This document shows positions 1 through 64,000 of a stretch of DNA of 64,000 bases, piece by piece. The notes beneath the pieces were generated by a model. It ran no database searches. It was not told where the DNA came from and worked only from the letters and a program-made list of their open reading frames with translations. The translations under genes and the position numbers were made by a program. Source of the stretch: Marivita sp. (GTDB taxonomy: Bacteria; Pseudomonadota; Alphaproteobacteria; Rhodobacterales; Rhodobacteraceae); the NCBI RefSeq assembly GCF_022763305.1, contig NZ_JALEGT010000041.1, positions 62,001-126,000 of the forward strand, in the 5' to 3' direction. Position 1 is the stretch's first letter. The number at the start of each line of letters is the position of its first letter.

Positions 1-773
<773 letters not shown>

Positions 774-823
774 TTTAGCTACCCTTCCAGATAAGCGCCC
801 CTCGTTGGGGAGGGGTGTCCCAC
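774..823 (-). promoter_or_regulatory. serC leader RNA hairpin containing the integration site
   Basis: On the minus strand the serC 5' leader begins GTGGGACACCCCTCCCC and folds into a 6-bp hairpin, CCCCTC-CCCAAC-GAGGGG, followed by a GGAAGG Shine-Dalgarno and the serC ATG. The hairpin and its position upstream of serC resemble the alphaproteobacterial serC leader motif known from comparative genomics (recalled, not searched). The C-rich arm could instead pair with GGAAGGGT over the Shine-Dalgarno with one mismatch, so a switch is conceivable. The 25-bp att repeat covers the 5' half of this leader. Confidence 0.6.
799..823. repeat. attL: left 25-bp direct repeat of the integrated element
   Basis: A 25-bp sequence (core CCTCGTTGGGGAGGGGTGTC) is repeated exactly at 11667-11691. 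The two copies bracket the whole phage-like gene block, and the integrase gene ends 7 bp before the right copy. Joining the two outer flanks across one copy restores a normal serC leader and serB-serC intergenic region. This is the expected product of site-specific integration. Confidence 0.9.
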
Positions 824-857
824 GAATCGGATACCCGAATCCCAAGAAAATATGCAA
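824..857 (-). promoter_or_regulatory. Element-encoded candidate promoter for serC at attL
   Basis: On the minus strand, TTGCAT (857-852) and TATCCG (833-828), separated by 18 bp, stand just upstream of the att core. The first T of TTGCAT is 34 bp from the start of GTGGGAC. In the displaced host sequence at the other end, TTGCGC is also exactly 34 bp from the same GTGGGAC. The -10 match is weak, so promoter activity is inferred from the matched spacing. Confidence 0.45.
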
Positions 858-875
858 GTAATAAAACGCCCTATC

Positions 876-911
876 ATGCAGACCAATGCAGTCTTTTGCA
901 GAACGATGCAG
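876..911. repeat. Four 10-bp-phased ATGCAG repeats beside attL
   Basis: WTGCAG occurs at 876, 886, 896 (as TTGCAG) and 906, exactly 10 bp apart and therefore on one face of the helix. A related ATGCAA is at 852. The array lies about 50 bp inside the element from the att core, where integrase arm sites or excisionase sites are normally found. The protein bound is unknown. The AlpA/Xis-like product at 10461 is the natural candidate. Confidence 0.5.
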
Positions 912-982
912 GAACAAATGTTTCCGATTGGCACAAAACTGACACAGCAGGTTCTGCCAATGTTCCCGCGCTCACAAAAGAA

Positions 983-1015
983 AACCCCGGCGCGACGGCA
1001 ATCGCAACCGGGGTT
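983..1015 (-). terminator. Rho-independent terminator on the minus strand, facing serC
   Basis: AACCCCGG (983-990) pairs perfectly with CCGGGGTT (1008-1015) across a 17-nt loop. On the minus strand the stem is followed by TTTTCTTTTG, a good U-tract. On the plus strand the tail is only TTAAAAG. It would stop antisense transcription leaving the element toward serC. The remaining 824-1113 interval holds the candidate serC promoter and the phased repeats, and no gene that I can support. Confidence 0.6.
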
Positions 1016-1113
1016 AAAAGCGCATGTGAAGCTACCCAACTTCCCGGACACGATAGCCCGGTTTGGGCCGGTGCGCCAGCCATAATCCTGCGGCATTTCT
1101 GCGGGGTGGCGGT

Positions 1114-1911
1114 ATGACGATCCCGTTCAACATCTTCCCGGTGGGGCCTGACAAGGCCCCGCTAATCAAGGGCTGGCAAGAGGCCGCGACCCGCGACCCT
1201 GAGACCATCGCCGAATGGCAGGCGCAAGGCGTCCGGGCATGGGGCATCCCGACCGGCGCGCGCAACGGTCTGTTTGTGATCGACCTGGACGTGGACAAGG
1301 ACACGGGCGAGCGGATAGGGCGCGATAGCTTGCTGGCACTGCCGCGCTATGCGGACCTGTATGACCATGCCTTTGTCGCCACGCCCTCAGGTGGGCGGCA
1401 CATCTACTGCCAGCACTTCGACGGGGCGCGCAACAGCACGTCCAAGATCGGTCCCAAGATCGACACTCGCGGGGAAGGCGGCTACGTGGTCGCCCCCGGC
1501 TCTCAGGTTGCGGGCGGCTTCTATGTCGGCAGCGTTCCCGAAGTCCTGCCCCCTGTCCCGATGGGCTTGCGGGCGATGCTGCTGCACACGCCGACCGCGC
1601 CCCAGCGGACCTTTGACCGCCTGACCCCCACGGGCGAGGTTGAGGAACTGCTGGGGCACATTTCACCGGACCTGTCCTATCAGGATTGGGTGTCCGTCCT
1701 CATGGCGCTGCACGACCGCTACGGCGGCTCTGAGGAAGGGCTGGCGCTTGCGGATCGGTGGAGCGCGGGCGGGTCCAAGTATCGCAAGGGCGAGGTTGCC
1801 GCCAAGTGGCGCAGCTTCAAGCGCTGCGGCGTGTCCTGGGCGACCATCCCGGCGCTGGCCCGCCAGAACGGGGCTGACCTCTCTGACATTGCGCGGAGGT
1901 GGGCGGCATGA
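1114..1911 (+). CDS. Bifunctional primase/polymerase (prim-pol) with PriCT-like C-terminus
   Basis: This is probably the element's replication primase. The 265-residue product (MTIPFNIFPVG...) has the prim-pol fold signatures: the metal-binding DxD in FVIDLDVDK near residue 55, the SGGRHIYC motif near residue 95, and a glycine-rich GEGGYVVAPGS. Its last 80 residues (SYQDWVSVLMALHDRYGG...AAKWRSF) look like a PriCT domain. The ATG at 1114 is preferred over the track start at 1063 because homologues begin near the IPFNIFPV segment; the upstream Shine-Dalgarno is poor. It overlaps the next gene by ATGA. A prim-pol beside a helicase is typical of satellite replication modules. Confidence 0.8.
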   Translation: MTIPFNIFPVGPDKAPLIKGWQEAATRDPETIAEWQAQGVRAWGIPTGARNGLFVIDLDVDKDTGERIGRDSLLALPRYADLYDHAFVATPSGGRHIYCQHFDGARNSTSKIGPKIDTRGEGGYVVAPGSQVAGGFYVGSVPEVLPPVPMGLRAMLLHTPTAPQRTFDRLTPTGEVEELLGHISPDLSYQDWVSVLMALHDRYGGSEEGLALADRWSAGGSKYRKGEVAAKWRSFKRCGVSWATIPALARQNGADLSDIARRWAA

Positions 1912-2978
1912 CTGTGATTAACATGGGCGATATGCGCCGGTCCCGCGCGTCCGAGATTGAAAACCGCCTCGTGAGCCTTGGGGCAATCGAGGCGGTGTTG
2001 ACCAGTAACTACATGGTCAAGGGCTGGTTGGACCGAAATTGCCTTTCGATGCTCTACGGGCCGTCCAACGCGGGCAAGACGTTCGTGGCTTTAGACATTG
2101 CCATGCACATCGCGGCGGGCCAGACGTGGCGCGGCTTGCGGGTGAACGGCGGACCGGTTCTATACATCGCGGCTGAGGGCGGGGCGGGCATCCGCAACCG
2201 CCTTGCAGCGATCAAGCGTGACAAGCCGGATATGCGCAATGCGCCGTTTACGCTCTTGCCTGTCGGGCTGGACCTGCATGGGCAGGGCGATGCGCTTGCA
2301 GTTTGCGAGATCATGCCTGATGCAGATCCTGCCCTTGTCGTGATTGATACTCTCGCGCGGTCTATGGGCACCGGCGACGAGAACACCGCGAAAGACGCGG
2401 CCATGTTCGTGCGCAACTGCGACCTGATCCGCGAGGCAACAGGCGCTCATGTCATGGTGATCCACCACACCGGCAAGGATGAGGACCGGGGCGCACGTGG
2501 TTCGTCTGCCCTGCGGGCGGCGGTGGATAACGAGATACAAGTTACCGCCGATGGCGAGATCATATCTCGCAAGCAACGCGATCAAGAACCGCCTTTACCG
2601 CTACATTTCACTCTGCGGTCTGTGGTGCTGGGTGTCGATGAAGACGGCGACCCCGTGACAAGCGCCGTGGTGGATGAAGCCGAACCGCCCAAGAAAGAAC
2701 GCAAGCCCCTGACTGGCAAGAACGAGGTGGCAATGCAGGCGCTGCAAGACGCCTTGCGCGACCATGGCGAGACGAGAACGGGCAAAATGTATCCGTCCAA
2801 TCGGAAGGTTGTGCACGTGGATCATTGGCGCGCGGCCTGTGACGCCCACGGATTGACGAAGGGTGTCAGCGATAGCGCGGCTCGAACTGCATTCATGCGC
2901 GCCAAGGTCAAGCTGATGGACATGGATGAGGTGCGCGAGTGGGGCGACCATGTTTGGAGGGTTCAGGATGATGATTGA
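1908..2978 (+). CDS. RepA-like hexameric helicase (AAA/RecA-fold ATPase)
   Basis: Probable replicative helicase partner of the upstream primase. The Walker A motif is GPSNAGKT near residue 50 and the Walker B motif is ALVVIDTLAR near residue 145. A RecA-like VMVIHHTGKDEDRGARGSSAL segment follows, as in plasmid RepA and phage-type AAA_25 ATPases. The ATG at 1908 has GGAGG at 1895 with proper spacing and overlaps the upstream stop. The track start is an upstream in-frame GTG at 1899. The C-terminal third (from about residue 240) is charged and probably the DNA- or primase-interacting part. The gene runs directly into the GTCAC repeat cluster. Confidence 0.8.
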   Translation: MTVINMGDMRRSRASEIENRLVSLGAIEAVLTSNYMVKGWLDRNCLSMLYGPSNAGKTFVALDIAMHIAAGQTWRGLRVNGGPVLYIAAEGGAGIRNRLAAIKRDKPDMRNAPFTLLPVGLDLHGQGDALAVCEIMPDADPALVVIDTLARSMGTGDENTAKDAAMFVRNCDLIREATGAHVMVIHHTGKDEDRGARGSSALRAAVDNEIQVTADGEIISRKQRDQEPPLPLHFTLRSVVLGVDEDGDPVTSAVVDEAEPPKKERKPLTGKNEVAMQALQDALRDHGETRTGKMYPSNRKVVHVDHWRAACDAHGLTKGVSDSAARTAFMRAKVKLMDMDEVREWGDHVWRVQDDD

Positions 2979-3192
2979 CCGTCACGAACGTCACAAGCCG
3001 TCACAGTGCGTCACAAGTGCAGGCCAGATTTACCGTCACGAACGTCACACACCTCTAGAAGGTGTGACGATTGTGACGCTGGCGACGATGGACGCTGATC
3101 TGGTCCCAATGCCCCAGATTGGAGGTGCTGGGGGGGCCGCGGGGCGGGGTCTTCCTTTCTCTCTCCCAAAAAAATCTGGGGAGGATAGCTGA
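2968..3192 (+). CDS. Possible small ORF across the repeat cluster (doubtful)
   Basis: An open frame of 74 codons starts at ATG 2968 inside the helicase end and stops at 3192, sharing bases with the terminase ATG (TGATG). The product (MMIDRHERHKPSQCVTS...) is largely dictated by the GTCAC repeats, giving RHERH twice, and ends in a glycine-rich segment. It does not look like a small terminase: there is no helix-turn-helix and it is too short. The stop-start coupling is the only argument for translation. I would treat it as non-coding unless homologues are found. Confidence 0.2.
   Translation: MMIDRHERHKPSQCVTSAGQIYRHERHTPLEGVTIVTLATMDADLVPMPQIGGAGGAAGRGLPFSLPKKSGEDS
2978..3077. repeat. Iteron-like GTCAC cluster with dyad: candidate satellite origin
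   Basis: GTCAC begins at 2981, 2990, 3000, 3010, 3035 and 3044, with the inverse GTGAC at 3064 and 3073. Most spacings are 9-10 bp. An 18-bp unit, ACCGTCACGAACGTCACA, occurs twice (2978-2995 and 3032-3049). A dyad CACACCT-ctaga-AGGTGTG (3048-3066) divides direct from inverted copies. The cluster lies directly after the primase and helicase genes and before terminase. That position fits an iteron origin for the element's replication, or a cos/packaging site. Confidence 0.5.
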
Positions 3193-4724
3193 TGGCCAGG
3201 GCATCGAAAGAGGCGGCGGCGGCACTGCGGTTCCTTCCCAAGCTGGTGGTCCCTGAGGGCCGTCTTGCTGGCAAGCGGGTCAAGCTGGCCACGTATCAGA
3301 AAGAATTTGTACGCGGCGCTTTCGCCGATGGCATCGAGGCCGGGGTGTTGTCGATCGGTCGCGGCAACGCAAAGACGGCGCTTTCGGCTGGCATCGCGCT
3401 TGGGCATCTCATGGGCGAGATTGCGCCTCAGCCGAAACGCGAGATCATTTTCGCGGCTCGTAACCGCGACCAAGCCAAGACTGCTTTCGGGTTTCTGCTG
3501 GGTTTCATCGAAGGTCTGCCAGAGGATGAGCAGGCACAATTCACGATCCGGCGGGGCAGCAAGTTGGAAGTCGAGACGGCGGAAAACGGCGGCGGTCTGG
3601 CGCGGGTTATCGCGGCGGATGGCAAGTCAATTCTTGGCGGCGCTCCGACGCTGGCCATTCTGGACGAACGGGCGGCATGGGAACGCGAAAAGGGCGATGC
3701 TCTGGAGAACGCGATCTTGTCGGGTCTTGGCAAGCGTGACGGGCGGGCGTTGATTATTTCAACGTCGGCACCGGATGACGCAAACACCTTCAGCAGGTGG
3801 TTGGATGAACCGCCACCCGGCACCTATGTGCAGGAACACCGCCCGGACCCCGGCTTGCCCCCTGACGATCTGGAAAGCCTGCTGGTGGCGAACCCCGGCG
3901 CGGCTGAGGGCATCGGACCTTCTGCGGAATGGCTTACGGCGCAGGCACGGCGGGCGATTGCACGTGGCGGCTCTGCCCTGTCCAGTTTCCGCAACCTGAA
4001 CCGGAACGAGCGTGTCGCGTCCGACAATCGCTCTGTCCTTCTGACGGTTGACGAATGGCTTGGGTGCGAGGTCGCGCCTGACGATCTGCCCGTGCGTGAG
4101 GGTCCAGTTGTCATGGGTGTGGACCTTGGCGGGTCGCGCAGCATGTCGGCGGCGGCGCTCTACTGGCCAGAGACGGGCCGCTTGGAATGTGTCGGGGCCT
4201 TCCCCTGCAATCCCGGTCTTGCGGATCGTGGGCAAGCTGACGGCGTGTCTGGCCGCTATGTCGAGATGCGCGACCGAGGAGAACTCGTGACCATGGGTGA
4301 CACGACCGTGCCCGTGGGTCGGTTCCTTGCCAGCGTTGTCGAGCGGTTGAACGGGCAAGCCCCGGCGGCAATCGCGGGTGATCGGTTCCGCCATGCTGAG
4401 TTTCTTGAGGCGCTGCGAGACGCGGGTCTAGAGCGTGTGCCGTTCATTTGGCGCGGGTTCGGATGGAAAGACGGCTCCGAGGACATCGAACGGACGCGGC
4501 GCGCAGTTTTTGAGGGGCAGGTGCGCACGGTGCCGTCCCTGCTACTGCGATCTGCCTTTGCTGACGCAATCACACTTGTTGACCCGGCTGGCAATCACAA
4601 GCTGGCGGCGGGGCGCAGTACGGGCCGGGTGGACCCGGTGGCCGCAACCGTTGTTGCCGTCGCTCAAGGGCAGCGCATGAAGCGCGCGCCAAAACCACAT
4701 TCGGGGAGAGTAGCATGGGGCTGA
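3192..4724 (+). CDS. Phage terminase large subunit
   Basis: The motor and nuclease that packages DNA into the prohead. The product has 510 residues, a normal size for the family. The N-terminal ATPase has a terminase-type Walker A, GRGNAKTAL, near residue 55, and a Walker B, LAILDERAAW, near residue 158. The ISTSAPDD segment is the coupling motif. The nuclease domain starts near VVMGVDLGGSRS (residue 310), whose Asp is the likely first metal ligand. The ATG at 3192 is preceded by GGGGAGG. The gene overlaps the next by 10 bp. No recognisable small terminase precedes it, which is unusual for a full phage. Confidence 0.9.
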   Translation: MARASKEAAAALRFLPKLVVPEGRLAGKRVKLATYQKEFVRGAFADGIEAGVLSIGRGNAKTALSAGIALGHLMGEIAPQPKREIIFAARNRDQAKTAFGFLLGFIEGLPEDEQAQFTIRRGSKLEVETAENGGGLARVIAADGKSILGGAPTLAILDERAAWEREKGDALENAILSGLGKRDGRALIISTSAPDDANTFSRWLDEPPPGTYVQEHRPDPGLPPDDLESLLVANPGAAEGIGPSAEWLTAQARRAIARGGSALSSFRNLNRNERVASDNRSVLLTVDEWLGCEVAPDDLPVREGPVVMGVDLGGSRSMSAAALYWPETGRLECVGAFPCNPGLADRGQADGVSGRYVEMRDRGELVTMGDTTVPVGRFLASVVERLNGQAPAAIAGDRFRHAEFLEALRDAGLERVPFIWRGFGWKDGSEDIERTRRAVFEGQVRTVPSLLLRSAFADAITLVDPAGNHKLAAGRSTGRVDPVAATVVAVAQGQRMKRAPKPHSGRVAWG

Positions 4725-5053
4725 AATACGCCGCCCATCGGTTGATATATCAATTCGGGCAAGTTGGAAAAATCGTCAAACCGGGTGAGCCAACGGGGCC
4801 GGTCTTTGCGCCTATTCCAGGCGAACCTACGGAGCACACCGTAGCTGTCGCTTTGACGGATTACACGCATGAAGAAAGGGCGAACATGGCTATCTCCGAG
4901 GAGATGATGCGCGTCTACATGGCCCCTTCTGAGATCGTACCGACGAACGCCGATACACTTCTGATCGGAGAAAATGAGTATTCGATTATTTCAGTGAAGA
5001 CCGCGTTCAAGGCGAACATTGTGCTCTACCACGAATTGCAGGTGCGCCGATGA
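4715..5053 (+). CDS. Small head-closure/head-tail joining-like protein
   Basis: 112 residues, overlapping terminase by 10 bp and the HNH gene by ATGA. The C-terminal half (EEMMRVYMAPSEIVPTNADTLLIGENEYSIISVKT...VLYHELQVRR) resembles the beta-barrel head-closure proteins of HK97-like phages, which have a similar NADTL...YSI pattern and a terminal YELQVRR-like strand. Such proteins sit under the portal and seal the filled capsid. The assignment rests on pattern and context, not on a catalytic motif, so it is moderate. Confidence 0.5.
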   Translation: MGLKYAAHRLIYQFGQVGKIVKPGEPTGPVFAPIPGEPTEHTVAVALTDYTHEERANMAISEEMMRVYMAPSEIVPTNADTLLIGENEYSIISVKTAFKANIVLYHELQVRR

Positions 5054-5373
5054 GCAAGAGAAGTGAATTCGCGCGGCATAGCGCCAAGATCATTCGCGGC
5101 CCCCGGTGGAAGGCGCTCAGAATGCAGGCGCTTGAGCGTGACGACTGGCGTTGCGTCCAGTGTGGAACGCGCAAGGGCCTTGAGTGCGATCATATCGAGC
5201 CGGTCAAGACGCATCCGCAACTGGCCTACGTCCTGAGCAATTTGCAGATCCTATGTGGAGCCTGCCACGCGAGGAAAACCCGAATTGAGGTGGGCCACAA
5301 AGCCCTGACCCCAAAACGCCAGCAATGGCGCGATCTGCTGCGCGATATGCAGCGAAACCCTATCGAGCAATAG
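5050..5373 (+). CDS. HNH endonuclease
   Basis: 107 residues with a classic HNH nuclease: WRCVQCG (first CxxC), the CDHIEPVK H-containing strand, SNLQILCGACHARKT (N and the second CxxC) and a final His. In HK97-type and capsid-forming satellite packaging systems a small HNH protein works beside the large terminase and is needed for cleavage at cos sites. Its position inside the packaging block supports that role. The ATG overlaps the upstream stop (ATGA). It could otherwise be a homing-type nuclease, but its conserved company argues for packaging. Confidence 0.85.
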   Translation: MSKRSEFARHSAKIIRGPRWKALRMQALERDDWRCVQCGTRKGLECDHIEPVKTHPQLAYVLSNLQILCGACHARKTRIEVGHKALTPKRQQWRDLLRDMQRNPIEQ

Positions 5374-5382
5374 GAGAACATC

Positions 5383-6639
5383 ATGCTTGATTCTGTGAAA
5401 ATCCAACGTCGCCAGAGTGAAATTCGCCAGCAATTGGCGGAACTGGTGGGCAAGGATAAACCGACTGAAGACGAAACCCGTTCCATGGAAACACTGGACG
5501 CCGAATATCGGTCCAACGAAACCCGCTATCGGGCGGCGCTGGTGGCAGAAGACGACGAACGCCGCGAGGCTGGAGCAGAACTTGAGACACGTTCTGATCG
5601 TGAGTGGTCCGAACTGGCATCTCGCTTTGAAGTCCGTCAAGTGGCGCTTGCCCTGGACGAAGGCCGCGCCCTGTCGGGTCAAACGGCTGAAGTGGTGGAG
5701 GAACTTCGGAGCGCCGGCGGTTTCCAAGGCATCCCGGTTCCGCTTGAGGCTCTGGAAACACGCGCTGGTGAAACACTGGCGGGCGGTGTGCCTGACCCTA
5801 TCCGCACAATGCCGACGATTGATCGTCTGTTTGCGGCATCGTCGGCGACTCGCATGGGCGCGCGTATGATCCAAGTTGGCACGGGTGAGATTGAATATCC
5901 CGTCGGCACTGGTGGCGCACAACCGGGCTGGGCTGGGTCTGAGACTGGCGACGTTCCGGGGCCGCAAGCCTATACAACTGTTGATCGTCCCATGCGTCCT
6001 GACTACACGCTTGGCGTCCAGATGAAAATCACGCGCAAGGCTTTGAAGCAGGCGGGCGCAGGTTTGGAACAAGCCGTTCGTCGGGATATGTCAGCGGCAA
6101 TCCAGCAAGAGGTTGACCGCGTTATCTTCCAAGGTTCCGGGTCTGGTGGTGAGCCTTTGGGCATCTTTCCGGGCGCGTCCACCTACGGCATCACTGAGAC
6201 GGCGATTGACGCGGCGGCGTCCTATGCGGCGTTTCGTGCGGCGGCTGTGCGTTTCATGACGGCGAACGCGGCGAATAGCTTGGGTGCTATCAATCTGTTG
6301 CTGCGTCCTGAAGTCTTTGACGGCATGGATGACGACTTGTTGACGGGCACGGCTGTTTCCGAATGGGATCGGCTTACCGCCAAGATCGGCAACGTAGTGT
6401 TGACAACCAACGGCATCCTTGCCCCCGCTGGCGGTCCCCCGGTGGAGAGCACGGCGCTGTTGACGACGGCAACCAACGGTGTGGCGCCTGTCTTCTGCGG
6501 CATGTGGGGAGCGGTGGACATGATCCGCGATCCGTTCAGCGATGCGAAATCCGGTCAACTTCGCCTGACCGCGCTTACCACAATGGACGTGACTGTGGCG
6601 CGTGGTGTGCAACTTGAAATCCTGACCGGGGTGCAGTGA
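5383..6639 (+). CDS. Major capsid protein, HK97 fold
   Basis: 418 residues. The first 110 or so are a charged coiled-coil delta domain (RRQSEIRQQLAELVGKDK...), which acts as scaffold and is removed by the protease. The rest reads as an HK97 coat protein, with PMRPDYTLGVQMKITRKALKQ and RRDMSAAIQQEVDRVIFQGSGSGGEPLGI as family landmarks, and ends TVARGVQLEILTGV. The start ATG has AGGAGA upstream. It forms the icosahedral shell. It lies before the protease, the reverse of the usual portal-protease-capsid order. Confidence 0.92.
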   Translation: MLDSVKIQRRQSEIRQQLAELVGKDKPTEDETRSMETLDAEYRSNETRYRAALVAEDDERREAGAELETRSDREWSELASRFEVRQVALALDEGRALSGQTAEVVEELRSAGGFQGIPVPLEALETRAGETLAGGVPDPIRTMPTIDRLFAASSATRMGARMIQVGTGEIEYPVGTGGAQPGWAGSETGDVPGPQAYTTVDRPMRPDYTLGVQMKITRKALKQAGAGLEQAVRRDMSAAIQQEVDRVIFQGSGSGGEPLGIFPGASTYGITETAIDAAASYAAFRAAAVRFMTANAANSLGAINLLLRPEVFDGMDDDLLTGTAVSEWDRLTAKIGNVVLTTNGILAPAGGPPVESTALLTTATNGVAPVFCGMWGAVDMIRDPFSDAKSGQLRLTALTTMDVTVARGVQLEILTGVQ

Positions 6640-7247
6640 TGCTGACCGGCTTTGCAGATGGCGGTCTGGAACTACGCAAACGGGCATCCGGCGCTCTGAC
6701 GCTGCAAGGCCGGTTCCCTTACAACAAACGCGCGGTCCTGTCCGATGGTGGCAGGACCGGGCGACCCCGCAAAGAGGTTATCGCCTCACGCGCATTCGCC
6801 TATCGGGTGGAGCGTCCGAACGAGGACATCCACCTGTTGATCGGGCATAGCTATGACCGGCCCCTTGCATCGCGCGGGGCTGGCACACTGGACCTGAAAG
6901 ACAGTGACGATGCTCTGACATTCACCGCGTCAATCACTGAGGAAATGCAAGAGGTCAGTTTTGTGCGCGACTTTCTCGCGGCTTTCCGCGCGGGTCTGAT
7001 CGTCGGTATCAGTCCCGGCTTTCGGATACCGCCAGAACGCGCAGTAGCTGAGGCTGAGAGGGTGGAAGAGGAGGACCCTTCGGAGGGCATGGCGCTGATC
7101 CGAACGATCCTCGCGGCGCTGCTGTACGAGATCAGCGTTGTGACGCGACCCGCCTATGATGAAACCCAAATTGAAGAACGCAACTGGCAACCTGGCCGGG
7201 TGATCCTGCCCGTGCGCGTTCATCCGTCTGCCCGGTGGAGGGCGTGA
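6639..7247 (+). CDS. HK97-type prohead maturation protease
   Basis: Serine protease that cleaves the capsid delta domain during maturation. The product has 202 residues. The likely catalytic His is in LLIGHSYDRPLA near residue 70 and the catalytic Ser in AGLIVGISPGF near residue 125. The ALLYEISVVTRPAY strand is the standard family ending of the fold. The ATG at 6639 overlaps the capsid stop as TGATG, so I use it over the track's GTG at 6636. Translation is probably coupled to the capsid gene. Confidence 0.88.
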   Translation: MLTGFADGGLELRKRASGALTLQGRFPYNKRAVLSDGGRTGRPRKEVIASRAFAYRVERPNEDIHLLIGHSYDRPLASRGAGTLDLKDSDDALTFTASITEEMQEVSFVRDFLAAFRAGLIVGISPGFRIPPERAVAEAERVEEEDPSEGMALIRTILAALLYEISVVTRPAYDETQIEERNWQPGRVILPVRVHPSARWRA

Positions 7248-7249
7248 CC

Positions 7250-7792
7250 ATGACGATTGATCTGATCAAACAATTCGAGGCGGTCCCGACGGCATATCCG
7301 GCGGCACCGTCTGGCCTATCGGCTGAGGCGGCGGCGCTTGATCCTGACATGATCTGGGCGCGGATCGAGGCTTATATTGCGCACCGATGGACCCCGCGCC
7401 AAGTGATTTGGATTGTTGAAGGTGACGGCGATTGGTGCCCGAACTTGGCCCCGCTTGAAGTGACAGCAGAGGAAATGTGGAACGGCACTGCATGGGTGTC
7501 AGCGACCGTCTACGCCTCGCCATATGGCGGCTATCGCCTGACTCAGGCGGGGCTTTTCCGCTTCACTGGCACTGTCGGTGCAAACGCTGGCGACGTGCCT
7601 GCGGCTGTCTTTGAGGCGTTCAAGCGGTTGGCATCGTACTACGCCGACTGTGACGACCGGGCCGGGGCGAATTCGGTTTCCGAACGTCTGGGCGATCTGG
7701 AAACAAGTGTCACACGCAACCCCGCATGGATGGCGCGCGCAATGCAGAATAGCGGCGCGGCTGATCTGTTGCGCCCATATCGGAGGGCCTGA
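7250..7792 (+). CDS. Head-tail connector, gp6-like
   Basis: 180 residues. The C-terminal half (AVFEAFKRLASYYAD...SVSERLGDLETSVTRNPAWMARAMQNSGAADLLRPYRRA) is the pattern of gp6-like DNA-packaging/connector proteins, which form a ring under the portal and normally end in a LLRPYR-type tail. The N-terminus has hydrophobic and aromatic strands I cannot assign. The ATG at 7250 follows GGTGGAGG with 8-nt spacing, so I prefer it to the track's GTG at 7235. It lies between the protease and the portal gene. Confidence 0.7.
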   Translation: MTIDLIKQFEAVPTAYPAAPSGLSAEAAALDPDMIWARIEAYIAHRWTPRQVIWIVEGDGDWCPNLAPLEVTAEEMWNGTAWVSATVYASPYGGYRLTQAGLFRFTGTVGANAGDVPAAVFEAFKRLASYYADCDDRAGANSVSERLGDLETSVTRNPAWMARAMQNSGAADLLRPYRRA

Positions 7793-7794
7793 GG

Positions 7795-8847
7795 ATGTGG
7801 CCATTCAAACGAAAAGAGAAGATCGAAACCCGTTCAAGCGGCACCGGATACACAACGCAAGTGATGCAGGCGCGCGCCGATTACATCACGGGCGTTGACG
7901 GTGTTGCCGAACTCACGGGCACCGTTCAAGGCTGTGTGAGCCTGTGGGAGGGCGGTCTAAGCCTTGCCGATGTGGACGGCACCGACATGCTGACCCCGTT
8001 CCACCTTGCGCTTGCAGCGCGTGCTCTGGCGCTCCGAGGTGAGTGTGTCTTCTACATGGCTGGTGATCGGCTCATTCCTGCGAGTGACTGGGATTTGACG
8101 ACGCGCTTTACCCGGCCTGTGGCCTACCGTTTGGGCCTGCCAGATACCGGCGGCGGCAAGTCGGTCACGGCGCTGGCGGCTGAGGTGCTGCATTTCAGGA
8201 TCGGCGCAGATGTGAACATGCCGTATGTCGGTCAATCGCCACTTAGACGGGCACGGCTGACGGCGGGCTTGCTGCAAGTGATCGAGATGGCATTGCAGGA
8301 GGTGTACGCCAATGCGCCGCTGGGATCGTCGGTCATTCCCATGCCTGAGCAACCGGAAACCGATATGAACGATCTGGCCCGTGGGTTCCGCCAGTTTCGC
8401 GGCAAGGTGCTCGTGCGCGAGTCGGTGCACGTGGCGGCGGCGGGCGGTCCTGCGCCTCAGACGGATTTAAAGCCGAACGACATTAGCCCGGACTTGTCGC
8501 GGTCTATGACCAAGGAGTCTCTGGCATCGGCGCGGGCATCAATCGAGATGGTGTATGGCGTCCTGCCCGGCCTGAGCAATCCTTCCACAACCGGGCCCAT
8601 GGTGCGCGAGGCGCAACGGCATCTCGCGCAGTGGGCGCTTATGCCGGTGGCGGCCATGATTGCGCAAGAGGCGTCCGACAAGCTGGGAGCGCCTGTCGCC
8701 CTGGACGTGATGCGGCCGCTGCAAGCCTTCGACGCTGGTGGCCGTGCTCGTGCCCTGTCGGCAATCGTTCAAACACTGGCACTGGCGAAAGAGGCGGGTG
8801 TTGATCCTGACACTGCCATGAAGCTGGTGGACTGGGATAGCGTGTAG
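7795..8847 (+). CDS. Phage portal protein, HK97 family
   Basis: Forms the dodecameric DNA entry channel at one capsid vertex. The product has 350 residues. Landmarks are MWPFKRKEK at the start, the VQGCVSLWEGG helix, a WDLTTRFTRPVAYRL segment, EVLHFRIGADVNMPYVGQSPLRRAR, the central LARGFRQFRGKVLVRESVHV region and the clip/stem part around RSMTKESLASARASIEMVYGVLPGL. It is the last gene of the morphogenesis operon and is followed by a strong terminator. Placing portal last is the opposite of lambda- and HK97-type order. Confidence 0.88.
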   Translation: MWPFKRKEKIETRSSGTGYTTQVMQARADYITGVDGVAELTGTVQGCVSLWEGGLSLADVDGTDMLTPFHLALAARALALRGECVFYMAGDRLIPASDWDLTTRFTRPVAYRLGLPDTGGGKSVTALAAEVLHFRIGADVNMPYVGQSPLRRARLTAGLLQVIEMALQEVYANAPLGSSVIPMPEQPETDMNDLARGFRQFRGKVLVRESVHVAAAGGPAPQTDLKPNDISPDLSRSMTKESLASARASIEMVYGVLPGLSNPSTTGPMVREAQRHLAQWALMPVAAMIAQEASDKLGAPVALDVMRPLQAFDAGGRARALSAIVQTLALAKEAGVDPDTAMKLVDWDSV

Positions 8848-8964
8848 CCTTCTGCGCGCTTGGGCAGGTTGCGCCCTGTGGTCAGACGCCAAAGCAACCT
8901 CGTTAGTCGGTGAGTGGATAAACCCCGACATTGCACGGTCCATCCTCCTTTGGGCGCGGTGCTG

Positions 8965-9001
8965 GCCCGTGGCGTCTGGTGTTTCGCCACGGGCTATTTT
9001 T
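8965..9001 (+). terminator. Rho-independent terminator ending the head operon
   Basis: GCCCGTGGCG (8965-8974) pairs perfectly with CGCCACGGGC (8985-8994) across a 10-nt loop, followed by TATTTTTG. This separates the replication and head operon from the control module. The stretch 8848-8964 before it holds nothing I can identify. Confidence 0.85.
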
Positions 9002-9005
9002 GATC

Positions 9006-9233
9006 CGACCGCCACTGGCGGAGGAATACGACGCTGCGCAGGAACGCGGCGAAGCACCTGTGCGTGGTGGAGACCGAAAGTCAGATCAAAGGGGAAGCGA
9101 TGCCCCTTTGATTTCACCGGACGACATAGGCGGAAAAGATGCCTTGAAAGATTATCGCCGCTTGCGCGACGCCGAAAATGCAGACCTTGGCCTTCGCCGC
9201 GACGAAATCCACGAGGCTCGCGGGCTATTTTTT
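9006..9233 (+). pseudogene. Gene remnant with ParB-like LAEEYDAAQERGE signature
   Basis: In frame with the track ORF at 8931, this stretch reads RPPLAEEYDAAQERGEAPVRGGDRKSD, later LRDAENADLGLRRDEIHEAR. These phrases recall ParB/phage-type regulatory proteins of Rhodobacteraceae, where the EYDAAQERGE and DEIHEAR...RDAE blocks occur in a longer protein. Here there is no convincing start, the blocks appear in an altered order, and the tail runs into the antisense repressor gene. I read it as a decayed fragment after the head-operon terminator. A short functional protein is possible but unlikely. Confidence 0.35.
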
Positions 9234-9446
9234 AAGCCTCACGCCAGCGCCGCCGCCATTCTCTGCGATGAATTCTACCCCGGCTTGTTCAAGGGCCGTG
9301 CGGATGATCTGGACCGTGGCGGGCTTCAATTCTTCGCCACGTTCAAGACGGGATATGGTATTGGGCGAAATGCCCGCCATGTCTGCCAACTCGCGCAAGC
9401 CTAGTCCTGTTGCCGCGCGGGCCATTTTGCATTGTGTGGCGTTCAT
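9225..9446 (-). CDS. Small XRE-type repressor (CI/Cro-like)
   Basis: 73 residues, nearly all helix-turn-helix: LRELADMAGISPNTISRLERGEELKPATVQIIRTALEQAGVEFI. There is no dimerisation or peptidase domain, so it cannot be a RecA-cleaved CI repressor. It is transcribed away from the Tat gene and the regulators, and its promoter region holds two related dyads. It is the probable maintenance repressor of the element. In satellites such repressors can be removed by helper-phage proteins rather than by SOS, which fits the missing cleavage domain. Confidence 0.8.
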   Translation of the reverse strand: MNATQCKMARAATGLGLRELADMAGISPNTISRLERGEELKPATVQIIRTALEQAGVEFIAENGGGAGVRLKK

Positions 9447-9448
9447 TT

Positions 9449-9508
9449 GGTAGCCTCGCTACTTTTTTTGTTTGACTGTTAATAGGCTCCAATGGTAGCC
9501 CTGCTATC
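9449..9508. promoter_or_regulatory. Paired operators between repressor and Tat gene
   Basis: Two related dyads lie in the 83-bp divergent gap: GGTAGCctcGCTAC (9449-9462) and GGTAGCcctGCTAT (9494-9507). Their shared GTAGC-N3-GCTA form and 45-bp separation (centre to centre) suggest binding sites for the adjacent XRE repressor. TGCTAT in the second dyad may serve as a -10 element for the rightward promoter. Confidence 0.55.
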
Positions 9509-9529
9509 ACAGTAACACAATCGGAGAAC

Positions 9530-9796
9530 ATGACAATGTCCAAAGACCGCGCCTGCGCGAACAACCCCGCTTTGTCCCGTCGAGCCTTTGTTGCAGGACT
9601 GGCACCTGCTGTACTTGCGCCAATGAGTGCAGCGGCAATGACCAGTACCACACCCTCAGTCGCCGAACATGTGGAGCGTCTTTTGTCTTCTGTCGTTCCG
9701 CACCATCACCAAGATTATCAGATTGTAAGCAAAGCTGATCTGCAAGCGTTGTGCAGCGCGGCCAATGTCGAGTGGCGCGGGCATTGGGGTGAATGA
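9530..9796 (+). CDS. Small Tat-signal protein of unknown function
   Basis: 88 residues. Residues 14-37 form a twin-arginine signal, LSRRAFVAGLAPAVLAPMSAAA, so the product is probably exported folded to the periplasm as about 50 residues (TSTTPSVAEHVERLLSSVVPHHHQDYQIV...). CGGAG precedes the ATG. The mature part has a three-His run and one Cys, but no family I recognise. It is the first gene of the rightward control operon, directly under the putative repressor. Exclusion of other phages is a guess from position only. Confidence 0.65.
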   Translation: MTMSKDRACANNPALSRRAFVAGLAPAVLAPMSAAAMTSTTPSVAEHVERLLSSVVPHHHQDYQIVSKADLQALCSAANVEWRGHWGE

Positions 9797-9802
9797 AAAG
9801 TG

Positions 9803-9850
9803 TTGACCGTGTGAACATCTCACAGTACCAATGTCGTGAGATGTTCACAC
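9803..9850 (+). promoter_or_regulatory. Promoter with 15-bp-arm perfect palindrome
   Basis: TTGACC (9803-9808) is followed after 17 bp by TACCAA (9826-9831). GTGTGAACATCTCAC (9809-9823) is repeated exactly inverted at 9836-9850 with a 12-nt spacer, so the operator overlaps the promoter. Each arm is itself a near-dyad (TGTGA-N5-TCACA). The MerR-like regulator encoded immediately downstream is the likely binder. The palindrome also argues that this regulator starts after it, at 9862. Confidence 0.6.
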
Positions 9851-9861
9851 GCGATGATGAT

Positions 9862-10461
9862 ATGCCACGGCAGTTGCCGAAATATCTGGCCGAATATTCG
9901 GCTTCAGAGGTGAGCTCTGTCGTGGGCATTTCGGCTCACAATCTGAGAGATTGGAGGCGACGTGGTTTGCTAATCAACTACGGAGAGCAGGGCGAAAACA
10001 AAGTCTGGCGATACTCCGTTCTTGATCTGACTGCGCTTTGGGTTGTTAAAAACCTGAACGATCTGGCCGAGTTTTCCCGCGCAAGGGGTGTTGCGTACTT
10101 CGTTCTTTCCAGCGTTTCACTGGCGAAATTTAAGCTTGGTATCAAACACTACGATTACGCCTTAAGCGAAATTGATCTGGGTGATGAATGCATTTTCATC
10201 GGTCATTATCCCGGAGGACACCAAAGCGTACTAAAGCTGAGATCCTTCGCCAGCGCACCGAAAGGCTTCATAAGAGCCGAGGTTTTCAATATCTCTGAGA
10301 TGTTCTCGTCAATGCCTGTTGATTTGAAGGAAGCTGTGTTCACTGCATCCTCAAGCAACCTCGAGCATTACCCAGAAAGGGGCGAGAAAGTCACGCGCGG
10401 AAAAGAAGTTGCGAAAGCGCTTTCCGAGAACCGTCCACAGCAAACGCCGAAGGGTGCATAA
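9862..10461 (+). CDS. MerR-like DNA-binding regulator
   Basis: 199 residues from ATG 9862. The longer reading from ATG 9793, which overlaps the Tat gene stop, would put the operator palindrome inside the coding region. The N-terminal 65 residues contain a MerR-type winged helix: YSASEVSSVVGISAHNLRDWRRRGLL...RYSVLDLTALWVVKNLND. The remaining 130 residues (ISEMFSSMPVDLKEAVF... near the end) match no effector domain I know. It is the probable second regulator of the lysis/lysogeny-like switch, driving the xis-int genes downstream. The stop overlaps the next start (TAATG). Confidence 0.6.
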   Translation: MPRQLPKYLAEYSASEVSSVVGISAHNLRDWRRRGLLINYGEQGENKVWRYSVLDLTALWVVKNLNDLAEFSRARGVAYFVLSSVSLAKFKLGIKHYDYALSEIDLGDECIFIGHYPGGHQSVLKLRSFASAPKGFIRAEVFNISEMFSSMPVDLKEAVFTASSSNLEHYPERGEKVTRGKEVAKALSENRPQQTPKGA

Positions 10462-10808
10462 TGTCCCGTCCGGCCCTGCCCCTCTACACCACGCCTGAGG
10501 AACTCGCCGCGCATCTCGGCGCGTCCGAGCGTTTCGTGCGTGATGAGGTTCGGGCGCTTGGGTGTTTTGCGAAGATCGGCGCGCGGGTCATAATGCGGGA
10601 ACATCACGTTGACGCCTTCATGGAGGCAATGGAATGTCGCTCACACTCTACCGCCGGGGCCAAATCTGGCACTACCGAGGAACGGTTGCCGGTAGGCGAC
10701 TCCGAGGCTCTACAGGCACGGCTGACAAGAAAATCGCCGAACGCATCCGCGCGGAAAAAGAGGCCGAAGCGTGGCAATGTCGTTTCGATGGGCCGGGGGC
10801 ACGGTTGA
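10461..10808 (+). CDS. AlpA/excisionase-like HTH protein
   Basis: 115 residues. The first 55 form a helix-turn-helix of the excisionase/AlpA type: YTTPEELAAHLGASERFVRDEVRALGCFAKIGARVIMREHHVDAFMEAM, with the typical R-I-R strand before the last helix. The basic C-terminal tail (RKSPNASARKKRPKRGNVVSM) is translated from DNA that also encodes the integrase N-terminus in another frame. The start overlaps the upstream stop. Likely roles are the recombination directionality factor or, as AlpA is in PICIs, the activator of integrase. The phased ATGCAG array at attL is a candidate target. Confidence 0.65.
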   Translation: MSRPALPLYTTPEELAAHLGASERFVRDEVRALGCFAKIGARVIMREHHVDAFMEAMECRSHSTAGAKSGTTEERLPVGDSEALQARLTRKSPNASARKKRPKRGNVVSMGRGHG

Positions 10809-11659
10809 CCATGGCCAAAGCATTCATTGCATACCTGGACGGCGGCGGCGAAGACCGCTTTGTTGCCAAGCTGAACGCTCATTGGGGCAACAAGCTGGTG
10901 TCCGAGATCACGCCGGACATGATCCACCGGGCAGCGCCGAAAATCTATCCCGGCTGTACTGGCGCGACATGGAACCGCCAAGTGATTGCCCCGACTATTG
11001 CAGCAATCAATCTCTGCGCCGAACGGGGCTGGTGTAGTCCGATTAAGGCCAAGCGTTACAAAGTCAATGCAAAGACGAAAGTCCCGGCTGATCTGGCGTG
11101 GGTTAATGCCTTCGCTTCTCAGGCTTGCCAAGATGGTCTTGTTCATTTGGCGGCGATGGCAGTGTTCATGTTCGGCACGGGCGCGCGCGTAGGTGAAGCA
11201 ACCGCACTCATATGGTCTGACGTTGATTTGGACAATGCCAAGGCGACAATCCACCAGACCAAGATTGACGACACGCGCAAGGCTCACTTGCCGCAACAGG
11301 TGCTTACCGCTCTACGCAACATCCCGTCGAATCGTGCCCCTGACGATCTGGTGTTTGGCTACGCCGGTCGGGGCAGTGTGACGAAGGTTTGGAACAACGT
11401 GGCAGCGCGCGCCGGGATCGAGCCGTTGACACCGCATTGTTGCCGTCACGGCTTTGCGACGACGATGATGCGCAAGGGCATCGACGTGAAAACTATTGCC
11501 AAGGCTGGTGGGTGGAAGGACGCCGCAACAGTGCTGCGCACCTACGCTCACGCCCTTGACGATAAGACCGTGACAGACGCGGTTTTTGACACACCAGTGA
11601 CACAAGGTCAAAACACTGGTGACGTAACTAACTCAAACAAAAGGAAAAAACGCGCATGA
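10634..11659 (+). CDS. Tyrosine recombinase (integrase)
   Basis: 341 residues. The N-terminal arm-binding and core-binding parts begin MSLTLYRRGQIWHYRGTVAG. The catalytic domain shows Arg in FGTGARVGEATAL (near residue 190), H-x-x-R in TPHCCRHGFATTM (near 275), and the nucleophile Tyr in DAATVLRTYAHALD (near 310). GGAGG precedes the ATG by 7 nt. It overlaps the xis-like gene by 175 bp in another frame and stops 7 bp before attR, as integrases usually lie beside the att site. It inserts the element into the serC leader. Confidence 0.92.
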   Translation: MSLTLYRRGQIWHYRGTVAGRRLRGSTGTADKKIAERIRAEKEAEAWQCRFDGPGARLTMAKAFIAYLDGGGEDRFVAKLNAHWGNKLVSEITPDMIHRAAPKIYPGCTGATWNRQVIAPTIAAINLCAERGWCSPIKAKRYKVNAKTKVPADLAWVNAFASQACQDGLVHLAAMAVFMFGTGARVGEATALIWSDVDLDNAKATIHQTKIDDTRKAHLPQQVLTALRNIPSNRAPDDLVFGYAGRGSVTKVWNNVAARAGIEPLTPHCCRHGFATTMMRKGIDVKTIAKAGGWKDAATVLRTYAHALDDKTVTDAVFDTPVTQGQNTGDVTNSNKRKKRA

Positions 11660-11666
11660 CCGCTTA

Positions 11667-11691
11667 CCCTCGTTGGGGAGGGGTGTCCCAC
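11667..11691. repeat. attR: right 25-bp direct repeat
   Basis: Exact copy of 799-823. On the minus strand it reads GTGGGACACCCCTCCCCAAC, the 5' end of the displaced serC leader. Beyond it, to the right, is host DNA of the old serB-serC intergenic region. The hairpin arm CCCTC/GAGGG is kept in this copy. Confidence 0.9.
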
Positions 11692-11725
11692 CGCCGCGTT
11701 TAAGCGGGCCGCGTGCGCCGCGCAA
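11692..11725 (-). promoter_or_regulatory. Displaced original serC promoter
   Basis: On the minus strand, TTGCGC (11725-11720) and TAAACG (11702-11697), spaced 17 bp, precede the leader start GTGGGAC by the distance expected for a promoter. Integration has cut this site off from serC. It now points into the element, antisense to the integrase gene. The rest of 11692-11938 is the serB upstream region, with no further gene. Confidence 0.5.
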
Positions 11726-11938
11726 GTCGGAAAATGCGACCAATGTGACGCATTTGAAGTTTCGCAGGCGTCGCGCGTTGCGGATCGGAAACTTGGGTCT
11801 TTTCGGCATATGTCGCGGCGGCCAGCGACGCATTGAGGGCGTATTTGGAAAGAGAAGAAGATGCCTGCGCCCTTCTTCCATCTGGCCTTTTCGTCGGACC
11901 GCCGATACATCGCCGCAAATCCTGTCTGGAGGCATGCC

Positions 11939-12829
11939 ATGTACACCGCCACCCTGATCGCCCGTCCCGGAACGCTCGATCCCGCGCTTGCCGAAGCGCT
12001 GCGCAATGCCTGGGGCGGCGGTGATCTGGTCTGGCTCTCGCCGGACGAGGCGGCGGAATTCGACATGCCTTCGGTGCTTGAAACAGCCGAATCCAGTTGG
12101 ACCACCTTACAGGATCAGGGCGTCGATCTGGCGATCCAGCCCAGCGCGACCCGGCGCAAGAAAATGCTGCTGGCGGACATGGACAGCACCATGATCCAGC
12201 AGGAATGTATCGACGAACTGGCCGACGTGGCGGGTGTCGGTGCCCATGTCAAAGAGATCACCGCCCGCGCGATGAACGGCGAGCTGGATTTCGAAGGCGC
12301 TTTGATCGAACGGGTCGCTCTGCTCAAGGGATTGCCCGAGTCGGTGATCGACGAGGTTCTGACCACCCGCATCACCCTGATGCCCGGCGGGCCTGCGCTT
12401 CTGGCCACCATGAAGGCAAACGGGGCGCATGCCGCGCTGGTGTCGGGCGGGTTCACCGCCTTCACCGCCCGCGTCGCGGCCACGCTTGGATTCGACGAAA
12501 ACCGCGCCAACACCCTGCTTGCCGAGAACGGCACACTGACCGGCGATGTTGCCCGCCCGATCCTGGGCCGCGAAGCCAAGGTCACCGCCCTTGAAGAAAT
12601 TACCGCGCGACTGGGGCTGACCGACGCCGATGTGCTTGCCGTGGGCGACGGGGCCAATGACCTTGGCATGTTGCAACGGGCCGGTGCCGGGGTGGCGCTG
12701 CACGCGAAACCGAGCGTGCAGGCACAGGCCAAGCTGCGCATCAACCATGGTGACCTGACGGCCCTGCTGTTCCTGCAGGGCTACAGCCGCGCCGAGTTCA
12801 TTACGCCAGAAGCCCCGGCGCTGGCCTGA
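11939..12829 (+). CDS. serB: Phosphoserine phosphatase
   Basis: Final step of serine synthesis: phosphoserine to serine plus phosphate. 296 residues in the HAD superfamily. DMDSTMIQQECIDELAD (near residue 80) holds the nucleophile Asp and the DxDST motif, LVSGGFTAFT is motif II, and VGDGANDLGML is motif IV. An N-terminal region of about 75 residues precedes the catalytic domain, as in other alphaproteobacterial SerB. The ATG at 11939 has GGAGG 6 nt upstream, so the longer track reading from 11861 is not used. It was originally divergent from serC. Confidence 0.95.
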   Translation: MYTATLIARPGTLDPALAEALRNAWGGGDLVWLSPDEAAEFDMPSVLETAESSWTTLQDQGVDLAIQPSATRRKKMLLADMDSTMIQQECIDELADVAGVGAHVKEITARAMNGELDFEGALIERVALLKGLPESVIDEVLTTRITLMPGGPALLATMKANGAHAALVSGGFTAFTARVAATLGFDENRANTLLAENGTLTGDVARPILGREAKVTALEEITARLGLTDADVLAVGDGANDLGMLQRAGAGVALHAKPSVQAQAKLRINHGDLTALLFLQGYSRAEFITPEAPALA

Positions 12830-13799
12830 TCTCTCCGGTCACCAGGCCATCCCAATTGTGGATGGTCGGCGTGAGGAAGGCTTTGACTTCGGGATTGTCG
12901 GCATCTAGCACGTCCAGCTTCACGAGGATCGCGGCAATCGCACATTCCGCGGCACGGGTCGCACCATCGGCGGCTTTCACCGCGACACCCAGCCCCTGCT
13001 TCGGCAGGATGGCGATGAAGTACCCCTCTGCCCCGGTCTTGAGAGCAACCGGCTCTTTGGCGACCCGCATCAGCCGCGTGCAGGCCCTTCCCTCACCTGC
13101 GACAAGTTCCGGATGGGTGTGCATCGCCTCGACCAGCCGCGCCCCAGCGGTGCTCATGCTGTCCGACCGTTGCCCGGCTGTCGCGAACCACGCCATCGCA
13201 CGCGCCATGCCATGCATCGTGGTGGCAAAGTTCGGCGCGGAACAGCCATCGACCCCGAAACCCGGGCTGGTCTGATCGGTGACGGTTTCAAACGCCTCAA
13301 GGCACGCCTTCTGGACCGCGTGGTCTGGGTCGACATAGTTGGGCCCTGCGCCAAGATGTTGCGTCAGTGTCAGGAACCCCGCGTGTTTGCCGGAACAGTT
13401 GTTGTGAACACGGCAGGGCGATTCATGCGCGCGGATCATCTCGATCTTCAGGTCGGTGTCCCGGCTCACCTGTGGTCCGCAGCACAGATCGTCATCGCTC
13501 AGCCCGAGATCAGCCAGCCAGCGGTTCACCCGCTCCACATGGATCGGCGCACCCTGATGCGACGCGCAAGCCAGCGCAAGCTGTTCGGTGGTCAGACCCC
13601 GCGCATCCGAAGCCCCCGACGTCAGCAGCGGCAACGCCTGGATCATCTTCGACGAACTGCGCGGCAACACGACCGCATCGGGATCACCCCAGGCCGACAC
13701 GATCTGACCCGATCCGTCGCAGATCACCGCGTGACCGGAATGATGGCTCTCAAGAAACGGACCGCGCCAGACCTCTGCCAGCGCAACAGGCTGTGCCAT
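12801..13799 (-). CDS. L-asparaginase (AnsA / asparaginase II, PF06089 type)
   Basis: 332 residues. Hydrolyses L-asparagine to aspartate and ammonia. The Rhizobium-type asparaginase II signatures are visible: SSSKMIQALPLLTSG (near residue 50), ALACASHQGAPIHVERV, NNCSGKHAGFL and GVDGCSAPNF. It converges on serB and overlaps its end by 29 bp. The start ATG has GGAGGG upstream. It lacks a signal peptide and should be cytoplasmic. Confidence 0.88.
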   Translation of the reverse strand: MAQPVALAEVWRGPFLESHHSGHAVICDGSGQIVSAWGDPDAVVLPRSSSKMIQALPLLTSGASDARGLTTEQLALACASHQGAPIHVERVNRWLADLGLSDDDLCCGPQVSRDTDLKIEMIRAHESPCRVHNNCSGKHAGFLTLTQHLGAGPNYVDPDHAVQKACLEAFETVTDQTSPGFGVDGCSAPNFATTMHGMARAMAWFATAGQRSDSMSTAGARLVEAMHTHPELVAGEGRACTRLMRVAKEPVALKTGAEGYFIAILPKQGLGVAVKAADGATRAAECAIAAILVKLDVLDADNPEVKAFLTPTIHNWDGLVTGEIRPAPGLLA

Positions 13800-13972
13800 G
13801 GGTTCCCTCCTGTCTCATTGGGCAAAAAACTGCCAATTGGGCTTTAAAGACCCCCGTAAATCAGGCTATTCTCACGCCGTCGAGGGCAAAGTTGCAGTGA
13901 CATAAGTGGGACAAACCCCATACTGTGACGCAGAAACGTGTTGAGGCTAAGGACAGTCTGGAGGCTGGACGC

Positions 13973-14506
13973 ATGAATTCATGGATTGGCGGGGCAGTGA
14001 TCGGTGCCATGGCACTGGTGACGGCAGGTGTGGGCGCGGCACAGGAAACAAGCACGAACCGCGTGAACGCCATCACCGACTGGAGCGTGTTCGAAGGGCA
14101 GGACCCGCGCGAATGCTGGGCGGTGACCACCTACAAGGAAAGCGTGAACACCCGTGGCGGCCGCGTTGTTGCCGTGACACGGGGCGAAATCCTGTTGATG
14201 GTCTTCTACCGTCCGGGGGCCGAGGTGCAGGGTCAGGTCGCGTTTACAGGCGGCTATCCTTTCGCGCCGGGCTCCACAGTGAACGTCAACATCAGCGGCA
14301 CCGAGTTCGAGCTGTTCACGGAAGGCGAATGGGCCTGGCCCGCCACACCGCAGGACGATGCCAAGATCGTCACCGCGATGAAACGCGGCGCGGATGCGGT
14401 ACTCACCGCGCAATCGGCGCGGGGAACGACCACGAAGGACACGTTCTCTCTTCTGGGCTTCACCGCCGCTGTGGAAGACGCTGAAAAGCGCTGCGCGGCG
14501 GGCTGA
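13973..14506 (+). CDS. IalB-like periplasmic protein
   Basis: 177 residues. MNSWIGGAVIGAMALVTAGVGAAQ is a signal peptide. The mature part (ITDWSVFEGQDPRECWAVTT...) has the W-x-V...C pattern and C-terminal Cys of the invasion-associated locus B family, general envelope proteins of alphaproteobacteria whose exact role is unclear. The ATG at 13973 follows a GGAGG; the longer start at 13925 would spoil the signal peptide. It stands alone between asparaginase and rlmN. Confidence 0.65.
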   Translation: MNSWIGGAVIGAMALVTAGVGAAQETSTNRVNAITDWSVFEGQDPRECWAVTTYKESVNTRGGRVVAVTRGEILLMVFYRPGAEVQGQVAFTGGYPFAPGSTVNVNISGTEFELFTEGEWAWPATPQDDAKIVTAMKRGADAVLTAQSARGTTTKDTFSLLGFTAAVEDAEKRCAAG

Positions 14507-14647
14507 CTTTTGCGCTTGCAGGGATCCTGACCCCGCAAGCCGCACCCCCGAACGGCCCCGCAAAAACCACAGCCTGCGGCTTTCCCCTTTGGCAAAGCCC
14601 AAAGAATCCTATATGTGGCCCATCTCTTTTCGAGAAAGGCTGACCCC

Positions 14648-15835
14648 ATGACCGGCGCTGCACCGATCACGCAAGACGTTCTGACCATCCCGCGCAAACT
14701 GCCGGAGGGGGGCAAGACGAATATTGTCGGATTGACCCGCGACAAGCTGCGCGAAGCGCTGATCGCCATGGGCACGCCCGAGAAACAGGCCAAGATGCGG
14801 ACCGGTCAGATCTGGCAATGGGTCTACCAGTGGGGCGTGCGCGACTTCCACGCGATGACGAACCTCGCCAAAGCCTATCGCGCGGAACTGGACCAGCATT
14901 TCGAAATCGCCCTGCCCGAGATCGTGTCGAAACAGGTCTCTGCGGATGGCACCCGGAAATACCTTGTCCGCATCGCGGGCGGGCACGAGGTCGAGGTGGT
15001 CTACATCCCCGAAACCGACCGTGGCACGCTCTGCATCTCGTCCCAGGTGGGCTGCACGCTCACATGCTCGTTCTGCCATACGGGCACGCAGAAACTTGTG
15101 CGCAACCTGACCGCAGGCGAGATCATCGGTCAGGTCATGCTGGCCCGCGACGATCTGGGCGAATGGCCCGAACCCGGCACCGGTACCGGTGAGAATGGTC
15201 CGCGCCTGCTGTCGAACATCGTGCTGATGGGCATGGGCGAGCCGCTCTACAATTTCGACAACGTGCGCGACGCGATGAAGATCGCGATGGATGGCGAAGG
15301 CATCGCGCTGTCGCGCCGCCGCATCACGCTGTCCACCTCCGGCGTTGTGCCGGAGATCGCCAAGACCGCCGAAGAAATCGGCTGTCTTCTCGCCGTCAGC
15401 TTCCACGCCACGACGGACGCCGTGCGCGACAGGCTGGTGCCGATCAACAAGCGCTGGAACATCGAGACGCTGCTCGACGCGCTGCGCGAGTACCCGAAAA
15501 AGTCGAACTCCGAGCGCATCACCTTTGAGTACGTGATGCTCAAGGATGTGAACGACACCGATGAAGACGCCCGCCGTCTGGTCAAGCTGATCTCGGGCAT
15601 CCCGGCCAAGATCAATCTGATCCCGTTCAACGAATGGCCCGGCGCGCCCTATAAGCGATCCGACTGGTCGCGCATCGAATCCTTTGCCGACATTATCTAC
15701 AAGGCGGGTTACGCCAGCCCCATCCGCACCCCGCGCGGCGAAGACATCATGGCCGCCTGCGGTCAGCTCAAGTCGGCCACCGAACGCGCCCGCAAGAGCA
15801 AGGCGCAGATCGAAGCGGAAAGCGGTTTGGCTTAG
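14648..15835 (+). CDS. rlmN: 23S rRNA (adenine2503-C2)-methyltransferase
   Basis: Radical-SAM enzyme that methylates A2503 of 23S rRNA and A37 of some tRNAs. 395 residues. The 4Fe-4S motif is [11 protein letters not shown] (CxxxCxxC) near residue 140. [12 protein letters not shown] is the SAM-binding GEP motif. The C-terminal Cys needed for the methyl-Cys intermediate is in [10 protein letters not shown]. Homologues favour the ATG at 14648 over the track start at 14615. Its end overlaps the convergent NYN gene by 4 bp. Confidence 0.95.
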
Positions 15836-16488
15836 GCCTTGGCACCTGCCCTCAACCGTACCCGAGCATCAGGCCCACGCGGATCGAGATCGAACAGTGC
15901 GGCGTGTTTGGAAAGATAGGCGCGCCACGTCTTTTCAGGACGGCTGGAGATTCTGGTGTTGTGTCGCTGGTACATCAAGCCGCCAAGCTGCGTGATGCGC
16001 ATGCCATGGGGCCCTGCATCGGCAAGCAGATCGACAACCTTGATGTCCATCTCGCTCAGTTTCGGAACGGCAGCGCGCGCCTTCGGCTGGGTCTTCGCCA
16101 CGACCTTGAATTCGGAACAGGCCGCGCGCAGCTCGGACCGCGTCTTGTCCTCCCCCATGCCGACAACATGGATGTGCCGCGCCCGAACGAAACGCGCGAG
16201 ATGTGTAAAATCCGCGTCCGAACTGCCCAGAAGAACCGTCTGAACGCCTCGAGTCAGCACATATTCCGTCACGTCTATTGCGATCTTGATGTCCGACGCG
16301 TTCTTGCCACTTCCACAGTAAACGAACTCGAAACGCGACTGACCACCCCAGTCTCCGAGCGCTTTTTCATTTCCGTAGACCCGCGCCAGCACAACGGTGC
16401 CGTACGCGCTCGCGGCTTGAAAAATTCGGCCCGCAAACGCGGCGGGCAGGTTGTCCCCATCAACAAAGACTGCAACCAAGCCCGACAT
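15832..16488 (-). CDS. NYN-domain nuclease-like protein with OST-HTH/LOTUS domain
   Basis: 218 residues. The N-terminal 120 residues are a NYN/PIN-like fold: [11 protein letters not shown] (metal-binding Asp), [17 protein letters not shown] (second Asp), and [17 protein letters not shown] (third acidic patch). The C-terminal part ([31 protein letters not shown]...) fits an OST-HTH/LOTUS RNA-binding domain. The combination suggests a single-strand RNA nuclease or RNA-binding regulator. The target is unknown. Confidence 0.75.
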
Positions 16489-16612
16489 GACCTACCCCAT
16501 TTGCACGTATTGCGGGAATGAAGCGAAACAATGCGACCAGAGTATGGCCCCGTTGTGTCGGGTCCTAAGTCCCGGACACAAGCCGCCATCCACAGAAAGC
16601 GCAATCGACCCC

Positions 16613-16643
16613 TTGACCTTCCAGTCACTGGAATCCCTATCTG
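16613..16643 (+). promoter_or_regulatory. CueR-type promoter of copA
   Basis: TTGACC (16613-16618) and TATCTG (16638-16643) are separated by 19 bp, the long spacer typical of MerR-family promoters. The spacer contains the perfect dyad TTCCAG-tca-CTGGAA (16619-16633). CueR, encoded at the end of the operon, would bind it and realign the promoter when Cu(I) is present. Confidence 0.85.
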
Positions 16644-16668
16644 TGCCGTGAGACACGAGGATTGACCC

Positions 16669-19125
16669 ATGACCACACTTCGCTTTTCCGTCGACAACAT
16701 GAGCTGCGCCGGGTGTGCCGGGCGGGCGGAGCGGGCGCTTGCCGCAGCACCCGGTGTGTCCGAGGCCTCGGTCAACATCGCCAATCACATGGCGCAGGTT
16801 TCGGGTGACTTTTCCCCCGAGACCCTGCGCGCGGCCCTCAAGACGGCGGGCTATCCGGCGCGCGAAGCAACGCACCGCCTGACCATCGAAGGGATGACCT
16901 GCGCCTCCTGCACCGGTCGAGTCGAGCGCGCGCTGGAAGCCGTGCCGGGTGTTCTGTCGGCAAACGTGAACCTTGCCACCCAGACCGCCACCATTCGCAC
17001 ACTAGATGGCGCCGTCACCCTGGACACGCTGGCCGTAACCGTCACGGACGCCGGCTATCCGGCAAGACCGGTCGACGACGAAACGCCATCCGAACACCAC
17101 TCGGAAATCGAACCGCTCCGCCGCGATACGCTGATCGCGGGCGCGCTGACGCTGCCGGTGTTCGTGACCGAAATGGGTGGGCACCTCTATCCGCCGTTGC
17201 ATCACGCCATCATGGGCAGTCTCGGCATGCAAACCTTCTGGGTTCTGCAATTCCTTCTGATCACATTGGTTCTGGCGTGGCCTGGTCGCCGCTTTTTCCG
17301 CATCGGTTTGCCCCTGCTGGCCAAGGGCAGCCCGGACATGAACAGTCTTGTTGCGCTCGGCACTCTGGCGGCCTGGGGATATTCCACCATAGCCACTTTT
17401 TTCCCCGGCCTCCTGCCCGACGGCACACGCGCCGTCTATTTCGAGGCGGCGGGTGTCATTGTCACACTGATCCTCGCCGGTCGCTGGATGGAGGCCCGCG
17501 CAAAAGGGCGCACAGGCGCCGCCATCCGTCACCTGATCGGCCTGCGCCCTGATACGGTCCTGCTCTCGCGTGACGGCGAGTTCAGTGAAAGGCCCCTGTC
17601 CGAAGTCGCACTCGGCGACGTGATCAAGGTGCTGCCGGGTGGGCGCATCGCCGTGGATGGCATTGTGGTCGAGGGCGACGCGTTCGTTGATGAATCCATG
17701 ATCACCGGCGAACCCGTCCCGGTGGCAAAAACCAGCGACGATCCCGTGACCGGAGGCACGATCAACGGGCGCAAGGCTCTGATCTATCGCGCCACGGCAG
17801 TCGGGTCGAACACCGTGCTCGCGCGCATCATCGACATGGTTCAGACCGCGCAGGGCGCCAAACTCCCGATTCAGGCCCTCGCCGACAAGGTGGTACGCAT
17901 CTTCGTTCCCGTGGTTCTGGGCATCGCCGCGCTGACCGTCGCCGTCTGGCTGATCGTCGGCCCCGAACCCGCGCTCAGCCACGCGCTTGTTGCCGGGGTC
18001 GCGGTGCTGATCATCGCATGTCCCTGTGCCATGGGCCTGGCCACGCCCACCTCGATCATGGTCGGCACGGGGCGCGCTGCCGAACTCGGTGTGCTCTTCC
18101 GCAAGGGGGACGCCTTGCAACGGCTGGACAGCGCCAAGGTCATTGCCTTTGACAAGACCGGCACCCTGACCGAAGGCCGCCCGACCCTTGTAGATCAGCA
18201 CTGTGCACCCGGCTTCGACCGGACCGAGATGCTGCGCCTCGCCGCAGCCGTGGAACAGGGCTCCGACCATCCGATCGCGCGCGCGATCCTTGCCGCCGCA
18301 GCGGCGGACCTTCCCGAAGTGACGGAAAGCGAGACTTTCGCGGGCTATGGCCTGTCGGCCCATGTGGAAGGTCAGGCGGCGCTCGTCGGATCGGAACAGC
18401 ACCTGATCGAGAACGGTGTCGATACGAGCCCGCTCAGGGAGGCCATCGCGCAATACGCCGAACAGGGCAACAGCCTTGTCTGTCTCGCGCTCAACGGCCA
18501 TGCCGCCGCGGTATTCGCCGTGGCCGATCAGATCAAGCCCAGCGCACGGCCAGCCATCGACGCACTGCACGCGGCCGGGCTGAAGGTTGCGATGATCTCG
18601 GGCGACAACGCCGCTGCGGCGCAGGCCATCGCCCGGCAGCTGGGCATTGGTCATGTGACCGCAGGCGTCCGCCCCGATGGCAAGGTGGACGCGATCCGCG
18701 ACCTGCGCAGCCAATTTGGAACCGTGGCCTTTGTCGGAGACGGCATCAACGACGCCCCCGCGCTGGCCGAGGCCGACATTGGCCTTGCCATCGGCACGGG
18801 CACCGATGTTGCCATTGAGGCTGCGGACATCGTGCTCGCCTCGGGCCGTGTCTCGGGTGTCGTCAACGCCGTCGATGTCTCGCGTCAGACCATGCGCAAC
18901 ATCCGGCAGAATCTGTTCTGGGCCTTCGCCTACAACACTGCGCTGATTCCTGTGGCCGCAGGCGCGCTCTATCCCGCCTTCGGCCTGATGCTGTCGCCGA
19001 TGCTCGGGGCGGGAGCAATGGCGCTCAGCTCGGTCTTCGTGCTCAGCAACGCGTTGCGCCTGCGCAGGATCGCCCCGGCGCAGCAGGACACCCGCGACAC
19101 ACGTTACGTAGAGGCCCCGGCATGA
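16669..19125 (+). CDS. copA: Copper-exporting P1B-type ATPase
   Basis: 818-residue inner-membrane pump that expels Cu(I). Two N-terminal heavy-metal domains carry CxxC (MSCAGC near residue 11, MTCASC near 79). Eight transmembrane segments follow, with the metal-binding CPC in IIACPCAMGLATPTS near residue 450. The phosphorylation site is DKTGTLTEG and the hinge is GDGINDAPALAEADIG. Both length and motifs are complete. It is followed by cueR with an ATGA overlap, so copper-induced transcription also raises the regulator. Confidence 0.94.
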   Translation: MTTLRFSVDNMSCAGCAGRAERALAAAPGVSEASVNIANHMAQVSGDFSPETLRAALKTAGYPAREATHRLTIEGMTCASCTGRVERALEAVPGVLSANVNLATQTATIRTLDGAVTLDTLAVTVTDAGYPARPVDDETPSEHHSEIEPLRRDTLIAGALTLPVFVTEMGGHLYPPLHHAIMGSLGMQTFWVLQFLLITLVLAWPGRRFFRIGLPLLAKGSPDMNSLVALGTLAAWGYSTIATFFPGLLPDGTRAVYFEAAGVIVTLILAGRWMEARAKGRTGAAIRHLIGLRPDTVLLSRDGEFSERPLSEVALGDVIKVLPGGRIAVDGIVVEGDAFVDESMITGEPVPVAKTSDDPVTGGTINGRKALIYRATAVGSNTVLARIIDMVQTAQGAKLPIQALADKVVRIFVPVVLGIAALTVAVWLIVGPEPALSHALVAGVAVLIIACPCAMGLATPTSIMVGTGRAAELGVLFRKGDALQRLDSAKVIAFDKTGTLTEGRPTLVDQHCAPGFDRTEMLRLAAAVEQGSDHPIARAILAAAAADLPEVTESETFAGYGLSAHVEGQAALVGSEQHLIENGVDTSPLREAIAQYAEQGNSLVCLALNGHAAAVFAVADQIKPSARPAIDALHAAGLKVAMISGDNAAAAQAIARQLGIGHVTAGVRPDGKVDAIRDLRSQFGTVAFVGDGINDAPALAEADIGLAIGTGTDVAIEAADIVLASGRVSGVVNAVDVSRQTMRNIRQNLFWAFAYNTALIPVAAGALYPAFGLMLSPMLGAGAMALSSVFVLSNALRLRRIAPAQQDTRDTRYVEAPA

Positions 19126-19514
19126 ATATCGGCGACGTTGCTCAGAAGGCGGGACTGCCGCCCAAGACCATCCGCTATTATGAAGATATCGGCCTGATCA
19201 CCCCATTGCGCGACACCAACGGATATCGCGTGTTCCGCGACAGTGACCTGCACAAGCTGGCCTTTCTCGGTCGCGCCCGCGCGCTTGGATTCACCATCGA
19301 GGACTGTCGCACCCTGCTGGCGCTTTACGAGGACAACACCCGCGCCAGTGCCGATGTAAAGGACCTGGCGCAGGCACATCTGGAGAAGATCGAGAACAAG
19401 ATCGAACAGCTCCAATCCATGCGCGATACCCTGTCCGAATTGGTGCACAGCTGTGCCGGGGACAACCGGCCCGACTGCCCGATCCTCAGCGATCTTGCGA
19501 CGGGCCAACACTGA
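19122..19514 (+). CDS. cueR: Cu(I)-responsive MerR-family activator
   Basis: 130 residues. The winged HTH is MNIGDVAQKAGLPPKTIRYYEDIGLI...GYRVF, followed by a long dimer helix. CAGDNRPDCPI near the C-terminus holds the two Cys that bind Cu(I) in CueR, with the spacing seen in the E. coli protein. It is translated from an ATG overlapping the copA stop. It should act on the 19-bp-spacer promoter upstream of copA. cueR as the second gene of the copA operon makes an autoregulatory circuit. Confidence 0.93.
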   Translation: MNIGDVAQKAGLPPKTIRYYEDIGLITPLRDTNGYRVFRDSDLHKLAFLGRARALGFTIEDCRTLLALYEDNTRASADVKDLAQAHLEKIENKIEQLQSMRDTLSELVHSCAGDNRPDCPILSDLATGQH

Positions 19515-19570
19515 TCCACCCTTGCGCTCCATAGGCGGAAAGCGGTTCAACCTCGTTTCGGCTGACCCTC

Positions 19571-20185
19571 TCAGGATCTGCGGGCGCGCAGCCAGAGCGA
19601 CCAGACCCGCCGGTCCAGCAGAACACGGACAAGCGCCAAGAGGATCAGACCGGACAGCGCTGCTTTGGACCAAGGCTCCATCGTGCCTTCGATCTGCACT
19701 GCGTGCAGAACGGTGAACACCACGGTGATGCTGACGAGGGTCGTGTGCAAACCCCGCCAAACCCGCAACCGTGTCGCCATGCGACGTCGCAATATGCCGA
19801 TCAGGCCAGCGGCAAGAACCGCCCACATGGCAATCACACCCCAGGTGGAAAAGAGCGCCGGTGACCGGAGCAAGAGTGCGTCCACCATGTCCGGCGGGCT
19901 GGTGATCCAAAGCCCCCCGACATGCACGATCACGACCACCACAAGCGCCACACCCAAGGCCCGATGGGTCTGGCGTCCGGCACGTCCGGTCAGGCCCGGC
20001 AGCCAACCGCCCACCAGCAGCGGTTGCACCAGCAGCAGTGCCATGCCGACCACCCCGGCGAAGCCAGCCAAGATATAGACCGGATCGCGCCACGCGATCA
20101 GCGGTGAGCCCAAGGCCAATGCGGCGGGACCGCCGGTCGCCAGCAGAAGCGCTCCCCATAGGCTGATCGCACGAACGCTTCGCAT
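19571..20185 (-). CDS. Ferric-reductase-like transmembrane protein
   Basis: 204 residues with about six transmembrane helices. The order of paired His residues (AGRQTHRALGVALVVVVIVHVGG and VWRGLHTTLVSITVVFTVLHAVQ) suits a haem b-binding ferric-reductase-like domain. No flavin or NAD domain is present, so a partner would be needed for electron input. It lies 19 bp downstream of the Tat-signal gene in the same direction, so the two probably form an operon. Confidence 0.7.
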   Translation of the reverse strand: MRSVRAISLWGALLLATGGPAALALGSPLIAWRDPVYILAGFAGVVGMALLLVQPLLVGGWLPGLTGRAGRQTHRALGVALVVVVIVHVGGLWITSPPDMVDALLLRSPALFSTWGVIAMWAVLAAGLIGILRRRMATRLRVWRGLHTTLVSITVVFTVLHAVQIEGTMEPWSKAALSGLILLALVRVLLDRRVWSLWLRARRS

Positions 20186-20204
20186 CCTCAGCGATCCAGG
20201 TTCG

Positions 20205-20693
20205 TCACGCGGGCTGCAAGACGAAATGCGCGCTCAGGGTGGTGTCGCTGGCACGCGACATCACCGGGCGAAGGAACACGGTCTTGAACTCACCACTGTC
20301 ATAGGCAAGGTGCCCATGCGGTTGACCGAAGGCCGGGACGATCTGCGGCATCTCGAGCCGGAATTCGCCATTCGCATCCGTCAGGGTCGCACCGTGGCTG
20401 TGCCAATCGCGCTCATGGCCTTCGGTGGTATGGGCCCAGATCTGGATGCGCTGCCCCGGCAAGGGCGCCCCGTCTCCGGCACGACGCACGGTCCCGGTCA
20501 TCCAGAAGCCGCCGCCTCCGATCCTGTCGACGATGGGTGCACCGGGTCGGTAATTGTTCGATCCACCCCGCATGGACGCGGTTGGTGCAAGTCCGGCCGC
20601 CCGTGCCGGGACGGTCAACCCAGAACCAGCCATCAGCACCGCCGATGCGCCGAGTGTCACCATCGCGCGGCGGGTCAGTCGTGAAGATGCCAT
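20205..20693 (-). CDS. Tat-exported intradiol-dioxygenase-like protein
   Basis: 162 residues from ATG 20693, which has AGGAGG upstream. The track start at 20738 is too early. The twin-arginine signal is RLTRRAMVTLGASAVLMAGSG. The mature part (FWMTGTVRRAGDGAPLPGQRIQIWAHTTEG...DANGEFRLEMPQ...PHGHLAYDSGEFKTVFLRPV) has the beta-sandwich of the protocatechuate-dioxygenase fold. A complete Tyr/His iron site is not obvious, so it may be a non-catalytic relative. It is probably co-transcribed with the membrane protein downstream. Confidence 0.55.
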   Translation of the reverse strand: MASSRLTRRAMVTLGASAVLMAGSGLTVPARAAGLAPTASMRGGSNNYRPGAPIVDRIGGGGFWMTGTVRRAGDGAPLPGQRIQIWAHTTEGHERDWHSHGATLTDANGEFRLEMPQIVPAFGQPHGHLAYDSGEFKTVFLRPVMSRASDTTLSAHFVLQPA

Positions 20694-21040
20694 GTCATGC
20701 CTCCTCTTCCGGCAGCAGAAACGCTGCATATCCGACAAGCGGGCAGTGACGCCCGCGTCAAAGCCATTTCAGTCTACATCAGATTAGAGCGTCCCGCTGA
20801 TCCGGACATTCCAACCCACGCCTTCGTGATTCAGCAAGTGCCGCCATTGACCGAGGAAAGGCCTCACACGCGGAAATCCGCCCGGGTCTCCGACTGGAAT
20901 GCGGTGAACACGCCGGATCCACCTGAATTACGCTATCCTGAATTGTTCCCCACCCCACGAAACAACCTTAAGGCTTGGCGCAGGTCAGTGAATGGGTTGG
21001 TGTGGAGATGTTGTCAAACACCCCATTAAGGAGAAAACAC
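20694..21040. other. Intergenic region, 347 bp, divergent promoters
   Basis: It separates the minus-strand Tat gene from the plus-strand acyltransferase-like gene and must hold both promoters. GCGGGC-agtgac-GCCCGC (about 20738-20755) could be a hairpin in the Tat gene leader. AAGGAG at 21028 is the ribosome site for the GTG start at 21041. I see no gene and no clear -35/-10 pair. Confidence 0.5.
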
Positions 21041-21760
21041 GTGGCCAAATCTGCTCACCTAGACATGATGAAATTCTTCAGCACATGTCTGTACATGCTT
21101 GAGGAACGGGGCATCACCGTACAGGATTCCTCGGATTTCCGGGAATGCGAGGACCGGATGCGCGCCATCGGGAAGAATTCGATCACCCCGATGATCTCGT
21201 CCGAGCACAATGATCTGTCCAAGGACAATGCCGGATGGCTGATCCTTCAGAAGGATGGTCAGGATATCGGCGGAGTCGCCGCACGACACGACCGGCTTGT
21301 GACGGAAACGCTGTCAGGCTTCTGGTCACGCAGCTATGGCAGATTGTACAAGGGCCAGGGGCACTTGCGGGTTGTCTCGGATGAACGTCGTCCCTGCGAC
21401 GAGATCTCGGGCAGCGTGATCTACATGGGCGAATTCTTCATCGCGGAAAGAATGCGCGGATCGCGCCATCTTCTGTCGCTATATACCCACCTGCTCTTTG
21501 CCTATTGCCAACTGCGCTGGCATGCCGACTGGCTCTATGCCTTCGTCCGTGCCGATGATGCGCGACTGGGCTATGCCACCGAATACGGGTTCACGCGGCA
21601 ATACCCCGGCGCGCATGTCTGGGGCGTGCTGCCCAAGGGACGAGCAACCGGCGAATATCTCGTGGCGATCCAGTCAGGCGAACTGGCCGATATGGCAACC
21701 TATTTCAACCTTCACCCGTCGGTCCTCCTGGGAGTCGATTCGCTCAAGAGGGTCGAATAG
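21041..21760 (+). CDS. GNAT-like acyltransferase of unknown substrate
   Basis: 239 residues from a GTG at 21041 with AAGGAG 7 nt upstream. The track's earlier start lacks a ribosome site. The central part (IYMGEFFIAERMRGSRHLLSLYTHLLFAYCQLRWHADWLYAFVRADDARLGYATEYGFT) reads as a GNAT fold: a beta strand, the RGxRxL pyrophosphate loop and a helix. The family and substrate are unclear. Its 3' end overlaps the convergent regulator by 49 bp, which suggests mutual antisense effects. Confidence 0.55.
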   Translation: MAKSAHLDMMKFFSTCLYMLEERGITVQDSSDFRECEDRMRAIGKNSITPMISSEHNDLSKDNAGWLILQKDGQDIGGVAARHDRLVTETLSGFWSRSYGRLYKGQGHLRVVSDERRPCDEISGSVIYMGEFFIAERMRGSRHLLSLYTHLLFAYCQLRWHADWLYAFVRADDARLGYATEYGFTRQYPGAHVWGVLPKGRATGEYLVAIQSGELADMATYFNLHPSVLLGVDSLKRVE

Positions 21761-22506
21761 TTCAGAACGAACAGGGTGCCCGAGGCATCCTTGACGGGGA
21801 GCATGAGGCGAACGAAGCTGACTTCGACGGTTTCGTTCGTCTCGGGGAAGGGGACGATCCGTTTCAGCGGTGTGATCATCCCGACACCGGAATGCGCGAC
21901 CGACCTGATCTGACCGTTCAATTCGGCAAGATCGGATGTGCTCAGTGTTTCCAGAAACCGTTCCAACCGGGTGCTTTCGGTCGACCCCAGCGTGGTCGCC
22001 GACAGGCCCAACGCACCAACATGGTGAATGCGCGGAATGGACGTCAACGCCTCGGCCGCGCTGACCAGATCGAAATGCGGCGCGATCTGATCGCTGCGGG
22101 ACAGATCGCCATCGGTCTCTTTCCACCAGGAAATGATCGAATCCAGCGTCGGCCGATCCCCCATCCGGTCCAGCGACCGTTCCGTCGCCTTGAACACGGC
22201 GGACAGCAATCGCGCCGCCTGACGATCAACCTCCTGAACCGGCAACGCCTCGAATTGCTGTTGGAGATGGTCGTTCCTGTCGCGCAAGAGAACATCGACC
22301 GAGACTCCCAAAGCGTCGGCCACGCGCACGGGCGCGGCAAGGCTGGGCAGGGATCCGCCCTGCATGATTTCGGTGATTGCGCTGTCCGTCTCGAATCCCG
22401 CGCGCAGCGACAGCTCTGCCTCGGTCAGGTTCTGCGACCTCATGATGCTGTGCAGATTTGCCCTGAAATTGTCCAGAACCTCCAGTTCCGTGATGCGTGA
22501 GATCAT
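21712..22506 (-). CDS. HTH regulator with C-terminal sensor-like region
   Basis: 264 residues. The N-terminal XRE-like helix-turn-helix is FRANLHSIMRSQNLTEAELSLRAGFETDSAITEIMQGGSLPSLAAPVRVADALGVSVDVLL. The C-terminal 130 residues (SVAHSGVGMITPLKRIVPFPETNETVEVSFVRLMLPVKDASGTLFVLNYSTLL) look like a PAS-type ligand or redox domain. It may regulate the convergent acyltransferase-like gene. The upstream 170 bp to hss hold no gene I can see. Confidence 0.6.
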   Translation of the reverse strand: MISRITELEVLDNFRANLHSIMRSQNLTEAELSLRAGFETDSAITEIMQGGSLPSLAAPVRVADALGVSVDVLLRDRNDHLQQQFEALPVQEVDRQAARLLSAVFKATERSLDRMGDRPTLDSIISWWKETDGDLSRSDQIAPHFDLVSAAEALTSIPRIHHVGALGLSATTLGSTESTRLERFLETLSTSDLAELNGQIRSVAHSGVGMITPLKRIVPFPETNETVEVSFVRLMLPVKDASGTLFVLNYSTLLSESTPRRTDG

Positions 22507-22676
22507 AGTGTGGTCCAGTTGTTACAGCGTGCACTCAAACCCCCACTCACAGGTAACGTCGCGCCAGTGGTGTGTATAGCCAAAATGCAGCCTAAAGCTG
22601 TTTTAATCGTGAATAAGGCCTTGGAACCACGTTTCTTTTGCACACAACAACGCAGAAAGATATTCCTGCAGGCGCC

Positions 22677-24098
22677 TTAGCTCGCCAACACATTCCTGAA
22701 CTGCCAGGGATCACTTTCGTCGATATCTTCGGGGAAATGCTCCCAGCGATCCTGCAGCGGCGTCCAGTCCGTGTAATGCGCCTCGACCGGCCCCAGATAA
22801 GGGCGTTGCACCTCGAGACAGCGCACGTGATCCATTTCATCGGTTTCCACGATCCCCGCCAGCGGGTTTTCAAGAGCCCAGACCATGCCCGCCAACACGG
22901 CACTTGTCACCTGCATGCCCGTGGCGTTCTGATAGGGGGCAAGGTCGCGCGTTTCCGCGTTGGACAGGCGCGATCCATACCAGAGCGCGTTCTTCTCGTG
23001 CCCGTAGAGCAACACCCCCAGCTCGTCGATGCCTTCGACGATCTCGTCCTCGGTCAGGATGTGGTGTGCCGTCTGCTGCTTGCCCGAGCCGAACATCTCG
23101 TGCAGCGACAGCACCGCGTCATCGCAGGGATGATAGGCATAGTGGCAAGTCGGGCGATAGTCCGGCGCGTCCGGCGCGCCGACGGTATAGTAGTCCGAAA
23201 TCGAAATCGCCTCGTTATGGGTCACGAGAAAACCGAACTGCGGCCCCGGCGTCGGACACCAAGTGTGCACCCGCGTGATCGCACCGGGCCGCTCGAGCCA
23301 GATCGCGGCCTTGCAGCCGGTCTCGTGGGTGTGGCCGTTCTCGGGGAACCAGGTTTCGTGTGTGCCCCAGCCCAGCTCGGCGGGTTGAAACCCTTCGGCG
23401 ATAAAGCCCTCCACCGACCATGTGTTCACGAACACGTTGCGCGGGCGCGGTTGGCGTCGCGCCTGCGTGTCGCGCTCGGCCACATGCACCCCCTTGACGC
23501 CAAGCGACTGCATGAGCCGAGCCCATCCGTCGCGATCCTGCGGCACGGCGACCTCGTGCCCCGTGTCCCTTGCCAACGTGAGCAAGGCCTCCTTGACGAA
23601 CCACGACACCATTCCCGGATTGGCACCACAGCAGCTTACCGCTGTCGGACCACCCGGATTGGCGGCTTTTTCCGTGCGCACCGCCTGCCTCAACGCGTAA
23701 TTCGTCCGCGCTGCATTGTCGGGCGTGTCGAAATAGAACCCCGCCCACGGCTCAACCACGGTGTCGATATAAAGCACCCCAAGTTCACGGCAGAACCGCA
23801 TCAGGTCCAACGACGAGGTATCCACCGACAGGTTCACGCAAAAACCCGTCCCCTCGGCAAACAACTCCCCCAGCACCTCACGATAGTTTTCGGCGGTCAA
23901 CGCGATCTGCATATGGTTGATCTTGTGCTGTCGCAGGAAATTCGCCTGTCCCTGATCCGGCTCGATCACGGTAAACTTGTCGGCTTCATATTCGAAATGC
24001 CGCTCGATCAGGGGCCACGTCCCCTTCCCGATGGACCCGAACCCGATCATCACGATCGGCCCGTCGATACGCCCATATACGGGATGGTTCTGTGTCAT
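22677..24098 (-). CDS. hss: Homospermidine synthase
   Basis: NAD-dependent synthesis of homospermidine from putrescine (two molecules) or putrescine plus spermidine. The 473-residue product reads as a saccharopine-dehydrogenase-fold enzyme. The Rossmann motif is VMIGFGSIGKGTWPL near residue 20. VNLSVDTSSLDL, YIDTVVEPWAGFY and AVSCCGANPGMVSWFVKEALL are family landmarks. Homospermidine is the characteristic polyamine of many alphaproteobacteria. The long plus-strand ORF over it in the track is an antisense shadow. Confidence 0.9.
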   Translation of the reverse strand: MTQNHPVYGRIDGPIVMIGFGSIGKGTWPLIERHFEYEADKFTVIEPDQGQANFLRQHKINHMQIALTAENYREVLGELFAEGTGFCVNLSVDTSSLDLMRFCRELGVLYIDTVVEPWAGFYFDTPDNAARTNYALRQAVRTEKAANPGGPTAVSCCGANPGMVSWFVKEALLTLARDTGHEVAVPQDRDGWARLMQSLGVKGVHVAERDTQARRQPRPRNVFVNTWSVEGFIAEGFQPAELGWGTHETWFPENGHTHETGCKAAIWLERPGAITRVHTWCPTPGPQFGFLVTHNEAISISDYYTVGAPDAPDYRPTCHYAYHPCDDAVLSLHEMFGSGKQQTAHHILTEDEIVEGIDELGVLLYGHEKNALWYGSRLSNAETRDLAPYQNATGMQVTSAVLAGMVWALENPLAGIVETDEMDHVRCLEVQRPYLGPVEAHYTDWTPLQDRWEHFPEDIDESDPWQFRNVLAS

Positions 24099-24469
24099 GA
24101 TCTGCCCTCACCAATCGCGCGCCGAAACCGACGTGCATACCGCAATGTAATGCCCGCGTCCGACGAAGTCCAAGTTGGAGCGTCAAACAAAGCAAAATGC
24201 AAAAACCATGGTTCCCGCAGTCAAATGGTGGTCTTTAAAGTGCGCATACGACACAGGATCGGCCAGATTTTGCCGAACCATCCGTCTCACAACTTGCAGA
24301 ACGTTCAAGGCATGTTAGGGCAAGCGCGAAATAAGACGTCAGTAACACGCTTGGGCACAGACGAGCAGCAAAATGTCGGACTGGGTGAATGACACCCGGG
24401 CCTTCAGGACACGCCTCCAAGCCAATACGCCATCCCACGTCTTCGTGACTAATTGCGGCATGACGCCAG
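24099..24469. other. Intergenic region, 371 bp
   Basis: Between divergent hss and the repeat/DUF4214 gene. It is lower in GC than its neighbours. The short ORFs here have no coding character that I can defend. A 12-codon ORF (24460-24498) ends just inside the next gene's reading frame and probably means nothing. I see no RNA gene or clear promoter. Confidence 0.4.
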
Positions 24470-26055
24470 TTGACGGTGCAGCCCGGACCGAAAAGTGACA
24501 ATCAGACCGTGTCTACGACCACAGGCATGAACAATACGCCCAAGGGCCCTGTGACCATCTTGGGAGACGCATATGTCGGCGAAACGCTGATTGCGCGCCC
24601 CAATGGTATCGGCGATGCCGACGGCATCGATTATTTGACCGAAACCTTTCAATGGCTTCGGGACGGGACCGCAATCCAAGGCGCAACAGGCCGAACTTAT
24701 GACGTTACATTGGCCGATGTCGGTACACAGCTGAGCATTCGGTACACTTATTTCGATTTCGGCGGCACGTTGGAAATACTGACAAGTGATCCCGAACCTG
24801 CCGTCCCACCGGCGGCACGCCAATTCCTGTCGACACGGGACCCTATAATCCGTTGATGATCCTTGGTGAGGCAGTCGTCGGCGATACCCTGACGGCGCGC
24901 CCCAATGCGGTCACTGATCCAAATGGGATCGACTCTCAGTCGATTGGCTTTCAATGGTTGCGTGATGGCAACCCGATTCCAGGTGCCACGGCCCAAGCCT
25001 ACGACGTAACCGATTCAGACATTGGTGCGGAAATCTCGGTCGAATTTACCTATGTCGATCTCCTGGGTACAGCGCGCTCCCTGACAAGCAACCCAAAGGC
25101 CGAGGTGCCGGTGCCGGTCCTCGAGGAGGTCCCGCCCACACCGCCCATCGACGAGACACCGTCCGATCTTCTGAATGGCACCTCCGACGCCGACGCACTC
25201 CGAGCGGCTTCGGGCCTCAAGCGCATCAACGGACTGGACGACACAGATACGGTCTATTTCGAAGGACACCAGTCGAACTATACGGTGACCATCTCTGGCG
25301 ACACCGTGTCGGTTTCAGATCACCGGTACAACGGCCTTGGGACAATTGCCCTCGACAGCATAGAACTGATCGACTTCACGACGGAACTGCCCGAATTCGA
25401 CGGACCATTCGACCTGCGGACCTTTGGCGGGCTATCAGGGCTCGAGGCTGCGGCGGTCGAAGATTTGATCGAAATCTACATTGCTTATTTTGATCGCGCA
25501 CCTGACGCCGTTGGTCTGAATTTTTGGGGGTCTGCTTTTGCAAACGGACTCTCGCTTGACGAAATTGCGGCGCTCTTTGCGGACCAGGACGAGACCCGCG
25601 CGACGTATCCGGAAGGGACATCAAGCAGTGAGTTTGCAAGTTCGGTCTATTCCAACGTGCTGGGCAGAAACCCGGACATCGCCGGGCTGGCCTTTTGGAC
25701 CGAAGCGCTCGACTCGCGAACAGTCTCGCGCGACCAGTTGATCATTCAGATGCTGGAAGGTGCACGAGCACCGCTCAAGATCGATCGCGGGCATGAATTC
25801 GTCAGCCAGCAAATTGCAGATCAACAATACCTCGACAGCAAGATCGATATCGGCGCGTTCTTTGCGGTGCACAGAGGGTTGACCGACGTTACCCAAGCGG
25901 AGGTGGTAATGGATCTTTACGACGGCACGACCTCGGGATTGATCGCTGCTGTAGATGCCATCGACACCTACTACGATGATGCACAGAACCCGTTTGATGG
26001 AGGAGCGTTTCTGCTTCAGATCGTCGGCTTGCTCGACAGCCCGTTCCTCGACTGA
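24470..26055 (+). pseudogene. Repeat/DUF4214 surface protein gene split by a frameshift
   Basis: Two adjacent ORFs (24470-24856 and 24853-26055) are one gene. Each carries the same repeat of about 95 residues (VGETLIARPN...FQWLRDG...TYDV and VGDTLTARPN...FQWLRDG...AYDV). Reading past the first stop in the second frame gives GGTPIPVDTGPYNPLMILGEA, which bridges the two copies. A 1-base change near 24810 therefore breaks the frame. The C-terminal 180 residues have two DUF4214-like units (IYIAYFDRAPDAVGLNFW and YSNVLGRNPDIAGLAFW). Such proteins are usually secreted or S-layer/adhesin-like. The 5' end is uncertain. A sequencing error is an alternative. Confidence 0.65.
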
Positions 26056-26058
26056 CCG

Positions 26059-26970
26059 TCAGGCGATCACCCGGTCTGACAGCGCGTCGGCCAGGAAGTC
26101 GAAGACGACACGCATGCGCCGGTTCGACAGGATATCCCGGTGTGCTGTCAGCCAGATCGGGAATTTGACCTCCGGCAGATCGGGCGAGGCACGCGTGACG
26201 GCAGGATCGGCATCGCCGATCCGCGCGTCGATCACGGCAACGCCCAAGCCCTGCCGCATCATCTCCCACATCGCAAGGTAGCTCGTGCACTCATAAGCCA
26301 CGGCCTCGACCGGGATCGGCACACCCAACCCCTGCATCGCGCGGACGAAATCCTCGGCCGGACCGGGCGCAATGACACCAAGCCGGGTCCAGTCGTGCGC
26401 ATCCGTGATCAGGCCCTTTTGATGGATCAGCTCGCGGGCCGCGAAGACCGTCGCACTTGCGTCGGGCAGACGTCGTGCGACAAGATCGGGCTCTTTTGGG
26501 CGAAAGTTGCGCAGGGCGATATCGGCCTCGCGGCGCATCAGGTCGGTCGCCTGATTGTCCGCAACGATCCGCAGGATGATCCCGGGCTCTTTTGCGCGCA
26601 AACGCTTGAGAATCGGCGGTAACAGCAAACCGGCATAGGCATCCGATGCGGAAATCGTGACAGGTCCGGACAGACCGTCGGATTGGCCATGAGCTGCAAT
26701 GGAAAGCGCCATCGCGGCCTCTCCCATCTTTCGGGCATGAGCGACAAGCTCGGCTCCGGCCGGAGTTAGTTCCAACCCGCGCCCGAACCGTTCGAAAAGC
26801 ACCACACCCAATTCGGTCTGCAGGGCGTCCACCTGCCGGCCCAGCGTCGGCTGCGCCAGCCCAAGCGCCCGTGCCGCAGCGGACAGCGATCCTTCCTCAG
26901 CGGTCACGAGAAACGCGCGCACCCGGTTCCAATCAAAAGTGACAGACGACCAATCCATGCAAAATTGCAT
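26059..26970 (-). CDS. LysR-family transcriptional regulator
   Basis: 303 residues (299 if it starts at ATG 26958). The HTH is FLVTAEEGSLSAAARALGLAQPTLGRQVDALQTELGVVLFERFGRGLELTPAG, followed by the LysR substrate-binding domain. It is divergent from the DUF4386 gene, which is its probable target. ATGCAA-AA-TTGCAT overlaps its own start codon, as expected for autoregulation. The inducer is unknown. Confidence 0.9.
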   Translation of the reverse strand: MQFCMDWSSVTFDWNRVRAFLVTAEEGSLSAAARALGLAQPTLGRQVDALQTELGVVLFERFGRGLELTPAGAELVAHARKMGEAAMALSIAAHGQSDGLSGPVTISASDAYAGLLLPPILKRLRAKEPGIILRIVADNQATDLMRREADIALRNFRPKEPDLVARRLPDASATVFAARELIHQKGLITDAHDWTRLGVIAPGPAEDFVRAMQGLGVPIPVEAVAYECTSYLAMWEMMRQGLGVAVIDARIGDADPAVTRASPDLPEVKFPIWLTAHRDILSNRRMRVVFDFLADALSDRVIA

Positions 26971-27022
26971 ATCAGAAATAGATATCTCGTCAATTTTGTT
27001 GATGCGATCCCTCGCATATAGT
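26957..27022. promoter_or_regulatory. Dyads in the LysR/DUF4386 divergent region
   Basis: Two inverted repeats stand in the gap: ATGCAA-AA-TTGCAT at 26957-26970 over the lysR start, and ATGCGA-tccc-TCGCAT at 27002-27017. The second lies between a weak -35 (TTTGTT, 26995) and TATAGT (27017-27022), the best rightward -10. These are candidate LysR binding sites. Confidence 0.4.
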
Positions 27023-27131
27023 CCCGTCAGTCGCCTTGAGATGCGGCACGCCCATCACACCGCCTTCTCACAACGGACATTTGCCTCGCAGCTGTCCGAC
27101 CCAACCGTATTGCCGCAAGAAAGGACTTCCG

Positions 27132-27863
27132 ATGCACGCCTTTTCAGACCCCACCTCCCCGACCTATGCCCGGCTCACGGGCATCTTCTATCTCGGCATT
27201 GCCATCGCTGGCGGGTTTGCCATCGCCTATGTCCCCTCACAGATTGTCGTGCAGGGCGATCCGGCCCAGACCGTGTCCAATATTCTGAACCGCAGTTCGC
27301 TCTACCGGTCCGGCATCGCCGCGGATGTGGTTGTAATGCTGTTCGAGATCATGGCCCTGTCCATGCTCTACTTCATGTTCAAGCCGGTCTCGGCAACGCT
27401 GTCCATGGCAGCTGCAATGGCACGGCTCAGCATGGTGAGCGTGATGTCCGCCATGCTCTTTTTTCACGCCGGCGCAACGCTTCTGGCCACCTCGCCTGCA
27501 CTTATGTCCAGTTTCGATGCAGGCCAACGTGCCGATCTGGCGGGCCTGCTGCTCGAAATGCACCGCGCGGGCGTGTGGATCTGGCAGGTGTTCTTCACCC
27601 TGCACCTTGCCCTGCTGGGCGGGCTGGTGCTGGCCTCTGGCCGCTTCCCCCGCCTGATTGGCATCGGCCTCATGGTCGGCGCTTCCGGATACCTGCTCGA
27701 CAGCGTCTATGCTTTTGCCTTTCCCGAGGCTGCCTGGCTGGGCCTGCTGCGCGTCGGGCTTCTGGCCGTCGTGACACTGTCCGAGATCAGCTTTGCGCTC
27801 TGGCTTCTGATCAAGGGCCAAGGACGGTCTGCCGACAGCTTCAAGTCGACAGCGACCGCCTGA
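27132..27863 (+). CDS. DUF4386 family membrane protein
   Basis: 243 residues with about six hydrophobic helices: LTGIFYLGIAIAGGFAIAYVPS, DVVVMLFEIMALSMLYFMF, LSMVSVMSAMLFFHAGATLL, VWIWQVFFTLHLALLGGLVLASG, LIGIGLMVGASGYLLDSVYAF and LRVGLLAVVTLSEISFALWLLI. The opening TSPTYARLTGIFYL matches the DUF4386 pattern. No enzymatic motif is seen and the function is unknown. The ATG at 27132 follows GAAAGGA. It is followed by a strong terminator. Confidence 0.75.
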   Translation: MHAFSDPTSPTYARLTGIFYLGIAIAGGFAIAYVPSQIVVQGDPAQTVSNILNRSSLYRSGIAADVVVMLFEIMALSMLYFMFKPVSATLSMAAAMARLSMVSVMSAMLFFHAGATLLATSPALMSSFDAGQRADLAGLLLEMHRAGVWIWQVFFTLHLALLGGLVLASGRFPRLIGIGLMVGASGYLLDSVYAFAFPEAAWLGLLRVGLLAVVTLSEISFALWLLIKGQGRSADSFKSTATA

Positions 27864-27872
27864 CACAACGAC

Positions 27873-27901
27873 AAACGGGCGGCACAACGGGCCGCCCGTT
27901 T
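27873..27901 (+). terminator. Rho-independent terminator, possibly bidirectional
   Basis: AAACGGGCGGC (27873-27883) pairs perfectly with GCCGCCCGTTT (27891-27901) across a 7-nt loop, with a TTTTC tail on the plus strand. It lies between convergent DUF4386 and ompA-like genes. The minus-strand tail (GTTTGTC) is weaker. Confidence 0.85.
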
Positions 27902-27923
27902 TCATGAAGGCACAAGACCCTGT

Positions 27924-29117
27924 CTAGTTTTCGAGGATCACGTCGAAATCGACACGACGCTCGCTCAGCCCGGGTTGACCCGCCAGAACCTGCGGCGTCG
28001 AATGCGCCGCGATGATGATCTGCTCTGGATCAAAGCCCGCCGCAACCAGCGAACTCATCAGGGCGACGGCCCGCAGCCGCGCGGTTGTCGGCGTCTCGCC
28101 AGAGCCGGGTTCATCCGAGAACTGCCCGACAACGCGCAGTCGCACATCGGGACAGGCACTGGCCTTGGCGGCAAGATCGACGACCGCAGGCATACCGTCC
28201 GACGGGGCGGTGATGGACCGGGGCGAATAGAACAGCTTGGTCTGCGCGACAGCCGCCTGAAGCTGGGCGGCACAGGCAGAGGGTGCCGCACCCAGGGGGC
28301 GTGGCTGCCCGATCACGCCCGCACGTTGCGACACCTCGCGGATTTCGAACTCCACGCGGCGGTCATAGAACGCAGCAGACTCTGTGCCGGTGATCCGCGA
28401 CGGTTGCTGGCTGCCCAATCCGACTGACCGGAACCGGGTTGTGTCGATGCCCGACGCAGCAATGCGCTGCAGCACCGAGTCGGCGCGCTGTTGGCTCAAC
28501 CGAAGATTAGCCGCAGGATCACCGGACGGATCGGAATGACCTTCGACCACGATTTCGACATTCGGACAATCCTGCGCCACGAGGCCGATCAGCCGCGCTT
28601 GCGCCATTCCTGCATCATCCGCTGTCAGGCCCCCGCTCGGGAAATAGACGCGCGCTTCACTGGCAAGAACGCGCAGGTCATCAACGCAGGAGGCGTCCTG
28701 CGCAAGCTTCGCCTGTGCGGCGGCAAAAAACGCCCCGGGATTGGAGGTCGGGCTGACTTTGGGTTCAGGCTCGATCGAGACAGGTTGCGGCTCGACTTTG
28801 GGCTGCACCGGCGTCACCACCGCCGGCTCTACCGGAGCAGGCGTCGGAGCGAGTGTGACCTCGGGTGGCTGTGGGGCCTGTTGCACCACGGCCTGCACTG
28901 CCGCGATGCTTCCGGTGCCTTGCGGCACAAGCCCGATCTCCTGCTCACCCAGCGCAACCGGGTTCTGCGACATGGTGCGAGACACTTCGAAGTCGGTCGC
29001 GACATCGACCGGTGCCGCGTCCCTTGGTCCAAAACTGATAACACCTGTGGCCGCCAACACGATTGCGGTTGTTGGCGCAATCCACGGCAAATGCTCTTTC
29101 AAAATTCGTAACGACAT
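27924..29117 (-). CDS. OmpA-family envelope protein
   Basis: 397 residues. An N-terminal hydrophobic anchor or signal (WIAPTTAIVLAATGVISF) is followed by a Pro-rich spacer of about 80 residues (APTPAPVEPAVVTPVQPKVEPQPV). An OmpA C-like peptidoglycan-binding domain comes next (VYFPSGGLTADDAG...VVEGHSDPSGDPAANLRLSQQRADSVLQ...RRVEFEI). A second, more diverged copy follows (LFYSPRSITAPSDG...LRVVGQFSDEPGS...ARLRAVALMSSL...RRVDFDVI). Two tandem domains are unusual. It probably sits in the inner membrane and reaches the cell wall. Confidence 0.75.
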   Translation of the reverse strand: MSLRILKEHLPWIAPTTAIVLAATGVISFGPRDAAPVDVATDFEVSRTMSQNPVALGEQEIGLVPQGTGSIAAVQAVVQQAPQPPEVTLAPTPAPVEPAVVTPVQPKVEPQPVSIEPEPKVSPTSNPGAFFAAAQAKLAQDASCVDDLRVLASEARVYFPSGGLTADDAGMAQARLIGLVAQDCPNVEIVVEGHSDPSGDPAANLRLSQQRADSVLQRIAASGIDTTRFRSVGLGSQQPSRITGTESAAFYDRRVEFEIREVSQRAGVIGQPRPLGAAPSACAAQLQAAVAQTKLFYSPRSITAPSDGMPAVVDLAAKASACPDVRLRVVGQFSDEPGSGETPTTARLRAVALMSSLVAAGFDPEQIIIAAHSTPQVLAGQPGLSERRVDFDVILEN

Positions 29118-29168
29118 GCTCTTCCCCCAGACTTTAGCAGCATCGCGAGCGTTGTATCGCTCAACATC

Positions 29169-29198
29169 TTGACAGCGTATCTTTAGATACTGCCTAAT
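29169..29198 (+). promoter_or_regulatory. Candidate promoter for pheS operon
   Basis: TTGACA (29169-29174) is a consensus -35 box, with CCTAAT (29193-29198) 18 bp downstream. GTATC-ttta-GATAC lies in the spacer. It would give a leader of about 165 nt before pheS. Confidence 0.5.
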
Positions 29199-29367
29199 TT
29201 GGGATAGGGGTCAACATCTATGTGGCAACCCTGCGCTGCAATCTAGAATTTCCGTTCGCCTGTCACATTCCCGCGCCAGATCGAAAGAATCCTGCCTGCG
29301 TTTTCGGCTGCCTTGCGTCCCTGCACGGTCGCGGCTAGGGAAAGCACGACACGAGCCGGAGGGTGAC

Positions 29368-30438
29368 ATGGACGATCTGCGCGACAAGTATATTGGGCTG
29401 ATTGCGGCGGCGGGCGATGAAGCGACGCTCGAAGACCTGCGCGTGCAGGCGGTCGGCAAGAAAGGCGAGATCAGCCTTCTGATGCGCGAACTGGGCAAAA
29501 TGAGTCCCGAGGAACGCCAGACCGCTGGCCCTGCCTTGAACGCCCTCAAGGACGAGATCAACTCGGCGCTGTCCGCGAAGAAAGCGGCGCTCGAAGATGC
29601 GGCGCTCGATGAGCGTCTGCGCGGCGAATGGCTGGATGTCACCCTGCCCGGCCGCCCCCGCCGCATGGGCACCATCCACCCGATCAGCCAGGTCACCGAA
29701 GAGGTCACCGCGATTTTCGCCGATATGGGCTTTGCCGTCGCCGAAGGCCCGCAGATCGACACCGACTGGTACAATTTCGACGCGCTGAACATCCCCGGCC
29801 ACCACCCCGCGCGGGCCGAGATGGACACGTTCTACATGCACCGCGCCGAGGGCGACAACCGCCCGCCGCATGTGCTGCGCACACACACCTCACCAGTGCA
29901 GATCCGGTCGATGGAGAAAACCGGCGCACCGATCCGCGTGATCGCACCGGGCCGCGTCTACCGCGCCGACTATGACCAGACCCACACGCCGATGTTCCAC
30001 CAGGTCGAAGGCCTTGCCATCGACAAGGACATCTCCATGGCGAACCTGAAATGGGTGCTGGAAGAATTCGTGAAGGCCTATTTCGAGGTCGACGATGTCG
30101 AGTTGCGCTTCCGCGCCTCGCACTTCCCGTTCACCGAACCGTCGGCCGAGGTCGACATCCGCTGTTCCTGGGAAGGCGGCACGCTGAAAGTGGGCGAAGG
30201 CGACGATTGGCTCGAAATCCTTGGCTCCGGCATGGTGCACCCAAAGGTCCTGCAGAACGCGGGCGTCGATCCGTCCGAATGGCAAGGCTTTGCTTTCGGC
30301 ATGGGCATCGACCGCATCGCGATGCTGAAATACGGCATCCCCGACCTGCGCGCCTTCTTCGATTCAGATCTCCGCTGGCTGCGCCATTACGGCTTTGCCG
30401 CGCTCGACGTGCCAACACTTCACGCCGGATTGAGCTGA
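29368..30438 (+). CDS. pheS: Phenylalanyl-tRNA synthetase alpha subunit
   Basis: Catalytic subunit of the alpha2-beta2 enzyme that charges tRNA-Phe. 356 residues, normal length. The N-terminal coiled coil is followed by the class II core: [19 protein letters not shown], the Phe pocket around FWDF-like [23 protein letters not shown], motif 2 [20 protein letters not shown] and motif 3 [24 protein letters not shown] precedes the ATG. It heads an operon with yrhK-like and pheT. Confidence 0.97.
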
Positions 30439-30475
30439 CGCCCGGCCGACCCGAAACACCAAATCACAGCGACAG

Positions 30476-30757
30476 ATGCTTTTCAGCCGCGACCACAGAC
30501 AGGGAACCGACGAACAGCGCCGCCTCTACGCGGCGTTCGAAGTGACCTATACGCTGGTCGACTTCGCAGCGGCACTCTGTTTCGTCGTCGGCTCGGTGAT
30601 GTTCTTTTCCGAAGACTGGCAGACTGCCGGCACCTGGCTCTTTCTGATCGGCTCGATCTGCTTCGCGCTGAAACCGACACTCCGCGTTGTCCGCGAACTC
30701 AAACTCGCGGCCATCGGCGATGACAAAGACCTTGCGCAAAGGTTCAAAGGGGACTGA
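30476..30757 (+). CDS. YrhK-like small membrane protein
   Basis: 93 residues with two hydrophobic segments (YTLVDFAAALCFVVGSVMFF and AGTWLFLIGSICFALKPTLRVVREL), matching the YrhK-like domain. It lies between pheS and pheT, 2 bp before pheT. Its conservation at this place in the group hints at co-regulation with tRNA charging, but no function is known. Confidence 0.75.
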   Translation: MLFSRDHRQGTDEQRRLYAAFEVTYTLVDFAAALCFVVGSVMFFSEDWQTAGTWLFLIGSICFALKPTLRVVRELKLAAIGDDKDLAQRFKGD

Positions 30758-30759
30758 CC

Positions 30760-33156
30760 ATGAAATTCACCCTCTCCTGGCTGAAAAAGCACCTCGACAC
30801 CACCGCGACCGTGGACGAGATCACCTATGCCCTGACCGATCTGGGCCTCGAGGTCGAAGGCGTCGAGAACCCGGCGGACAAGCTCAAGACCTTTACGCTG
30901 GCCAAGGTGAAGCACGCCGAACAGCACCCCGATGCCGACCGCCTGCGCGTCTGCACGGTCGAGACCGACGAAGGCGACAAGCAGATCGTCTGCGGCGCCC
31001 CGAACGCACGCGCGGGCATCACCGTCGTTCTGGCGAAACCGGGCGACTATGTGCCGGGCATCGACGTCACGCTCAGCGTCGGCAACATCCGCGGTGTCGA
31101 AAGCCACGGCATGATGGCCTCGGAACGCGAGTTGGAACTAAGCGACGAACATGACGGCATCATCGAACTGCCCTCGGGCGAGGTTGGCCAGAAATTCATT
31201 GACTGGCTGGCACAAAACGACCCCGCCAAGGTCGACCCGGTGATCGAAATCGCCATCACCCCCAACCGCCCCGACGCGCTTGGGGTGCAGGGCATCGCCC
31301 GCGATCTGGCGGCGCGGGGTCTGGGCACGCTCAAGACCAAACCCGTTGATGCCGTGCCCGCCAGCTTCACCGCCGACACCAAGGTTGTGATCGACGCCGA
31401 CACGCTGGACGGCTGCCCGCTCTTCTGTGGGCGCATCATTCGCGGCGTGAAAAACGGCCCAAGCCCGCAATGGCTGCAGGACGCCCTGCGCGCCATCGGC
31501 CTGCGCCCGATCAACTTCCTTGTCGATGTGACCAACTTCTTCACCTACGACCGCAACCGCTCGCTTCACGTCTTCGACATGGCCAAGGTGACAGGCGATC
31601 TGCGCGTGCACCGCGCCAAGGGTGGTGAGGAACTGCTGGCGCTCGACGGCAAGACCTACACGCTCCAGCCCGGCCATATGGTCATTTCCGACGCCAAAGG
31701 CCCCGAAAGCATCGCCGGCATCATGGGCGGCGAGGAAACAGGCTGCACCGACGAGACCACGGATGTCTTTGTCGAAAGCGCCTATTGGGACCCGATCCAG
31801 ATCGCCTACACGGGCCGCGCGCTCAAGATCAACTCCGATGCGCGCTACCGCTTTGAACGGGGTGTCGATCCGGCCTTCACGCCCGAAGGTCTGGAACTGG
31901 CCGTGCGGATGATCGTCGATCACGCAGGCGGTGAAGCCTCCGATCTGATCCAGGCGGGTGCCGTGCCCGACACCTCCCGCGCCTACAAGCTTGACCCCGC
32001 GCGGGTGATCTCGCTTGTCGGCATGGAGATCCCCGAGGCCGAGCAGCGTCAGACCCTGACCGCCCTTGGTTTCAAGCTCGAAGGCAACATGGCCCGCGTC
32101 CCGTCCTGGCGTCCCGACGTCATGGGCGAGGCCGATCTGGTCGAAGAGGTCGCCCGCATCGCCTCTCTGACCAAGCTGGAAGGCAAACCGATGCGCCGTA
32201 TGGACCCCGGTGTGCCCAAGCCGATCCTGTCCCCGATGCAGCGCCGCGAACGCGCTGCCCGTCGGACAGCGGCGGCGCTTGGCTACAACGAATGTGTGAC
32301 CTACAGCTTCATCGACAAAGCCTCTGCCACGCTCTTCGGTGGCGGCGATGACGGCACAATGCTCGCCAACCCGATCAGCTCGGACATGAGCCACATGCGC
32401 CCTGCTTTGCTGCCCGGTCTGTTGCAAGCCGCCGCCCGCAATCAGGCGCGCGGGTTCATGGATCTGGCGCTCTTCGAACTCGGTCACGCCTTCCACGGCG
32501 GAGAACCGGAAGAGCAACACCTGATGCTGTCCGGTGTCCTGATCGGCAAGACCGGCCCCAAAAACGTCCACGGCACCGCCCGCCCGGTTGATGTCTTCGA
32601 CGCGAAGGCCGATGCCGAAGCGATCCTTTCTGCGATGGGCGCACCCGCCAAAACCCAGATCCTGCGCGGTGCCAGCGACTGGTGGCATCCGGGCCGTCAC
32701 GGCATGATCTGCCTCGGCCCGAAAAAGGTGCTGGGCGTCTTTGGCGAACTGCACCCCAAGGTGCTCAAGGCGATGGATGTCAAAGGCCCGGTTGTCGGCT
32801 TCACCCTCTGGCCGCAGGAAATCCCGCTGCCGCGCAAGACGGGGGCAACACGCCCGGCTTTGGTGCTGAATGACCTGCAGGCGGTGGAACGCGATTTCGC
32901 CTTTGTTGTCGATGCTCAAGTCGCAGCACTTGACCTGATGAACGCCGCAGCCGGGGCCGACAAGGCGCTGATCTCGGACGTGCGTCTCTTCGATGAATTC
33001 ATCGGTGGGTCGCTGGGTGAGGGCAAGAAATCCCTCGCCATCACCGTGCGGCTTCAGCCGACCGACAGCACCCTCAAGGAAGCCGACATCGAAGCGGTCG
33101 GCAAGAAGATCATCGAGAAGGTCGAAAAAGCCACCGGCGGCGTGCTGCGCGGCTAA
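30760..33156 (+). CDS. pheT: Phenylalanyl-tRNA synthetase beta subunit
   Basis: 798 residues, normal for bacterial PheT. In order: the N-terminal tRNA-binding domain (KLKTFTLAKVKHAEQHPDADRLRVC), the B3/4 editing domain (around residues 210-380, with GIMGGEETGCTDETTDVFVESAYWDP), the B5 domain, the catalytic-like core (MRPALLPGLLQAAARN) and the C-terminal ferredoxin-fold anticodon-binding domain ending ATGGVLRG. Large minus-strand ORFs here are shadows. Confidence 0.97.
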   Translation: MKFTLSWLKKHLDTTATVDEITYALTDLGLEVEGVENPADKLKTFTLAKVKHAEQHPDADRLRVCTVETDEGDKQIVCGAPNARAGITVVLAKPGDYVPGIDVTLSVGNIRGVESHGMMASERELELSDEHDGIIELPSGEVGQKFIDWLAQNDPAKVDPVIEIAITPNRPDALGVQGIARDLAARGLGTLKTKPVDAVPASFTADTKVVIDADTLDGCPLFCGRIIRGVKNGPSPQWLQDALRAIGLRPINFLVDVTNFFTYDRNRSLHVFDMAKVTGDLRVHRAKGGEELLALDGKTYTLQPGHMVISDAKGPESIAGIMGGEETGCTDETTDVFVESAYWDPIQIAYTGRALKINSDARYRFERGVDPAFTPEGLELAVRMIVDHAGGEASDLIQAGAVPDTSRAYKLDPARVISLVGMEIPEAEQRQTLTALGFKLEGNMARVPSWRPDVMGEADLVEEVARIASLTKLEGKPMRRMDPGVPKPILSPMQRRERAARRTAAALGYNECVTYSFIDKASATLFGGGDDGTMLANPISSDMSHMRPALLPGLLQAAARNQARGFMDLALFELGHAFHGGEPEEQHLMLSGVLIGKTGPKNVHGTARPVDVFDAKADAEAILSAMGAPAKTQILRGASDWWHPGRHGMICLGPKKVLGVFGELHPKVLKAMDVKGPVVGFTLWPQEIPLPRKTGATRPALVLNDLQAVERDFAFVVDAQVAALDLMNAAAGADKALISDVRLFDEFIGGSLGEGKKSLAITVRLQPTDSTLKEADIEAVGKKIIEKVEKATGGVLRG

Positions 33157-33185
33157 GGCACCATAGCGAAAAAGGCGGGGCCACC

Positions 33186-33818
33186 ATGTATAAGTCTGCG
33201 AAATTCTGGGATCGGATCGCGGACAAATACGCGGCCTCGCCCATCCGCAATCAGGCCGCCTACGAGGCCACGCTCGACCGGATGCGCGAGCTGCTGTCGC
33301 CCACGGACACCGTTCTCGAACTCGGCTGCGGCACCGGCACGACCGCCCTCGCCCTTGCGCCAAGCGTTCAGCACATCACAGCCACCGATGTCTCGGACGC
33401 GATGCTGGACAAAGGCCGCGACAAGGCGCAGGCAGCGGGCACCACCAATGTCGACTTCGTCCAATCCGACGCGGCGGATGCCCCCGCAGGCCCGTTTGAC
33501 GCGGTTTTTGCGCTCAACCTGTTGCACCTGCTCGAAGACCTTGATGGCGCGCTGTCCGAGATCGCCAAGCGCACCAAACCAGGTGGTCTTTTCATCTCCA
33601 AGACCTTCTGCATGCCGGGCCGGGGCAGCATGATCTGGTGGTTCATCCAGCTTGGGCTGCCCATCGCCCAAGCCATTGGTAAAGCGCCTTTTTTCGCCAA
33701 GCTGTCGACCTCCGACCTGGACGCGGCCATCACGAAAGCCGGGTTCACCATCGTTGAGACCCAGATGGCTCCGGGCAAGGATCCCCGCCGCACGGTCATC
33801 GCCCGTCGGGCCGGGTGA
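33186..33818 (+). CDS. Class I SAM-dependent methyltransferase
   Basis: 210 residues. SAM motif I is VLELGCGTGTTALALAP (near residue 40), motif II is TATDVSDAMLDKGR, and PAGPFDAVFALNLLHLLEDLDGAL carries motif IV. A GxFISKTFCMP strand follows. The substrate cannot be read from the sequence. It is 30 bp after pheT in the same direction and may be co-transcribed. Confidence 0.85.
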   Translation: MYKSAKFWDRIADKYAASPIRNQAAYEATLDRMRELLSPTDTVLELGCGTGTTALALAPSVQHITATDVSDAMLDKGRDKAQAAGTTNVDFVQSDAADAPAGPFDAVFALNLLHLLEDLDGALSEIAKRTKPGGLFISKTFCMPGRGSMIWWFIQLGLPIAQAIGKAPFFAKLSTSDLDAAITKAGFTIVETQMAPGKDPRRTVIARRAG

Positions 33819-33872
33819 TTGGCCTTTCCGCCGATCTGCGCTACCCCTTTGCCCAAACAAAAGGAGTATCCC

Positions 33873-34322
33873 ATGGCCCTGCGTGTTTACCTGTCCGGCG
33901 AAATCCACACCGATTGGCGTGAACAGATCATCGACGCCTGTGCCGGTCTTGACGTGAGTTTCGACAGCCCGGTGACGGATCACGCCGCCAGCGACGATTG
34001 CGGTGTGGCGATCCTTGGTGCGGAAGAGAACAAGTACTGGCACGACCACAAGGGCGCGATGGTCAACGCGATCCGCACCCGTAAAGGCATTGCGGATGCC
34101 GATGTCGTGGTGGTGCGCTTTGGCGAAAAGTACAAACAGTGGAACGCTGCCTTCGATGCAGGGTATGCCGCCGCCTTGGGCAAGTCGCTGATCATCCTGC
34201 AACAGCCCGAACATGACCACGCCCTGAAAGAGGTGGATGCGGCCGCGCTGGCGATGACCCGCACGCCGCAGGAAGTGGCGCAGATCCTGCGCTATGTGCT
34301 GACCGGTTCGCTGCCGGGCTGA
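33873..34322 (+). CDS. YtoQ family protein
   Basis: 149 residues from ATG 33873 with AGGAG upstream. The track's start at 33819 lacks one. MALRVYLSGEIHTDWREQI...DSPVTDHAASDDCG...NKYWHDHKGAMVNAIRTRKGIADADVVVVRFGEKYKQWNAAFDAGYAAALGK is the YtoQ pattern, related to nucleoside 2-deoxyribosyltransferase folds. The biochemical role is unknown. It is followed by a strong terminator. Confidence 0.8.
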   Translation: MALRVYLSGEIHTDWREQIIDACAGLDVSFDSPVTDHAASDDCGVAILGAEENKYWHDHKGAMVNAIRTRKGIADADVVVVRFGEKYKQWNAAFDAGYAAALGKSLIILQQPEHDHALKEVDAAALAMTRTPQEVAQILRYVLTGSLPG

Positions 34323-34411
34323 ACGCTGCGCAACCCGGCTTTGGGCCTGCGTCCGTTTTGCGGCAGGGTTCCGCAATTTTCCCCGTGGATTGTTTCGGGA
34401 TGCGTGACAAA

Positions 34412-34449
34412 CGCAGCTGCGATGATATCAAAATCGCAGCTGCGCATTT
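34412..34449 (+). terminator. Rho-independent terminator after ytoQ-like gene
   Basis: CGCAGCTGCGAT (34412-34423) and ATCGCAGCTGCG (34433-34444) form a perfect 12-bp stem with a 9-nt loop, followed by CATTTTTCG. Confidence 0.8.
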
Positions 34450-34485
34450 TTCGTCGCGGCACGCCAACACGAGGGAAACAGAGTA

Positions 34486-34911
34486 ATGATTCAAGAATTC
34501 AAGGACTTCATTGCCAAGGGAAATGTCATGGACATGGCCGTTGGTATCATCGTCGGCGCGGCGTTCACCGCCATCGTGACATCGCTTGTCGGTGACATCA
34601 TCAACCCGATCATCGCACTCTTTACCGGCGGGATCGACTTCTCGGGCTGGTTCTACACGCTGGATGGCAGCACCCACGCGTCGCTTGCCGCGGCTCAGGA
34701 AGCGGGCGCGCCGGTCTTTGCCATCGGCAGTTTCATCATGGCCGTGATCAACTTCCTGATCATCGCCTTCGTGGTGTTCATCCTTGTGAAGATGGTCAAC
34801 CGCATCAAGGCCGCCGCCGAAAAGCCGCAGGATGTGGCGCCCGAAGTTCCGACAGGCCCGAGCGAGCTCGATGTCCTGCTCGAAATCCGGGACGCGCTCA
34901 AGAAGGGCTGA
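34486..34911 (+). CDS. mscL: Large-conductance mechanosensitive channel
   Basis: 141 residues. Opens under membrane tension to release solutes during osmotic downshock. The N-terminal amphipathic helix [45 protein letters not shown] contains the conserved pore helix TM1. TM2 is [27 protein letters not shown], and the C-terminal helix ends [11 protein letters not shown]. Length and motifs are complete. GAGGGAAACAGAGTA precedes the ATG. Confidence 0.97.
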
Positions 34912-34938
34912 AGACCCTTCACTCCCGTGATCCAGGTC

Positions 34939-34971
34939 ACCCTGCGCCGAACCGTCCGGCGCAGGGTTTTT
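34939..34971 (+). terminator. Rho-independent terminator after mscL
   Basis: ACCCTGCGCCG (34939-34949) pairs with CGGCGCAGGGT (34957-34967) across a 7-nt loop, followed by TTTTC. It lies between convergent mscL and the sugar dehydrogenase. Confidence 0.85.
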
Positions 34972-34975
34972 CATG

Positions 34976-36262
34976 TCAGTTGCCCGGTGTCAGCTTGTGG
35001 ATGAACCCTTCATCCGTCGCCGTGTAAAGACTGCCATCCGGACCCAGAACGACAGACCGGAAGCGACCGCTTTCCATCGGCAGCGTCATTTCTGTGACAT
35101 CCTCGACCGTCAGGTCGTCGGTCAGTTCGATCACGTCGATCCGCTGACCGATCGGCGTGCCACCAAATCCGATCCCCATGATGCCGACAACCATCGCACC
35201 GTCCCAGTCGCCCCATTGCTCACCTTCGAGAAAGGCCGCCGAAGACGTCCCCTGCGACCAGCCGTTGTTGTCCCAGATCGGCGGCATCGCGTCGGGATAG
35301 GTGGCAAGGTCGGTCATCGGCATGAAGGATGCACGCTCGTAGCGGTTCATTCCTTCCATCTGGTTCGGGCTGTAGCCGCAGTAATCGCTCGGACAGTCGC
35401 CCCGGCCTGCCATGTTCGGTCGCGGATCCCATCCGGCGTTGCCGCCATTACGAAGCACGGTGATCTCGTCCGAATGCCAGGGACCATGCTCTGCCGTGAT
35501 CGGCGTGCCGGTGGCCGGGTGGAACGCGATGCCCTGAACATTGCGGTGACCATAGGTGAAGGTCCGCTTGTCGAACCCCTCGGGCGGCGTGTTCTCGGGT
35601 GCGGCGTTGCCGTCACGGTCGATGCGCAGCACCTTGCTGCCCATGATCGTCGGACTTTGCGGCACAATACCGTTATGGGTGTCACCCGTGGTCAGGTAGA
35701 TATACCCGTCCGGCCCGAACCGGACGCGCCCGCCATTATGTGCACCGGTCCCGCCGAACGGATGATCCGTCGGCTCCATCTTGTAAGGGACATCATCGAC
35801 GATATCCGTCCGATCCGACACGCTGGTGAAGTCGTCGCTGACCACCAGCCGCATCAGCCGGTTGGTATGCGGCGTGACCATGTTCGATGTTGAATAGACA
35901 AAGATCTGACGGTTGGTTGCAAAGTCCGGATCGACCGCAACACCCATCATCCCCGCTTGCCCGTCACAGAACAGATCGTCCGCGGTGCTGGCATAGCCTT
36001 CGGCCCCCGACATCCCCAGAAGGTTGTTCACCTCACCCGAAGGCAGACGCACGGAAAGACCGTCGCATTTTTCGGTAAAGAACATCGTGCCGTCCTCGAG
36101 GAACGCCATGTCCCAAGGCTCGTCAAGGTCGTCCATGACAAGTGTATGTTGCAGGCTTGTGGTGTTCATGGCCTGTGCGGGTGACGATGTCGCCGTCACG
36201 AATGCACCGGCCATGAACGGCGCCAAGGCAAGCACCGCAGTCGTCCGAAACAGATAGCCCAT
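34976..36262 (-). CDS. PQQ-dependent sugar dehydrogenase-like secreted protein
   Basis: 428 residues with a signal peptide (LAPFMAGAFVTATSSPAQA). The six-bladed propeller of soluble glucose/sorbosone dehydrogenases is recognisable: LDEPWDMAFLEDGTMFFTEK, GQAGMMGVAVDPDFATNR, GAHNGGRVRFGPDGYIYLTTGD (the catalytic His block), GHRNVQGIAFHPATG and SVVLGPDGSLYTATD. It oxidises sugars or polyols in the periplasm if PQQ is available. No PQQ genes are in the window. Confidence 0.85.
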   Translation of the reverse strand: MGYLFRTTAVLALAPFMAGAFVTATSSPAQAMNTTSLQHTLVMDDLDEPWDMAFLEDGTMFFTEKCDGLSVRLPSGEVNNLLGMSGAEGYASTADDLFCDGQAGMMGVAVDPDFATNRQIFVYSTSNMVTPHTNRLMRLVVSDDFTSVSDRTDIVDDVPYKMEPTDHPFGGTGAHNGGRVRFGPDGYIYLTTGDTHNGIVPQSPTIMGSKVLRIDRDGNAAPENTPPEGFDKRTFTYGHRNVQGIAFHPATGTPITAEHGPWHSDEITVLRNGGNAGWDPRPNMAGRGDCPSDYCGYSPNQMEGMNRYERASFMPMTDLATYPDAMPPIWDNNGWSQGTSSAAFLEGEQWGDWDGAMVVGIMGIGFGGTPIGQRIDVIELTDDLTVEDVTEMTLPMESGRFRSVVLGPDGSLYTATDEGFIHKLTPGN

Positions 36263-36432
36263 AATGTCCTCCCTGAATTATGGAACGTCCAATGTCCTCC
36301 GGTGACGCCGGGCATTGACCCTGCGTCAATTGGACACAGCGGAGGTAGGTCGCGCCTCGCCGCTAATCAACATTCGCGATGCATCTTTTTGCCGCCATGC
36401 GCGGATCCCCGCGCTCCAGCAGACCTTGCGGT

Positions 36433-37725
36433 TCAGACGACGACGTCCAGCCGCTCTTGCGCCCCCACACCGAACACACGCTTGTAGCGGTCGATCTGGT
36501 CAGCCGGTCCCATGGCCTTGTTGGGATTGTCCGACAGTTTGACGGTTGGCGTCCCGTTGGCGCTGACCGCCTTGCAGACAAGGCTGAACGGGGCCAGCCG
36601 GTCGTCCGGCGTCAGCCCACGAAAATCATTGGTCAGCAGCGTTCCCCACCCGAACGACACCCGCACGCGACCGGCAAACTGCGACTGCAACTCAAGGATC
36701 TTGTCCACATCAAGCCCGTCCGAAAAGATCACCAGCTTCTTCGTCGGGTCCTCGCCCCGCTCTTTCCACCAGCGGATCGCGGTCTCGGCCCCTGCAGCGG
36801 GATCACCAGAATCGATCCGGATGCCCGTCCACCCCGCCAGCCAATCAGGTGCGTTTTTCAGGAAACCTTCGGTGCCATAGGTGTCCGGCAGGATCATCCG
36901 CAGATTGCCTTCGTGTTCCTCGTGCCAGTCGGCCAGAACATCATAAGGTGCTTTCGCCAATGCCGCGTCATCCTCGGCCAAGGCCGCATAGACCATCGGC
37001 AACTCATGCGCGTTGGTGCCAATCGCCTCGAGGTCACGGTTCTTGGCGATCAGGCAGTTCGACGTACCGACGAAACTATCGCCCAAACCTTCGTACATCG
37101 CCTGCACGCTCCAATCCTGCCACAGGAAAGAATGCCGCCGCCGCGTGCCGAAATCGGCAATCCGCAGCTCTGGAACTTCGCGCAGCTTTTCGATCTTCTC
37201 CCACAGCTTGGTCATCGCGCGCGCATACAGCACCTGCAACTCGAACCGCCCCATGTCGTTCAGAACCGCGCGCCCGCGCAGCTCCATCAGCACGGCCAGC
37301 GCCGGGATCTCCCAGAGCATCACCTCGGGCCACGCGCCTTCAAAGGTCAGCTCGTACTGATCACCGACGCGCTCAAGATGGTAGGGCGGAAGGCGCAGCT
37401 GCTCAAACCACTCCATGAAATCCGGGCGGAACATCTGGCGCTTGCCGTAGAACGTGTTCCCGCGCAGCCACGTGCTTTCGTTCCGACGGAGGGACAGCGA
37501 CCGGATGTGATCCAACTGCTCGCGCAACTCGCCCTCGTCGATCAGCTTGGCCAGCGGCACATGCGACGACCGGTTGATCAGGCTGAACGTCACCTGCGTG
37601 TCGCGCTTGTTGCGGAACACCGACTGGCACATGAGCAGCTTGTAGAAATCCGTGTCGATGAGCGACCGCACAATCGGGTCGATCTTCCATTTGTGGTTCC
37701 AGACACGGGTGGCGATATCAACCAT
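36433..37725 (-). CDS. pncB: Nicotinate phosphoribosyltransferase
   Basis: Converts nicotinate plus PRPP to nicotinate mononucleotide in NAD salvage. 430 residues from ATG 37725 (MVDIATRVWNHKWKIDPIVRSLIDTDFYKLLMCQSVF), which has GGAG at a good distance. The track start is 12 bp further upstream. The phosphorylated active-site His is in the RRRHSFLWQDW region. The late strand LVIFSDGLDVDKI and GWGTLLTNDF are family landmarks. It is the last gene of a pncA...pncB cluster on the minus strand. Confidence 0.93.
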   Translation of the reverse strand: MVDIATRVWNHKWKIDPIVRSLIDTDFYKLLMCQSVFRNKRDTQVTFSLINRSSHVPLAKLIDEGELREQLDHIRSLSLRRNESTWLRGNTFYGKRQMFRPDFMEWFEQLRLPPYHLERVGDQYELTFEGAWPEVMLWEIPALAVLMELRGRAVLNDMGRFELQVLYARAMTKLWEKIEKLREVPELRIADFGTRRRHSFLWQDWSVQAMYEGLGDSFVGTSNCLIAKNRDLEAIGTNAHELPMVYAALAEDDAALAKAPYDVLADWHEEHEGNLRMILPDTYGTEGFLKNAPDWLAGWTGIRIDSGDPAAGAETAIRWWKERGEDPTKKLVIFSDGLDVDKILELQSQFAGRVRVSFGWGTLLTNDFRGLTPDDRLAPFSLVCKAVSANGTPTVKLSDNPNKAMGPADQIDRYKRVFGVGAQERLDVVV

Positions 37726-37785
37726 GAGGGTCTCCAAGGGCGCAAGCGCCTCGCTTAGACCAACCCGGCCCGGAGTTGTCCAGAC

Positions 37786-38250
37786 TCAGTGGGTCTTGTC
37801 CCAGTTCGCAACCTCTTCGTCGCGGATGCGTTCGCAAGTCGCCTCGTCCACGCCCAGCAACCCGGCAATCTCGCCCACGAGCAGGTCTTCCTTGGCGTGC
37901 CGGTTGCCATCGGCATAGACCACATCCCAAAGCGCCGCGACGGCTGCTTCGCGCTGCTCCTGGCTGATGGTCTCGGTCAGGATTGCGGCAAGATCGGCCG
38001 TCTTCGGCAGCGCATGCTCCAGCTTTTCGCACTGGGCCCGCATCTTGGCCGCCTCCAGCGGTTTCAGCCCGTACATCCTTGCCAGAACCCGGTCGATCTC
38101 TTCGACCTCCTGAAACAGATAGGCCTTGTCCGCCATCGCGGTCCGCACCATCAGCGCCCCCAGCGCGTATTTTGCATCCGCAGGCGGCAGGGGCGTTGTC
38201 GGCGCGGTCCGGTCGAACAGGGACAGGATACGTTCGATCATGGCATGCAT
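37786..38250 (-). CDS. TerB-family protein
   Basis: 154 residues from ATG 38250 (or 38241). All-alpha: YALGALMVRTAMADKAYLFQEVEEIDRVLARMYGLKPLEAAKMRAQCEKLE...REAAVAALWDVVYADGNRHAKEDLLVGEIAGLLGV. The two acidic D-x-x-x-x-x-E clusters (ADKAYLFQEVEEID and ADGNRHAKED) are the metal-binding motifs of the TerB fold. Its link to tellurite is not certain in stand-alone members. It sits between the YkgJ-like and pncB genes. Confidence 0.75.
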   Translation of the reverse strand: MHAMIERILSLFDRTAPTTPLPPADAKYALGALMVRTAMADKAYLFQEVEEIDRVLARMYGLKPLEAAKMRAQCEKLEHALPKTADLAAILTETISQEQREAAVAALWDVVYADGNRHAKEDLLVGEIAGLLGVDEATCERIRDEEVANWDKTH

Positions 38251-38327
38251 GGCAGGTGCCTTTGGCAAAGGGTCTTGGACCAGTTTACGCAAAACCTCGG
38301 CGCACACAAAGAAAGAAACGTTGGAAA

Positions 38328-39029
38328 TCAAGCACGAGACATATCGCGTTTGCTGCGTTTCAGCTCAGCATCAAGCTCGCTTGGTTTGTGCCGCGCGGCA
38401 TCCAACGCATCCTCAAGTGCGGCCCCTTCCACGGCAGCAGCGGCCAGACGCGACAGCGCATAGGTCGACACACGTTTCACTCCTTTGAGGGCCGACCGGC
38501 TCAGGCCGATCGCGGCAAGATAGGTGTGGTAGGGCCCAAGCGTGCCCGGCCCGCTGGCCGCCTGCCCTTCAGACACGGCCTTGCAGGCCTCGACATCCGT
38601 GGACACATAGGCCCGGCAGATCATCGGCCGCACGTCATAGGCGCGGCAACTGCGCGTCACGGGGTCGAGCGACGGACAGGCCTTGGGGTGCCACGTGCGC
38701 CCGTCGGGTTGCCCGGCCAAAGGCGCAAGCGCGCTGTAGAGCGCTTTGGCTTCGGCCTCGGTGATCGTCCCGCCATCGTCTCCCGTCAGAATGCAGCAGA
38801 ACGCACAGCCATCGGCACAGGCCAGTCCCTGCGGCGACAGGGCGGACAGCGCCACCCGACCGACACCGGTTGCGGCGGTCCCATCCGCAAGCTCTTTGCC
38901 GGCGCGGGCAACATCCGCCTGTGCGCCGACATAGGCCATCAAGCCCCGCCGCGCGCGGTCGGTCACCTCGGGCGCACTGCCCGAGCGGGCCTTGCTCAGA
39001 CGGTCAAGCAGCGTTGGGGTTTTGCTCAT
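38328..39029 (-). CDS. YkgJ-type Cys-cluster (Fe-S or Zn) protein
   Basis: 233 residues. The cluster is CADGCAFCC (near residue 70), then CPSLDPVTRSCRAYDVRPMICRAY and a further Cys in DVEACKAV. This is the YkgJ family pattern of several CxxxC/CC sites. The C-terminal helices are Ala-rich and not informative. It overlaps pncA by 4 bp (ATGA), so the two are translationally coupled. The family's role is unknown. Confidence 0.8.
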   Translation of the reverse strand: MSKTPTLLDRLSKARSGSAPEVTDRARRGLMAYVGAQADVARAGKELADGTAATGVGRVALSALSPQGLACADGCAFCCILTGDDGGTITEAEAKALYSALAPLAGQPDGRTWHPKACPSLDPVTRSCRAYDVRPMICRAYVSTDVEACKAVSEGQAASGPGTLGPYHTYLAAIGLSRSALKGVKRVSTYALSRLAAAAVEGAALEDALDAARHKPSELDAELKRSKRDMSRA

Positions 39030-39619
39030 GCCAGCGTCACACCGGCCTTGAGCATATCCGCCTTGGCGGTCTCCAAGGATCCGTTCAGGTCAATCGCGCG
39101 GCAAAGATCCAGTTTCACGGTCACATCGAACCCCAGTTTCGCCGCATCAATCGCGGAATAGGCAACACAGAAATCCGTGGCGAGGCCCACCATCGTCAAC
39201 TTCGTGATGCCCCGCGTGCGCAGATACCCTTCCAGCCCGGTCGGCGTCGTATGGTCATTCTCGAAGAACGCAGAATAGCTGTCGATGGCGCGGCGGAACC
39301 CTTTGCGGATCACCATCTCGGCGCGGTCGGTATTCAGGCCCGCGTGAAACGCCGACCCCTCAGATCCGATCACGCAATGATCCGGCCAGAGCACCTGCGG
39401 ACCGTACGGAATCTCGATCAGACCGTACGGATCATGGCCCTCGTGCTGCGAGGCAAAGCTCGCATGATCCGCCGGGTGCCAATCCTGTGTCAGCACCACC
39501 GCCTCGGCCTCGGCCATCAGTGCGTTGATGCCGGGGACGATCTGGCCGCCCTCGGGCACGGCCAGCGCACCGCCGGGGCAGAAATCGTTTTGCACGTCGA
39601 TGACGATCAGCGCGGACAT
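39026..39619 (-). CDS. pncA: Nicotinamidase
   Basis: Hydrolyses nicotinamide to nicotinate, feeding PncB. 197 residues of isochorismatase-like fold. The catalytic Asp is in [14 protein letters not shown], the metal-binding DxHxxxH-type region is [18 protein letters not shown], Lys is in VIRKGF, and the nucleophile Cys is in [18 protein letters not shown] precedes the ATG. It is the first gene of the NAD-salvage cluster. Confidence 0.95.
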
Positions 39620-39731
39620 GGGTCAGCCTCCTTTTGGATATGTCTTGGGTAAGAACCCCGCCCCCACGGGTCAAGGGTTGCGGCATTCAGGAACCTTGCC
39701 TGACGGGGATTCGAGGCGTAAGTGCGCGCCC

Positions 39732-40652
39732 ATGTTCACGGTTTGCGCACTCTACCACTTCACCCGCTTTGATGACCCGGCTTCGCTGCGCGAGCCGCTG
39801 CTGGCCGTGTGCCGCGACAACGCCATCACCGGAACCCTGTTGCTGGCCAAGGAAGGCATCAACGGCACCGTCGCCGGACCCGAGGCGGGCATTAACGCTT
39901 TGTTAACTCACCTGCGCGCTCTGCCCGGCTGCGCCGATCTGGAATGGAAGCTTTCGACCGCGCAGGACCGCCCCTTCGCCCGCATGAAGGTGCGGCTGAA
40001 GAAAGAGATCGTCACGATGGGCGTGCCCGATGTCGATCCGCGCGCGAAGGTGGGCCATTACGTTCAGCCGTCCGAGTGGAACGCGTTGATCCAAAGCCCG
40101 GATGTGGCGGTGATCGACACCCGCAACGATTACGAGGTCGCCATCGGCACGTTCGAAGGCGCAGTCGATCCCAAGACCGACAGCTTCCGCGAGTTTCCCG
40201 CATGGTGGGAAAAGAACAAGGACCGCTTCCACAACAAGCGGATCGCCATGTTCTGCACCGGCGGCATTCGCTGCGAAAAATCCACCAACTACCTGATCAG
40301 TCAGGGGGTGGATGAGGTCTATCACCTCAAGGGTGGCATCCTGAAATACCTCGAAGAGGTGCCTGCGGACCAAAGCACCTGGCAGGGCGAATGCTTTGTT
40401 TTTGATGGTCGGGTGTCGGTCGGACATGGGTTGAAGGAAGGGCCGCATCTTTTGTGCCATGCGTGCCGCCGCCCGATCCTGCCCGAGGACCGCGCCCGCT
40501 CTGAATACGAGCACGGTGTGTCTTGCCATCTGTGCATTGATGAAACCTCGGACGAGGACAAGGCGCGGTTCCGTGAGCGGCAAAAGCAGATCCGACTGGC
40601 CGAGGCGCGGGGCGAGCGGCATCTGCATGCGGATGTGGTTGACGAAACGTGA
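39732..40652 (+). CDS. trhO: tRNA uridine(34) hydroxylase (rhodanese family)
   Basis: Makes 5-hydroxyuridine at position 34 of some tRNAs using oxygen. 306 residues from ATG 39732. The track start is 200 bp upstream without support. The N-terminal ferredoxin-like domain ([42 protein letters not shown]) is followed by a rhodanese domain with the Cys loop [10 protein letters not shown] near residue 180. A C-terminal CxxC pair (CHACRRP and CHLCIDE) may bind zinc. It was formerly YceA. Confidence 0.9.
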
Positions 40653-40674
40653 ATAGGTCCGAACCGGCCCTGTT

Positions 40675-40768
40675 GTTTCGCACGCGAAACATTGGGTCAG
40701 GTTTTATGCCCTTTCCCGTTCACAGTTTTTTATGGGGTCTGGACTAAGATTCTTCGTACGAAGAATCT
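40675..40768. repeat. Two perfect palindromes downstream of trhO
   Basis: TGTTTCGC-AC-GCGAAACA occupies 40675-40692. A second palindrome of 22 bp, centred on GATTCTTCGTACGAAGAATC, occupies 40747-40768. Neither is followed by a T-run on either strand, so they are not standard terminators. They are candidates for operators, a dispersed intergenic repeat or a processing hairpin. The interval 40653-40840 holds no gene. Confidence 0.6.
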
Positions 40769-40840
40769 CGGCTCCACCATAAAATTCTGGGGGGCTGGAC
40801 GGCTATACCCAGACGACGGGCCTGCCAACCAAACGATGGA

Positions 40841-41173
40841 TCACCGTCGCAGCACGACACGCGTGTCCGCCCACCCATCGACCAAGCATTTCGCCCGGAC
40901 GAAAAGCGGCCCGTCAGGCAGGGCGCTCACATTCAGGCTGCAGGTAAAGGGCTGCTCCTCCACATGTGGATGCAACAATTCCCGCGTCCCGATCACGGTG
41001 CCGTCCTCGGTCTCGATCCGCCAGCCATCCGCGTAGTGATCCCACCCCGTGTCCGGATGGGCCAAAGTGACGGACACCCGCGATCCGGACATCTCGACCC
41101 CGACAATCTCCGGCGGATCGGCAAAAGCGGGCGCTGCGAAACAGCACAAAGCGATCAGGGAACGGGTCAACAT
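40841..41173 (-). CDS. Small secreted protein, unknown
   Basis: 110 residues. MLTRSLIALCCFAAPAFA is a signal peptide with a clear cleavage site. The mature part (DPPEIVGVEMSGSRVSVTLAHPDTGWDHYADGWRIETEDGTVIGTRELLHPHVEEQPFTCSLN...) is all-beta, with two Cys that could form a disulphide. I do not recognise a family. It is 35 bp from the end of the DUF599 gene in the same direction. Confidence 0.65.
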   Translation of the reverse strand: MLTRSLIALCCFAAPAFADPPEIVGVEMSGSRVSVTLAHPDTGWDHYADGWRIETEDGTVIGTRELLHPHVEEQPFTCSLNVSALPDGPLFVRAKCLVDGWADTRVVLRR

Positions 41174-41208
41174 GGGCGCAGACTAGCAGACCCATCTTCA
41201 CCCAGCGG

Positions 41209-41919
41209 TCACGTTTCCGCGTCCGGTGCCCCGTGCAACAACACATGCCGCGATTGCGATGCGAATTCCCGGCGCAGGATCACCAGAAGCGTGACCAAAG
41301 TGGCAAGGATCAAAGGTCCTGCCCCCAAAAGCCAGGCCGACGAGGCGATCCCGAAATAGACCGACCGCAAACCCCGATTGTACCCGCGGGCGGCGGTGAT
41401 GTTCACCTCGCCCGCCTGTAGCGCAATCGGCAGGGCTTTGGGATCGTCCGGGTCATTGGGCACGGCGGCCATGATGACCGAGCAATAGCCAAAGAGCCGG
41501 TGCGACCAGACGAATTTCAGAAACGCGTTCGCCGCGAACAGCAGCAGAACCAGCAGTTTCACCTCAAGAAGAAAGATCGGATCGCTTTCCAGTGTCAGGT
41601 CCTGCGCGACGCCGCGAAGGCGTTCGGCATTGCCCAAGAGCGCGAAGCCGCCGCCGATGGCGATCATGCTGGCCGAGGCGAAAAAGGCCGTGCCCTGCCG
41701 CAGGCTGGAAATGATCTGGCTGTCAAAGATGCGCGGATCGCGCTGCACGAACTGGCGCATCCAGTCGCGGCGGAACTCGGCCATGATCTGCGAGGTCGAC
41801 GGAAAGGATTTGGGCGCGTTCTCGATCAGCAGGCTGCATCCGACCCAAGAGGCGATCAACAACCCCAGCCCCACCGCATCCAGCATGGTGAACAGCGACA
41901 GGCGGTCAAGCCAGTCCAT
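41209..41919 (-). CDS. DUF599 family membrane protein
   Basis: 236 residues with four hydrophobic helices: LLIASWVGCSLLIENAP, GTAFFASASMIAIGGGFALLG, LEVKLLVLLLFAANAFLKFVW and LLGAGPLILATLVTLLVIL. The conserved MAEFRRDWMRQFVQRDPRIFDSQIISSL segment typifies DUF599. The function is unknown. The DUF599, secreted and CopD/HemJ-like genes are adjacent, minus strand and almost without gaps, so probably one transcript. Confidence 0.75.
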   Translation of the reverse strand: MDWLDRLSLFTMLDAVGLGLLIASWVGCSLLIENAPKSFPSTSQIMAEFRRDWMRQFVQRDPRIFDSQIISSLRQGTAFFASASMIAIGGGFALLGNAERLRGVAQDLTLESDPIFLLEVKLLVLLLFAANAFLKFVWSHRLFGYCSVIMAAVPNDPDDPKALPIALQAGEVNITAARGYNRGLRSVYFGIASSAWLLGAGPLILATLVTLLVILRREFASQSRHVLLHGAPDAET

Positions 41920-41922
41920 CGC

Positions 41923-42333
41923 TCAGAACGGCTTGACGACCACAACCCAGAGGATCGCGATCGCGCCGAAGACACTGATTTCGTTGAAGATGCGCAGGTA
42001 GCGGTCGGATTCGGTAAACACCCCGCGTTTCGCGCGTAGCACAAGTCGCCCGGTCCATGCGTAATGCAGCGCCAGAAGCGACACGAGACCCAGCTTGAGC
42101 CAGACCCAGGCCGGGAACTGCCAGACCGTGCCTAGCCAAAGCCCGGTGATCAGCGCGATCACGGCAAGTCCTGCAGAAAACCGGTAGAGACGAATGGTCA
42201 GATCACCCAGTGGGCCGAACTCTCCGATGCGCGCATATTCGCGTTTCCAGTAGATCAGCGCGCGCGGGACCGCGAAAATGGAGGTCATCCAACCCATGAC
42301 GCAGAGAATGTGAATGATCTTGACCCAGTCCAT
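41923..42333 (-). CDS. CopD/HemJ-like membrane protein
   Basis: 136 residues from ATG 42333 (MDWVKIIHILCVMGWMTSIFAVPRALIYW). The first helix with a conserved His, followed by a second hydrophobic segment, fits CopD/HemJ-type proteins, which either insert haem or take part in copper resistance. GLWLGTVWQFPAWVWLKLGLVSLLALHYAW and FNEISVFGAIAILWVVVVKPF follow. HemJ function (protoporphyrinogen oxidation) cannot be separated from the CopD type by sequence alone. The track start at 42417 is too early. Confidence 0.6.
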   Translation of the reverse strand: MDWVKIIHILCVMGWMTSIFAVPRALIYWKREYARIGEFGPLGDLTIRLYRFSAGLAVIALITGLWLGTVWQFPAWVWLKLGLVSLLALHYAWTGRLVLRAKRGVFTESDRYLRIFNEISVFGAIAILWVVVVKPF

Positions 42334-42418
42334 ATCCGCTTCGTGACTGCGGATCCGGACAAAGGCAAGAGGCCGTGTTGCCGCGCGCCATGAAATTTCC
42401 ACTGGCACTTTCATCAAT

Positions 42419-42441
42419 ATTGGTTATATCTTTTTACCAAT
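42419..42441. promoter_or_regulatory. Possible GntR-type operator before glcDEF
   Basis: ATTGGT (42419-42424) and ACCAAT (42436-42441) form an inverted repeat with an 11-bp spacer, just upstream of the glcD ribosome site. TGGT/ACCA half-sites resemble those of the GntR/FadR subfamily that controls glycolate and lactate genes. No such regulator is in the window. The spacer is longer than the 3 bp I would expect. Confidence 0.35.
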
Positions 42442-42455
42442 TCGGAGGATTCACC

Positions 42456-43904
42456 ATGCAGATGCCCACGCCAGACGCCCATGTCCTGTCCCGCAAGGCC
42501 CAGATCGTCGCCCGCCTGCAGGAGGTTCTGCCAGGCGATGCGGTGATCTCCGACGAGAGCGAGACCCGCGCCTATGAGTGCGACGCGCTCACCGCGTACC
42601 GGTGTCCGCCGCTCGCGGTTGTACTGCCGTCTTCGACCCAAGAGGTGTCGGCGGTCCTGCGGGTCTGTCACGAGATGGGCGTGCCGGTGGTGCCGCGCGG
42701 ATCGGGCACGTCGCTGGCCGGGGGCGCATTGCCCACGGCGGATTGTGTGCTTCTGGGTGTGGCACGGATGAATGACGTGTTGGAAACGGATTACGACAAC
42801 CGCTTTATCCGGGTGCAGACCGGGCGCACCAACCTGAGCGTGACAGGTGCTGTGGAGGCGGATGGATTCTTTTACGCGCCCGATCCCTCGTCGCAGCTCG
42901 CCTGTGCCATCGCGGGCAATATCGCGATGAACTCCGGCGGGGCGCATTGCCTCAAATACGGGGTCACCACCAACAACCTGATGGGCGTCACGATGGTGCA
43001 GATGGATGGCACGATCATGGAAATCGGCGGCAAACATCTGGATGCGGGGGGATATGATCTGCTCGGTCTGATCTGCGGGTCGGAAGGTCAGTTGGGCGTC
43101 GTGACAGAAGCGACATTGCGCATCCTGCCGAAACCCGAAGGCGCGCGGCCGGTGTTGATGGGGTTCGATTCGAACGAAGTGGCCGGTGCCTGTGTGGCCG
43201 ACATCATCAAGGCAGGCGTTCTGCCCGTGGCGATCGAATTCATGGACCGCCCCTGCATCGAAGCGACCGAAGCCTTTGCCAAGGCAGGTTATCCGATGTG
43301 CGAGGCGCTGCTGATCGTCGAAGTCGAAGGCAGCCCGGCCGAGATCGACGAGCAATTGGCGCTGATCCTCGAGATCGCGCGGCGGCACAACCCGGTGGAG
43401 CTGCGCGAAGCCAAGGATGCCGACGAAGCAGGGCGCATCTGGTTGGGGCGCAAGTCGGCCTTTGGCGCGATGGGGCAGATCAACGATTACATGTGCCTGG
43501 ACGGTACGATCCCGGTGTCGGAACTGCCCTATGTGCTGCGCCGCATCGGCGAGATGTCCAAGGAATACGGGCTGGACGTTGCCAACGTGTTCCATGCGGG
43601 TGACGGCAACATGCACCCGCTGATCCTCTTCGATGCGAACAAGGAAGGTGATCTGGAGCTGTGCGAAGCCTTTGGCGCAGACATCCTGCGTCTCTGCGTC
43701 GAGGTGGGCGGATGCCTGACCGGCGAACACGGCGTGGGCATCGAGAAACGCGATCTGATGGTCGATCAGTTCGCACCGGCCGATCTGGAGGCGCAGATGG
43801 CGGTGAAAGACGTGTTCGATCCGGCGTGGCTGCTCAATCCGGCCAAGGTGTTCCCGTTGGCGGCGTCCGAGAGCCGCCGCAGCGTGGCGCTGGCGGCTGA
43901 GTGA
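42456..43904 (+). CDS. glcD: Glycolate oxidase subunit GlcD
   Basis: FAD flavoprotein that oxidises glycolate to glyoxylate. 482 residues from ATG 42456, with GGAGGA just upstream. The FAD-binding PCMH domain has VVPRGSGTSLAGGA (near residue 75) and NIAMNSGGAHCLKYGVTTNNLMGV. The C-terminal domain has NVFHAGDGNMHPLILFD with the substrate His and GGCLTGEHGVGIEKRDLM. First gene of glcDEF. Phytoplankton-derived glycolate is a typical substrate in marine members of this group. Confidence 0.93.
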   Translation: MQMPTPDAHVLSRKAQIVARLQEVLPGDAVISDESETRAYECDALTAYRCPPLAVVLPSSTQEVSAVLRVCHEMGVPVVPRGSGTSLAGGALPTADCVLLGVARMNDVLETDYDNRFIRVQTGRTNLSVTGAVEADGFFYAPDPSSQLACAIAGNIAMNSGGAHCLKYGVTTNNLMGVTMVQMDGTIMEIGGKHLDAGGYDLLGLICGSEGQLGVVTEATLRILPKPEGARPVLMGFDSNEVAGACVADIIKAGVLPVAIEFMDRPCIEATEAFAKAGYPMCEALLIVEVEGSPAEIDEQLALILEIARRHNPVELREAKDADEAGRIWLGRKSAFGAMGQINDYMCLDGTIPVSELPYVLRRIGEMSKEYGLDVANVFHAGDGNMHPLILFDANKEGDLELCEAFGADILRLCVEVGGCLTGEHGVGIEKRDLMVDQFAPADLEAQMAVKDVFDPAWLLNPAKVFPLAASESRRSVALAAE

Positions 43905-43938
43905 AACTTGGGGGCCAGCCCCCAAACCCCCGGAGTTT

Positions 43939-45057
43939 ATGGGCAAGATGAAGATGCGACCGGAAACCGAGACCGATCTGGCCGAGGCGATTGCCACAGC
44001 GCATGGACCGATTTGCGTGCAAGGCGGGGGAACGCGGGGCGTTACCCTTGATGGGGATGTTCTGGAGACCGGTGGACTGTCCGGCATCACGCTTTATGAG
44101 CCGGGATCGCTGACGCTGGTGGCGCAGGCGGGTACACCCCTGGCCGAGATCGAAGCGGCGCTCGATGCGGAAGGTCAGCGGCTGGCGTTTGAGCCGATGG
44201 ACCATCGCGGGTTGTTGGGCACCTCTGGCGCGCCGACGATTGGCGGGGTTGTGGCCGCCAATGTCAGCGGGCCGCGTCGGGTGAGTGTCGGCGCGTGCCG
44301 GGATTTCATGCTGGGTGTGAGGTATGTCGACGGCACAGGCACGGTCGTCAAGAATGGCGGGCGGGTGATGAAGAACGTCACCGGCTATGACCTCGTGAAG
44401 CTGATGAGCGGGTCGTGGGGCACGCTGGGTGTGTTGACCGAGGTGAGTCTGAAAGTGTTGCCGAAGCCGGAAACGGCGGCCTGCGTGATGATCGACGGGT
44501 TGAGCGATGCGGATGCGGTCCGGGCGATGGCCAAGGCTTTGGGATCACCGTTCGAGGTATCGGGCGCGGCACATATCCCCGTCGGTCTGGACGGGCATCC
44601 GGTCACGATGCTGCGGTTCGAAGGTTTTGCCGGGTCGGTGGCGTATCGCGCGGATCAGGTGGCGGGGCTGTTTGGGGACATGGCGGTGCGGGTGGAACGT
44701 GACCCGGACGAAGTGGCCAAGGGCTGGGCTTGGGTGCGGGATGTGGAGGCGTTTCACGGGCAGTCGGGCGATGTCTGGCGGGTGTCCTGCACGCCGACCG
44801 AGGCGGCTGGTCTGGCAGGTAGGATCGGGGTCGAGGCGCTGCTCTATGATTGGGGCGGCGGGCTCATTTGGGCCCGCGTGGCCGAGGGCACGGATGTGCG
44901 GGCGCGGCTTGGTGCGTTCGACGGACACGCCACGCTCGTGCGCGGCAACGGGCAGGCAAAGTTCCAGCCGGATCCGGCACCGATTGCGGCGCTGTCGCGC
45001 GGGTTGCGGGCGAAGTTCGATCCGAAGGGCATCCTGAACACAGGGTTGATGGGGTAA
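43939..45057 (+). CDS. glcE: Glycolate oxidase FAD-binding subunit GlcE
   Basis: 372 residues. A second, shorter FAD-binding subunit of the glycolate oxidase complex: GPICVQGGGTRG, GTSGAPTIGGVVAANVSGPRRVSVGACRDFMLGVRYVDGTG and VMKNVTGYDLVKLMSGSWGTLGVLTEVSLKVLPKP. The start is ambiguous between ATG 43939 and 43948, because GGAG is only 4 bp from the first. It ends 3 bp before glcF. Confidence 0.9.
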   Translation: MGKMKMRPETETDLAEAIATAHGPICVQGGGTRGVTLDGDVLETGGLSGITLYEPGSLTLVAQAGTPLAEIEAALDAEGQRLAFEPMDHRGLLGTSGAPTIGGVVAANVSGPRRVSVGACRDFMLGVRYVDGTGTVVKNGGRVMKNVTGYDLVKLMSGSWGTLGVLTEVSLKVLPKPETAACVMIDGLSDADAVRAMAKALGSPFEVSGAAHIPVGLDGHPVTMLRFEGFAGSVAYRADQVAGLFGDMAVRVERDPDEVAKGWAWVRDVEAFHGQSGDVWRVSCTPTEAAGLAGRIGVEALLYDWGGGLIWARVAEGTDVRARLGAFDGHATLVRGNGQAKFQPDPAPIAALSRGLRAKFDPKGILNTGLMG

Positions 45058-45060
45058 GAG

Positions 45061-46386
45061 ATGCAGACGACATTCACCGAAGACCAGCTCCGCGACCCGG
45101 ATTTCAAACGCTCGAACGAAGTGCTGCGGACCTGCGTGCATTGCGGGTTCTGCACCGCGACCTGCCCGACCTACCAGGTGCTGGGAGACGAGTTGGACAG
45201 CCCGCGCGGGCGGATTTACCTGATCAAGGACATGCTCGAAAACGAGCGCAAGCCCGATGAGAAGACGGTCAAGCATATCGACCGCTGCCTGTCCTGTCTG
45301 GCCTGCATGACGACCTGCCCCTCTGGCGTGCATTACATGCATCTGGTCGATCATGCGCGGGCCTATATCGAAAAGAACTATGACCGGCCGTGGCATGAAA
45401 AGGCGCTGCGTTGGGCGCTGGCGCATATCCTGCCCTATCCGACCCGGTTCCGGGTGGCGCTGCTCCTAGCGAAGATCGGCAAGCCGTTTGCACCGCTGAT
45501 CCCCGATGCGCGGGTCAAGGCGATGCTGGAGATGGCGCCGAAGACCATTCCGCCGGTCAGCCGCAATGACGATCCGCAGAGCTTTGCGCCGGTTGTGCCG
45601 CGCAGGAAGCGGGTGGCGTTGATGACGGGCTGTGCGCAAAAGGCACTGAACACCGACATCAATGATGCGACGATCCGGTTGCTGACGCGGCTGGGCTGTG
45701 AGGTGGTTGTGGCTGAGGGCGCGGGCTGCTGCGGGGCGCTGACGCATCACATGGGCAAGGTCGATCAGAGCCACGGATCGGCGGCGGCGAACATCAAGGC
45801 CTGGGTGCGCGAGATGGATGGCGCGGGGTTGGATGCCATTGTCATCAACACCAGCGGTTGTGGCACCACCGTCAAGGACTACGGTCACATGTTCCGCAAT
45901 GACCCGTTGGCGGAGGATGCGGCGCGGGTGTCGGCCATTGCAAAGGATGTGAGCGAAGTGCTGATCGACCTGATCGACGAGGCCAGTGTGGCAGAGGCGC
46001 GGACGCATCATGGCGGGATGAAAGTGGCCTATCACGCCGCATGCAGCCTGCAGCACGGGCAGCAGATCAAGACCCATCCCAAGACGCTGCTCAAGGCGGC
46101 GGGGTTCGAGGTGGTGGAACCGGCGGACAGCCATCTCTGCTGTGGGTCTGCGGGGACGTACAACCTGATGCAGCCTGAGATCTCGAAGCAGTTGAAGGCG
46201 CGCAAGGTCAAGACGCTGGAGGCGAAAAGCCCTGACATCATCGCGGCGGGCAATATCGGCTGCATGATGCAGATCGGATCGGGGACGGATGTGCCCATAG
46301 TGCATACGGTGGAACTGCTGGACTGGGCAACCGGGGGGCCAAGGCCCTCGGCACTGGCCGAGGCACAAACGGTATCAGTGACATAA
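45061..46386 (+). CDS. glcF: Glycolate oxidase iron-sulphur subunit GlcF
   Basis: 441 residues. Two 4Fe-4S motifs, CVHCGFCTATCPTY (near residue 22) and CLSCLACMTTCPSG (near 78), transfer electrons from GlcD. Two CCG domains follow: GCAQKALNTD...AEGAGCCGALTHHMG and ACSLQHGQQ...SHLCCGSAGTYNLMQ. It completes the membrane-associated glycolate oxidase. Confidence 0.94.
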   Translation: MQTTFTEDQLRDPDFKRSNEVLRTCVHCGFCTATCPTYQVLGDELDSPRGRIYLIKDMLENERKPDEKTVKHIDRCLSCLACMTTCPSGVHYMHLVDHARAYIEKNYDRPWHEKALRWALAHILPYPTRFRVALLLAKIGKPFAPLIPDARVKAMLEMAPKTIPPVSRNDDPQSFAPVVPRRKRVALMTGCAQKALNTDINDATIRLLTRLGCEVVVAEGAGCCGALTHHMGKVDQSHGSAAANIKAWVREMDGAGLDAIVINTSGCGTTVKDYGHMFRNDPLAEDAARVSAIAKDVSEVLIDLIDEASVAEARTHHGGMKVAYHAACSLQHGQQIKTHPKTLLKAAGFEVVEPADSHLCCGSAGTYNLMQPEISKQLKARKVKTLEAKSPDIIAAGNIGCMMQIGSGTDVPIVHTVELLDWATGGPRPSALAEAQTVSVT

Positions 46387-46434
46387 ATTCGCCCCATTTG
46401 GTGCGTAATTGAAACCCTCAAACGGAGGTGATCT

Positions 46435-47271
46435 GTGCGCCAAATGCTCTGGGGGGCATTGTTTTCATTGCTGCCGGCCTTCGCTGCAGCACAAAGCACC
46501 GGGCTGTTCTCGATGGAGAGCCGCCAGGATGGCCGCGCTTGGGAAGCGGTCGGGCGGCTGGAACTGGCCGGGTCCGCGTTCTGTACCGGGTCGTTGATCA
46601 CGCCCGATCTTGTCCTGACCGCAGCACATTGCCTTTACGGCGAAGATGGTGCGCTGCTTGCGCCGGAGAACATTCAGTTCCTTGCCGGGTGGCGCAACGG
46701 GCGGGCCGCAGCCTATCGTCGTGTGCGGCGCGCGGTGGCGCATCCGGATTACGATTTCGCGGCAGAACCGAGCCCGGATCGCGTCTATTTCGACATCGCC
46801 CTGATCGAGTTGCAGCATCCGATCCGCAACACGACGATCATCCCGTTCGCGACCGGCGTAAGGCCGAAGGTCGGGGAAAGTGTCGGGGTGGTGTCCTACG
46901 CGCATAACAGGTCCGAAGCGCCGTCGATGCAGGACACCTGCGACGTGATGTCGGCACAGAACACGGTCCTGGTGATGTCCTGTTCGGTGGATTTCGGCAG
47001 TTCGGGATCGCCTGTCTTTGCCTTCGGCGCAGAGGGCACGCGCATCGTGTCCGTTGTGTCGTCAAAGGCCAAGAGCGGTGATCAGCCCGTGTCGCTGGGC
47101 GCGCCGCTGGAATCCCAGATCGACACGATCCTTGGCATGATGGCGCATGGCGCCGGGTTCCCCGAAGGATCGGTGTTTCGCCCTTTGCGGGCCGAAAAGG
47201 ACACACGCAAGGACACGGGGGCGAAATTCGTACGCCCGCAAGACGGCGCATCTGGCCTCTTGAAACCCTGA
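46435..47271 (+). CDS. Secreted trypsin-like serine protease
   Basis: 278 residues from a GTG at 46435 with GGAGG upstream. MRQMLWGALFSLLPAFAAAQ is the signal peptide. The chymotrypsin fold has all three catalytic residues: His in VLTAAHCLYG (near residue 60), Asp in YFDIALIELQHP (near 118), and Ser in CSVDFGSSGSPVFAFG (near 186). Six residues before the Ser position is a Cys that could bond to the other Cys of CDVM. It acts in the periplasm or outside. The C-terminal tail of about 45 residues is unlike the protease fold. Confidence 0.85.
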   Translation: MRQMLWGALFSLLPAFAAAQSTGLFSMESRQDGRAWEAVGRLELAGSAFCTGSLITPDLVLTAAHCLYGEDGALLAPENIQFLAGWRNGRAAAYRRVRRAVAHPDYDFAAEPSPDRVYFDIALIELQHPIRNTTIIPFATGVRPKVGESVGVVSYAHNRSEAPSMQDTCDVMSAQNTVLVMSCSVDFGSSGSPVFAFGAEGTRIVSVVSSKAKSGDQPVSLGAPLESQIDTILGMMAHGAGFPEGSVFRPLRAEKDTRKDTGAKFVRPQDGASGLLKP

Positions 47272-47361
47272 TCCTCTCTTCCCAAATCAACCGTGTCGGG
47301 ATGCCCGGACGGGGCCTGACACGGAACTGAGCCTGTCCACATCGGAAGGCTTTTAATCTGG

Positions 47362-47380
47362 TATCGCTCAATGGAGGATG
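47362..47380 (+). promoter_or_regulatory. ROSE-like RNA thermometer over the hsp20 ribosome site
   Basis: TATC-g-CTC (47362-47369) can pair with GAG-GATG (47374-47380) across an AATG loop, leaving one bulged G. The paired strand contains the GGAGG Shine-Dalgarno at 47373-47377. The upper strand contains TCGCT, which matches the UYGCU core of ROSE elements found before small heat-shock genes in alphaproteobacteria. Melting at high temperature would expose the ribosome site. Confidence 0.55.
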
Positions 47381-47384
47381 ACCT

Positions 47385-47852
47385 ATGCGAGGATATGATT
47401 TCGCACCGCTTTACCGCGCAACTGTCGGCTTTGACCAAATCGCCGACCTGATGGATCGGGTTTTGACCACCGAGGTCAGCCAACCGACCTACCCGCCCTA
47501 TAACATCGAAAAAACCGCTGACGATGCCTATCGCATCTCGATTGCCGTTGCCGGCTTCTCGGATGACGACCTGACCGTCGAGGTCAAGGATGGCGCGCTG
47601 CATGTCTCGGCCCGCAAGGTCGACGAGGATGAAGGCCGCACCTACCTGCACCGAGGCATCGCCACCCGCGCCTTCCAGCGCCGGTTCCATCTGGCCGACC
47701 ATGTTCGGGTCGTCGGTGCCAGCCACGAGAACGGCATGCTGCATATCGACTTGCAGCGCGAGATCCCCGAAGCGCTGAAACCGCGCCGGATCGCGATTGC
47801 CAAGGCTGATGCGGTCGAGAAAGACGTGGTTGACGCGAAAGCCGTCAACTGA
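47385..47852 (+). CDS. Small heat-shock protein, Hsp20 family
   Basis: 155 residues. The alpha-crystallin domain runs from about residue 40 (YNIEKTADDAYRISIAVAGFSDDDLTVEVKDGALHVSARK) to the conserved ENGMLHIDL strand near residue 125. The N-terminus (MRGYDFAPLYRATVGFDQI) resembles IbpA-type proteins, but an I-x-I C-terminal motif is weak (RRIAIAK). ATP-independent holdase. It is preceded by a possible thermometer hairpin and followed by a strong terminator. Confidence 0.9.
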   Translation: MRGYDFAPLYRATVGFDQIADLMDRVLTTEVSQPTYPPYNIEKTADDAYRISIAVAGFSDDDLTVEVKDGALHVSARKVDEDEGRTYLHRGIATRAFQRRFHLADHVRVVGASHENGMLHIDLQREIPEALKPRRIAIAKADAVEKDVVDAKAVN

Positions 47853-47874
47853 TCTTTCCCTGACCCGAAACGTC

Positions 47875-47903
47875 AAAGGCGCGGGAGGTCCCGCGCCTTT
47901 TTT
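47875..47903 (+). terminator. Rho-independent terminator after hsp20
   Basis: AAAGGCGCGGG (47875-47885) and CCCGCGCCTTT (47890-47900) form a perfect 11-bp stem with a 4-nt loop, ending in a run of six T. Confidence 0.9.
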
Positions 47904-47920
47904 GCTTTCTTGGACGGGAT

Positions 47921-50089
47921 TCAGAACTTGCCGTCAACGGCGAAGAACATGGTCTCGCCGGAATGGTCATCGACACCGTCATTGTCAGTGGACACCCACA
48001 TCGTGCCGTCGGCGGTGATGGCCAGACCTTCGACCTTGTCGAGGACATAGCCGCCGGTCGAGGTCAGGTAGGGCAGCAGATCGACCACCTCTTCCTTCGC
48101 CACGACGGGCAGGTCGCCCCCCAGAGGTGCAGGCACCATCTCGGACAGGGCGACGCGGTAGACCTTCTTGGTGACAGCCGCATCGCCGATCTGGTTGTCG
48201 CGTTCGATGATGTAGACGTAGTCACCGTGTGCAGTGATTTCCGAAAGACCAACCCAACCGGTGGCAGGTTCGGCTTTTTCGTAGCGCACGGCACCCCATT
48301 CCTCGGTGTCGAGGTTGTAGGCCACCAGCTTGACGTGGTTTGCCGGATCGTCGGACCATTCGCGCTGAACCGCCATCCAAAGCGTGTTGCCGACCTTGGT
48401 GATGCCTTCGAACCCGAACCGGCGTTCCACCGCGAGCAGGTCGGACGGAACCGGAATGGTGGTTTCGATCTCGCCAGCACCGTTGATGTGATAGAGCGCG
48501 TGCAGGATACCGCGATCCAGACGACCTTCGGAGGCAACCCAGAAGCCACCTTCACCATCAAGCGTGATGCCTTCCATATCCATCAGTTGCGCGGGCTGAC
48601 CGCCACGGGTGACAGGGATTGCCTTGACGATCTGCGCCGGGGTCTGGCTCGGGTCGATGTGGAAAATCGTCGGCTGGAACCCGTAGAAGCTGTCATTGAC
48701 CGCCCAGATCGTGCCGTCGGTGTCGGCCACCATGCCGGAATTCGCGCCCCATCCGGTCAGGGTGTCCATGCCGGTAGAGGTGATGTGCGGATAGGCGGCA
48801 GGCGCGTCCTGATATTCGTAGATCATGACATGCGCGCGGGCGGCACCGTCTTCGAGACCGTCATATTCGTTTGCGGTGGCGAGCAGGTTGCGGCCGGGAA
48901 TGGCGACGGCACCTTCCGGGGAAATGCCCGAGGGCAGCAGTTGCTTGAGCACCGGGTTGGCGGGGTCGGTCATGTCGTAGACACCGATGACCGACGCACG
49001 TTCGGCCAGAAGGAAGACGTAGGGCGTGTCACCGAAAACAGCCGCTTCCATGCCTTCCGGCTCCACACCTTTGGCGTCAGAGCGGCGGTCGGGATAGTGG
49101 CCGATCTGGACCACGGCATGTTCGAAAGACGGACCGCTTTCGTAGACAAGAGTGCCGTCCTTGTGGAACACGGTGAACCCGCGCGACCCGCCATCCATAT
49201 CGCCTTCGTTGGCGGTCACGAAATGATCGGTGTCGATCCACTGGATGCCATCGGGTTCACGCGGCACGTTCGTCAGAGTTTCGGTGAACAGCAGCGCTGC
49301 GCGCTCGTCGGTCGCGTCGACATTTTCAAGATCGACGGTCCCGGCAGAGAAGTGGCTGAGCACCTCTCCAGCAGGGGACAGAACCACGATGTGATTGTTC
49401 TCCTGCAGCGTCACGACGATTTCGCCATTCGCGTTCACGTCAACGAATTCCGGCTCGGGGTCTTCTGGCGCGATCTCGGCAAGGCCGGTCACGTTCGCGC
49501 GGATCTGGGCGTCGCACTGCATCATGCCGTTGGCATCGAGAGGGATGATCGACACATGGCCTGCCGGCATCTGCGGTACGCGGCCATCACCAGCGTCCTC
49601 GTCGCGTTCGTTTTCAACGGCGACGACAACGAAGGATGCATCAGGTGCGACCGCGGTCGAGTCGGGCTGACCGCCCAGATCGCAGCGCGCGGCCTCGGCC
49701 CCGGTGGCCATATCGAGATGCAGCAGGTGACCAGACGGAGCAGTGTAGCTTTCCGACGTGTTCACACCAACAAAAACCGTGTTGCCCAGCGCGGACACCG
49801 CTGTCGGCTCACCGCCTTCAAGCGTCACATTGCCTTTGGGCTGCGGGTTCGCCGGATCGGTGACGTCGATCATGCCGATCACGCCCAACGGGCTGTCGGA
49901 ATAAACCAGCGTCATGCCATCCGCGCTGGCCGAGATGATCTCGGCGCTGGATTCGCGGGCGGTGTCCTCGCCGTCGGCCATGTTGGCCACAACCGGGAAA
50001 GACGCGATGCGGTTGAAATTCATCTCGGCGGCAGCGGCCGAGGCAGTCAGAGCTATGGCCGATGTCAGGCACAGCGCACGATATGTCAT
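47921..50089 (-). CDS. Phytase-like/beta-propeller secreted protein
   Basis: 722 residues from ATG 50089 with a signal peptide (ALCLTSAIALTASAAAA). The N-terminal two thirds look like a propeller of the choice-of-anchor type (SSAEIISASADGMTLVYSDS, LAEIAPEDPEPEFVDVN...EGMEAAVFGDTPYVFLLAER). The last 280 residues (LTGWGANSGMVADTDGTIWAVNDSFYGFQPTIFHID...DMEGITLDGEGGFWVASEG...RFGFEGITKVGNTLWMAVQRE...KVEGLAITADGTMWVSTDNDG) match the esterase-like phytase domain. It probably releases phosphate outside the cytoplasm. The track's 50239 start and the 715-residue antisense ORF are not used. Confidence 0.75.
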   Translation of the reverse strand: MTYRALCLTSAIALTASAAAAEMNFNRIASFPVVANMADGEDTARESSAEIISASADGMTLVYSDSPLGVIGMIDVTDPANPQPKGNVTLEGGEPTAVSALGNTVFVGVNTSESYTAPSGHLLHLDMATGAEAARCDLGGQPDSTAVAPDASFVVVAVENERDEDAGDGRVPQMPAGHVSIIPLDANGMMQCDAQIRANVTGLAEIAPEDPEPEFVDVNANGEIVVTLQENNHIVVLSPAGEVLSHFSAGTVDLENVDATDERAALLFTETLTNVPREPDGIQWIDTDHFVTANEGDMDGGSRGFTVFHKDGTLVYESGPSFEHAVVQIGHYPDRRSDAKGVEPEGMEAAVFGDTPYVFLLAERASVIGVYDMTDPANPVLKQLLPSGISPEGAVAIPGRNLLATANEYDGLEDGAARAHVMIYEYQDAPAAYPHITSTGMDTLTGWGANSGMVADTDGTIWAVNDSFYGFQPTIFHIDPSQTPAQIVKAIPVTRGGQPAQLMDMEGITLDGEGGFWVASEGRLDRGILHALYHINGAGEIETTIPVPSDLLAVERRFGFEGITKVGNTLWMAVQREWSDDPANHVKLVAYNLDTEEWGAVRYEKAEPATGWVGLSEITAHGDYVYIIERDNQIGDAAVTKKVYRVALSEMVPAPLGGDLPVVAKEEVVDLLPYLTSTGGYVLDKVEGLAITADGTMWVSTDNDGVDDHSGETMFFAVDGKF

Positions 50090-50134
50090 GGAAATCACCC
50101 CTTGGATTGACACCATGGGAGGTGCCGCGACTGC

Positions 50135-50152
50135 GCGACACAGGCATGACAG
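50135..50152 (-). promoter_or_regulatory. Possible Pho box before the phytase-like gene
   Basis: On the minus strand CTGTCAT-gcct-GTGTCGC has the 11-bp phasing of a PhoB box. The first half is exact and the second matches 5 of 7 bases. It lies 46 bp before the start codon. The phytase-like product makes phosphate control reasonable, but this is a weak site. Confidence 0.3.
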
Positions 50153-50288
50153 ATTTGATTCAGTTTTGTGAACTTGTGATGGATGAGGGTCTTCAGCGAG
50201 CCTTTGTTGCGGACGATTGCGAACCCATTTTCGCTGCAATTCGATGCTACCCCAAGTTGCATCAACTTAGGGACATCCAGGAATTTCA

Positions 50289-50609
50289 ATGAACCGTTCA
50301 ATCTACATGATTGCCGTCGCCATAGCGGCAAGTATAGGCACAGCCCCGGCTTGGGCCGGTCCGTCAGCCAACCAGATTTGTGCCAAAATGATCTCGGAGG
50401 GGCGCGGCGGCAGTTTGGATCAAAAGGCGTGTCTGTGCACCTACCGTGTCGCCGACGCTGTTCTCGACAATGATGTCAAAGCCCTGCTCTTCGATGCATG
50501 GTACACGGGAAAAGACAACATGCCCGCCTTGGCGCGTTTGGGAAATCCCCAGCGGGTCAAGAAGCAGTTGCGCACCATGCACTTGTCCATGAAAGCGAAT
50601 TGCGAGTAG
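50289..50609 (+). CDS. Small exported protein, unknown
   Basis: 106 residues. MNRSIYMIAVAIAASIGTAPAWA is a signal peptide. The mature protein has four Cys (ICAKMIS, ACLCTYRVAD and terminal NCE). SLDQKACLCTYRVADAVLDNDVKALLFDAWYTGKDNMPALARLGNP reads like a small all-alpha periplasmic protein. I do not recognise the family. It stands alone between the phytase-like and gabD genes. Confidence 0.65.
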   Translation: MNRSIYMIAVAIAASIGTAPAWAGPSANQICAKMISEGRGGSLDQKACLCTYRVADAVLDNDVKALLFDAWYTGKDNMPALARLGNPQRVKKQLRTMHLSMKANCE

Positions 50610-50623
50610 TCGTCTTCGCCCAG

Positions 50624-50650
50624 GAAAAAGGCCGGGCAGCTGCCCGGCCT
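50624..50650 (-). terminator. Rho-independent terminator after gabD
   Basis: GGCCGGGC-AGCT-GCCCGGCC (50630-50649) forms a perfect 8-bp stem with a tetraloop. On the minus strand it is followed by TTTTT (50628-50624). Confidence 0.85.
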
Positions 50651-50671
50651 GTAGGTGTCAGCCACGATGCC

Positions 50672-52147
50672 TTAGATGCTCATGCAGACATATTTCATCT
50701 CGAGGAATTCCTCGATGCCGTGATGGCTTCCTTCGCGGCCCAGACCGGACTGTTTGACGCCACCGAACGGGGCCACCTCGGTCGAGATGATGCCGGTGTT
50801 CACGCCGACGATGCCGTATTCCAGCGCCTCGGCGACCTTGTACACGCGGCTGAGATCCTTGGCGTAGAAATAGCTTGCCAGACCGAAGATCGTGTCATTC
50901 GCCAGTTCGATCACGTCATCCTCGGTCTCGAACTTGAAGAGCGGGGCGAGCGGGCCGAAGGTTTCCTCGGTCGAGAACGCCATGTCGCGGGTGGCTCCGG
51001 TCACGATGGTCGGCGCGATGAAATTGCCATCGTTGCTGCCGGACTCGTCGCCCAGAATGACCTGCGCGCCCTTGGATTTGGCATCGGCGATATGCTCGCG
51101 CACCTTGTCGAGGGCTTCGGGGTTGATCAGCGGGCCAAGATCGGTGTCCGCCTCAAGCCCGTCGCCGACCTTCATCTTGGAGACCCTGTCCTTCAGTTTC
51201 TGCGCGAAGGCGTCATAGACACCGGCCTGCACGTAGATGCGGTTCGCACATACGCAGGTCTGGCCATTGTTGCGGAACTTGCACATGATCGCGCCGTCGA
51301 CCGCCGCATCGAGATCGGCATCGTCGAACACGATGAAGGGCGCGTTGCCACCCAGCTCCATCGAACACTTCATCACCTGATCGGCCGCTTGCCGGAGCAG
51401 GATGCGGCCCACCTCGGTGGAGCCGGTGAAGGTGATCTTGCGCACTGCCGGGTTCTCGCACATCTCCTTGCCCACTTCGGAAGCCGAGGACGAAGGCACG
51501 ATGTTCAGCACGCCCGCCGGGATGCCCGCGCGTTCGGCCAGCACACCCAGAACAATGGCCGACAGTGGCGTTTCCGCCGCGGGACGCGCGACAAAGCTGC
51601 ACCCGGCAGCCAGCGCCGGACCCGCCTTGCGGGTGATCATCGCGTTCGGGAAGTTCCAAGGTGTGATCGAGCCGACAACGCCGATGGGCTGCTTCATCAC
51701 CATGATGCGCTTATCGCGCTGGTGGCCGGGGATGGTTTCGCCGTAGATGCGCTTGGCCTCTTCGGCGAAGAATTCGATGAAGGATGCGCCATAGGCGATC
51801 TCGCCCTTGGCCTCGGCCAGTGGCTTGCCCTGTTCGGCAGTCAGGATTGTTGCCAGATCGTCCTGGTTTTCCATCATCAGGTCGAACCACTTGCGCAGAA
51901 CGGCAGAGCGTTCCTTGCCGGTCCACTTGGCCCATTCCTTCTGCGCCTTTTCGGCGGCGGCAATCGCATCGGCCACCTGGGCGCGGGACAGGTCGGCCAC
52001 TTCGGCAATCGTGTCGCCGCGCGCCGGGTTGTCCACCGGGAAGGTGCCATCATCCCCGTCGATCCAAGCGCCGTTGACATAGGCGCGGGTTTCCAGCAGC
52101 GATGGATCCTTGAGAAGGCTGGCAAGGTTTGTTGTCTGGTCGAGCAT
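50672..52147 (-). CDS. gabD: Succinate-semialdehyde dehydrogenase
   Basis: Oxidises succinate semialdehyde to succinate with NAD(P). 491 residues from ATG 52147 with GGAGGG upstream. Aldehyde dehydrogenase landmarks: the NAD motif FTGSTEVGRILL (near residue 230), the catalytic Glu in MELGGNAPFIVFDD, the Cys in NNGQTCVCANRIYVQ (near 290), and EETFGPLAPLFKF. FGGVKQSGLGREGSHHGIEEFLEMKYVC at the end is typical for GabD. Single gene, not next to gabT in this window. Confidence 0.92.
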   Translation of the reverse strand: MLDQTTNLASLLKDPSLLETRAYVNGAWIDGDDGTFPVDNPARGDTIAEVADLSRAQVADAIAAAEKAQKEWAKWTGKERSAVLRKWFDLMMENQDDLATILTAEQGKPLAEAKGEIAYGASFIEFFAEEAKRIYGETIPGHQRDKRIMVMKQPIGVVGSITPWNFPNAMITRKAGPALAAGCSFVARPAAETPLSAIVLGVLAERAGIPAGVLNIVPSSSASEVGKEMCENPAVRKITFTGSTEVGRILLRQAADQVMKCSMELGGNAPFIVFDDADLDAAVDGAIMCKFRNNGQTCVCANRIYVQAGVYDAFAQKLKDRVSKMKVGDGLEADTDLGPLINPEALDKVREHIADAKSKGAQVILGDESGSNDGNFIAPTIVTGATRDMAFSTEETFGPLAPLFKFETEDDVIELANDTIFGLASYFYAKDLSRVYKVAEALEYGIVGVNTGIISTEVAPFGGVKQSGLGREGSHHGIEEFLEMKYVCMSI

Positions 52148-52229
52148 GGAGTCCCTCCGGATTAAGTGCTGACAAAGGTGGAACACTTGCTAGATGCAAT
52201 GACAAGTGCAGATCTTTCGGAGCCGTGAC

Positions 52230-53027
52230 GTGGAATTGGACGACGCCTACGCCAACAGCAAGCATATCCCCAACGGGGACGGGTTCCCAGCCATCTGGCG
52301 GGCGGATGCGGATTCCTATCGTCAAAGAATGTCGGTGCTGGGCCGCGCCAGGCTGGGGGTCATGTACGGACACGGAACGCGCGAAATCGTCGATCTGTTC
52401 CTGCCGGATGGCGTGCCCAAGGGGCTGGTGGTGTTTGTGCACGGCGGGTTCTGGCGGCAGACCGAAGGGGCACTCTGGTCACATCTGGCGCAGGGCGCGG
52501 TGGACAGTGGCTGGGCCGTGGCAATGCCGACCTATGACCTGTGCCCACGGGTGCGGATTTCCGACATCACCCGCCAGGTGGCCACCGCCATTTCCGTAAT
52601 CGCGCGCGAGGTGTCCGGGCCAATCCGTCTGGCCGGGCATTCTGCGGGCGGGCATCTGGTGGCGCGGATGCTGGACTCCGGCGTTCTGCCCGAGGATGTG
52701 CGGGCGCGCATTGCCCGATGTGTGCCGATCTCGCCCCTGTCCGATCTGCGCCCGCTGCTGCGCACTTCGATGAACGCTGACTTTAAACTGGACGAGGCGC
52801 AGGCCCTCGCCGAAAGCCCGGTTGCGATGGCCCCACCGGACATTCCGGTGACGGTCTGGGTCGGAAGCGACGAACGCCCCGCCTTTCTGGATCAGGCGCA
52901 ATGGCTTGCCGATGCGTGGGGATGTCCCATCGTCATCGACGCGGGCACGCATCATTTTGACGTCATAAATGGCATGACCCGGTCGGACAGCCCCCTGATG
53001 CGGGCAATTCTCGACACCCCGTCTTGA
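52230..53027 (+). CDS. Alpha/beta hydrolase, kynurenine-formamidase-like
   Basis: 265 residues from a GTG at 52230 (VELDDAYANSKHIP) with CGGAG 7 nt upstream. The earlier GTG at 52206 has no ribosome site. The oxyanion loop is VVFVHGGFWR, the nucleophile elbow is LAGHSAGGHLVARM, and the acid/His pair is likely in VWVGSDERPAF and DAGTHHFDVING. The ELDDAYAN opening is usual in the kynurenine formamidase-like branch. The substrate is not proven. Confidence 0.7.
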   Translation: MELDDAYANSKHIPNGDGFPAIWRADADSYRQRMSVLGRARLGVMYGHGTREIVDLFLPDGVPKGLVVFVHGGFWRQTEGALWSHLAQGAVDSGWAVAMPTYDLCPRVRISDITRQVATAISVIAREVSGPIRLAGHSAGGHLVARMLDSGVLPEDVRARIARCVPISPLSDLRPLLRTSMNADFKLDEAQALAESPVAMAPPDIPVTVWVGSDERPAFLDQAQWLADAWGCPIVIDAGTHHFDVINGMTRSDSPLMRAILDTPS

Positions 53028-53145
53028 CACTTCCCGGATTTCGGAAAGAGCTTCCGACGCGAAATGTCTTTTTCGGACCTCGATTTGACTGAAAAAGGCA
53101 GGCTGCGGTGCTGAACCCCGTGCGAGTGTCGCCGGGAAGGAGTCG

Positions 53146-54402
53146 ATGGACATGCGCTATTCTGGATTTCGGGTCATCAAGGAAGCCCTGACCGGCCATC
53201 GCGGCTGGGGGCCTGCGTGGCGCGACCCTGACCCCAAACCCGACTATGATTACGTCATCATCGGTGGCGGCGGGCATGGCTTGGCGACGGCGTATTACCT
53301 TGCCAAGGAATACAAGCAGGCGAGCATCGCAGTGCTGGAAAAGGGTTGGATCGGCGGCGGCAATGTCGGGCGGAACACCACGATTGTCCGCTCGAACTAC
53401 TTGCTCGACGGGAACGAGCCGTTCTACGAATTCTCGCTCAAGCTCTGGGAAGGGCTGGAGCAGGACCTGAACTACAACGCCATGATGAGCCAGCGCGGGA
53501 TCATCAACCTGATGCATTCCGACGCCCAGCGCGACGCCTATATCCGGCGCGGCAACGCGATGATCCTGAACGGCGCGGATGCGCAGCTTCTGGATCAGAA
53601 GCAGGTATTGGAAAAGTACCCGTTCCTCAATGTGAAGAACGCCCGCTTCCCTGTCATGGGTGGCCTCTTGCAAGCGCGTGCAGGCACCGCGCGGCATGAT
53701 GCGGTGGCGTGGGGCTATGCTCGCGCGGCGGACCAGCGCGGCGTGGACATCATCCAGAATTGCGAAGTGACCGGGTTCAGGATCGAAGGCGGCAAAATCC
53801 TCGGGGTCGAGACTTCGCGTGGCTATATCGGGGCGAAGAAGGTCGGCGCCTGCGTTGCCGGATCGTCGTCCAAGGTCATGGCCTATGCCGGGATGCGCCT
53901 GCCCATCGAAAGCCATGTGCTTCAGGCCTTTGTGTCCGAAGGTTTGAAACCGGTGCTGCCCGGTGTCATCACCTTTGGCGCGGGGCATTTCTATTGCAGT
54001 CAGTCCGACAAGGGCGGGCTTGTTTTTGGCGGCAATATCGACGGCTACAATTCCTACGCCCAGCGCGGCAACCTGCCGATGGTCGAGGACGTGATGGAAG
54101 AGGCGATTGCCATGTTCCCGATGCTGGGCCGCGCGCGTCTGCTGCGGTCCTGGGGCGGGATCATGGACATGTCGATGGATGGCACGCCGATCATCGACAA
54201 GACCCATATCGACGGGCTCTATTTCAACGGCGGCTGGTGCTATGGCGGGTTCAAGGCAACCCCTGCGTCGGGCTTTGTCTATGCCCATCTTCTGGCCACC
54301 GACACACCGCACAAAACCGCCACAGCATTCCGACTGGACCGGTTCCACACCGGGCACATGGTCGACGAAAAAGGGATGGGCAATCAGCCCAATCTGCACT
54401 GA
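53146..54402 (+). CDS. soxB: Sarcosine oxidase beta subunit (or N-methylglutamate dehydrogenase MgdA)
   Basis: 418 residues. FAD-dependent amine oxidase: YDYVIIGGGGHGLATAYYLAKEY near residue 35, the beta-subunit landmark GWIGGGNVGRNTTIVRSNYLL, GGLLQARAGTARHDAVAWGYARAADQRGVDI and GGWCYGGFKATPASG. First gene of a soxBDAG-order operon; its stop overlaps soxD (TGATG). The same order and folds occur in mgdABCD of the N-methylglutamate pathway. The amidotransferase gene at 63496 makes that an alternative I cannot exclude. Sarcosine oxidase makes glycine, formaldehyde/methylene-THF and H2O2. Confidence 0.85.
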   Translation: MDMRYSGFRVIKEALTGHRGWGPAWRDPDPKPDYDYVIIGGGGHGLATAYYLAKEYKQASIAVLEKGWIGGGNVGRNTTIVRSNYLLDGNEPFYEFSLKLWEGLEQDLNYNAMMSQRGIINLMHSDAQRDAYIRRGNAMILNGADAQLLDQKQVLEKYPFLNVKNARFPVMGGLLQARAGTARHDAVAWGYARAADQRGVDIIQNCEVTGFRIEGGKILGVETSRGYIGAKKVGACVAGSSSKVMAYAGMRLPIESHVLQAFVSEGLKPVLPGVITFGAGHFYCSQSDKGGLVFGGNIDGYNSYAQRGNLPMVEDVMEEAIAMFPMLGRARLLRSWGGIMDMSMDGTPIIDKTHIDGLYFNGGWCYGGFKATPASGFVYAHLLATDTPHKTATAFRLDRFHTGHMVDEKGMGNQPNLH

Positions 54403-54689
54403 TGATCATCAACCATCCGCTTCTGGGCCCCCGCGATTCCAGCGAATTCGTCTATCTGGGCGATGCGTGCCTGATAAACCGTCCTGACTGGCAGGCCGAC
54501 GATGCGCTGGACCAGTTCATCGAGTATGGCCACACCCGCGACAACCCGGCGGGGCTTCACCGAGAGCTTTGGTATCACGAACAAGGGGACCGTTCGTGGC
54601 TGGTGGTGACCCGCAACACCGTCACGCATGAGATCACGCAGGTGGAACTGGCCCGCGACGTGGCCCGGGCAGAGGGGCGGTCGAAATGA
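54402..54689 (+). CDS. soxD: Sarcosine oxidase delta subunit (or MgdB)
   Basis: 95 residues, hidden in the track inside the 53709-54689 ORF. MIINHPLLGPRDSSEFVYLGDACLINRPDW is the delta-subunit zinc-ribbon-like start, although the usual CxxC-type zinc site is not complete. The ATG overlaps the soxB stop and the stop overlaps soxA (ATGA). In tetrameric sarcosine oxidase the delta subunit binds zinc and structures the complex. Confidence 0.85.
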   Translation: MIINHPLLGPRDSSEFVYLGDACLINRPDWQADDALDQFIEYGHTRDNPAGLHRELWYHEQGDRSWLVVTRNTVTHEITQVELARDVARAEGRSK

Positions 54690-57640
54690 GCCAGAAGAAC
54701 CGTTTGGACGGCGGGCTGATCGACCGGTCCGAAACATGGTCGTTCGGCTTCGACAGCCAGTACTACAAGGGCCACAAGGGCGACACGCTGGCCTCGGCCT
54801 TGCTGGCAAATGGCGTGCGGCTGATGGGACGGTCGTTCAAGTACCATCGCCCGCGCGGGCCGATGACCGCCGGGTCGGAAGAACCCAACGCGATTGTCGA
54901 ACTGCGCGAAGGCGCGCGGAAGGAACCCAACACGCGGGCGACAACCATCGAGCTTTACGACGGGCTGCGCGCCAATTCACAGAACCGCTGGCCGTCGCTG
55001 AAATTCGACGCGATGGAGGTAAACGACCTTCTGTCCAACTTCTTTGCCGCCGGGTTCTACTACAAGACCTTCATGTGGCCCGCCGCGTTCTGGGAAAAGG
55101 TGTACGAGCCGATCATCCGCCGCGCCGCCGGTCTGGGGTCGCTCAGCCTTCAGGATGACCCGGATGGCTATGACAAGGGATTCCTGCATTGTGATCTGCT
55201 GATTATCGGCGGCGGCCCTGCTGGTCTGGCGGCGGCGCTGACTGCTGGCGAAAGCGGCGCGCGGGTGATCCTCTGTGACGAGGATTTCCTGATCGGGGGT
55301 CGTCTGAACCTTGAGACCTATGCGGTCGGCGGCATGACCGGCGCGGCTTGGGCGGCGGAAACCGTCGCGCGCTTGCAGGCGATGCCGAATGTCCGCGTGA
55401 TGCCGCGCACGACGGTGATCGGCGCGTTCGATCACGGCATCTACGGCGCGGTGGAACGGGTGAGCGATCACCTTGCGGTGCCGGAAGACGGCAAGCCCCG
55501 GCAGATCCTGTGGCGCATCACCTCCAAGCGCGCGCTTCTTTGCGCCGGGGCCACGGAACGCCCGATCGTGTTCGAGAACAACGACCGCCCCGGCATCATG
55601 CAGGCCAGCGCCGTGCGCGCCTATGCAAACCGCTGGGCCACGACGCCCGCGCAGCAGGTGGCGATCTTTACCAACAACGACGACGGGCACCGCACCGCCT
55701 CCGATCTGGTGGCGAAAGGTGTTGAGGTCGTTTCAGTAATCGACACCCGCGTCGATGCGCCGACCTCGTCGGACTATGACGTGATCGCAGGTGGCGTGAT
55801 CGACCAGACATGGGGGCGGCTGGGCCTCACGCAGATCGAGGTGAAGATGCCCAAGGGCGGCATCCGCCGGATCAAGTGCGGGGCGCTGGGTGTCTCTGGC
55901 GGTTGGAACCCGAATGTGCATCTCACCTGCCATCAAGGCGGTCGGCCCGTCTGGAACGAGGCGCTTGCGGCATTTGTCCCCAGTGGAACTCTGCCGCCAG
56001 GCATGACCGTTGCGGGTGCTGCAGATGGCGTCTTTTCCACCCATGGCGCGCTGCAGTCCGGCGCAGACGGGGCCAAGGCGATCCTTGCCGATCTTGGTAT
56101 CAAGGCCACCGACCCTGCCCTGCCCGAGGCCGAAGACACTCCGGTCAAAATCACCCCGTTCTGGCACGTCAAGACCGCCAAACGCGCATGGGTGGACCAG
56201 CAGAACGATGTGACCGCCAAAGACATCAAGCTGGCGCATCAGGAGAACTATGTCTCGGTCGAACACCTCAAGCGCTACACGACGCTGGGCATGGCGACCG
56301 ATCAGGGAAAGACCTCGAACATCGCAGGTCTGGCGATCATGGCCGAGGTTGCGGGCAAGGCGATCCCCGAAGTGGGCACCACCATGTTTCGTCCGCCCTA
56401 TACGCCAACGGCGATGGGTGTCTTCGCAGGCCGCGCATGGGGCATGGAAACACGTCCGACGCGCCTCACACCCAGCCACGCATGGGCCAAGGAGCAAGGC
56501 GCGGTTTTCACCGAAGCCGGGCTCTGGCTGCGCGCGCAGTGGTACCCGAAACCGGGCGAAACCCATTGGCGTCAAAGCTGCGACCGCGAGGTGATGCAGA
56601 CCAGCAAATCCGTGGGCGTCTGCGACGTGACTTCTCTGGGCAAGATCGACGTGCAGGGCGCGGATGCCGCAGAGTTCCTCAACAAAGTCTACTGCAACGG
56701 CATGGCCAAGCTGCCGGTCGGCAAGGTGCGCTATGGCCTGATGCTGCGCGAGGACGGGATTGTCATGGATGACGGCACCGCCGCGCGGCTGGCCGAGGAT
56801 CATTTCGTCGTCACGACCACCACCGCCAAGGCGGTTCCGGTCTATCGGCACCTCGAGTTCGTACGCCAGTGTTTATACCCCGATATGGACGTGCAGTTGA
56901 TCTCGACCACCGAAGCCTGGGCACAATTCTCGGTCGCCGGGCCGAATTCCCGCAAGCTTTTGGAAAAGATCGTGGACGACGGCGTGGACCTGTCGAACGA
57001 GGCGTTCCCCTTCATGGCCTGCGCGGAAATCACCATCTGCGGCGGCCTGCGCGCGCGGCTGTTCCGCATCTCGTTCTCGGGCGAGCTGGCTTATGAAATC
57101 GCTGTGCCGACCCGCTATGGCGACGCGCTGGTACGGCGGTTGATGCAGGCCGGCGAAGAATTCGACGTGGTCCCCTACGGCCTTGAAGCGCTGAATGTCA
57201 TGCGCATCGAGAAAGGCCACGTGACCGGCAACGAGTTGAACGGCACGACCACGGCGCTGAACCTTGGCATGGGCCGGATGGTATCCAAGGCCAAGGACTC
57301 CATCGGATCGAAACTGTCGGAACGTCCGGGCCTGAATGAACCCGACGCGCTGAAACTGGTGGGGCTGAAGCCGGTAAACCCCGAGCACAAGGTGCCCGCA
57401 GGCGCGCATCTGATGACCAAGGGCGACAAGGTCACAGCGTCCAACGATCAGGGCTATGTGACCTCGGCCTGCTACTCCCCGAACCTTGGCTGCCACATCG
57501 CGCTTGGCTTCCTGAAGTCCGGCGACTCGCGGATCGGAGAAACCATCCGCCTTGTCAGCCCGCTGACCGGCGTCGATCACGAGGTCGAGGTAGTCAGCCC
57601 GCATTTCTTTGACCCGGAAGGAGAGCGGCTCCGTGCATGA
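54686..57640 (+). CDS. soxA: Sarcosine oxidase alpha subunit (or MgdC)
   Basis: 984 residues, full length. In order: an N-terminal 2Fe-2S-like/Sox_N region (RSFKYHRPRGPMTAGSEEPNAIVEL), an NAD- and FAD-type domain (LLIIGGGPAGLAAALTAGESGARVIL near residue 170, with AGATERPIVFENNDRPGIMQASAVRAY), and a C-terminal aminomethyltransferase (GcvT-like) domain from about residue 600 (GVCDVTSLGKIDVQGADAAEFLNKVYCNGMAKLPVGKVRYGLMLREDGIVMDDGT). The last domain uses tetrahydrofolate. It overlaps both neighbours. Confidence 0.9.
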   Translation: MSQKNRLDGGLIDRSETWSFGFDSQYYKGHKGDTLASALLANGVRLMGRSFKYHRPRGPMTAGSEEPNAIVELREGARKEPNTRATTIELYDGLRANSQNRWPSLKFDAMEVNDLLSNFFAAGFYYKTFMWPAAFWEKVYEPIIRRAAGLGSLSLQDDPDGYDKGFLHCDLLIIGGGPAGLAAALTAGESGARVILCDEDFLIGGRLNLETYAVGGMTGAAWAAETVARLQAMPNVRVMPRTTVIGAFDHGIYGAVERVSDHLAVPEDGKPRQILWRITSKRALLCAGATERPIVFENNDRPGIMQASAVRAYANRWATTPAQQVAIFTNNDDGHRTASDLVAKGVEVVSVIDTRVDAPTSSDYDVIAGGVIDQTWGRLGLTQIEVKMPKGGIRRIKCGALGVSGGWNPNVHLTCHQGGRPVWNEALAAFVPSGTLPPGMTVAGAADGVFSTHGALQSGADGAKAILADLGIKATDPALPEAEDTPVKITPFWHVKTAKRAWVDQQNDVTAKDIKLAHQENYVSVEHLKRYTTLGMATDQGKTSNIAGLAIMAEVAGKAIPEVGTTMFRPPYTPTAMGVFAGRAWGMETRPTRLTPSHAWAKEQGAVFTEAGLWLRAQWYPKPGETHWRQSCDREVMQTSKSVGVCDVTSLGKIDVQGADAAEFLNKVYCNGMAKLPVGKVRYGLMLREDGIVMDDGTAARLAEDHFVVTTTTAKAVPVYRHLEFVRQCLYPDMDVQLISTTEAWAQFSVAGPNSRKLLEKIVDDGVDLSNEAFPFMACAEITICGGLRARLFRISFSGELAYEIAVPTRYGDALVRRLMQAGEEFDVVPYGLEALNVMRIEKGHVTGNELNGTTTALNLGMGRMVSKAKDSIGSKLSERPGLNEPDALKLVGLKPVNPEHKVPAGAHLMTKGDKVTASNDQGYVTSACYSPNLGCHIALGFLKSGDSRIGETIRLVSPLTGVDHEVEVVSPHFFDPEGERLRA

Positions 57641-58196
57641 TCTGGCCCCCCTGTGCGCCCTTGGCGGCGCAGAACCGCACACCGATCAGGTGGCAGGTGT
57701 CACCCTGACCGAGACCCCCGGTCACGCGCTCGCCTCTGTCGCTGCGCGACTGGGACAGGAAACCGCCTGCGCCGATCACCTTGGCACGCTGCTGGGCGCA
57801 GATGCGCCGGGCGTGGGGGCCTGGGTACGGTCGGACCCGATCTCGGCCTTCTGGATGGGGCCGGATCAGTGGATGGTCATCGCCCCCGTCGCCACACACG
57901 AAGACCTTGCCGCGCAGTTGATCCAGCGCTTCGGCACCAGCGCGTCGATCACCGAACAGACCGACGCCTGGGTGTGGTTCGACATGCAGGGAGACGGCAT
58001 CGAACAGGTGATGCAGCTTTGCGCCAATATCGACATCGAAAAGATGCCGGTGGGGGCCGCCGCACGCAGCGTGATCCACTACATGGGGGTCTATGTTCTG
58101 CGCAGCGCGCCGGATGCGCTGACGATCCTTGGCGGGCGCTCGTCCGCCGGGTCTTTGCACCATGCGCTGTTGACGGCGATGAAATCCGCGCTGTAG
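57633..58196 (+). CDS. soxG: Sarcosine oxidase gamma subunit (or MgdD)
   Basis: 187 residues from a GTG at 57633 (GTGCATGA overlaps the soxA stop) with AAGGAGA upstream. The track start, a TTG at 57609, lies inside soxA. The SoxG pattern is visible in GAWVRSDPISAFWMGPDQWMVIAP and MPVGAAARSVIHYMGVYVLRSAPDALTILGGRSSAGSLHHALL. It is the smallest structural subunit and completes the heterotetramer. Confidence 0.85.
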   Translation: MHDLAPLCALGGAEPHTDQVAGVTLTETPGHALASVAARLGQETACADHLGTLLGADAPGVGAWVRSDPISAFWMGPDQWMVIAPVATHEDLAAQLIQRFGTSASITEQTDAWVWFDMQGDGIEQVMQLCANIDIEKMPVGAAARSVIHYMGVYVLRSAPDALTILGGRSSAGSLHHALLTAMKSAL

Positions 58197-58269
58197 CCAC
58201 GGCGGAACCTTTTCCAACGTATCGCGTTCCCGTCCCGAACAGGAACAACGGTGCGTTTCGGAAAACATC

Positions 58270-59739
58270 ATGCCCATTCGGCCAGCGTCGGCCTTTGCCT
58301 CTGGCGCCGACAGCCTAGCCCAGCGTGCCCGGCCACGGGTTGTTGGACTCACCATTGCAAAGCACGCCCTGATCTTCGTGATCCTCTGCGCACCGCCCGC
58401 CATCTGGGCCGCGATCGAGCACGCCTGGGCGATGCTGATCGCTCTGGCTGTGCCGTCTTGCTGCGCGATGGCGATCTTTGCCGCAACCTATCGCATCGCG
58501 CTCCCCGAGGACCTGAGGCGGATCGAAGCCATCGTGACCGTTGCCCTGATCCTGCTGATCGGTGCCTTGCTGGCCGTTCCTGCCTTGCTGACGCTCGGCA
58601 TGCCGTTTCACGCGGCCTTTTTCGAGTCGATGAGCGGTGTCACGACAACCGGGCATTCGGTGGCGAGCGGAACGCAGGATTGGCCTTTTGCAGCGCATTT
58701 CCTGCGCGCCTGGCTGCAATGGTGCGGCGGGCTTGTCATGGCAACGGCAGTTCTGGCCCTGCTCATCCCGGCAGGTGTTCCGGCCCAGAGACTGGGACGG
58801 GCCGGCATCGACCAGGGGGATCGGATCGCATCGACCCGTGTGCAGGCGCGGCAGTTGCTGACGGTGTACCTTGGTCTGACCGTCATGATGGCTCTGCCCA
58901 CCATGCTGATCATTCCGGACTGGCGCGAAGGTCTGGCCCTGACGCTGTCGGCCATATCGACAGCGGGCTTCGCACCTCGCCCGGACAGCCTCGCTTCCTA
59001 CAGCGCGGCGGGTCAGGGCATCGTGATGCTGACCTGCGTTCTGGGGTCTGTGTCCTTGCTGACCTTCGTCCTGATCGGACAGAAGAAATTCACCGAAGCC
59101 TGGTGGCTGGGATCGATCCGACGCGTGATGACCGCGCTCGTGTCTCTCTGCGCAGCCTATGCGGTGATCCTGCTGGCGACCGGGATTTCCTCGCCAGCGA
59201 CGATCTACGCCGAGATGTCCAACCTGATTTCAGGAATGACAACCGCCGGCTTTTCCACCGGACCGATGCCGGCTTATGGACCAGCCCTGATCATCTTCCT
59301 GCTGGCCATGCTGCTGGGGGGCGATGTCGGTTCAACGTCGGGCGGGTTCAAGATTGCCCGCTTCGGGATCCTGTTGCGGACCGTGATTCATGCGATGCGC
59401 GACGTGCGTCTGCCAAAGCGGGCAGTCAATCCACTGATGGAGAATGGCAAGAAGGTCGATCCGGATGCGCTGATCAGCCTTCTGGCGCTGTTGATGCTGT
59501 ATTCCGTGACGATGATCCTGCTGTGGCTGCAATGCCTTGCCCATGGTCTACCGGCGCTTCCCGCCCTCTTCGACATCATCTCGACCCTGTCCACCGTCGG
59601 TCTGTCGAGCGGCATCGTGAATGCCGATCTGCCGCCTGACCTGATCGTGACCCTGACCTTCGCGATGTGGCTGGGCCGACTGGAATTCATCGCGGTGCTG
59701 GTGCTGCTGGCCCCGTCCACCTGGCTGAAAAGGAGCTGA
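58270..59739 (+). CDS. trkH: TrkH/KtrB-type potassium uptake channel
   Basis: 489 residues, about 10 transmembrane helices. The K+ selectivity loops appear as ESMSGVTTTGHS (near residue 120), LSAISTAGFA (near 230), LISGMTTAGFSTG (near 325) and IISTLSTVGLSSG (near 430), all with the S/T-x-x-G pattern. It moves K+ together with the RCK protein encoded next. ATP or NAD binding to TrkA controls it. Confidence 0.88.
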   Translation: MPIRPASAFASGADSLAQRARPRVVGLTIAKHALIFVILCAPPAIWAAIEHAWAMLIALAVPSCCAMAIFAATYRIALPEDLRRIEAIVTVALILLIGALLAVPALLTLGMPFHAAFFESMSGVTTTGHSVASGTQDWPFAAHFLRAWLQWCGGLVMATAVLALLIPAGVPAQRLGRAGIDQGDRIASTRVQARQLLTVYLGLTVMMALPTMLIIPDWREGLALTLSAISTAGFAPRPDSLASYSAAGQGIVMLTCVLGSVSLLTFVLIGQKKFTEAWWLGSIRRVMTALVSLCAAYAVILLATGISSPATIYAEMSNLISGMTTAGFSTGPMPAYGPALIIFLLAMLLGGDVGSTSGGFKIARFGILLRTVIHAMRDVRLPKRAVNPLMENGKKVDPDALISLLALLMLYSVTMILLWLQCLAHGLPALPALFDIISTLSTVGLSSGIVNADLPPDLIVTLTFAMWLGRLEFIAVLVLLAPSTWLKRS

Positions 59740-59742
59740 CCG

Positions 59743-60399
59743 ATGCGTGTGGTCATTCTGGGGGCGTCGCGGTTCGGCGCTGCCATTGCCGAGAAACTGA
59801 TCGAGGAAAACCACGAGGTCGTTCTGATCGACAAGGATCGCGACCGGCTGGAAAAGCTGTCCGAGCGACTGGATTGCGGCATGATCGAAGGCGACGGCAC
59901 CATGCCTTCGGTGCTTGAGGACACCTATCGCGACGAAAAGGATGCCTTTGTCGCTGTGACGAACGCCTCCGAAGACAACATTCTTGCGGCTCTTGTTGCG
60001 CGGTCCATCGGCTTTGGCCGCGTGATCCCGCAGATCGTGTCATCTCAGCTGGTCAATGTCTGTCGTCAGCTGGAACTGCATGACGTGATCAACCCGCATG
60101 CAACCGTCGCCGAAAGCATTGCCGACGCGCTCGAGGACAAGACCGCGCTGGATCAGGAAGCGGTGCTGCAGAACGAGCTGAGCCTCAAGCGGATCATGGT
60201 GCCCGAACGGCTTGAGGGCACTCCTTTCGGCGAGATCGACCTGCCGGACGGTGTTCGCGGCATTGCAGTCATCAGGGGCGAAAGCGAAAGCCTCTTGTCG
60301 AATGACCATGAGCTGTCGTCACAGGACTGTCTGCTCTTTGCCGTGGAACGGTCGCGGCTGGAGGTCCTGAACGCGCTTTTCGACGTGACAGGAACGTGA
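59743..60399 (+). CDS. trkA: TrkA/KtrA-type RCK regulatory subunit
   Basis: 218 residues, 3 bp after trkH. RCK_N runs from residue 1 to 130 (MRVVILGASRFGAAIAEKLIEENHEVVLIDKD...VAVTNASEDNILAALVA), with GASRFG as the modified nucleotide-binding loop. The C-terminal RCK_C is residues 140-218 (LKRIMVPERLEGTPFGEIDLPDGVRGIAVIRGE). One RCK unit per chain, as in KtrA, rather than the doubled TrkA of enterics. It gates the channel. Confidence 0.88.
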   Translation: MRVVILGASRFGAAIAEKLIEENHEVVLIDKDRDRLEKLSERLDCGMIEGDGTMPSVLEDTYRDEKDAFVAVTNASEDNILAALVARSIGFGRVIPQIVSSQLVNVCRQLELHDVINPHATVAESIADALEDKTALDQEAVLQNELSLKRIMVPERLEGTPFGEIDLPDGVRGIAVIRGESESLLSNDHELSSQDCLLFAVERSRLEVLNALFDVTGT

Positions 60400-60458
60400 G
60401 ATTTCCGCTTTGGAACGGTCTGCCGGAACAGGCGTTGGGCGGGTGAAAGGAGACACCC

Positions 60459-60611
60459 ATGACAGCAGAATTTCTTGTACCGCTTCTGGCCCTCATGACC
60501 ATGCTCGCGTTCATCGTGTTCGCGCTGGTCAGCAAACATCGGACCGAACAGAAACTCGAAGACCCGCACGCGCCAAAATCGCGCCTTGCCGAGGACGCGC
60601 CCAACTCCTGA
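60459..60611 (+). CDS. 50-residue single-pass membrane peptide after trkHA
   Basis: It is too short for the ORF track. The translation starts MTAEFLVPLLALMTMLAFIVFALV, one clear transmembrane helix, followed by a charged tail (SKHRTEQKLEDPHAPKSRLAEDAPNS). GAAAGGAGA lies 5-9 nt before the ATG. It sits 59 bp after trkA and before the operon's terminator. It may be a small partner of the potassium channel, as KdpF is of Kdp, but this is by position only. Confidence 0.6.
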   Translation: MTAEFLVPLLALMTMLAFIVFALVSKHRTEQKLEDPHAPKSRLAEDAPNS

Positions 60612-60639
60612 GCGGCGAATTCCAGACCTGAATGCAAGA

Positions 60640-60669
60640 AAGCGCTCCGACAGTCCGGGGCGCTTTTTT
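60640..60669 (+). terminator. Rho-independent terminator of the trk operon
   Basis: AAGCGCTCC (60640-60648) pairs with GGGGCGCTT (60657-60665, one G-U) across an 8-nt loop, followed by TTTTTTC. Confidence 0.85.
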
Positions 60670-60679
60670 CTTGCGCATG

Positions 60680-62440
60680 CTAGTCCGGCGAGAATGGCTG
60701 GTAGTCGAAGGTAATCGTGACGCCGTGCCGATCATCTTCATCGATCTGGGTCAACTCGCCGTCCAACTGGCTCGCAAAGGCAAGGATGAGGCGCTTGCCA
60801 AGCCCCGTTCCGACCTCGGTCCGGGCATCGGGATCCACGCTGTTCTCGATCGTCAAACGGACGCTGGTGCGATCTTCTGTGGTCGTTTCCTTGAGATGCA
60901 CCTTGAGCCAGAACGTGCCATCCGGCCCAGGACCACCGTATTTGAACGCGTTCGAAAGCGCTTCCGTCGTGACCATGGCAAGCGGGCTGGTCTGGTCGGG
61001 CAAGAGCGTCACGGGATCGAGATCCAGTTCGATCTCCACAGGCCCCTGATCGGCAGAGCCCACCGCGTTGACCTGCGCCACGAGATCCCCAAGCAGCACA
61101 TCAAAACGGATACGCGTCAGGGACGGTTCCTGGTACAGGGCTCGGTGCACCGACGCGAGGCTCGTGACCCGATCCTGAAACTGGCGCAAGGCGGCGACGG
61201 CTTCGGGGCTGGCCACCTGGCGGACCTGCATGTTGATGATCGACGAGATGAGCTGAAGGTTGTTCTTGACCCGGTGATGGACCTCTTTGAGCAGCACTTC
61301 GCGCTCGAACACCGCGTTTTCGAGGTCGGCCTCATCCCGCAAAAGCTGGTCAGCCATCGCCTCGAACGTGCCGTTGATCGTCTGAATCTCGCTTGGCGCA
61401 TCGTCGATCCGCTTGGAAGTTTCGACATCCCGATAGGTGGCGAACCGGCGCATCCTGCGGCCAAGATCACTGATATGGCGCAGAACAAGGCGGTTGAGCG
61501 AGATCACCGCGACGATGATCCCGACCAGCCACATCAGAAACGGAAACAGAAGCGTCGAAATCGTGAACCACGGTGCACTGGTCCGTTGGAGCGCGGCCCG
61601 CCCCCAGCTGCCAAGTGCGTAGACCTCGCCGGGCAGAATGGGAACGACAGAAATCAGACGGGTCTCTCCGGACCGTGCAGTGGCGGTAAAAAAGCTGCCG
61701 GCACGGTCCACGAACCCCTCCAGCGCCAATCCCTCGGGCAGGTAATCCTCAAGAGGTCCTTCCGGCGTAAAGCTCGACAGAGTGTCACCGAACTTGTTGA
61801 AGGCCACGAGCGCGACATCACCGTTCTTTCCCGTGGCCGAGTCGGACTGGAGAAGCGGTGTCGTTTCGAACGAGATGGTCACAAAACCCTTGAGCGTGTC
61901 ATCCGGCGCAAATGACGGATAGGCCACGATGATCACCGGAAGGTCCGATGCGGACCCCTGCGGATTGAAGGTGATATAGGGTTGAGGATTGGCGAACAGT
62001 TCTTCCGAACGTTGGTCGGGCAGAAAATCGAAGGTGCGGCCCATGCTGTTGCACCGCGACACGGAACCGGCTTCGAGCAACCCGGCGAAGGCCAGTCTCG
62101 GATCGGTTGCGCGGACCCTCTGCATGATGACGGTGCAGTCCTCGATGCTCAGATTGGCGGCTCCCAGCGAGTCGGCCAATGTCTGAGCGGTGCCGATCTT
62201 GGTAAACAGGGCGCGCCGCTCGGGTTCGACCAACTGGCTGGTACGGGCATGAATGGACGCTTCGATATTTTCGTTCGTGATGTGCAGGGCGCGCCAGCTT
62301 TGACCCATCGCCACGAGACCAATCGGCAGCAGCGCCAGAGACAGCAGAAAGGCAATCCGCACGACAAGCCGCTGGCGAAGAGATTTCACCACGCTCTCTC
62401 GACTGTCCGAGACTGCGGTATCAGGGTCAGGTGCTGACAT
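60680..62440 (-). CDS. Membrane sensor histidine kinase, HisKA_2 type
   Basis: 586 residues. TM1 is AFLLSLALLPIGLVAMG (near residue 35), an extracytoplasmic sensor of about 250 residues follows, then TM2 ISTLLFPFLMWLVGIIVAVISLN and a HAMP region. The phospho-His is in LLKEVHHRVKNNLQLISSIINMQ (near residue 385), typical of HisKA_2/HWE kinases of the general stress response branch. The ATPase part has TEALSNAFKYG and GTGLGKRLILAFASQLDGEL. No response regulator is adjacent. Confidence 0.88.
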   Translation of the reverse strand: MSAPDPDTAVSDSRESVVKSLRQRLVVRIAFLLSLALLPIGLVAMGQSWRALHITNENIEASIHARTSQLVEPERRALFTKIGTAQTLADSLGAANLSIEDCTVIMQRVRATDPRLAFAGLLEAGSVSRCNSMGRTFDFLPDQRSEELFANPQPYITFNPQGSASDLPVIIVAYPSFAPDDTLKGFVTISFETTPLLQSDSATGKNGDVALVAFNKFGDTLSSFTPEGPLEDYLPEGLALEGFVDRAGSFFTATARSGETRLISVVPILPGEVYALGSWGRAALQRTSAPWFTISTLLFPFLMWLVGIIVAVISLNRLVLRHISDLGRRMRRFATYRDVETSKRIDDAPSEIQTINGTFEAMADQLLRDEADLENAVFEREVLLKEVHHRVKNNLQLISSIINMQVRQVASPEAVAALRQFQDRVTSLASVHRALYQEPSLTRIRFDVLLGDLVAQVNAVGSADQGPVEIELDLDPVTLLPDQTSPLAMVTTEALSNAFKYGGPGPDGTFWLKVHLKETTTEDRTSVRLTIENSVDPDARTEVGTGLGKRLILAFASQLDGELTQIDEDDRHGVTITFDYQPFSPD

Positions 62441-62754
62441 GCAGATTATGTCACCGCAAGGCTGTCAACATCCCGGTGCCAAAGGCCTCCGGGGTGCCCG
62501 GTTGGTCCCGTGATCGCCGTGTGCAAGGTCCATGGCATGTCAAGTCCGCCCGAGTGCTGTGTGTTTGTTCCCGGAGGCGAACGCCTCACAGGCCGAGTGG
62601 TTCCTATCAGATGGGCATGATTTCCGGAATTTCCGTTAAAAAACGGGATTGTCCCGCAGATGGGTGGAAAATGCCACAATCGCTGTCAGACTGGTCATCC
62701 GACGTCAGTCTCTCTAACACATGTGTCGACACTTGGACGATCACGGGGTGATCC
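62441..62754. other. Intergenic region, 314 bp, divergent promoters
   Basis: Between the kinase (minus) and the XRE-cupin gene (plus). It contains the small dyad CCGTT-aaaa-AACGG (about 62632-62645), a possible operator. No gene, RNA gene or strong -35/-10 pair was seen. Confidence 0.4.
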
Positions 62755-63375
62755 TTGGCCAAACTCACGCAGAATCCGCATCGCACGTCCGGCAATCAGG
62801 AAAAGGTGCTTGAGGTCGCCATCGGGCGTGCCGTGCGGTCGTTCCGCAAGCAGCAGAAGCTGACCGTGGCGGACCTGTCGAAACAGACCGACATCTCGGT
62901 TGGCATGCTGTCCAAGATCGAAAACGGCAACACATCCCCGTCGCTGACCACGTTGCAGACGCTCGCCAATGCGCTCTCTGTGCCGCTGACCGCGTTCTTT
63001 CGCGGGTTCGAGGAAAAGCGCGAAGTCGTTCACACGCCCGCGGGGCAAGGCGTCACCATCGAACGCGAAGGCACGCGCGCCGGGCATCAATACAACCTTC
63101 TGGGCCATATCGGTGCCAACACCAGTGGCGTGATCGTGGAGCCGTACCTGATCGTGCTGACCTCGGAATCCGACACGTTTCAGACGTTCCAGCATGACGG
63201 GATCGAGACGATCTTCATGCTCGAAGGCGCGGTCGATTATCGGCACGGATCGAGGATCTATCCGCTGCGCCCCGGTGACACCCTGTTCTTCGAGGCCGAC
63301 GCGCCGCATGGGCCGGAAACGCTTGTGGAACTGCCCGCCCGGTATCTGTCGATCATCAGCTACGCCCAAAGCTGA
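62755..63375 (+). CDS. XRE-family regulator with cupin sensor domain
   Basis: 206 residues from a TTG at 62755. HTH at residues 23-80: IGRAVRSFRKQQKLTVADLSKQTDISVGMLSKIENGNTSPSLTTLQTLANALSVPLTAFF. The C-terminal cupin (ETIFMLEGAVDYRHGSRIYPLRPGDTLFFEADAPHGPE) should bind a small molecule. Such regulators commonly precede glxBCD/mgsABC-type clusters in this group, and the partial amidotransferase gene follows 120 bp later. The start lacks a strong ribosome site. Confidence 0.85.
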   Translation: MAKLTQNPHRTSGNQEKVLEVAIGRAVRSFRKQQKLTVADLSKQTDISVGMLSKIENGNTSPSLTTLQTLANALSVPLTAFFRGFEEKREVVHTPAGQGVTIEREGTRAGHQYNLLGHIGANTSGVIVEPYLIVLTSESDTFQTFQHDGIETIFMLEGAVDYRHGSRIYPLRPGDTLFFEADAPHGPETLVELPARYLSIISYAQS

Positions 63376-63392
63376 AAAATTAGGCACTCGCG

Positions 63393-63422
63393 ATATTCCT
63401 GAGGGGAATATTTCATTCCTCT
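63393..63422. promoter_or_regulatory. Palindromic operator candidate before the amidotransferase gene
   Basis: ATATTCC (63393-63399) and GGAATAT (63405-63411) form a perfect 7-bp-arm dyad with a 5-bp spacer. A third half-site, ATTCCTC, follows at 63415. The site lies between the XRE-cupin gene and its likely target, so that regulator is the expected binder. Confidence 0.45.
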
Positions 63423-63495
63423 TGTTGTCGGCTTTCACAGGCGGTGCTATCCAGTGCCATCGTCTTGAACCCCGACAAACCAGAAGGAACGCGGG

Positions 63496-64000
63496 ATGTG
63501 TGGAATCGTCGGATTATTCCTCAAGGATCGTTCGCTTGAACCGCAGCTTGGGTCGATGCTGACCGACATGCTGATCACCATGACAGATCGCGGCCCCGAC
63601 AGCGCGGGGATTGCCATCTATGGCGAGGAAAACCCCAATATCTCCAAGCTGACGGTGCAATCCGACACCCCAGATCAGGACTTCGCCACGCTCGAAGCCG
63701 ATCTTGGCGCCGCTCTTGGCAGCCCGGTGCATCTGCGCCGCAAAGACACGCATGCGGTGCTGCATATCCCGCGCGGTCAACTGACCGCCGCACGCGCGGC
63801 CCTTGGCACGGTGAACCCGAACATCCGCGTGATGTCTTCGGGCGACACGGTGGAAATCTACAAAGAGGTCGGACTGCCCAAAGACGTTGCCGCGCGGTTC
63901 GACCTGCGGTCCATGTCCGGCACCCACGGCATCGGCCACACACGCATGGCAACCGAGTCCATGGTGACGACAATGGGCGCGCACCCGTTCAACACCGGGC
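63496..64000 (+). CDS. Class II glutamine amidotransferase (GlxB/MgsA type), partial
   Basis: Runs off the window; 168 codons are visible. MCGIVGLFLKDRSLEPQLGSMLTDMLITMTDRGPDSAGIAIYGEE puts the nucleophile Cys at residue 2, as in glutamate-synthase-like and GlxB amidotransferases. GIGHTRMATESMVTTMGAHPFNT is a conserved glutamine-site segment. In this group the gene is the first of glxBCD or mgsABC, encoding N-methylglutamate synthase in the latter, often followed by a glutamine-synthetase-like gmaS/glnT. The next genes, beyond the window, would decide. Confidence 0.85.
   Translation, partial: MCGIVGLFLKDRSLEPQLGSMLTDMLITMTDRGPDSAGIAIYGEENPNISKLTVQSDTPDQDFATLEADLGAALGSPVHLRRKDTHAVLHIPRGQLTAARAALGTVNPNIRVMSSGDTVEIYKEVGLPKDVAARFDLRSMSGTHGIGHTRMATESMVTTMGAHPFNTG

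Follow-up and report, generated by a model that had tools for sequence, protein, structure and literature searches.

The window analysed here is a 64,000-nucleotide stretch of a Marivita sp. genome (NZ_JALEGT010000041.1:62001-126000). It carries a 10,868-bp insertion in the intergenic region between two genes that we read as serC (minus strand) and serB (plus strand). The insertion is bounded by a perfect 25-bp direct repeat, and its features are listed in Table 1, where protein families were named by Pfam and PHROGs. A first-pass annotation, made from the sequence alone, had proposed a capsid-forming phage satellite at this locus. The prim-pol, helicase, TerL, HNH protein, capsid, protease, repressor, MerR and AlpA/Xis regulators and integrase on its gene list all returned family matches, and its head-closure-like protein matches phrog_161. 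Family matches are weak or absent for the portal and connector that it also named; here the predicted structures agree with it.

Table 1. Features of the Marivita sp. element (positions counted from the first nucleotide of the window).
Feature	Position	Strand	Basis
attL, 25-bp direct repeat in the serC/serB intergenic region	799-823		repeat search, empty-site comparison
Bifunctional primase-polymerase (Prim-Pol + PriCT-2)	1114-1911	+	family match
RepA-like AAA_25 replicative helicase	1908-2978	+	family match
GTCAC-type repeats and near-palindrome CACCTCTAGAAGGTG, probable replication origin	2973-3090		repeat family D3; putative function
Conserved DNA block, core TGGTCCCAATGCC at 3101-3113, candidate packaging (cos) site	about 3098-3190	+	
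Terminase large subunit (TerL), HK97 type	3192-4724	+	family match and profile against 6z6d
Head closure protein Hc1	4715-5053	+	phrog_161, 6e-11
HNH endonuclease, packaging-associated by analogy	5050-5373	+	family match; present in mapped relatives
Major capsid protein, HK97 fold, conserved N-terminal region	5383-6639	+	family match
S78 prohead protease	6639-7247	+	family match
Head-tail adaptor (connector)	7250-7792	+	AlphaFold2 pLDDT 91; Foldseek to phage/GTA neck proteins
Portal protein	7795-8847	+	weak family matches; Foldseek to HK97/GTA portals
Cro/CI-type (HTH_3) repressor	9225-9446	-	family match
Small protein, Tat-type signal	9530-9796	+	read from sequence; recurs in related elements
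MerR-type regulator (MerR_1)	9793-10461	+	family match; probable start near 9862
AlpA/Xis-like excisionase-regulator	10461-10808	+	family match
Tyrosine integrase	10634-11659	+	family match
attR, 25-bp direct repeat	11667-11691		repeat search

Two start positions are corrected from an earlier reading, probably to 1114 for the prim-pol and to 6639 for the protease. The TerL profile of the family matches the solved TerL chain 6z6d at 2.8e-84. Residues D158-E159, D311 and D481 are invariant across the family, and we take them for the ATPase and nuclease centres. The 180-residue product of the adaptor gene has no family match. Its AlphaFold2 model resembles neck and adaptor proteins of phage 812, T5, phage 7-7-1 and the gene transfer agent (GTA) in Foldseek, where only the phage 812 match falls below E 0.001. 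The next gene is assigned as the portal by weak sequence matches together with its predicted fold, which resembles portals of phages (HK97) and of the GTA.

Three observations concern the region downstream of the portal. Between portal and repressor, positions 8931-9178 hold an open stretch without family match, and the longer frame there runs antisense into the repressor. The small Tat-signal protein (..SRRALLAALPASG..) is found between repressor and integrase in about 10 of 64 elements (window, L055, L056, L100, L108, L110, L114, L117, L046, L051, L200). Just upstream of the likely MerR start, a perfect 16-bp inverted repeat with a 12-nt spacer (9808-9851) forms a probable operator.

The direct repeat had been claimed from the sequence alone and was found exactly at the two places given in Table 1. 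Allowing up to two mismatches, the whole host genome contains those two copies only, and 12 of 12 same-genus genomes contain a single copy each. The joined flanks (432 bases) occur as uninterrupted sequence in same-genus genomes, the closest uninterrupted site being that of G397 (432/432 bases covered, 97%). The 10,868-bp insertion is thus real.

The element belongs to a widespread family. Among 397 genomes of the host's family, 47 carry the capsid, mostly at 54-83% identity. Scanned once each with a capsid alignment, the species-genome collection yielded 218 confirmed places and IMG/VR 540 confirmed viral contigs. Homologues are thus not confined to complete phages; such confinement is what the first-pass annotation had named as a mark of a degraded prophage. 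Carriers belong to Rhodobacterales, Sphingomonadales, Hyphomicrobiales and Hyphomonadales, and include Rhodobacter capsulatus DSM 1710 (L150) and a Ruegeria pomeroyi strain (L110). In the capsid tree, a fully supported group unites the window with Rhodobacterales and Sphingomonadales rows. The tree does not separate the four larger orders from each other, which suggests transfer of elements between orders. A relative with a capsid at 65% identity lies on NZ_CP039965.1, a 1.58-Mb plasmid-class replicon of Pseudorhodobacter turbinis, so that carriers are not chromosomes only.

The head-gene order TerL-(Hc1)-HNH-capsid-protease-(adaptor)-portal is uniform in all mapped relatives, all of which are compact head-only elements. 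The integrase gene varies in position, downstream or upstream. A gene layout unlike that of textbook phages had been remarked on initially; it is normal within the family, but it does differ from that of the satellite EcCIEDL933 discussed below. Likewise, the two regulators first described as extra are present by family match but ordinary for the family. The att-to-att size of 59 non-duplicate elements averages 10.49 kb (SD 0.53, range 9.3-12.1 kb), some of the 15-19 bp att repeats used being possibly due to chance. With att repeats of at least 17 bp only, duplicates of one genome included, the mean is 10.48 kb (SD 0.51). By their repeat sequences, many att sites coincide with the 3' end of a tRNA gene. 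The serC/serB site is occupied by four elements whose integrases are related, and tail genes are absent from all four. The relatives L033, L043 and L051, found at this site as the first-pass annotation had advised looking, measure 9.6-11.3 kb and are without tail or lysis genes.

Several individual members deserve description. The largest element, L064, carries an apparent inserted pair of inverted gene copies. L068, L069 and L070 form a deeper branch, with capsids about 30% and TerL about 26% identical to those of the window. They have the same layout and measure 10.4-10.8 kb, and the TGGTCCCAATGCC signal is absent upstream of their TerL. In L162, an IMG/VR contig, the two ends overlap by 127 identical base pairs, so that it represents a closed 10,231-bp circle. 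L160 and L246 were considered as concatemers and set aside, their end repeats being only 92% and 86% identical.

No tail or lysis gene was recognised among the window proteins with Pfam and PHROGs, nor any TerS model apart from an HNH-domain match. The same question was put to 144 non-core proteins, nearly all from 20 bounded elements. With the complete NCBIfam list, these gave no tail tube, tape measure, fibre, lysin, holin or small terminase. Among the matches listed, the matched proteins of this set correspond to replication, regulatory, connector and head-closure models, one gp10-like model and one head-spike-base model; connector and head-closure models recur. The first-pass annotation had noted the lack of tail, lysis and small-terminase genes and of space for them. 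Family searches find none, and the size of the element leaves no room. We take the absence of TerS as real at the sensitivity used.

A head-only gene set could also be the remnant of a prophage in which the genes for head and replication survived while those for tail and lysis disappeared. The HK97-type head genes do resemble phage genes, and TerL relatives in the phage collection are, among the matches listed, HK97-group phages at about 30% identity. However, decay would give varied sizes and broken genes, whereas hundreds of relatives agree in head-gene order and in size (10.5 +/- 0.5 kb). Their genes are open and the head genes are under purifying selection, with dN/dS of about 0.05-0.17 for TerL, HNH, capsid, protease and portal; values for the replication genes are 0.07-0.22. 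A close complete phage is also absent from the phage collection: the nearest capsids there reach at most about 30% identity, the portal is unmatched, and at the DNA level the element has nothing in common with any record. Neither broken or relaxed genes nor irregular size was thus found. We give a degraded prophage hardly any credence at this locus; for the family it is already refuted and is not a reasonable reading.

A conserved DNA block precedes TerL. It consists of the 13-bp core TGGTCCCAATGCC, then a G-rich stretch, then a C/T-rich stretch. With up to two mismatches, 101 of 112 elements have the core. Of 110 upstream regions, 93 contain the 9-mer GGTCCCAAT exactly, whereas shuffled 9-mers average 0.37. 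In IMG/VR, the extended motif occurs in 16 contigs, all 16 of them family members. The block is read in different frames in different elements, LVPMP in the window and SGPNAP in L049 and L053, which indicates that DNA is conserved here and not protein. A 74-residue frame before TerL (2968-3192) was considered as a TerS and rejected, the same DNA being read in other frames elsewhere. This frame is probably part of the conserved DNA signal and not a gene.

HK97-type TerL and HNH proteins act with cos sites, which usually lie beside terminase genes. On this ground the block is likely to be the packaging (cos) site of the family. Alternatively, the block may be a late promoter. Viral contigs show a mild enrichment of their left ends near the motif, not at a single base. 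A 141-bp query for a packaging site shared with phages gave chance matches only. GTCAC repeats and a near-palindrome directly precede the block and form a probable replication origin.

Hc1 and the adaptor, which form the neck to which a borrowed tail would attach, are the most divergent head parts. The best relative of Hc1 is 45% identical, with dN/dS of about 0.36, and dN/dS of the adaptor is 0.15-0.30. Alternative Hc1 and adaptor families are swapped between elements. Such divergence at the neck would be the expected product of exchange of helper tails.

The source of these tails might be the host's own GTA rather than an infecting phage. The single tail cluster found in the host genome is that of the GTA (L268, G000 contig C113), with baseplate 'megatron', hub, distal tail, capsid and portal genes. 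The one portal family searched, PF04860, gave no portal beyond this cluster, and the one tape-measure family, PF10145, gave no match in the host genome. Some family members have adaptor and Hc proteins similar to those of the GTA adaptor region (E 1e-15 and 6e-8). A homologue of the GTA head spike base (Rcc01079 family, c43) adjoins the head module in L033 and L052, which also favours this source. Yet the adaptor and Hc1 of the window are not of GTA-like types, and GTA-like adaptors occur in phages too. We retain GTA tails as a very improbable alternative for this satellite.

The spike-base-like c43 of L033 and L052, along with several small genes without family match, would also be compatible with an autonomous small virus that has its own unrecognised minimal tail or receptor-binding protein. 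Against this, no extra gene is universal across elements, no lysis gene is present, and the remaining genes are small and variable. The chance that the element is such a virus appears slight.

We conclude that the element is very probably a capsid-forming phage satellite, intact and mobile, from an alphaproteobacterial family whose genome size is fixed at about 10.5 kb. Among the closest described systems are the capsid-forming PICIs (cf-PICIs), which encode all capsid parts, large and small terminases and HNH, so that the helper supplies tails only (PMC10690885). Their mean size is 14 kb, and the hosts recorded for them are chiefly Enterobacteriaceae, Pasteurella, Morganellaceae and Firmicutes groups (PMC10803314). 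Like them, the Marivita element encodes capsid, protease, portal and head-tail connectors, a large terminase and an HNH endonuclease. It integrates site-specifically with att repeats and an integrase. It has predicted regulators of AlpA/Xis-like, CI and MerR type as in PICIs, as well as a prim-pol, and no tail or lysis genes. The small terminase of the published definition (PMC10690885) is lacking, and for this reason strict cf-PICI membership is not claimed. The cf-PICI-type reading of the first-pass annotation thus holds for gene content and integration but fails the strict definition on TerS.

The comparison was made in detail with EcCIEDL933 (satellite stretch L072). We take this element to lie at about 1680.3-1694.8 kb of NZ_CP008957, a position with which the gene content agrees. 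Like the family, EcCIEDL933 has an integrase, an AlpA-like regulator, a primase, its own capsid, protease, portal and head-tail proteins, HNH and TerL, and is without tail and lysis genes. Family profiles match its TerL (8e-28), integrase (3e-27), protease (4e-17), Hc (2e-9), HNH (8e-8) and AlpA (2e-7) proteins. Kinship of the capsids was also considered, and no profile match was detectable with EcCIEDL933 or with the GTA. The two differ in order and size: EcCIEDL933 is arranged capsid-protease-portal-Hc-connector-HNH-TerS-TerL in about 15 kb, whereas the present family has TerL-(Hc1)-HNH-capsid-protease-adaptor-portal in 10.5 kb. EcCIEDL933 has a TerS, whereas the family has no recognisable one.

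Other tail-less or satellite systems share part of this organisation. The Vibrio satellite-plasmid cf-PISP has its own head and packaging genes and no tail, as does the family, but it is episomal with plasmid maintenance genes (PMC13230959), whereas the family integrates at att sites. The Streptomyces satellites MulchRoom and MiniFlayer also carry capsid-formation and packaging genes and use a helper, the MulchRoom particle having a small capsid with a long tail (PMC10690885). They have virulent helpers, direct terminal repeats and no recognised primase (PMC10690885), whereas the family has a prim-pol, a helicase and integration. Rhodobacterales GTAs share HK97-type head genes with the family, some of whose adaptor and Hc proteins are GTA-like. 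In contrast to the mobile, tail-less Marivita element, GTAs carry tails of their own and are no mobile elements with att boundaries; own tail genes together with a lack of att sites and integrase, as in a GTA, are not what we find here.

Integration, the empty site, gene content, the lack of tail and lysis families, constancy of size, purifying selection, the DNA block and a natural circle can be read directly from the sequences. For the steps beyond, namely induction, packaging at the block, particle formation, borrowed tails and the identity of the helper, we infer the following course. A helper phage or DNA damage would relieve CI/Cro- and MerR-type control. The integrase and AlpA/Xis would excise the element as a circle, which the prim-pol and helicase would replicate from the iterons just upstream of terL. 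TerL and HNH would recognise and cut the conserved TGGTCCCAATGCC block, and TerL would fill small heads built of the element's capsid, protease and portal. The neck would be sealed by the adaptor and head-closure proteins, and a tail from another virus would dock onto the head. After lysis of the cell by the helper, the particle would inject its DNA, which would integrate at the serC/serB att site.

The HK97 capsid has T=7 symmetry for a genome of about 39.7 kb. By volume scaling from HK97, a 10.5-kb genome would fit a head of about T=3, and the precedent of P4 (11.6 kb, T=4) would allow T=4. A wider proposal combines an old alphaproteobacterial TerS-free lineage, packaging of 10.5 kb at a cos-like site, an unusually small T=3 or T=4 head, and tails from phages or possibly GTAs. 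We regard this combination as unlikely.

If the satellite reading is right, capsid-forming satellites extend to a large group of alphaproteobacteria that matters in the environment, and include a size class much smaller than the published cf-PICI average. The tight size sets a head capacity that can be tested. The missing TerS raises the question of packaging specificity, for which the conserved block offers a direct handle. Contigs of the family are filed as viral in IMG/VR and could pass for virus fragments. With R. capsulatus and R. pomeroyi among the carriers, the proposed cycle can be tested in familiar laboratory species.

Follow-up and report, generated by a model that had tools for sequence, protein, structure and literature searches.

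An iteron array paired with a RepA-type helicase as the probable replication origin of an integrated satellite in Marivita sp.

Introduction

In a stretch of Marivita sp. DNA of 64,000 nucleotides (the window, meaning the whole stretch analysed, to which all coordinates refer), a cluster of short GTCAC-containing repeats lies between a helicase gene and a terminase gene, which raises the question of whether the cluster serves to start replication or to package DNA. The initial annotation placed the cluster at 2978-3077 and held that either a satellite replication origin or a cos site would fit. Here, the cluster was compared with the corresponding DNA of helicase relatives and of terminase large subunit gene (terL) relatives, and its repeat units were compared with the helicases that precede them.

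Materials and Methods

The comparison sets comprised 79 terL-related loci from bacterial genomes and helicase relatives added from viral contigs and genomes; these sets are non-random samples, and the metagenomic contigs may be chimeric. For the covariation analysis, 74 distinct helicase/array pairs were used, each array being assigned the listed hexamer that occurred most often within 190 bp. The null model for the array consisted of thirty first-order Markov sequences with the length and dinucleotide make-up of the window, scored per 110 bp.

Results and Discussion

The array lies in a satellite element of 10,868 bp bounded by 25-bp exact repeats:

799..823, unstranded, attL candidate, 25-bp exact repeat CCCTCGTTGGGGAGGGGTGTCCCAC, inside the serC leader
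1063..1911, + strand, Prim-Pol with PriCT_2 primase, overlapping the helicase gene
1899..2978, + strand, AAA_25 / RSF1010 RepA-type helicase ending in a winged helix, the proposed initiator that binds the origin (Pfam AAA_25 6.8e-40; profile 1g8y RepA; AF2 pLDDT 87.6)
3192..4724, + strand, terminase large subunit, HK97-like
5050..5373, + strand, HNH endonuclease
5383..8847, + strand, major capsid protein, prohead protease, connector candidate and portal (portal below Pfam cut-off)
10634..11659, + strand, tyrosine integrase
11667..11691, unstranded, attR candidate, second copy of the 25-bp repeat

The genes run in the order Prim-Pol, helicase, HK97-like TerL, head closure, HNH, capsid, protease and portal, followed by XRE, excisionase and integrase; the connector candidate (7235-7792) was assigned solely from position and conservation. 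The element showed no tail genes, which fits a capsid-encoding phage satellite whose tails and lysis functions would be supplied by a helper phage. In its size and in its capsid, protease, portal (a weak match), connector, TerL, HNH, integrase and primase genes, the element resembles the capsid-forming PICIs (cf-PICIs). Unlike them, it lacks a recognisable TerS of its own among the element proteins scanned; the HNH protein has a weak match to a TerS-annotated PHROG.

The element is integrated in the serC leader RNA (RF00517; window 774-825, - strand), and because the att repeat is part of that leader, the left junction retains a full-length leader match. A viral contig of 10,114 bp (L269) that encodes a related TerL carries a 144-bp exact terminal repeat and is probably a related satellite assembled as a complete circle.

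The array itself is made up of the following parts:

2980..3014, + strand, iteron block A, four direct CGTCAC units (2980, 2989, 2999, 3009), of the same geometry with other units in relatives
3034..3048, + strand, iteron block B, two direct CGTCAC units (3034, 3043)
3064..3078, - strand, two units in inverted orientation (GTGACG, 3064 and 3073) that pair with block B
3034..3078, unstranded, dyad or hairpin with CTCTAGA centre and a loop containing CTA, its stem varying among relatives yet complementary

Successive unit spacings are 9, 10, 10, 25 and 9 bp, then the dyad, then 9 bp. The eight phased units of the initial annotation (9-10 bp) resolve into six direct and two inverted copies of CGTCAC, and its exact 18-bp repeat was recovered as ACCGTCACGAACGTCACA at 2978-2995 and 3032-3049, where it forms part of a 23-nt repeat that has a single mismatch. 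Its placement of the cluster between the helicase and terminase genes was also confirmed, the array starting two bases past the helicase stop codon (2976-2978) and ending 113 bp upstream of the TerL start at 3192. Two details were amended: the feature ends at 3078, and the dyad, described as central, is located at the 3' end of the cluster. The 64-kb window holds 67 CGTCAC/GTGACG sites in total, eight of them in the array, as compared to at most 2-3 units per 110 bp in the simulated sequences.

Multiple short repeats directly 3' of an initiator gene are a trait of iteron-type origins. A second such trait, two iteron sets around an AT-rich melting region, was not seen; the array does have two blocks, but inspection of the 19 bp between blocks A and B found no AT-rich tract. 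GC skew, proposed earlier as a check, showed no clear turn at the array and is uninformative as origin evidence.

Close relatives of the helicase carry an array of the same geometry at the same place, frequently built from another unit, and arrays follow the helicase C-terminus in close and distant relatives alike. The helicase (359 aa) matches RSF1010 RepA (1g8y) in its ATPase part only, by profile (E 7e-13) and by fold; homology and fold thus indicate a RepA-type hexameric helicase, the hexamer being predicted. No RepC-like gene, the separate RepC of an RSF1010-type replicon, was seen beside the helicase gene. In the AlphaFold2 model (62-sequence alignment, mean pLDDT 87.6), the protein ends in a predicted winged helix of H-E-H-H-E-E order (H273-289, E304-306, H307-316, H325-341, E345-348, E351-354), encoded as follows:

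2715..2960, + strand, winged-helix codons, residues 273-354 (AF2; the domain alone folds likewise)
2871..2921, + strand, recognition helix codons, residues 325-341 (third helix in the AF2 model)
2886..2888, + strand, codon of residue 330 (Thr), the residue that best predicts the iteron unit

A Foldseek search of the isolated domain against solved structures gave weak matches (best E 0.13) to CRP-type winged helices. Residues 330 and 333 are on the third helix of the modelled winged helix and, judged by spacing, residues 326, 330, 333 and 337 would share one face of it.

Across the 74 pairs, the units CGTCAC, CGTTAC, CGTAAC, CGTGAC, CGTTCC, CGGGAC and CGGACA were found, the geometry persisting. 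Units change in concert across all copies of an array, with spacing and dyad kept. In a scan of all helicase columns, residue 330 ranked first for the unit in both subfamilies separately, with an adjusted mutual information of 0.83 in subfamily A (n=31) and 0.82 in subfamily B (n=28); column maxima in the N-domain were 0.20 and 0.29, respectively. Thr330 pairs with CGTCAC, Val330 with CGTTAC, Gln330 with CGTGAC, and Met330 together with Ala326 pairs with CGTAAC. Among the closest relatives, the unit-linked differences are confined to one short stretch of the helicase, which reads SDSAARTAFMRAK with CGTCAC, SDSAARVAFKRVK with CGTTAC, TDAAARMAFKRAK with CGTAAC/GCGAAC, SDSAARQAFKRAK with CGTGAC and SESAARKAFIRNK with CGGGAC. 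In distant relatives, SASRTAFMRAK (from a helicase 53% identical) occurs with CGTCAC, SAKRQAFGRAW with CGTGAC, SAKRKAFFxVK with CGTTACC and SSKRTAFHK with CGTTCC.

On a tree of the N-domain only, the unit changes about 36 times. CGTGAC with Gln330 gave eight independent pairs pointing the same way and none contrary (p=0.008), and CGTCAC, CGTAAC, CGTTACC and CGTTCC likewise had no contrary pairs, their 3-6 pairs each being too few for significance. Of four loci seen after the rule had been drawn, three agree with it: L379 has Thr330 with CGTCAC, though its closest relative L168 has Gln330 with CGTGAC, and L366 and L368 have T/H with CGTTCC. The one miss, L327, combines SDSAARMAFKRAK (M330, S326) with a CGTCAC array. 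Met330 thus accompanies CGTAAC when residue 326 is Ala, but CGTCAC in L327 and L166; further deviations are L112 (Ala330) and L027 (Thr330 with CGTGAC). A code of a single residue was rejected because Met330 and Thr330 depend on context, and the few exceptions indicate that neighbouring residues matter.

In the sequences compared, therefore, the unit covaries with residues 324-337 of the predicted C-terminal winged helix, and with residue 330 above all; mutual specificity of an initiator's DNA-binding domain and its iterons, as in an iteron origin, is seen here as covariation. About 20 bp separate the end of the winged-helix codons from the array; one recombination can move both, and co-segregation alone is for this reason weaker than it appears. 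The agreement between residue and unit across distant subfamilies, however, argues for function over linkage. Whereas the initial annotation named the prim-pol or the helicase product as candidate binder of the array, the sequence comparison narrows the choice to the helicase C-terminus.

Binding by the winged helix, or by an XRE or MerR-like regulator, could also make the array an operator, controlling the terL-capsid operon or repressing prim-pol and helicase transcription. The array does lie between replication and packaging genes, and a protein binding it can also autoregulate; nevertheless, such a role appears improbable, since arrays stand behind helicases regardless of which gene comes next, unit and helicase covary, and XRE and MerR homologues are present in a minority of loci. 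Additionally, neither a promoter (the search covered the sigma-70-like type) nor a terminator was found in 2800-3300, and the array was rejected as a promoter or terminator region on that finding.

The cos site of the initial annotation, bound by terminase, would explain why the array is directly upstream of terL in an element that also encodes an HNH protein and an HK97-like TerL; phages of the HK97 type are cos phages. A cos site should be conserved with its terminase, but the terL-related loci mostly have other genes upstream of terL and no CGTCAC cluster. Upstream DNA was readable for about 70 terL relatives, and in these, CGTCAC clusters with the window's geometry occurred only with a close helicase (L002, L009). 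Arrays were also present after helicases with no terL relative downstream on the fetched stretch (L105, L112, L114, L115, L118, L121, L122). Furthermore, CGTCAC arrays adjoin TerL proteins of 53, 62 and 85-100% identity, and CGTAAC arrays adjoin the same three types, such that one unit stands beside different TerL types and one TerL type beside different units. Because the array accompanies the helicase with or without terL and its units are independent of TerL type, the array is a helicase-linked feature. With TerS not found and another block common to the terL relatives, it is very unlikely that the array forms part of a cos site; of the two functions first proposed, the origin is the one that the comparison strongly favours.

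That other block lies downstream of the array:

3101..3170 (about), + strand, terL-linked conserved DNA block TGGTCCCAATGCCC ... TTCCTTTCTCTCTCCC, cos candidate apart from the iterons

Its motif GGTCCCAATGCC was found upstream of terL in 81 of 95 loci (up to one mismatch, within 400 bp), with a second box, TTTCTCTCTCCC, about 57 bp after it in most loci, replaced by CACACAC where TerL is 52-53% identical. When viral contigs were searched with the 14-mer alone, 44 of 80 loci had terL no more than 300 bp away, and the block from TGGTCCCAATGCCC to TTTCTCTCTCCC is common to terL relatives whatever the rep gene, so that conservation with the terminase, as expected of a cos site, is a property of 3101-3170. 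The block was also considered as a small gene (VPMP...FSLPK), its frame near the window looking coding; as a general reading this was rejected, since the frame shifts between the boxes in relatives and the ORF ends at many different places among them. The reading frame not being conserved, the block acts as DNA. We consider it, with moderate confidence and from its conservation, a better cos candidate than the array. Contig ends were insufficient as cos evidence, three contigs among about 80 starting 25, 50 and 61 bp upstream of the motif, and a search for named phages with the block found none.

The arms of the dyad (3034-3050 with 3062-3078) are 88% complementary. In relatives, the stem outside the units reads ACACC/GGTGT, GCGCT/AGCGC, CTCCC/GGGAG and others, complementarity and the CTA loop being kept, and as single-stranded DNA the window dyad folds somewhat better than shuffles (z=-2.1). 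Such conservation despite sequence change would agree with an RNA or single-strand structure (an attenuator or a single-strand initiation site) to which the direct units are incidental, but this is scarcely credible given that the four direct units left unpaired switch together with the paired units and that no T-run follows the stem. The dyad structure is better seen as an added origin feature than as a rival. In RSF1010, RepB' primes at ssiA/ssiB. By analogy with those ssi sites and with the pRN1 stem-loop, the dyad may be where the Prim-Pol acts (PMC4234260).

Several relatives record how units may have changed. Locus L009 (the same as L101; 1316-1660) has a CGTTAC array beside a V330 helicase and, in tandem with it, a CGTCAC array; only the first matches the helicase, and the second is preceded by a copy of the helicase gene end. 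The locus reads as the fossil of a specificity switch, in which a new helicase tail and array were inserted and the old array was left. In L021, L019, L064, L175 and L171, the helicase reading frame extends across the iteron array, which makes the origin there protein-coding as well. In L354 (2662-3297; L105), the helicase C-domain continues into the first part of a serine recombinase, and a gene judged by eye to be TerS-like lies downstream; the helicase gene of this satellite seems to have been the integration site of a phage. Among 41 loci, no free-standing winged helix fused to a nuclease, as an analogue of the phage nuclease Odn would be, was found, the only C-domain without a helicase core and with room upstream being a disrupted helicase.

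Arrays of other repeats after helicase genes, which add to the evidence for linkage to the helicase, were noted in three further replicons. Rhizobium phage 16-3 has an unannotated GCGTGACA array of 13 copies directly after its RepA-type helicase gene (L378 3530-3870, after p101), and Roseobacter phage CRP-811 has an unannotated CTACAAA array of about 11 copies after its own (L377 3563-3740); judging from sequence, the arrays of these cultured phages are likely origins. In the Klebsiella record CP018459.1 (L380 3973-4180), a 17-kb circular record called a plasmid, a RepA-type helicase is followed by TGCGGC-type repeats and a capsid gene is present; this is possibly an episomal satellite.

Known systems share parts of this arrangement. 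PICI/SaPI origins lie directly 3' of rep and have iterons, and the helicase C-terminus recognises the origin (PMC6092414, PMC7581432); the window array likewise consists of short iterons immediately 3' of an initiator-helicase gene. However, SaPI-type Rep is DUF927 or D5/Primase_Cterm as opposed to the AAA_25 / RSF1010 RepA-type RecA-fold helicase of the window, where the iteron sets have no AT-rich tract between them and the array is closed by a dyad with a conserved loop. RSF1010 oriV (RepA, RepB', RepC) provides the closest solved helicase, adjacent primase and helicase genes, and iterons with hairpins, but there a separate RepC binds the iterons (PMC4234260), whereas in the window the winged helix is fused to the helicase and the units are 9-10 bp. 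The pRN1-type origin combines Prim-Pol, helicase and winged helix with a stem-loop origin of non-conserved sequence (PMC4234260); it resembles the window in lying just downstream of the replication gene, in its stem-loop and in the C-terminal position of the winged helix, and differs in having an SF3 helicase in one polypeptide and no iterons.

In the PLE satellites of Vibrio cholerae, the DNA-binding domain of RepA covaries with the origin, and the two are exchanged in modular fashion; a phage nuclease, Odn, copies PLE specificity to cut the iterons (PMC8263062). By this analogy, an Odn-type nuclease is a plausible driver of unit switching. PLE RepA is, however, a RepA_N protein without helicase activity, and PLEs have two specificity groups vs. 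at least seven units here. Iteron-Rep matching is also known in geminiviruses (PMC12548392). No description of an AAA_25 helicase with such an array was found in the open-licence papers searched; within these papers, the pairing of a RepA-type helicase with fused winged helix to this array appears to be new, as does the partly readable residue-to-base code.

Conclusions

Combined, the comparisons indicate that the array very probably supplies the iterons of a replication origin belonging to the satellite itself, with the fused helicase-initiator as the protein that binds them. The winged helix would bind each 9-10 bp unit, so that several helicase subunits would align on one DNA face along blocks A and B, and neither a separate initiator nor a host loader would be needed to place the RepA-type ring on the origin and open it. 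The dyad at the 3' end would be exposed as a hairpin, on which the upstream-encoded Prim-Pol may prime. Unit switching probably results from selection on replicon specificity, driven either by incompatibility among related satellites or by helper-phage nucleases directed at origins. More broadly, we lean towards the reading that RepA-type (RecA-fold) initiator helicases that place themselves are widespread; that their fused winged helix follows a largely readable residue-base code (chiefly 330, with 324, 326, 327 and 333); and that, driven by incompatibility or phage nucleases, specificity has switched dozens of times in satellites and phages through small helix changes and concerted array replacement.

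This family offers a natural series of many origin-specificity changes in which the initiator residue and the DNA base are both readable, so that rules of initiator-origin recognition and of replicon incompatibility become testable by single substitutions. The family would also show a RepA-type helicase finding its own origin, a job that RSF1010 splits between RepA and RepC. In practice, the identity of residue 330 and of the residues near it gives a prediction of which satellites would use a common origin or compete for one.
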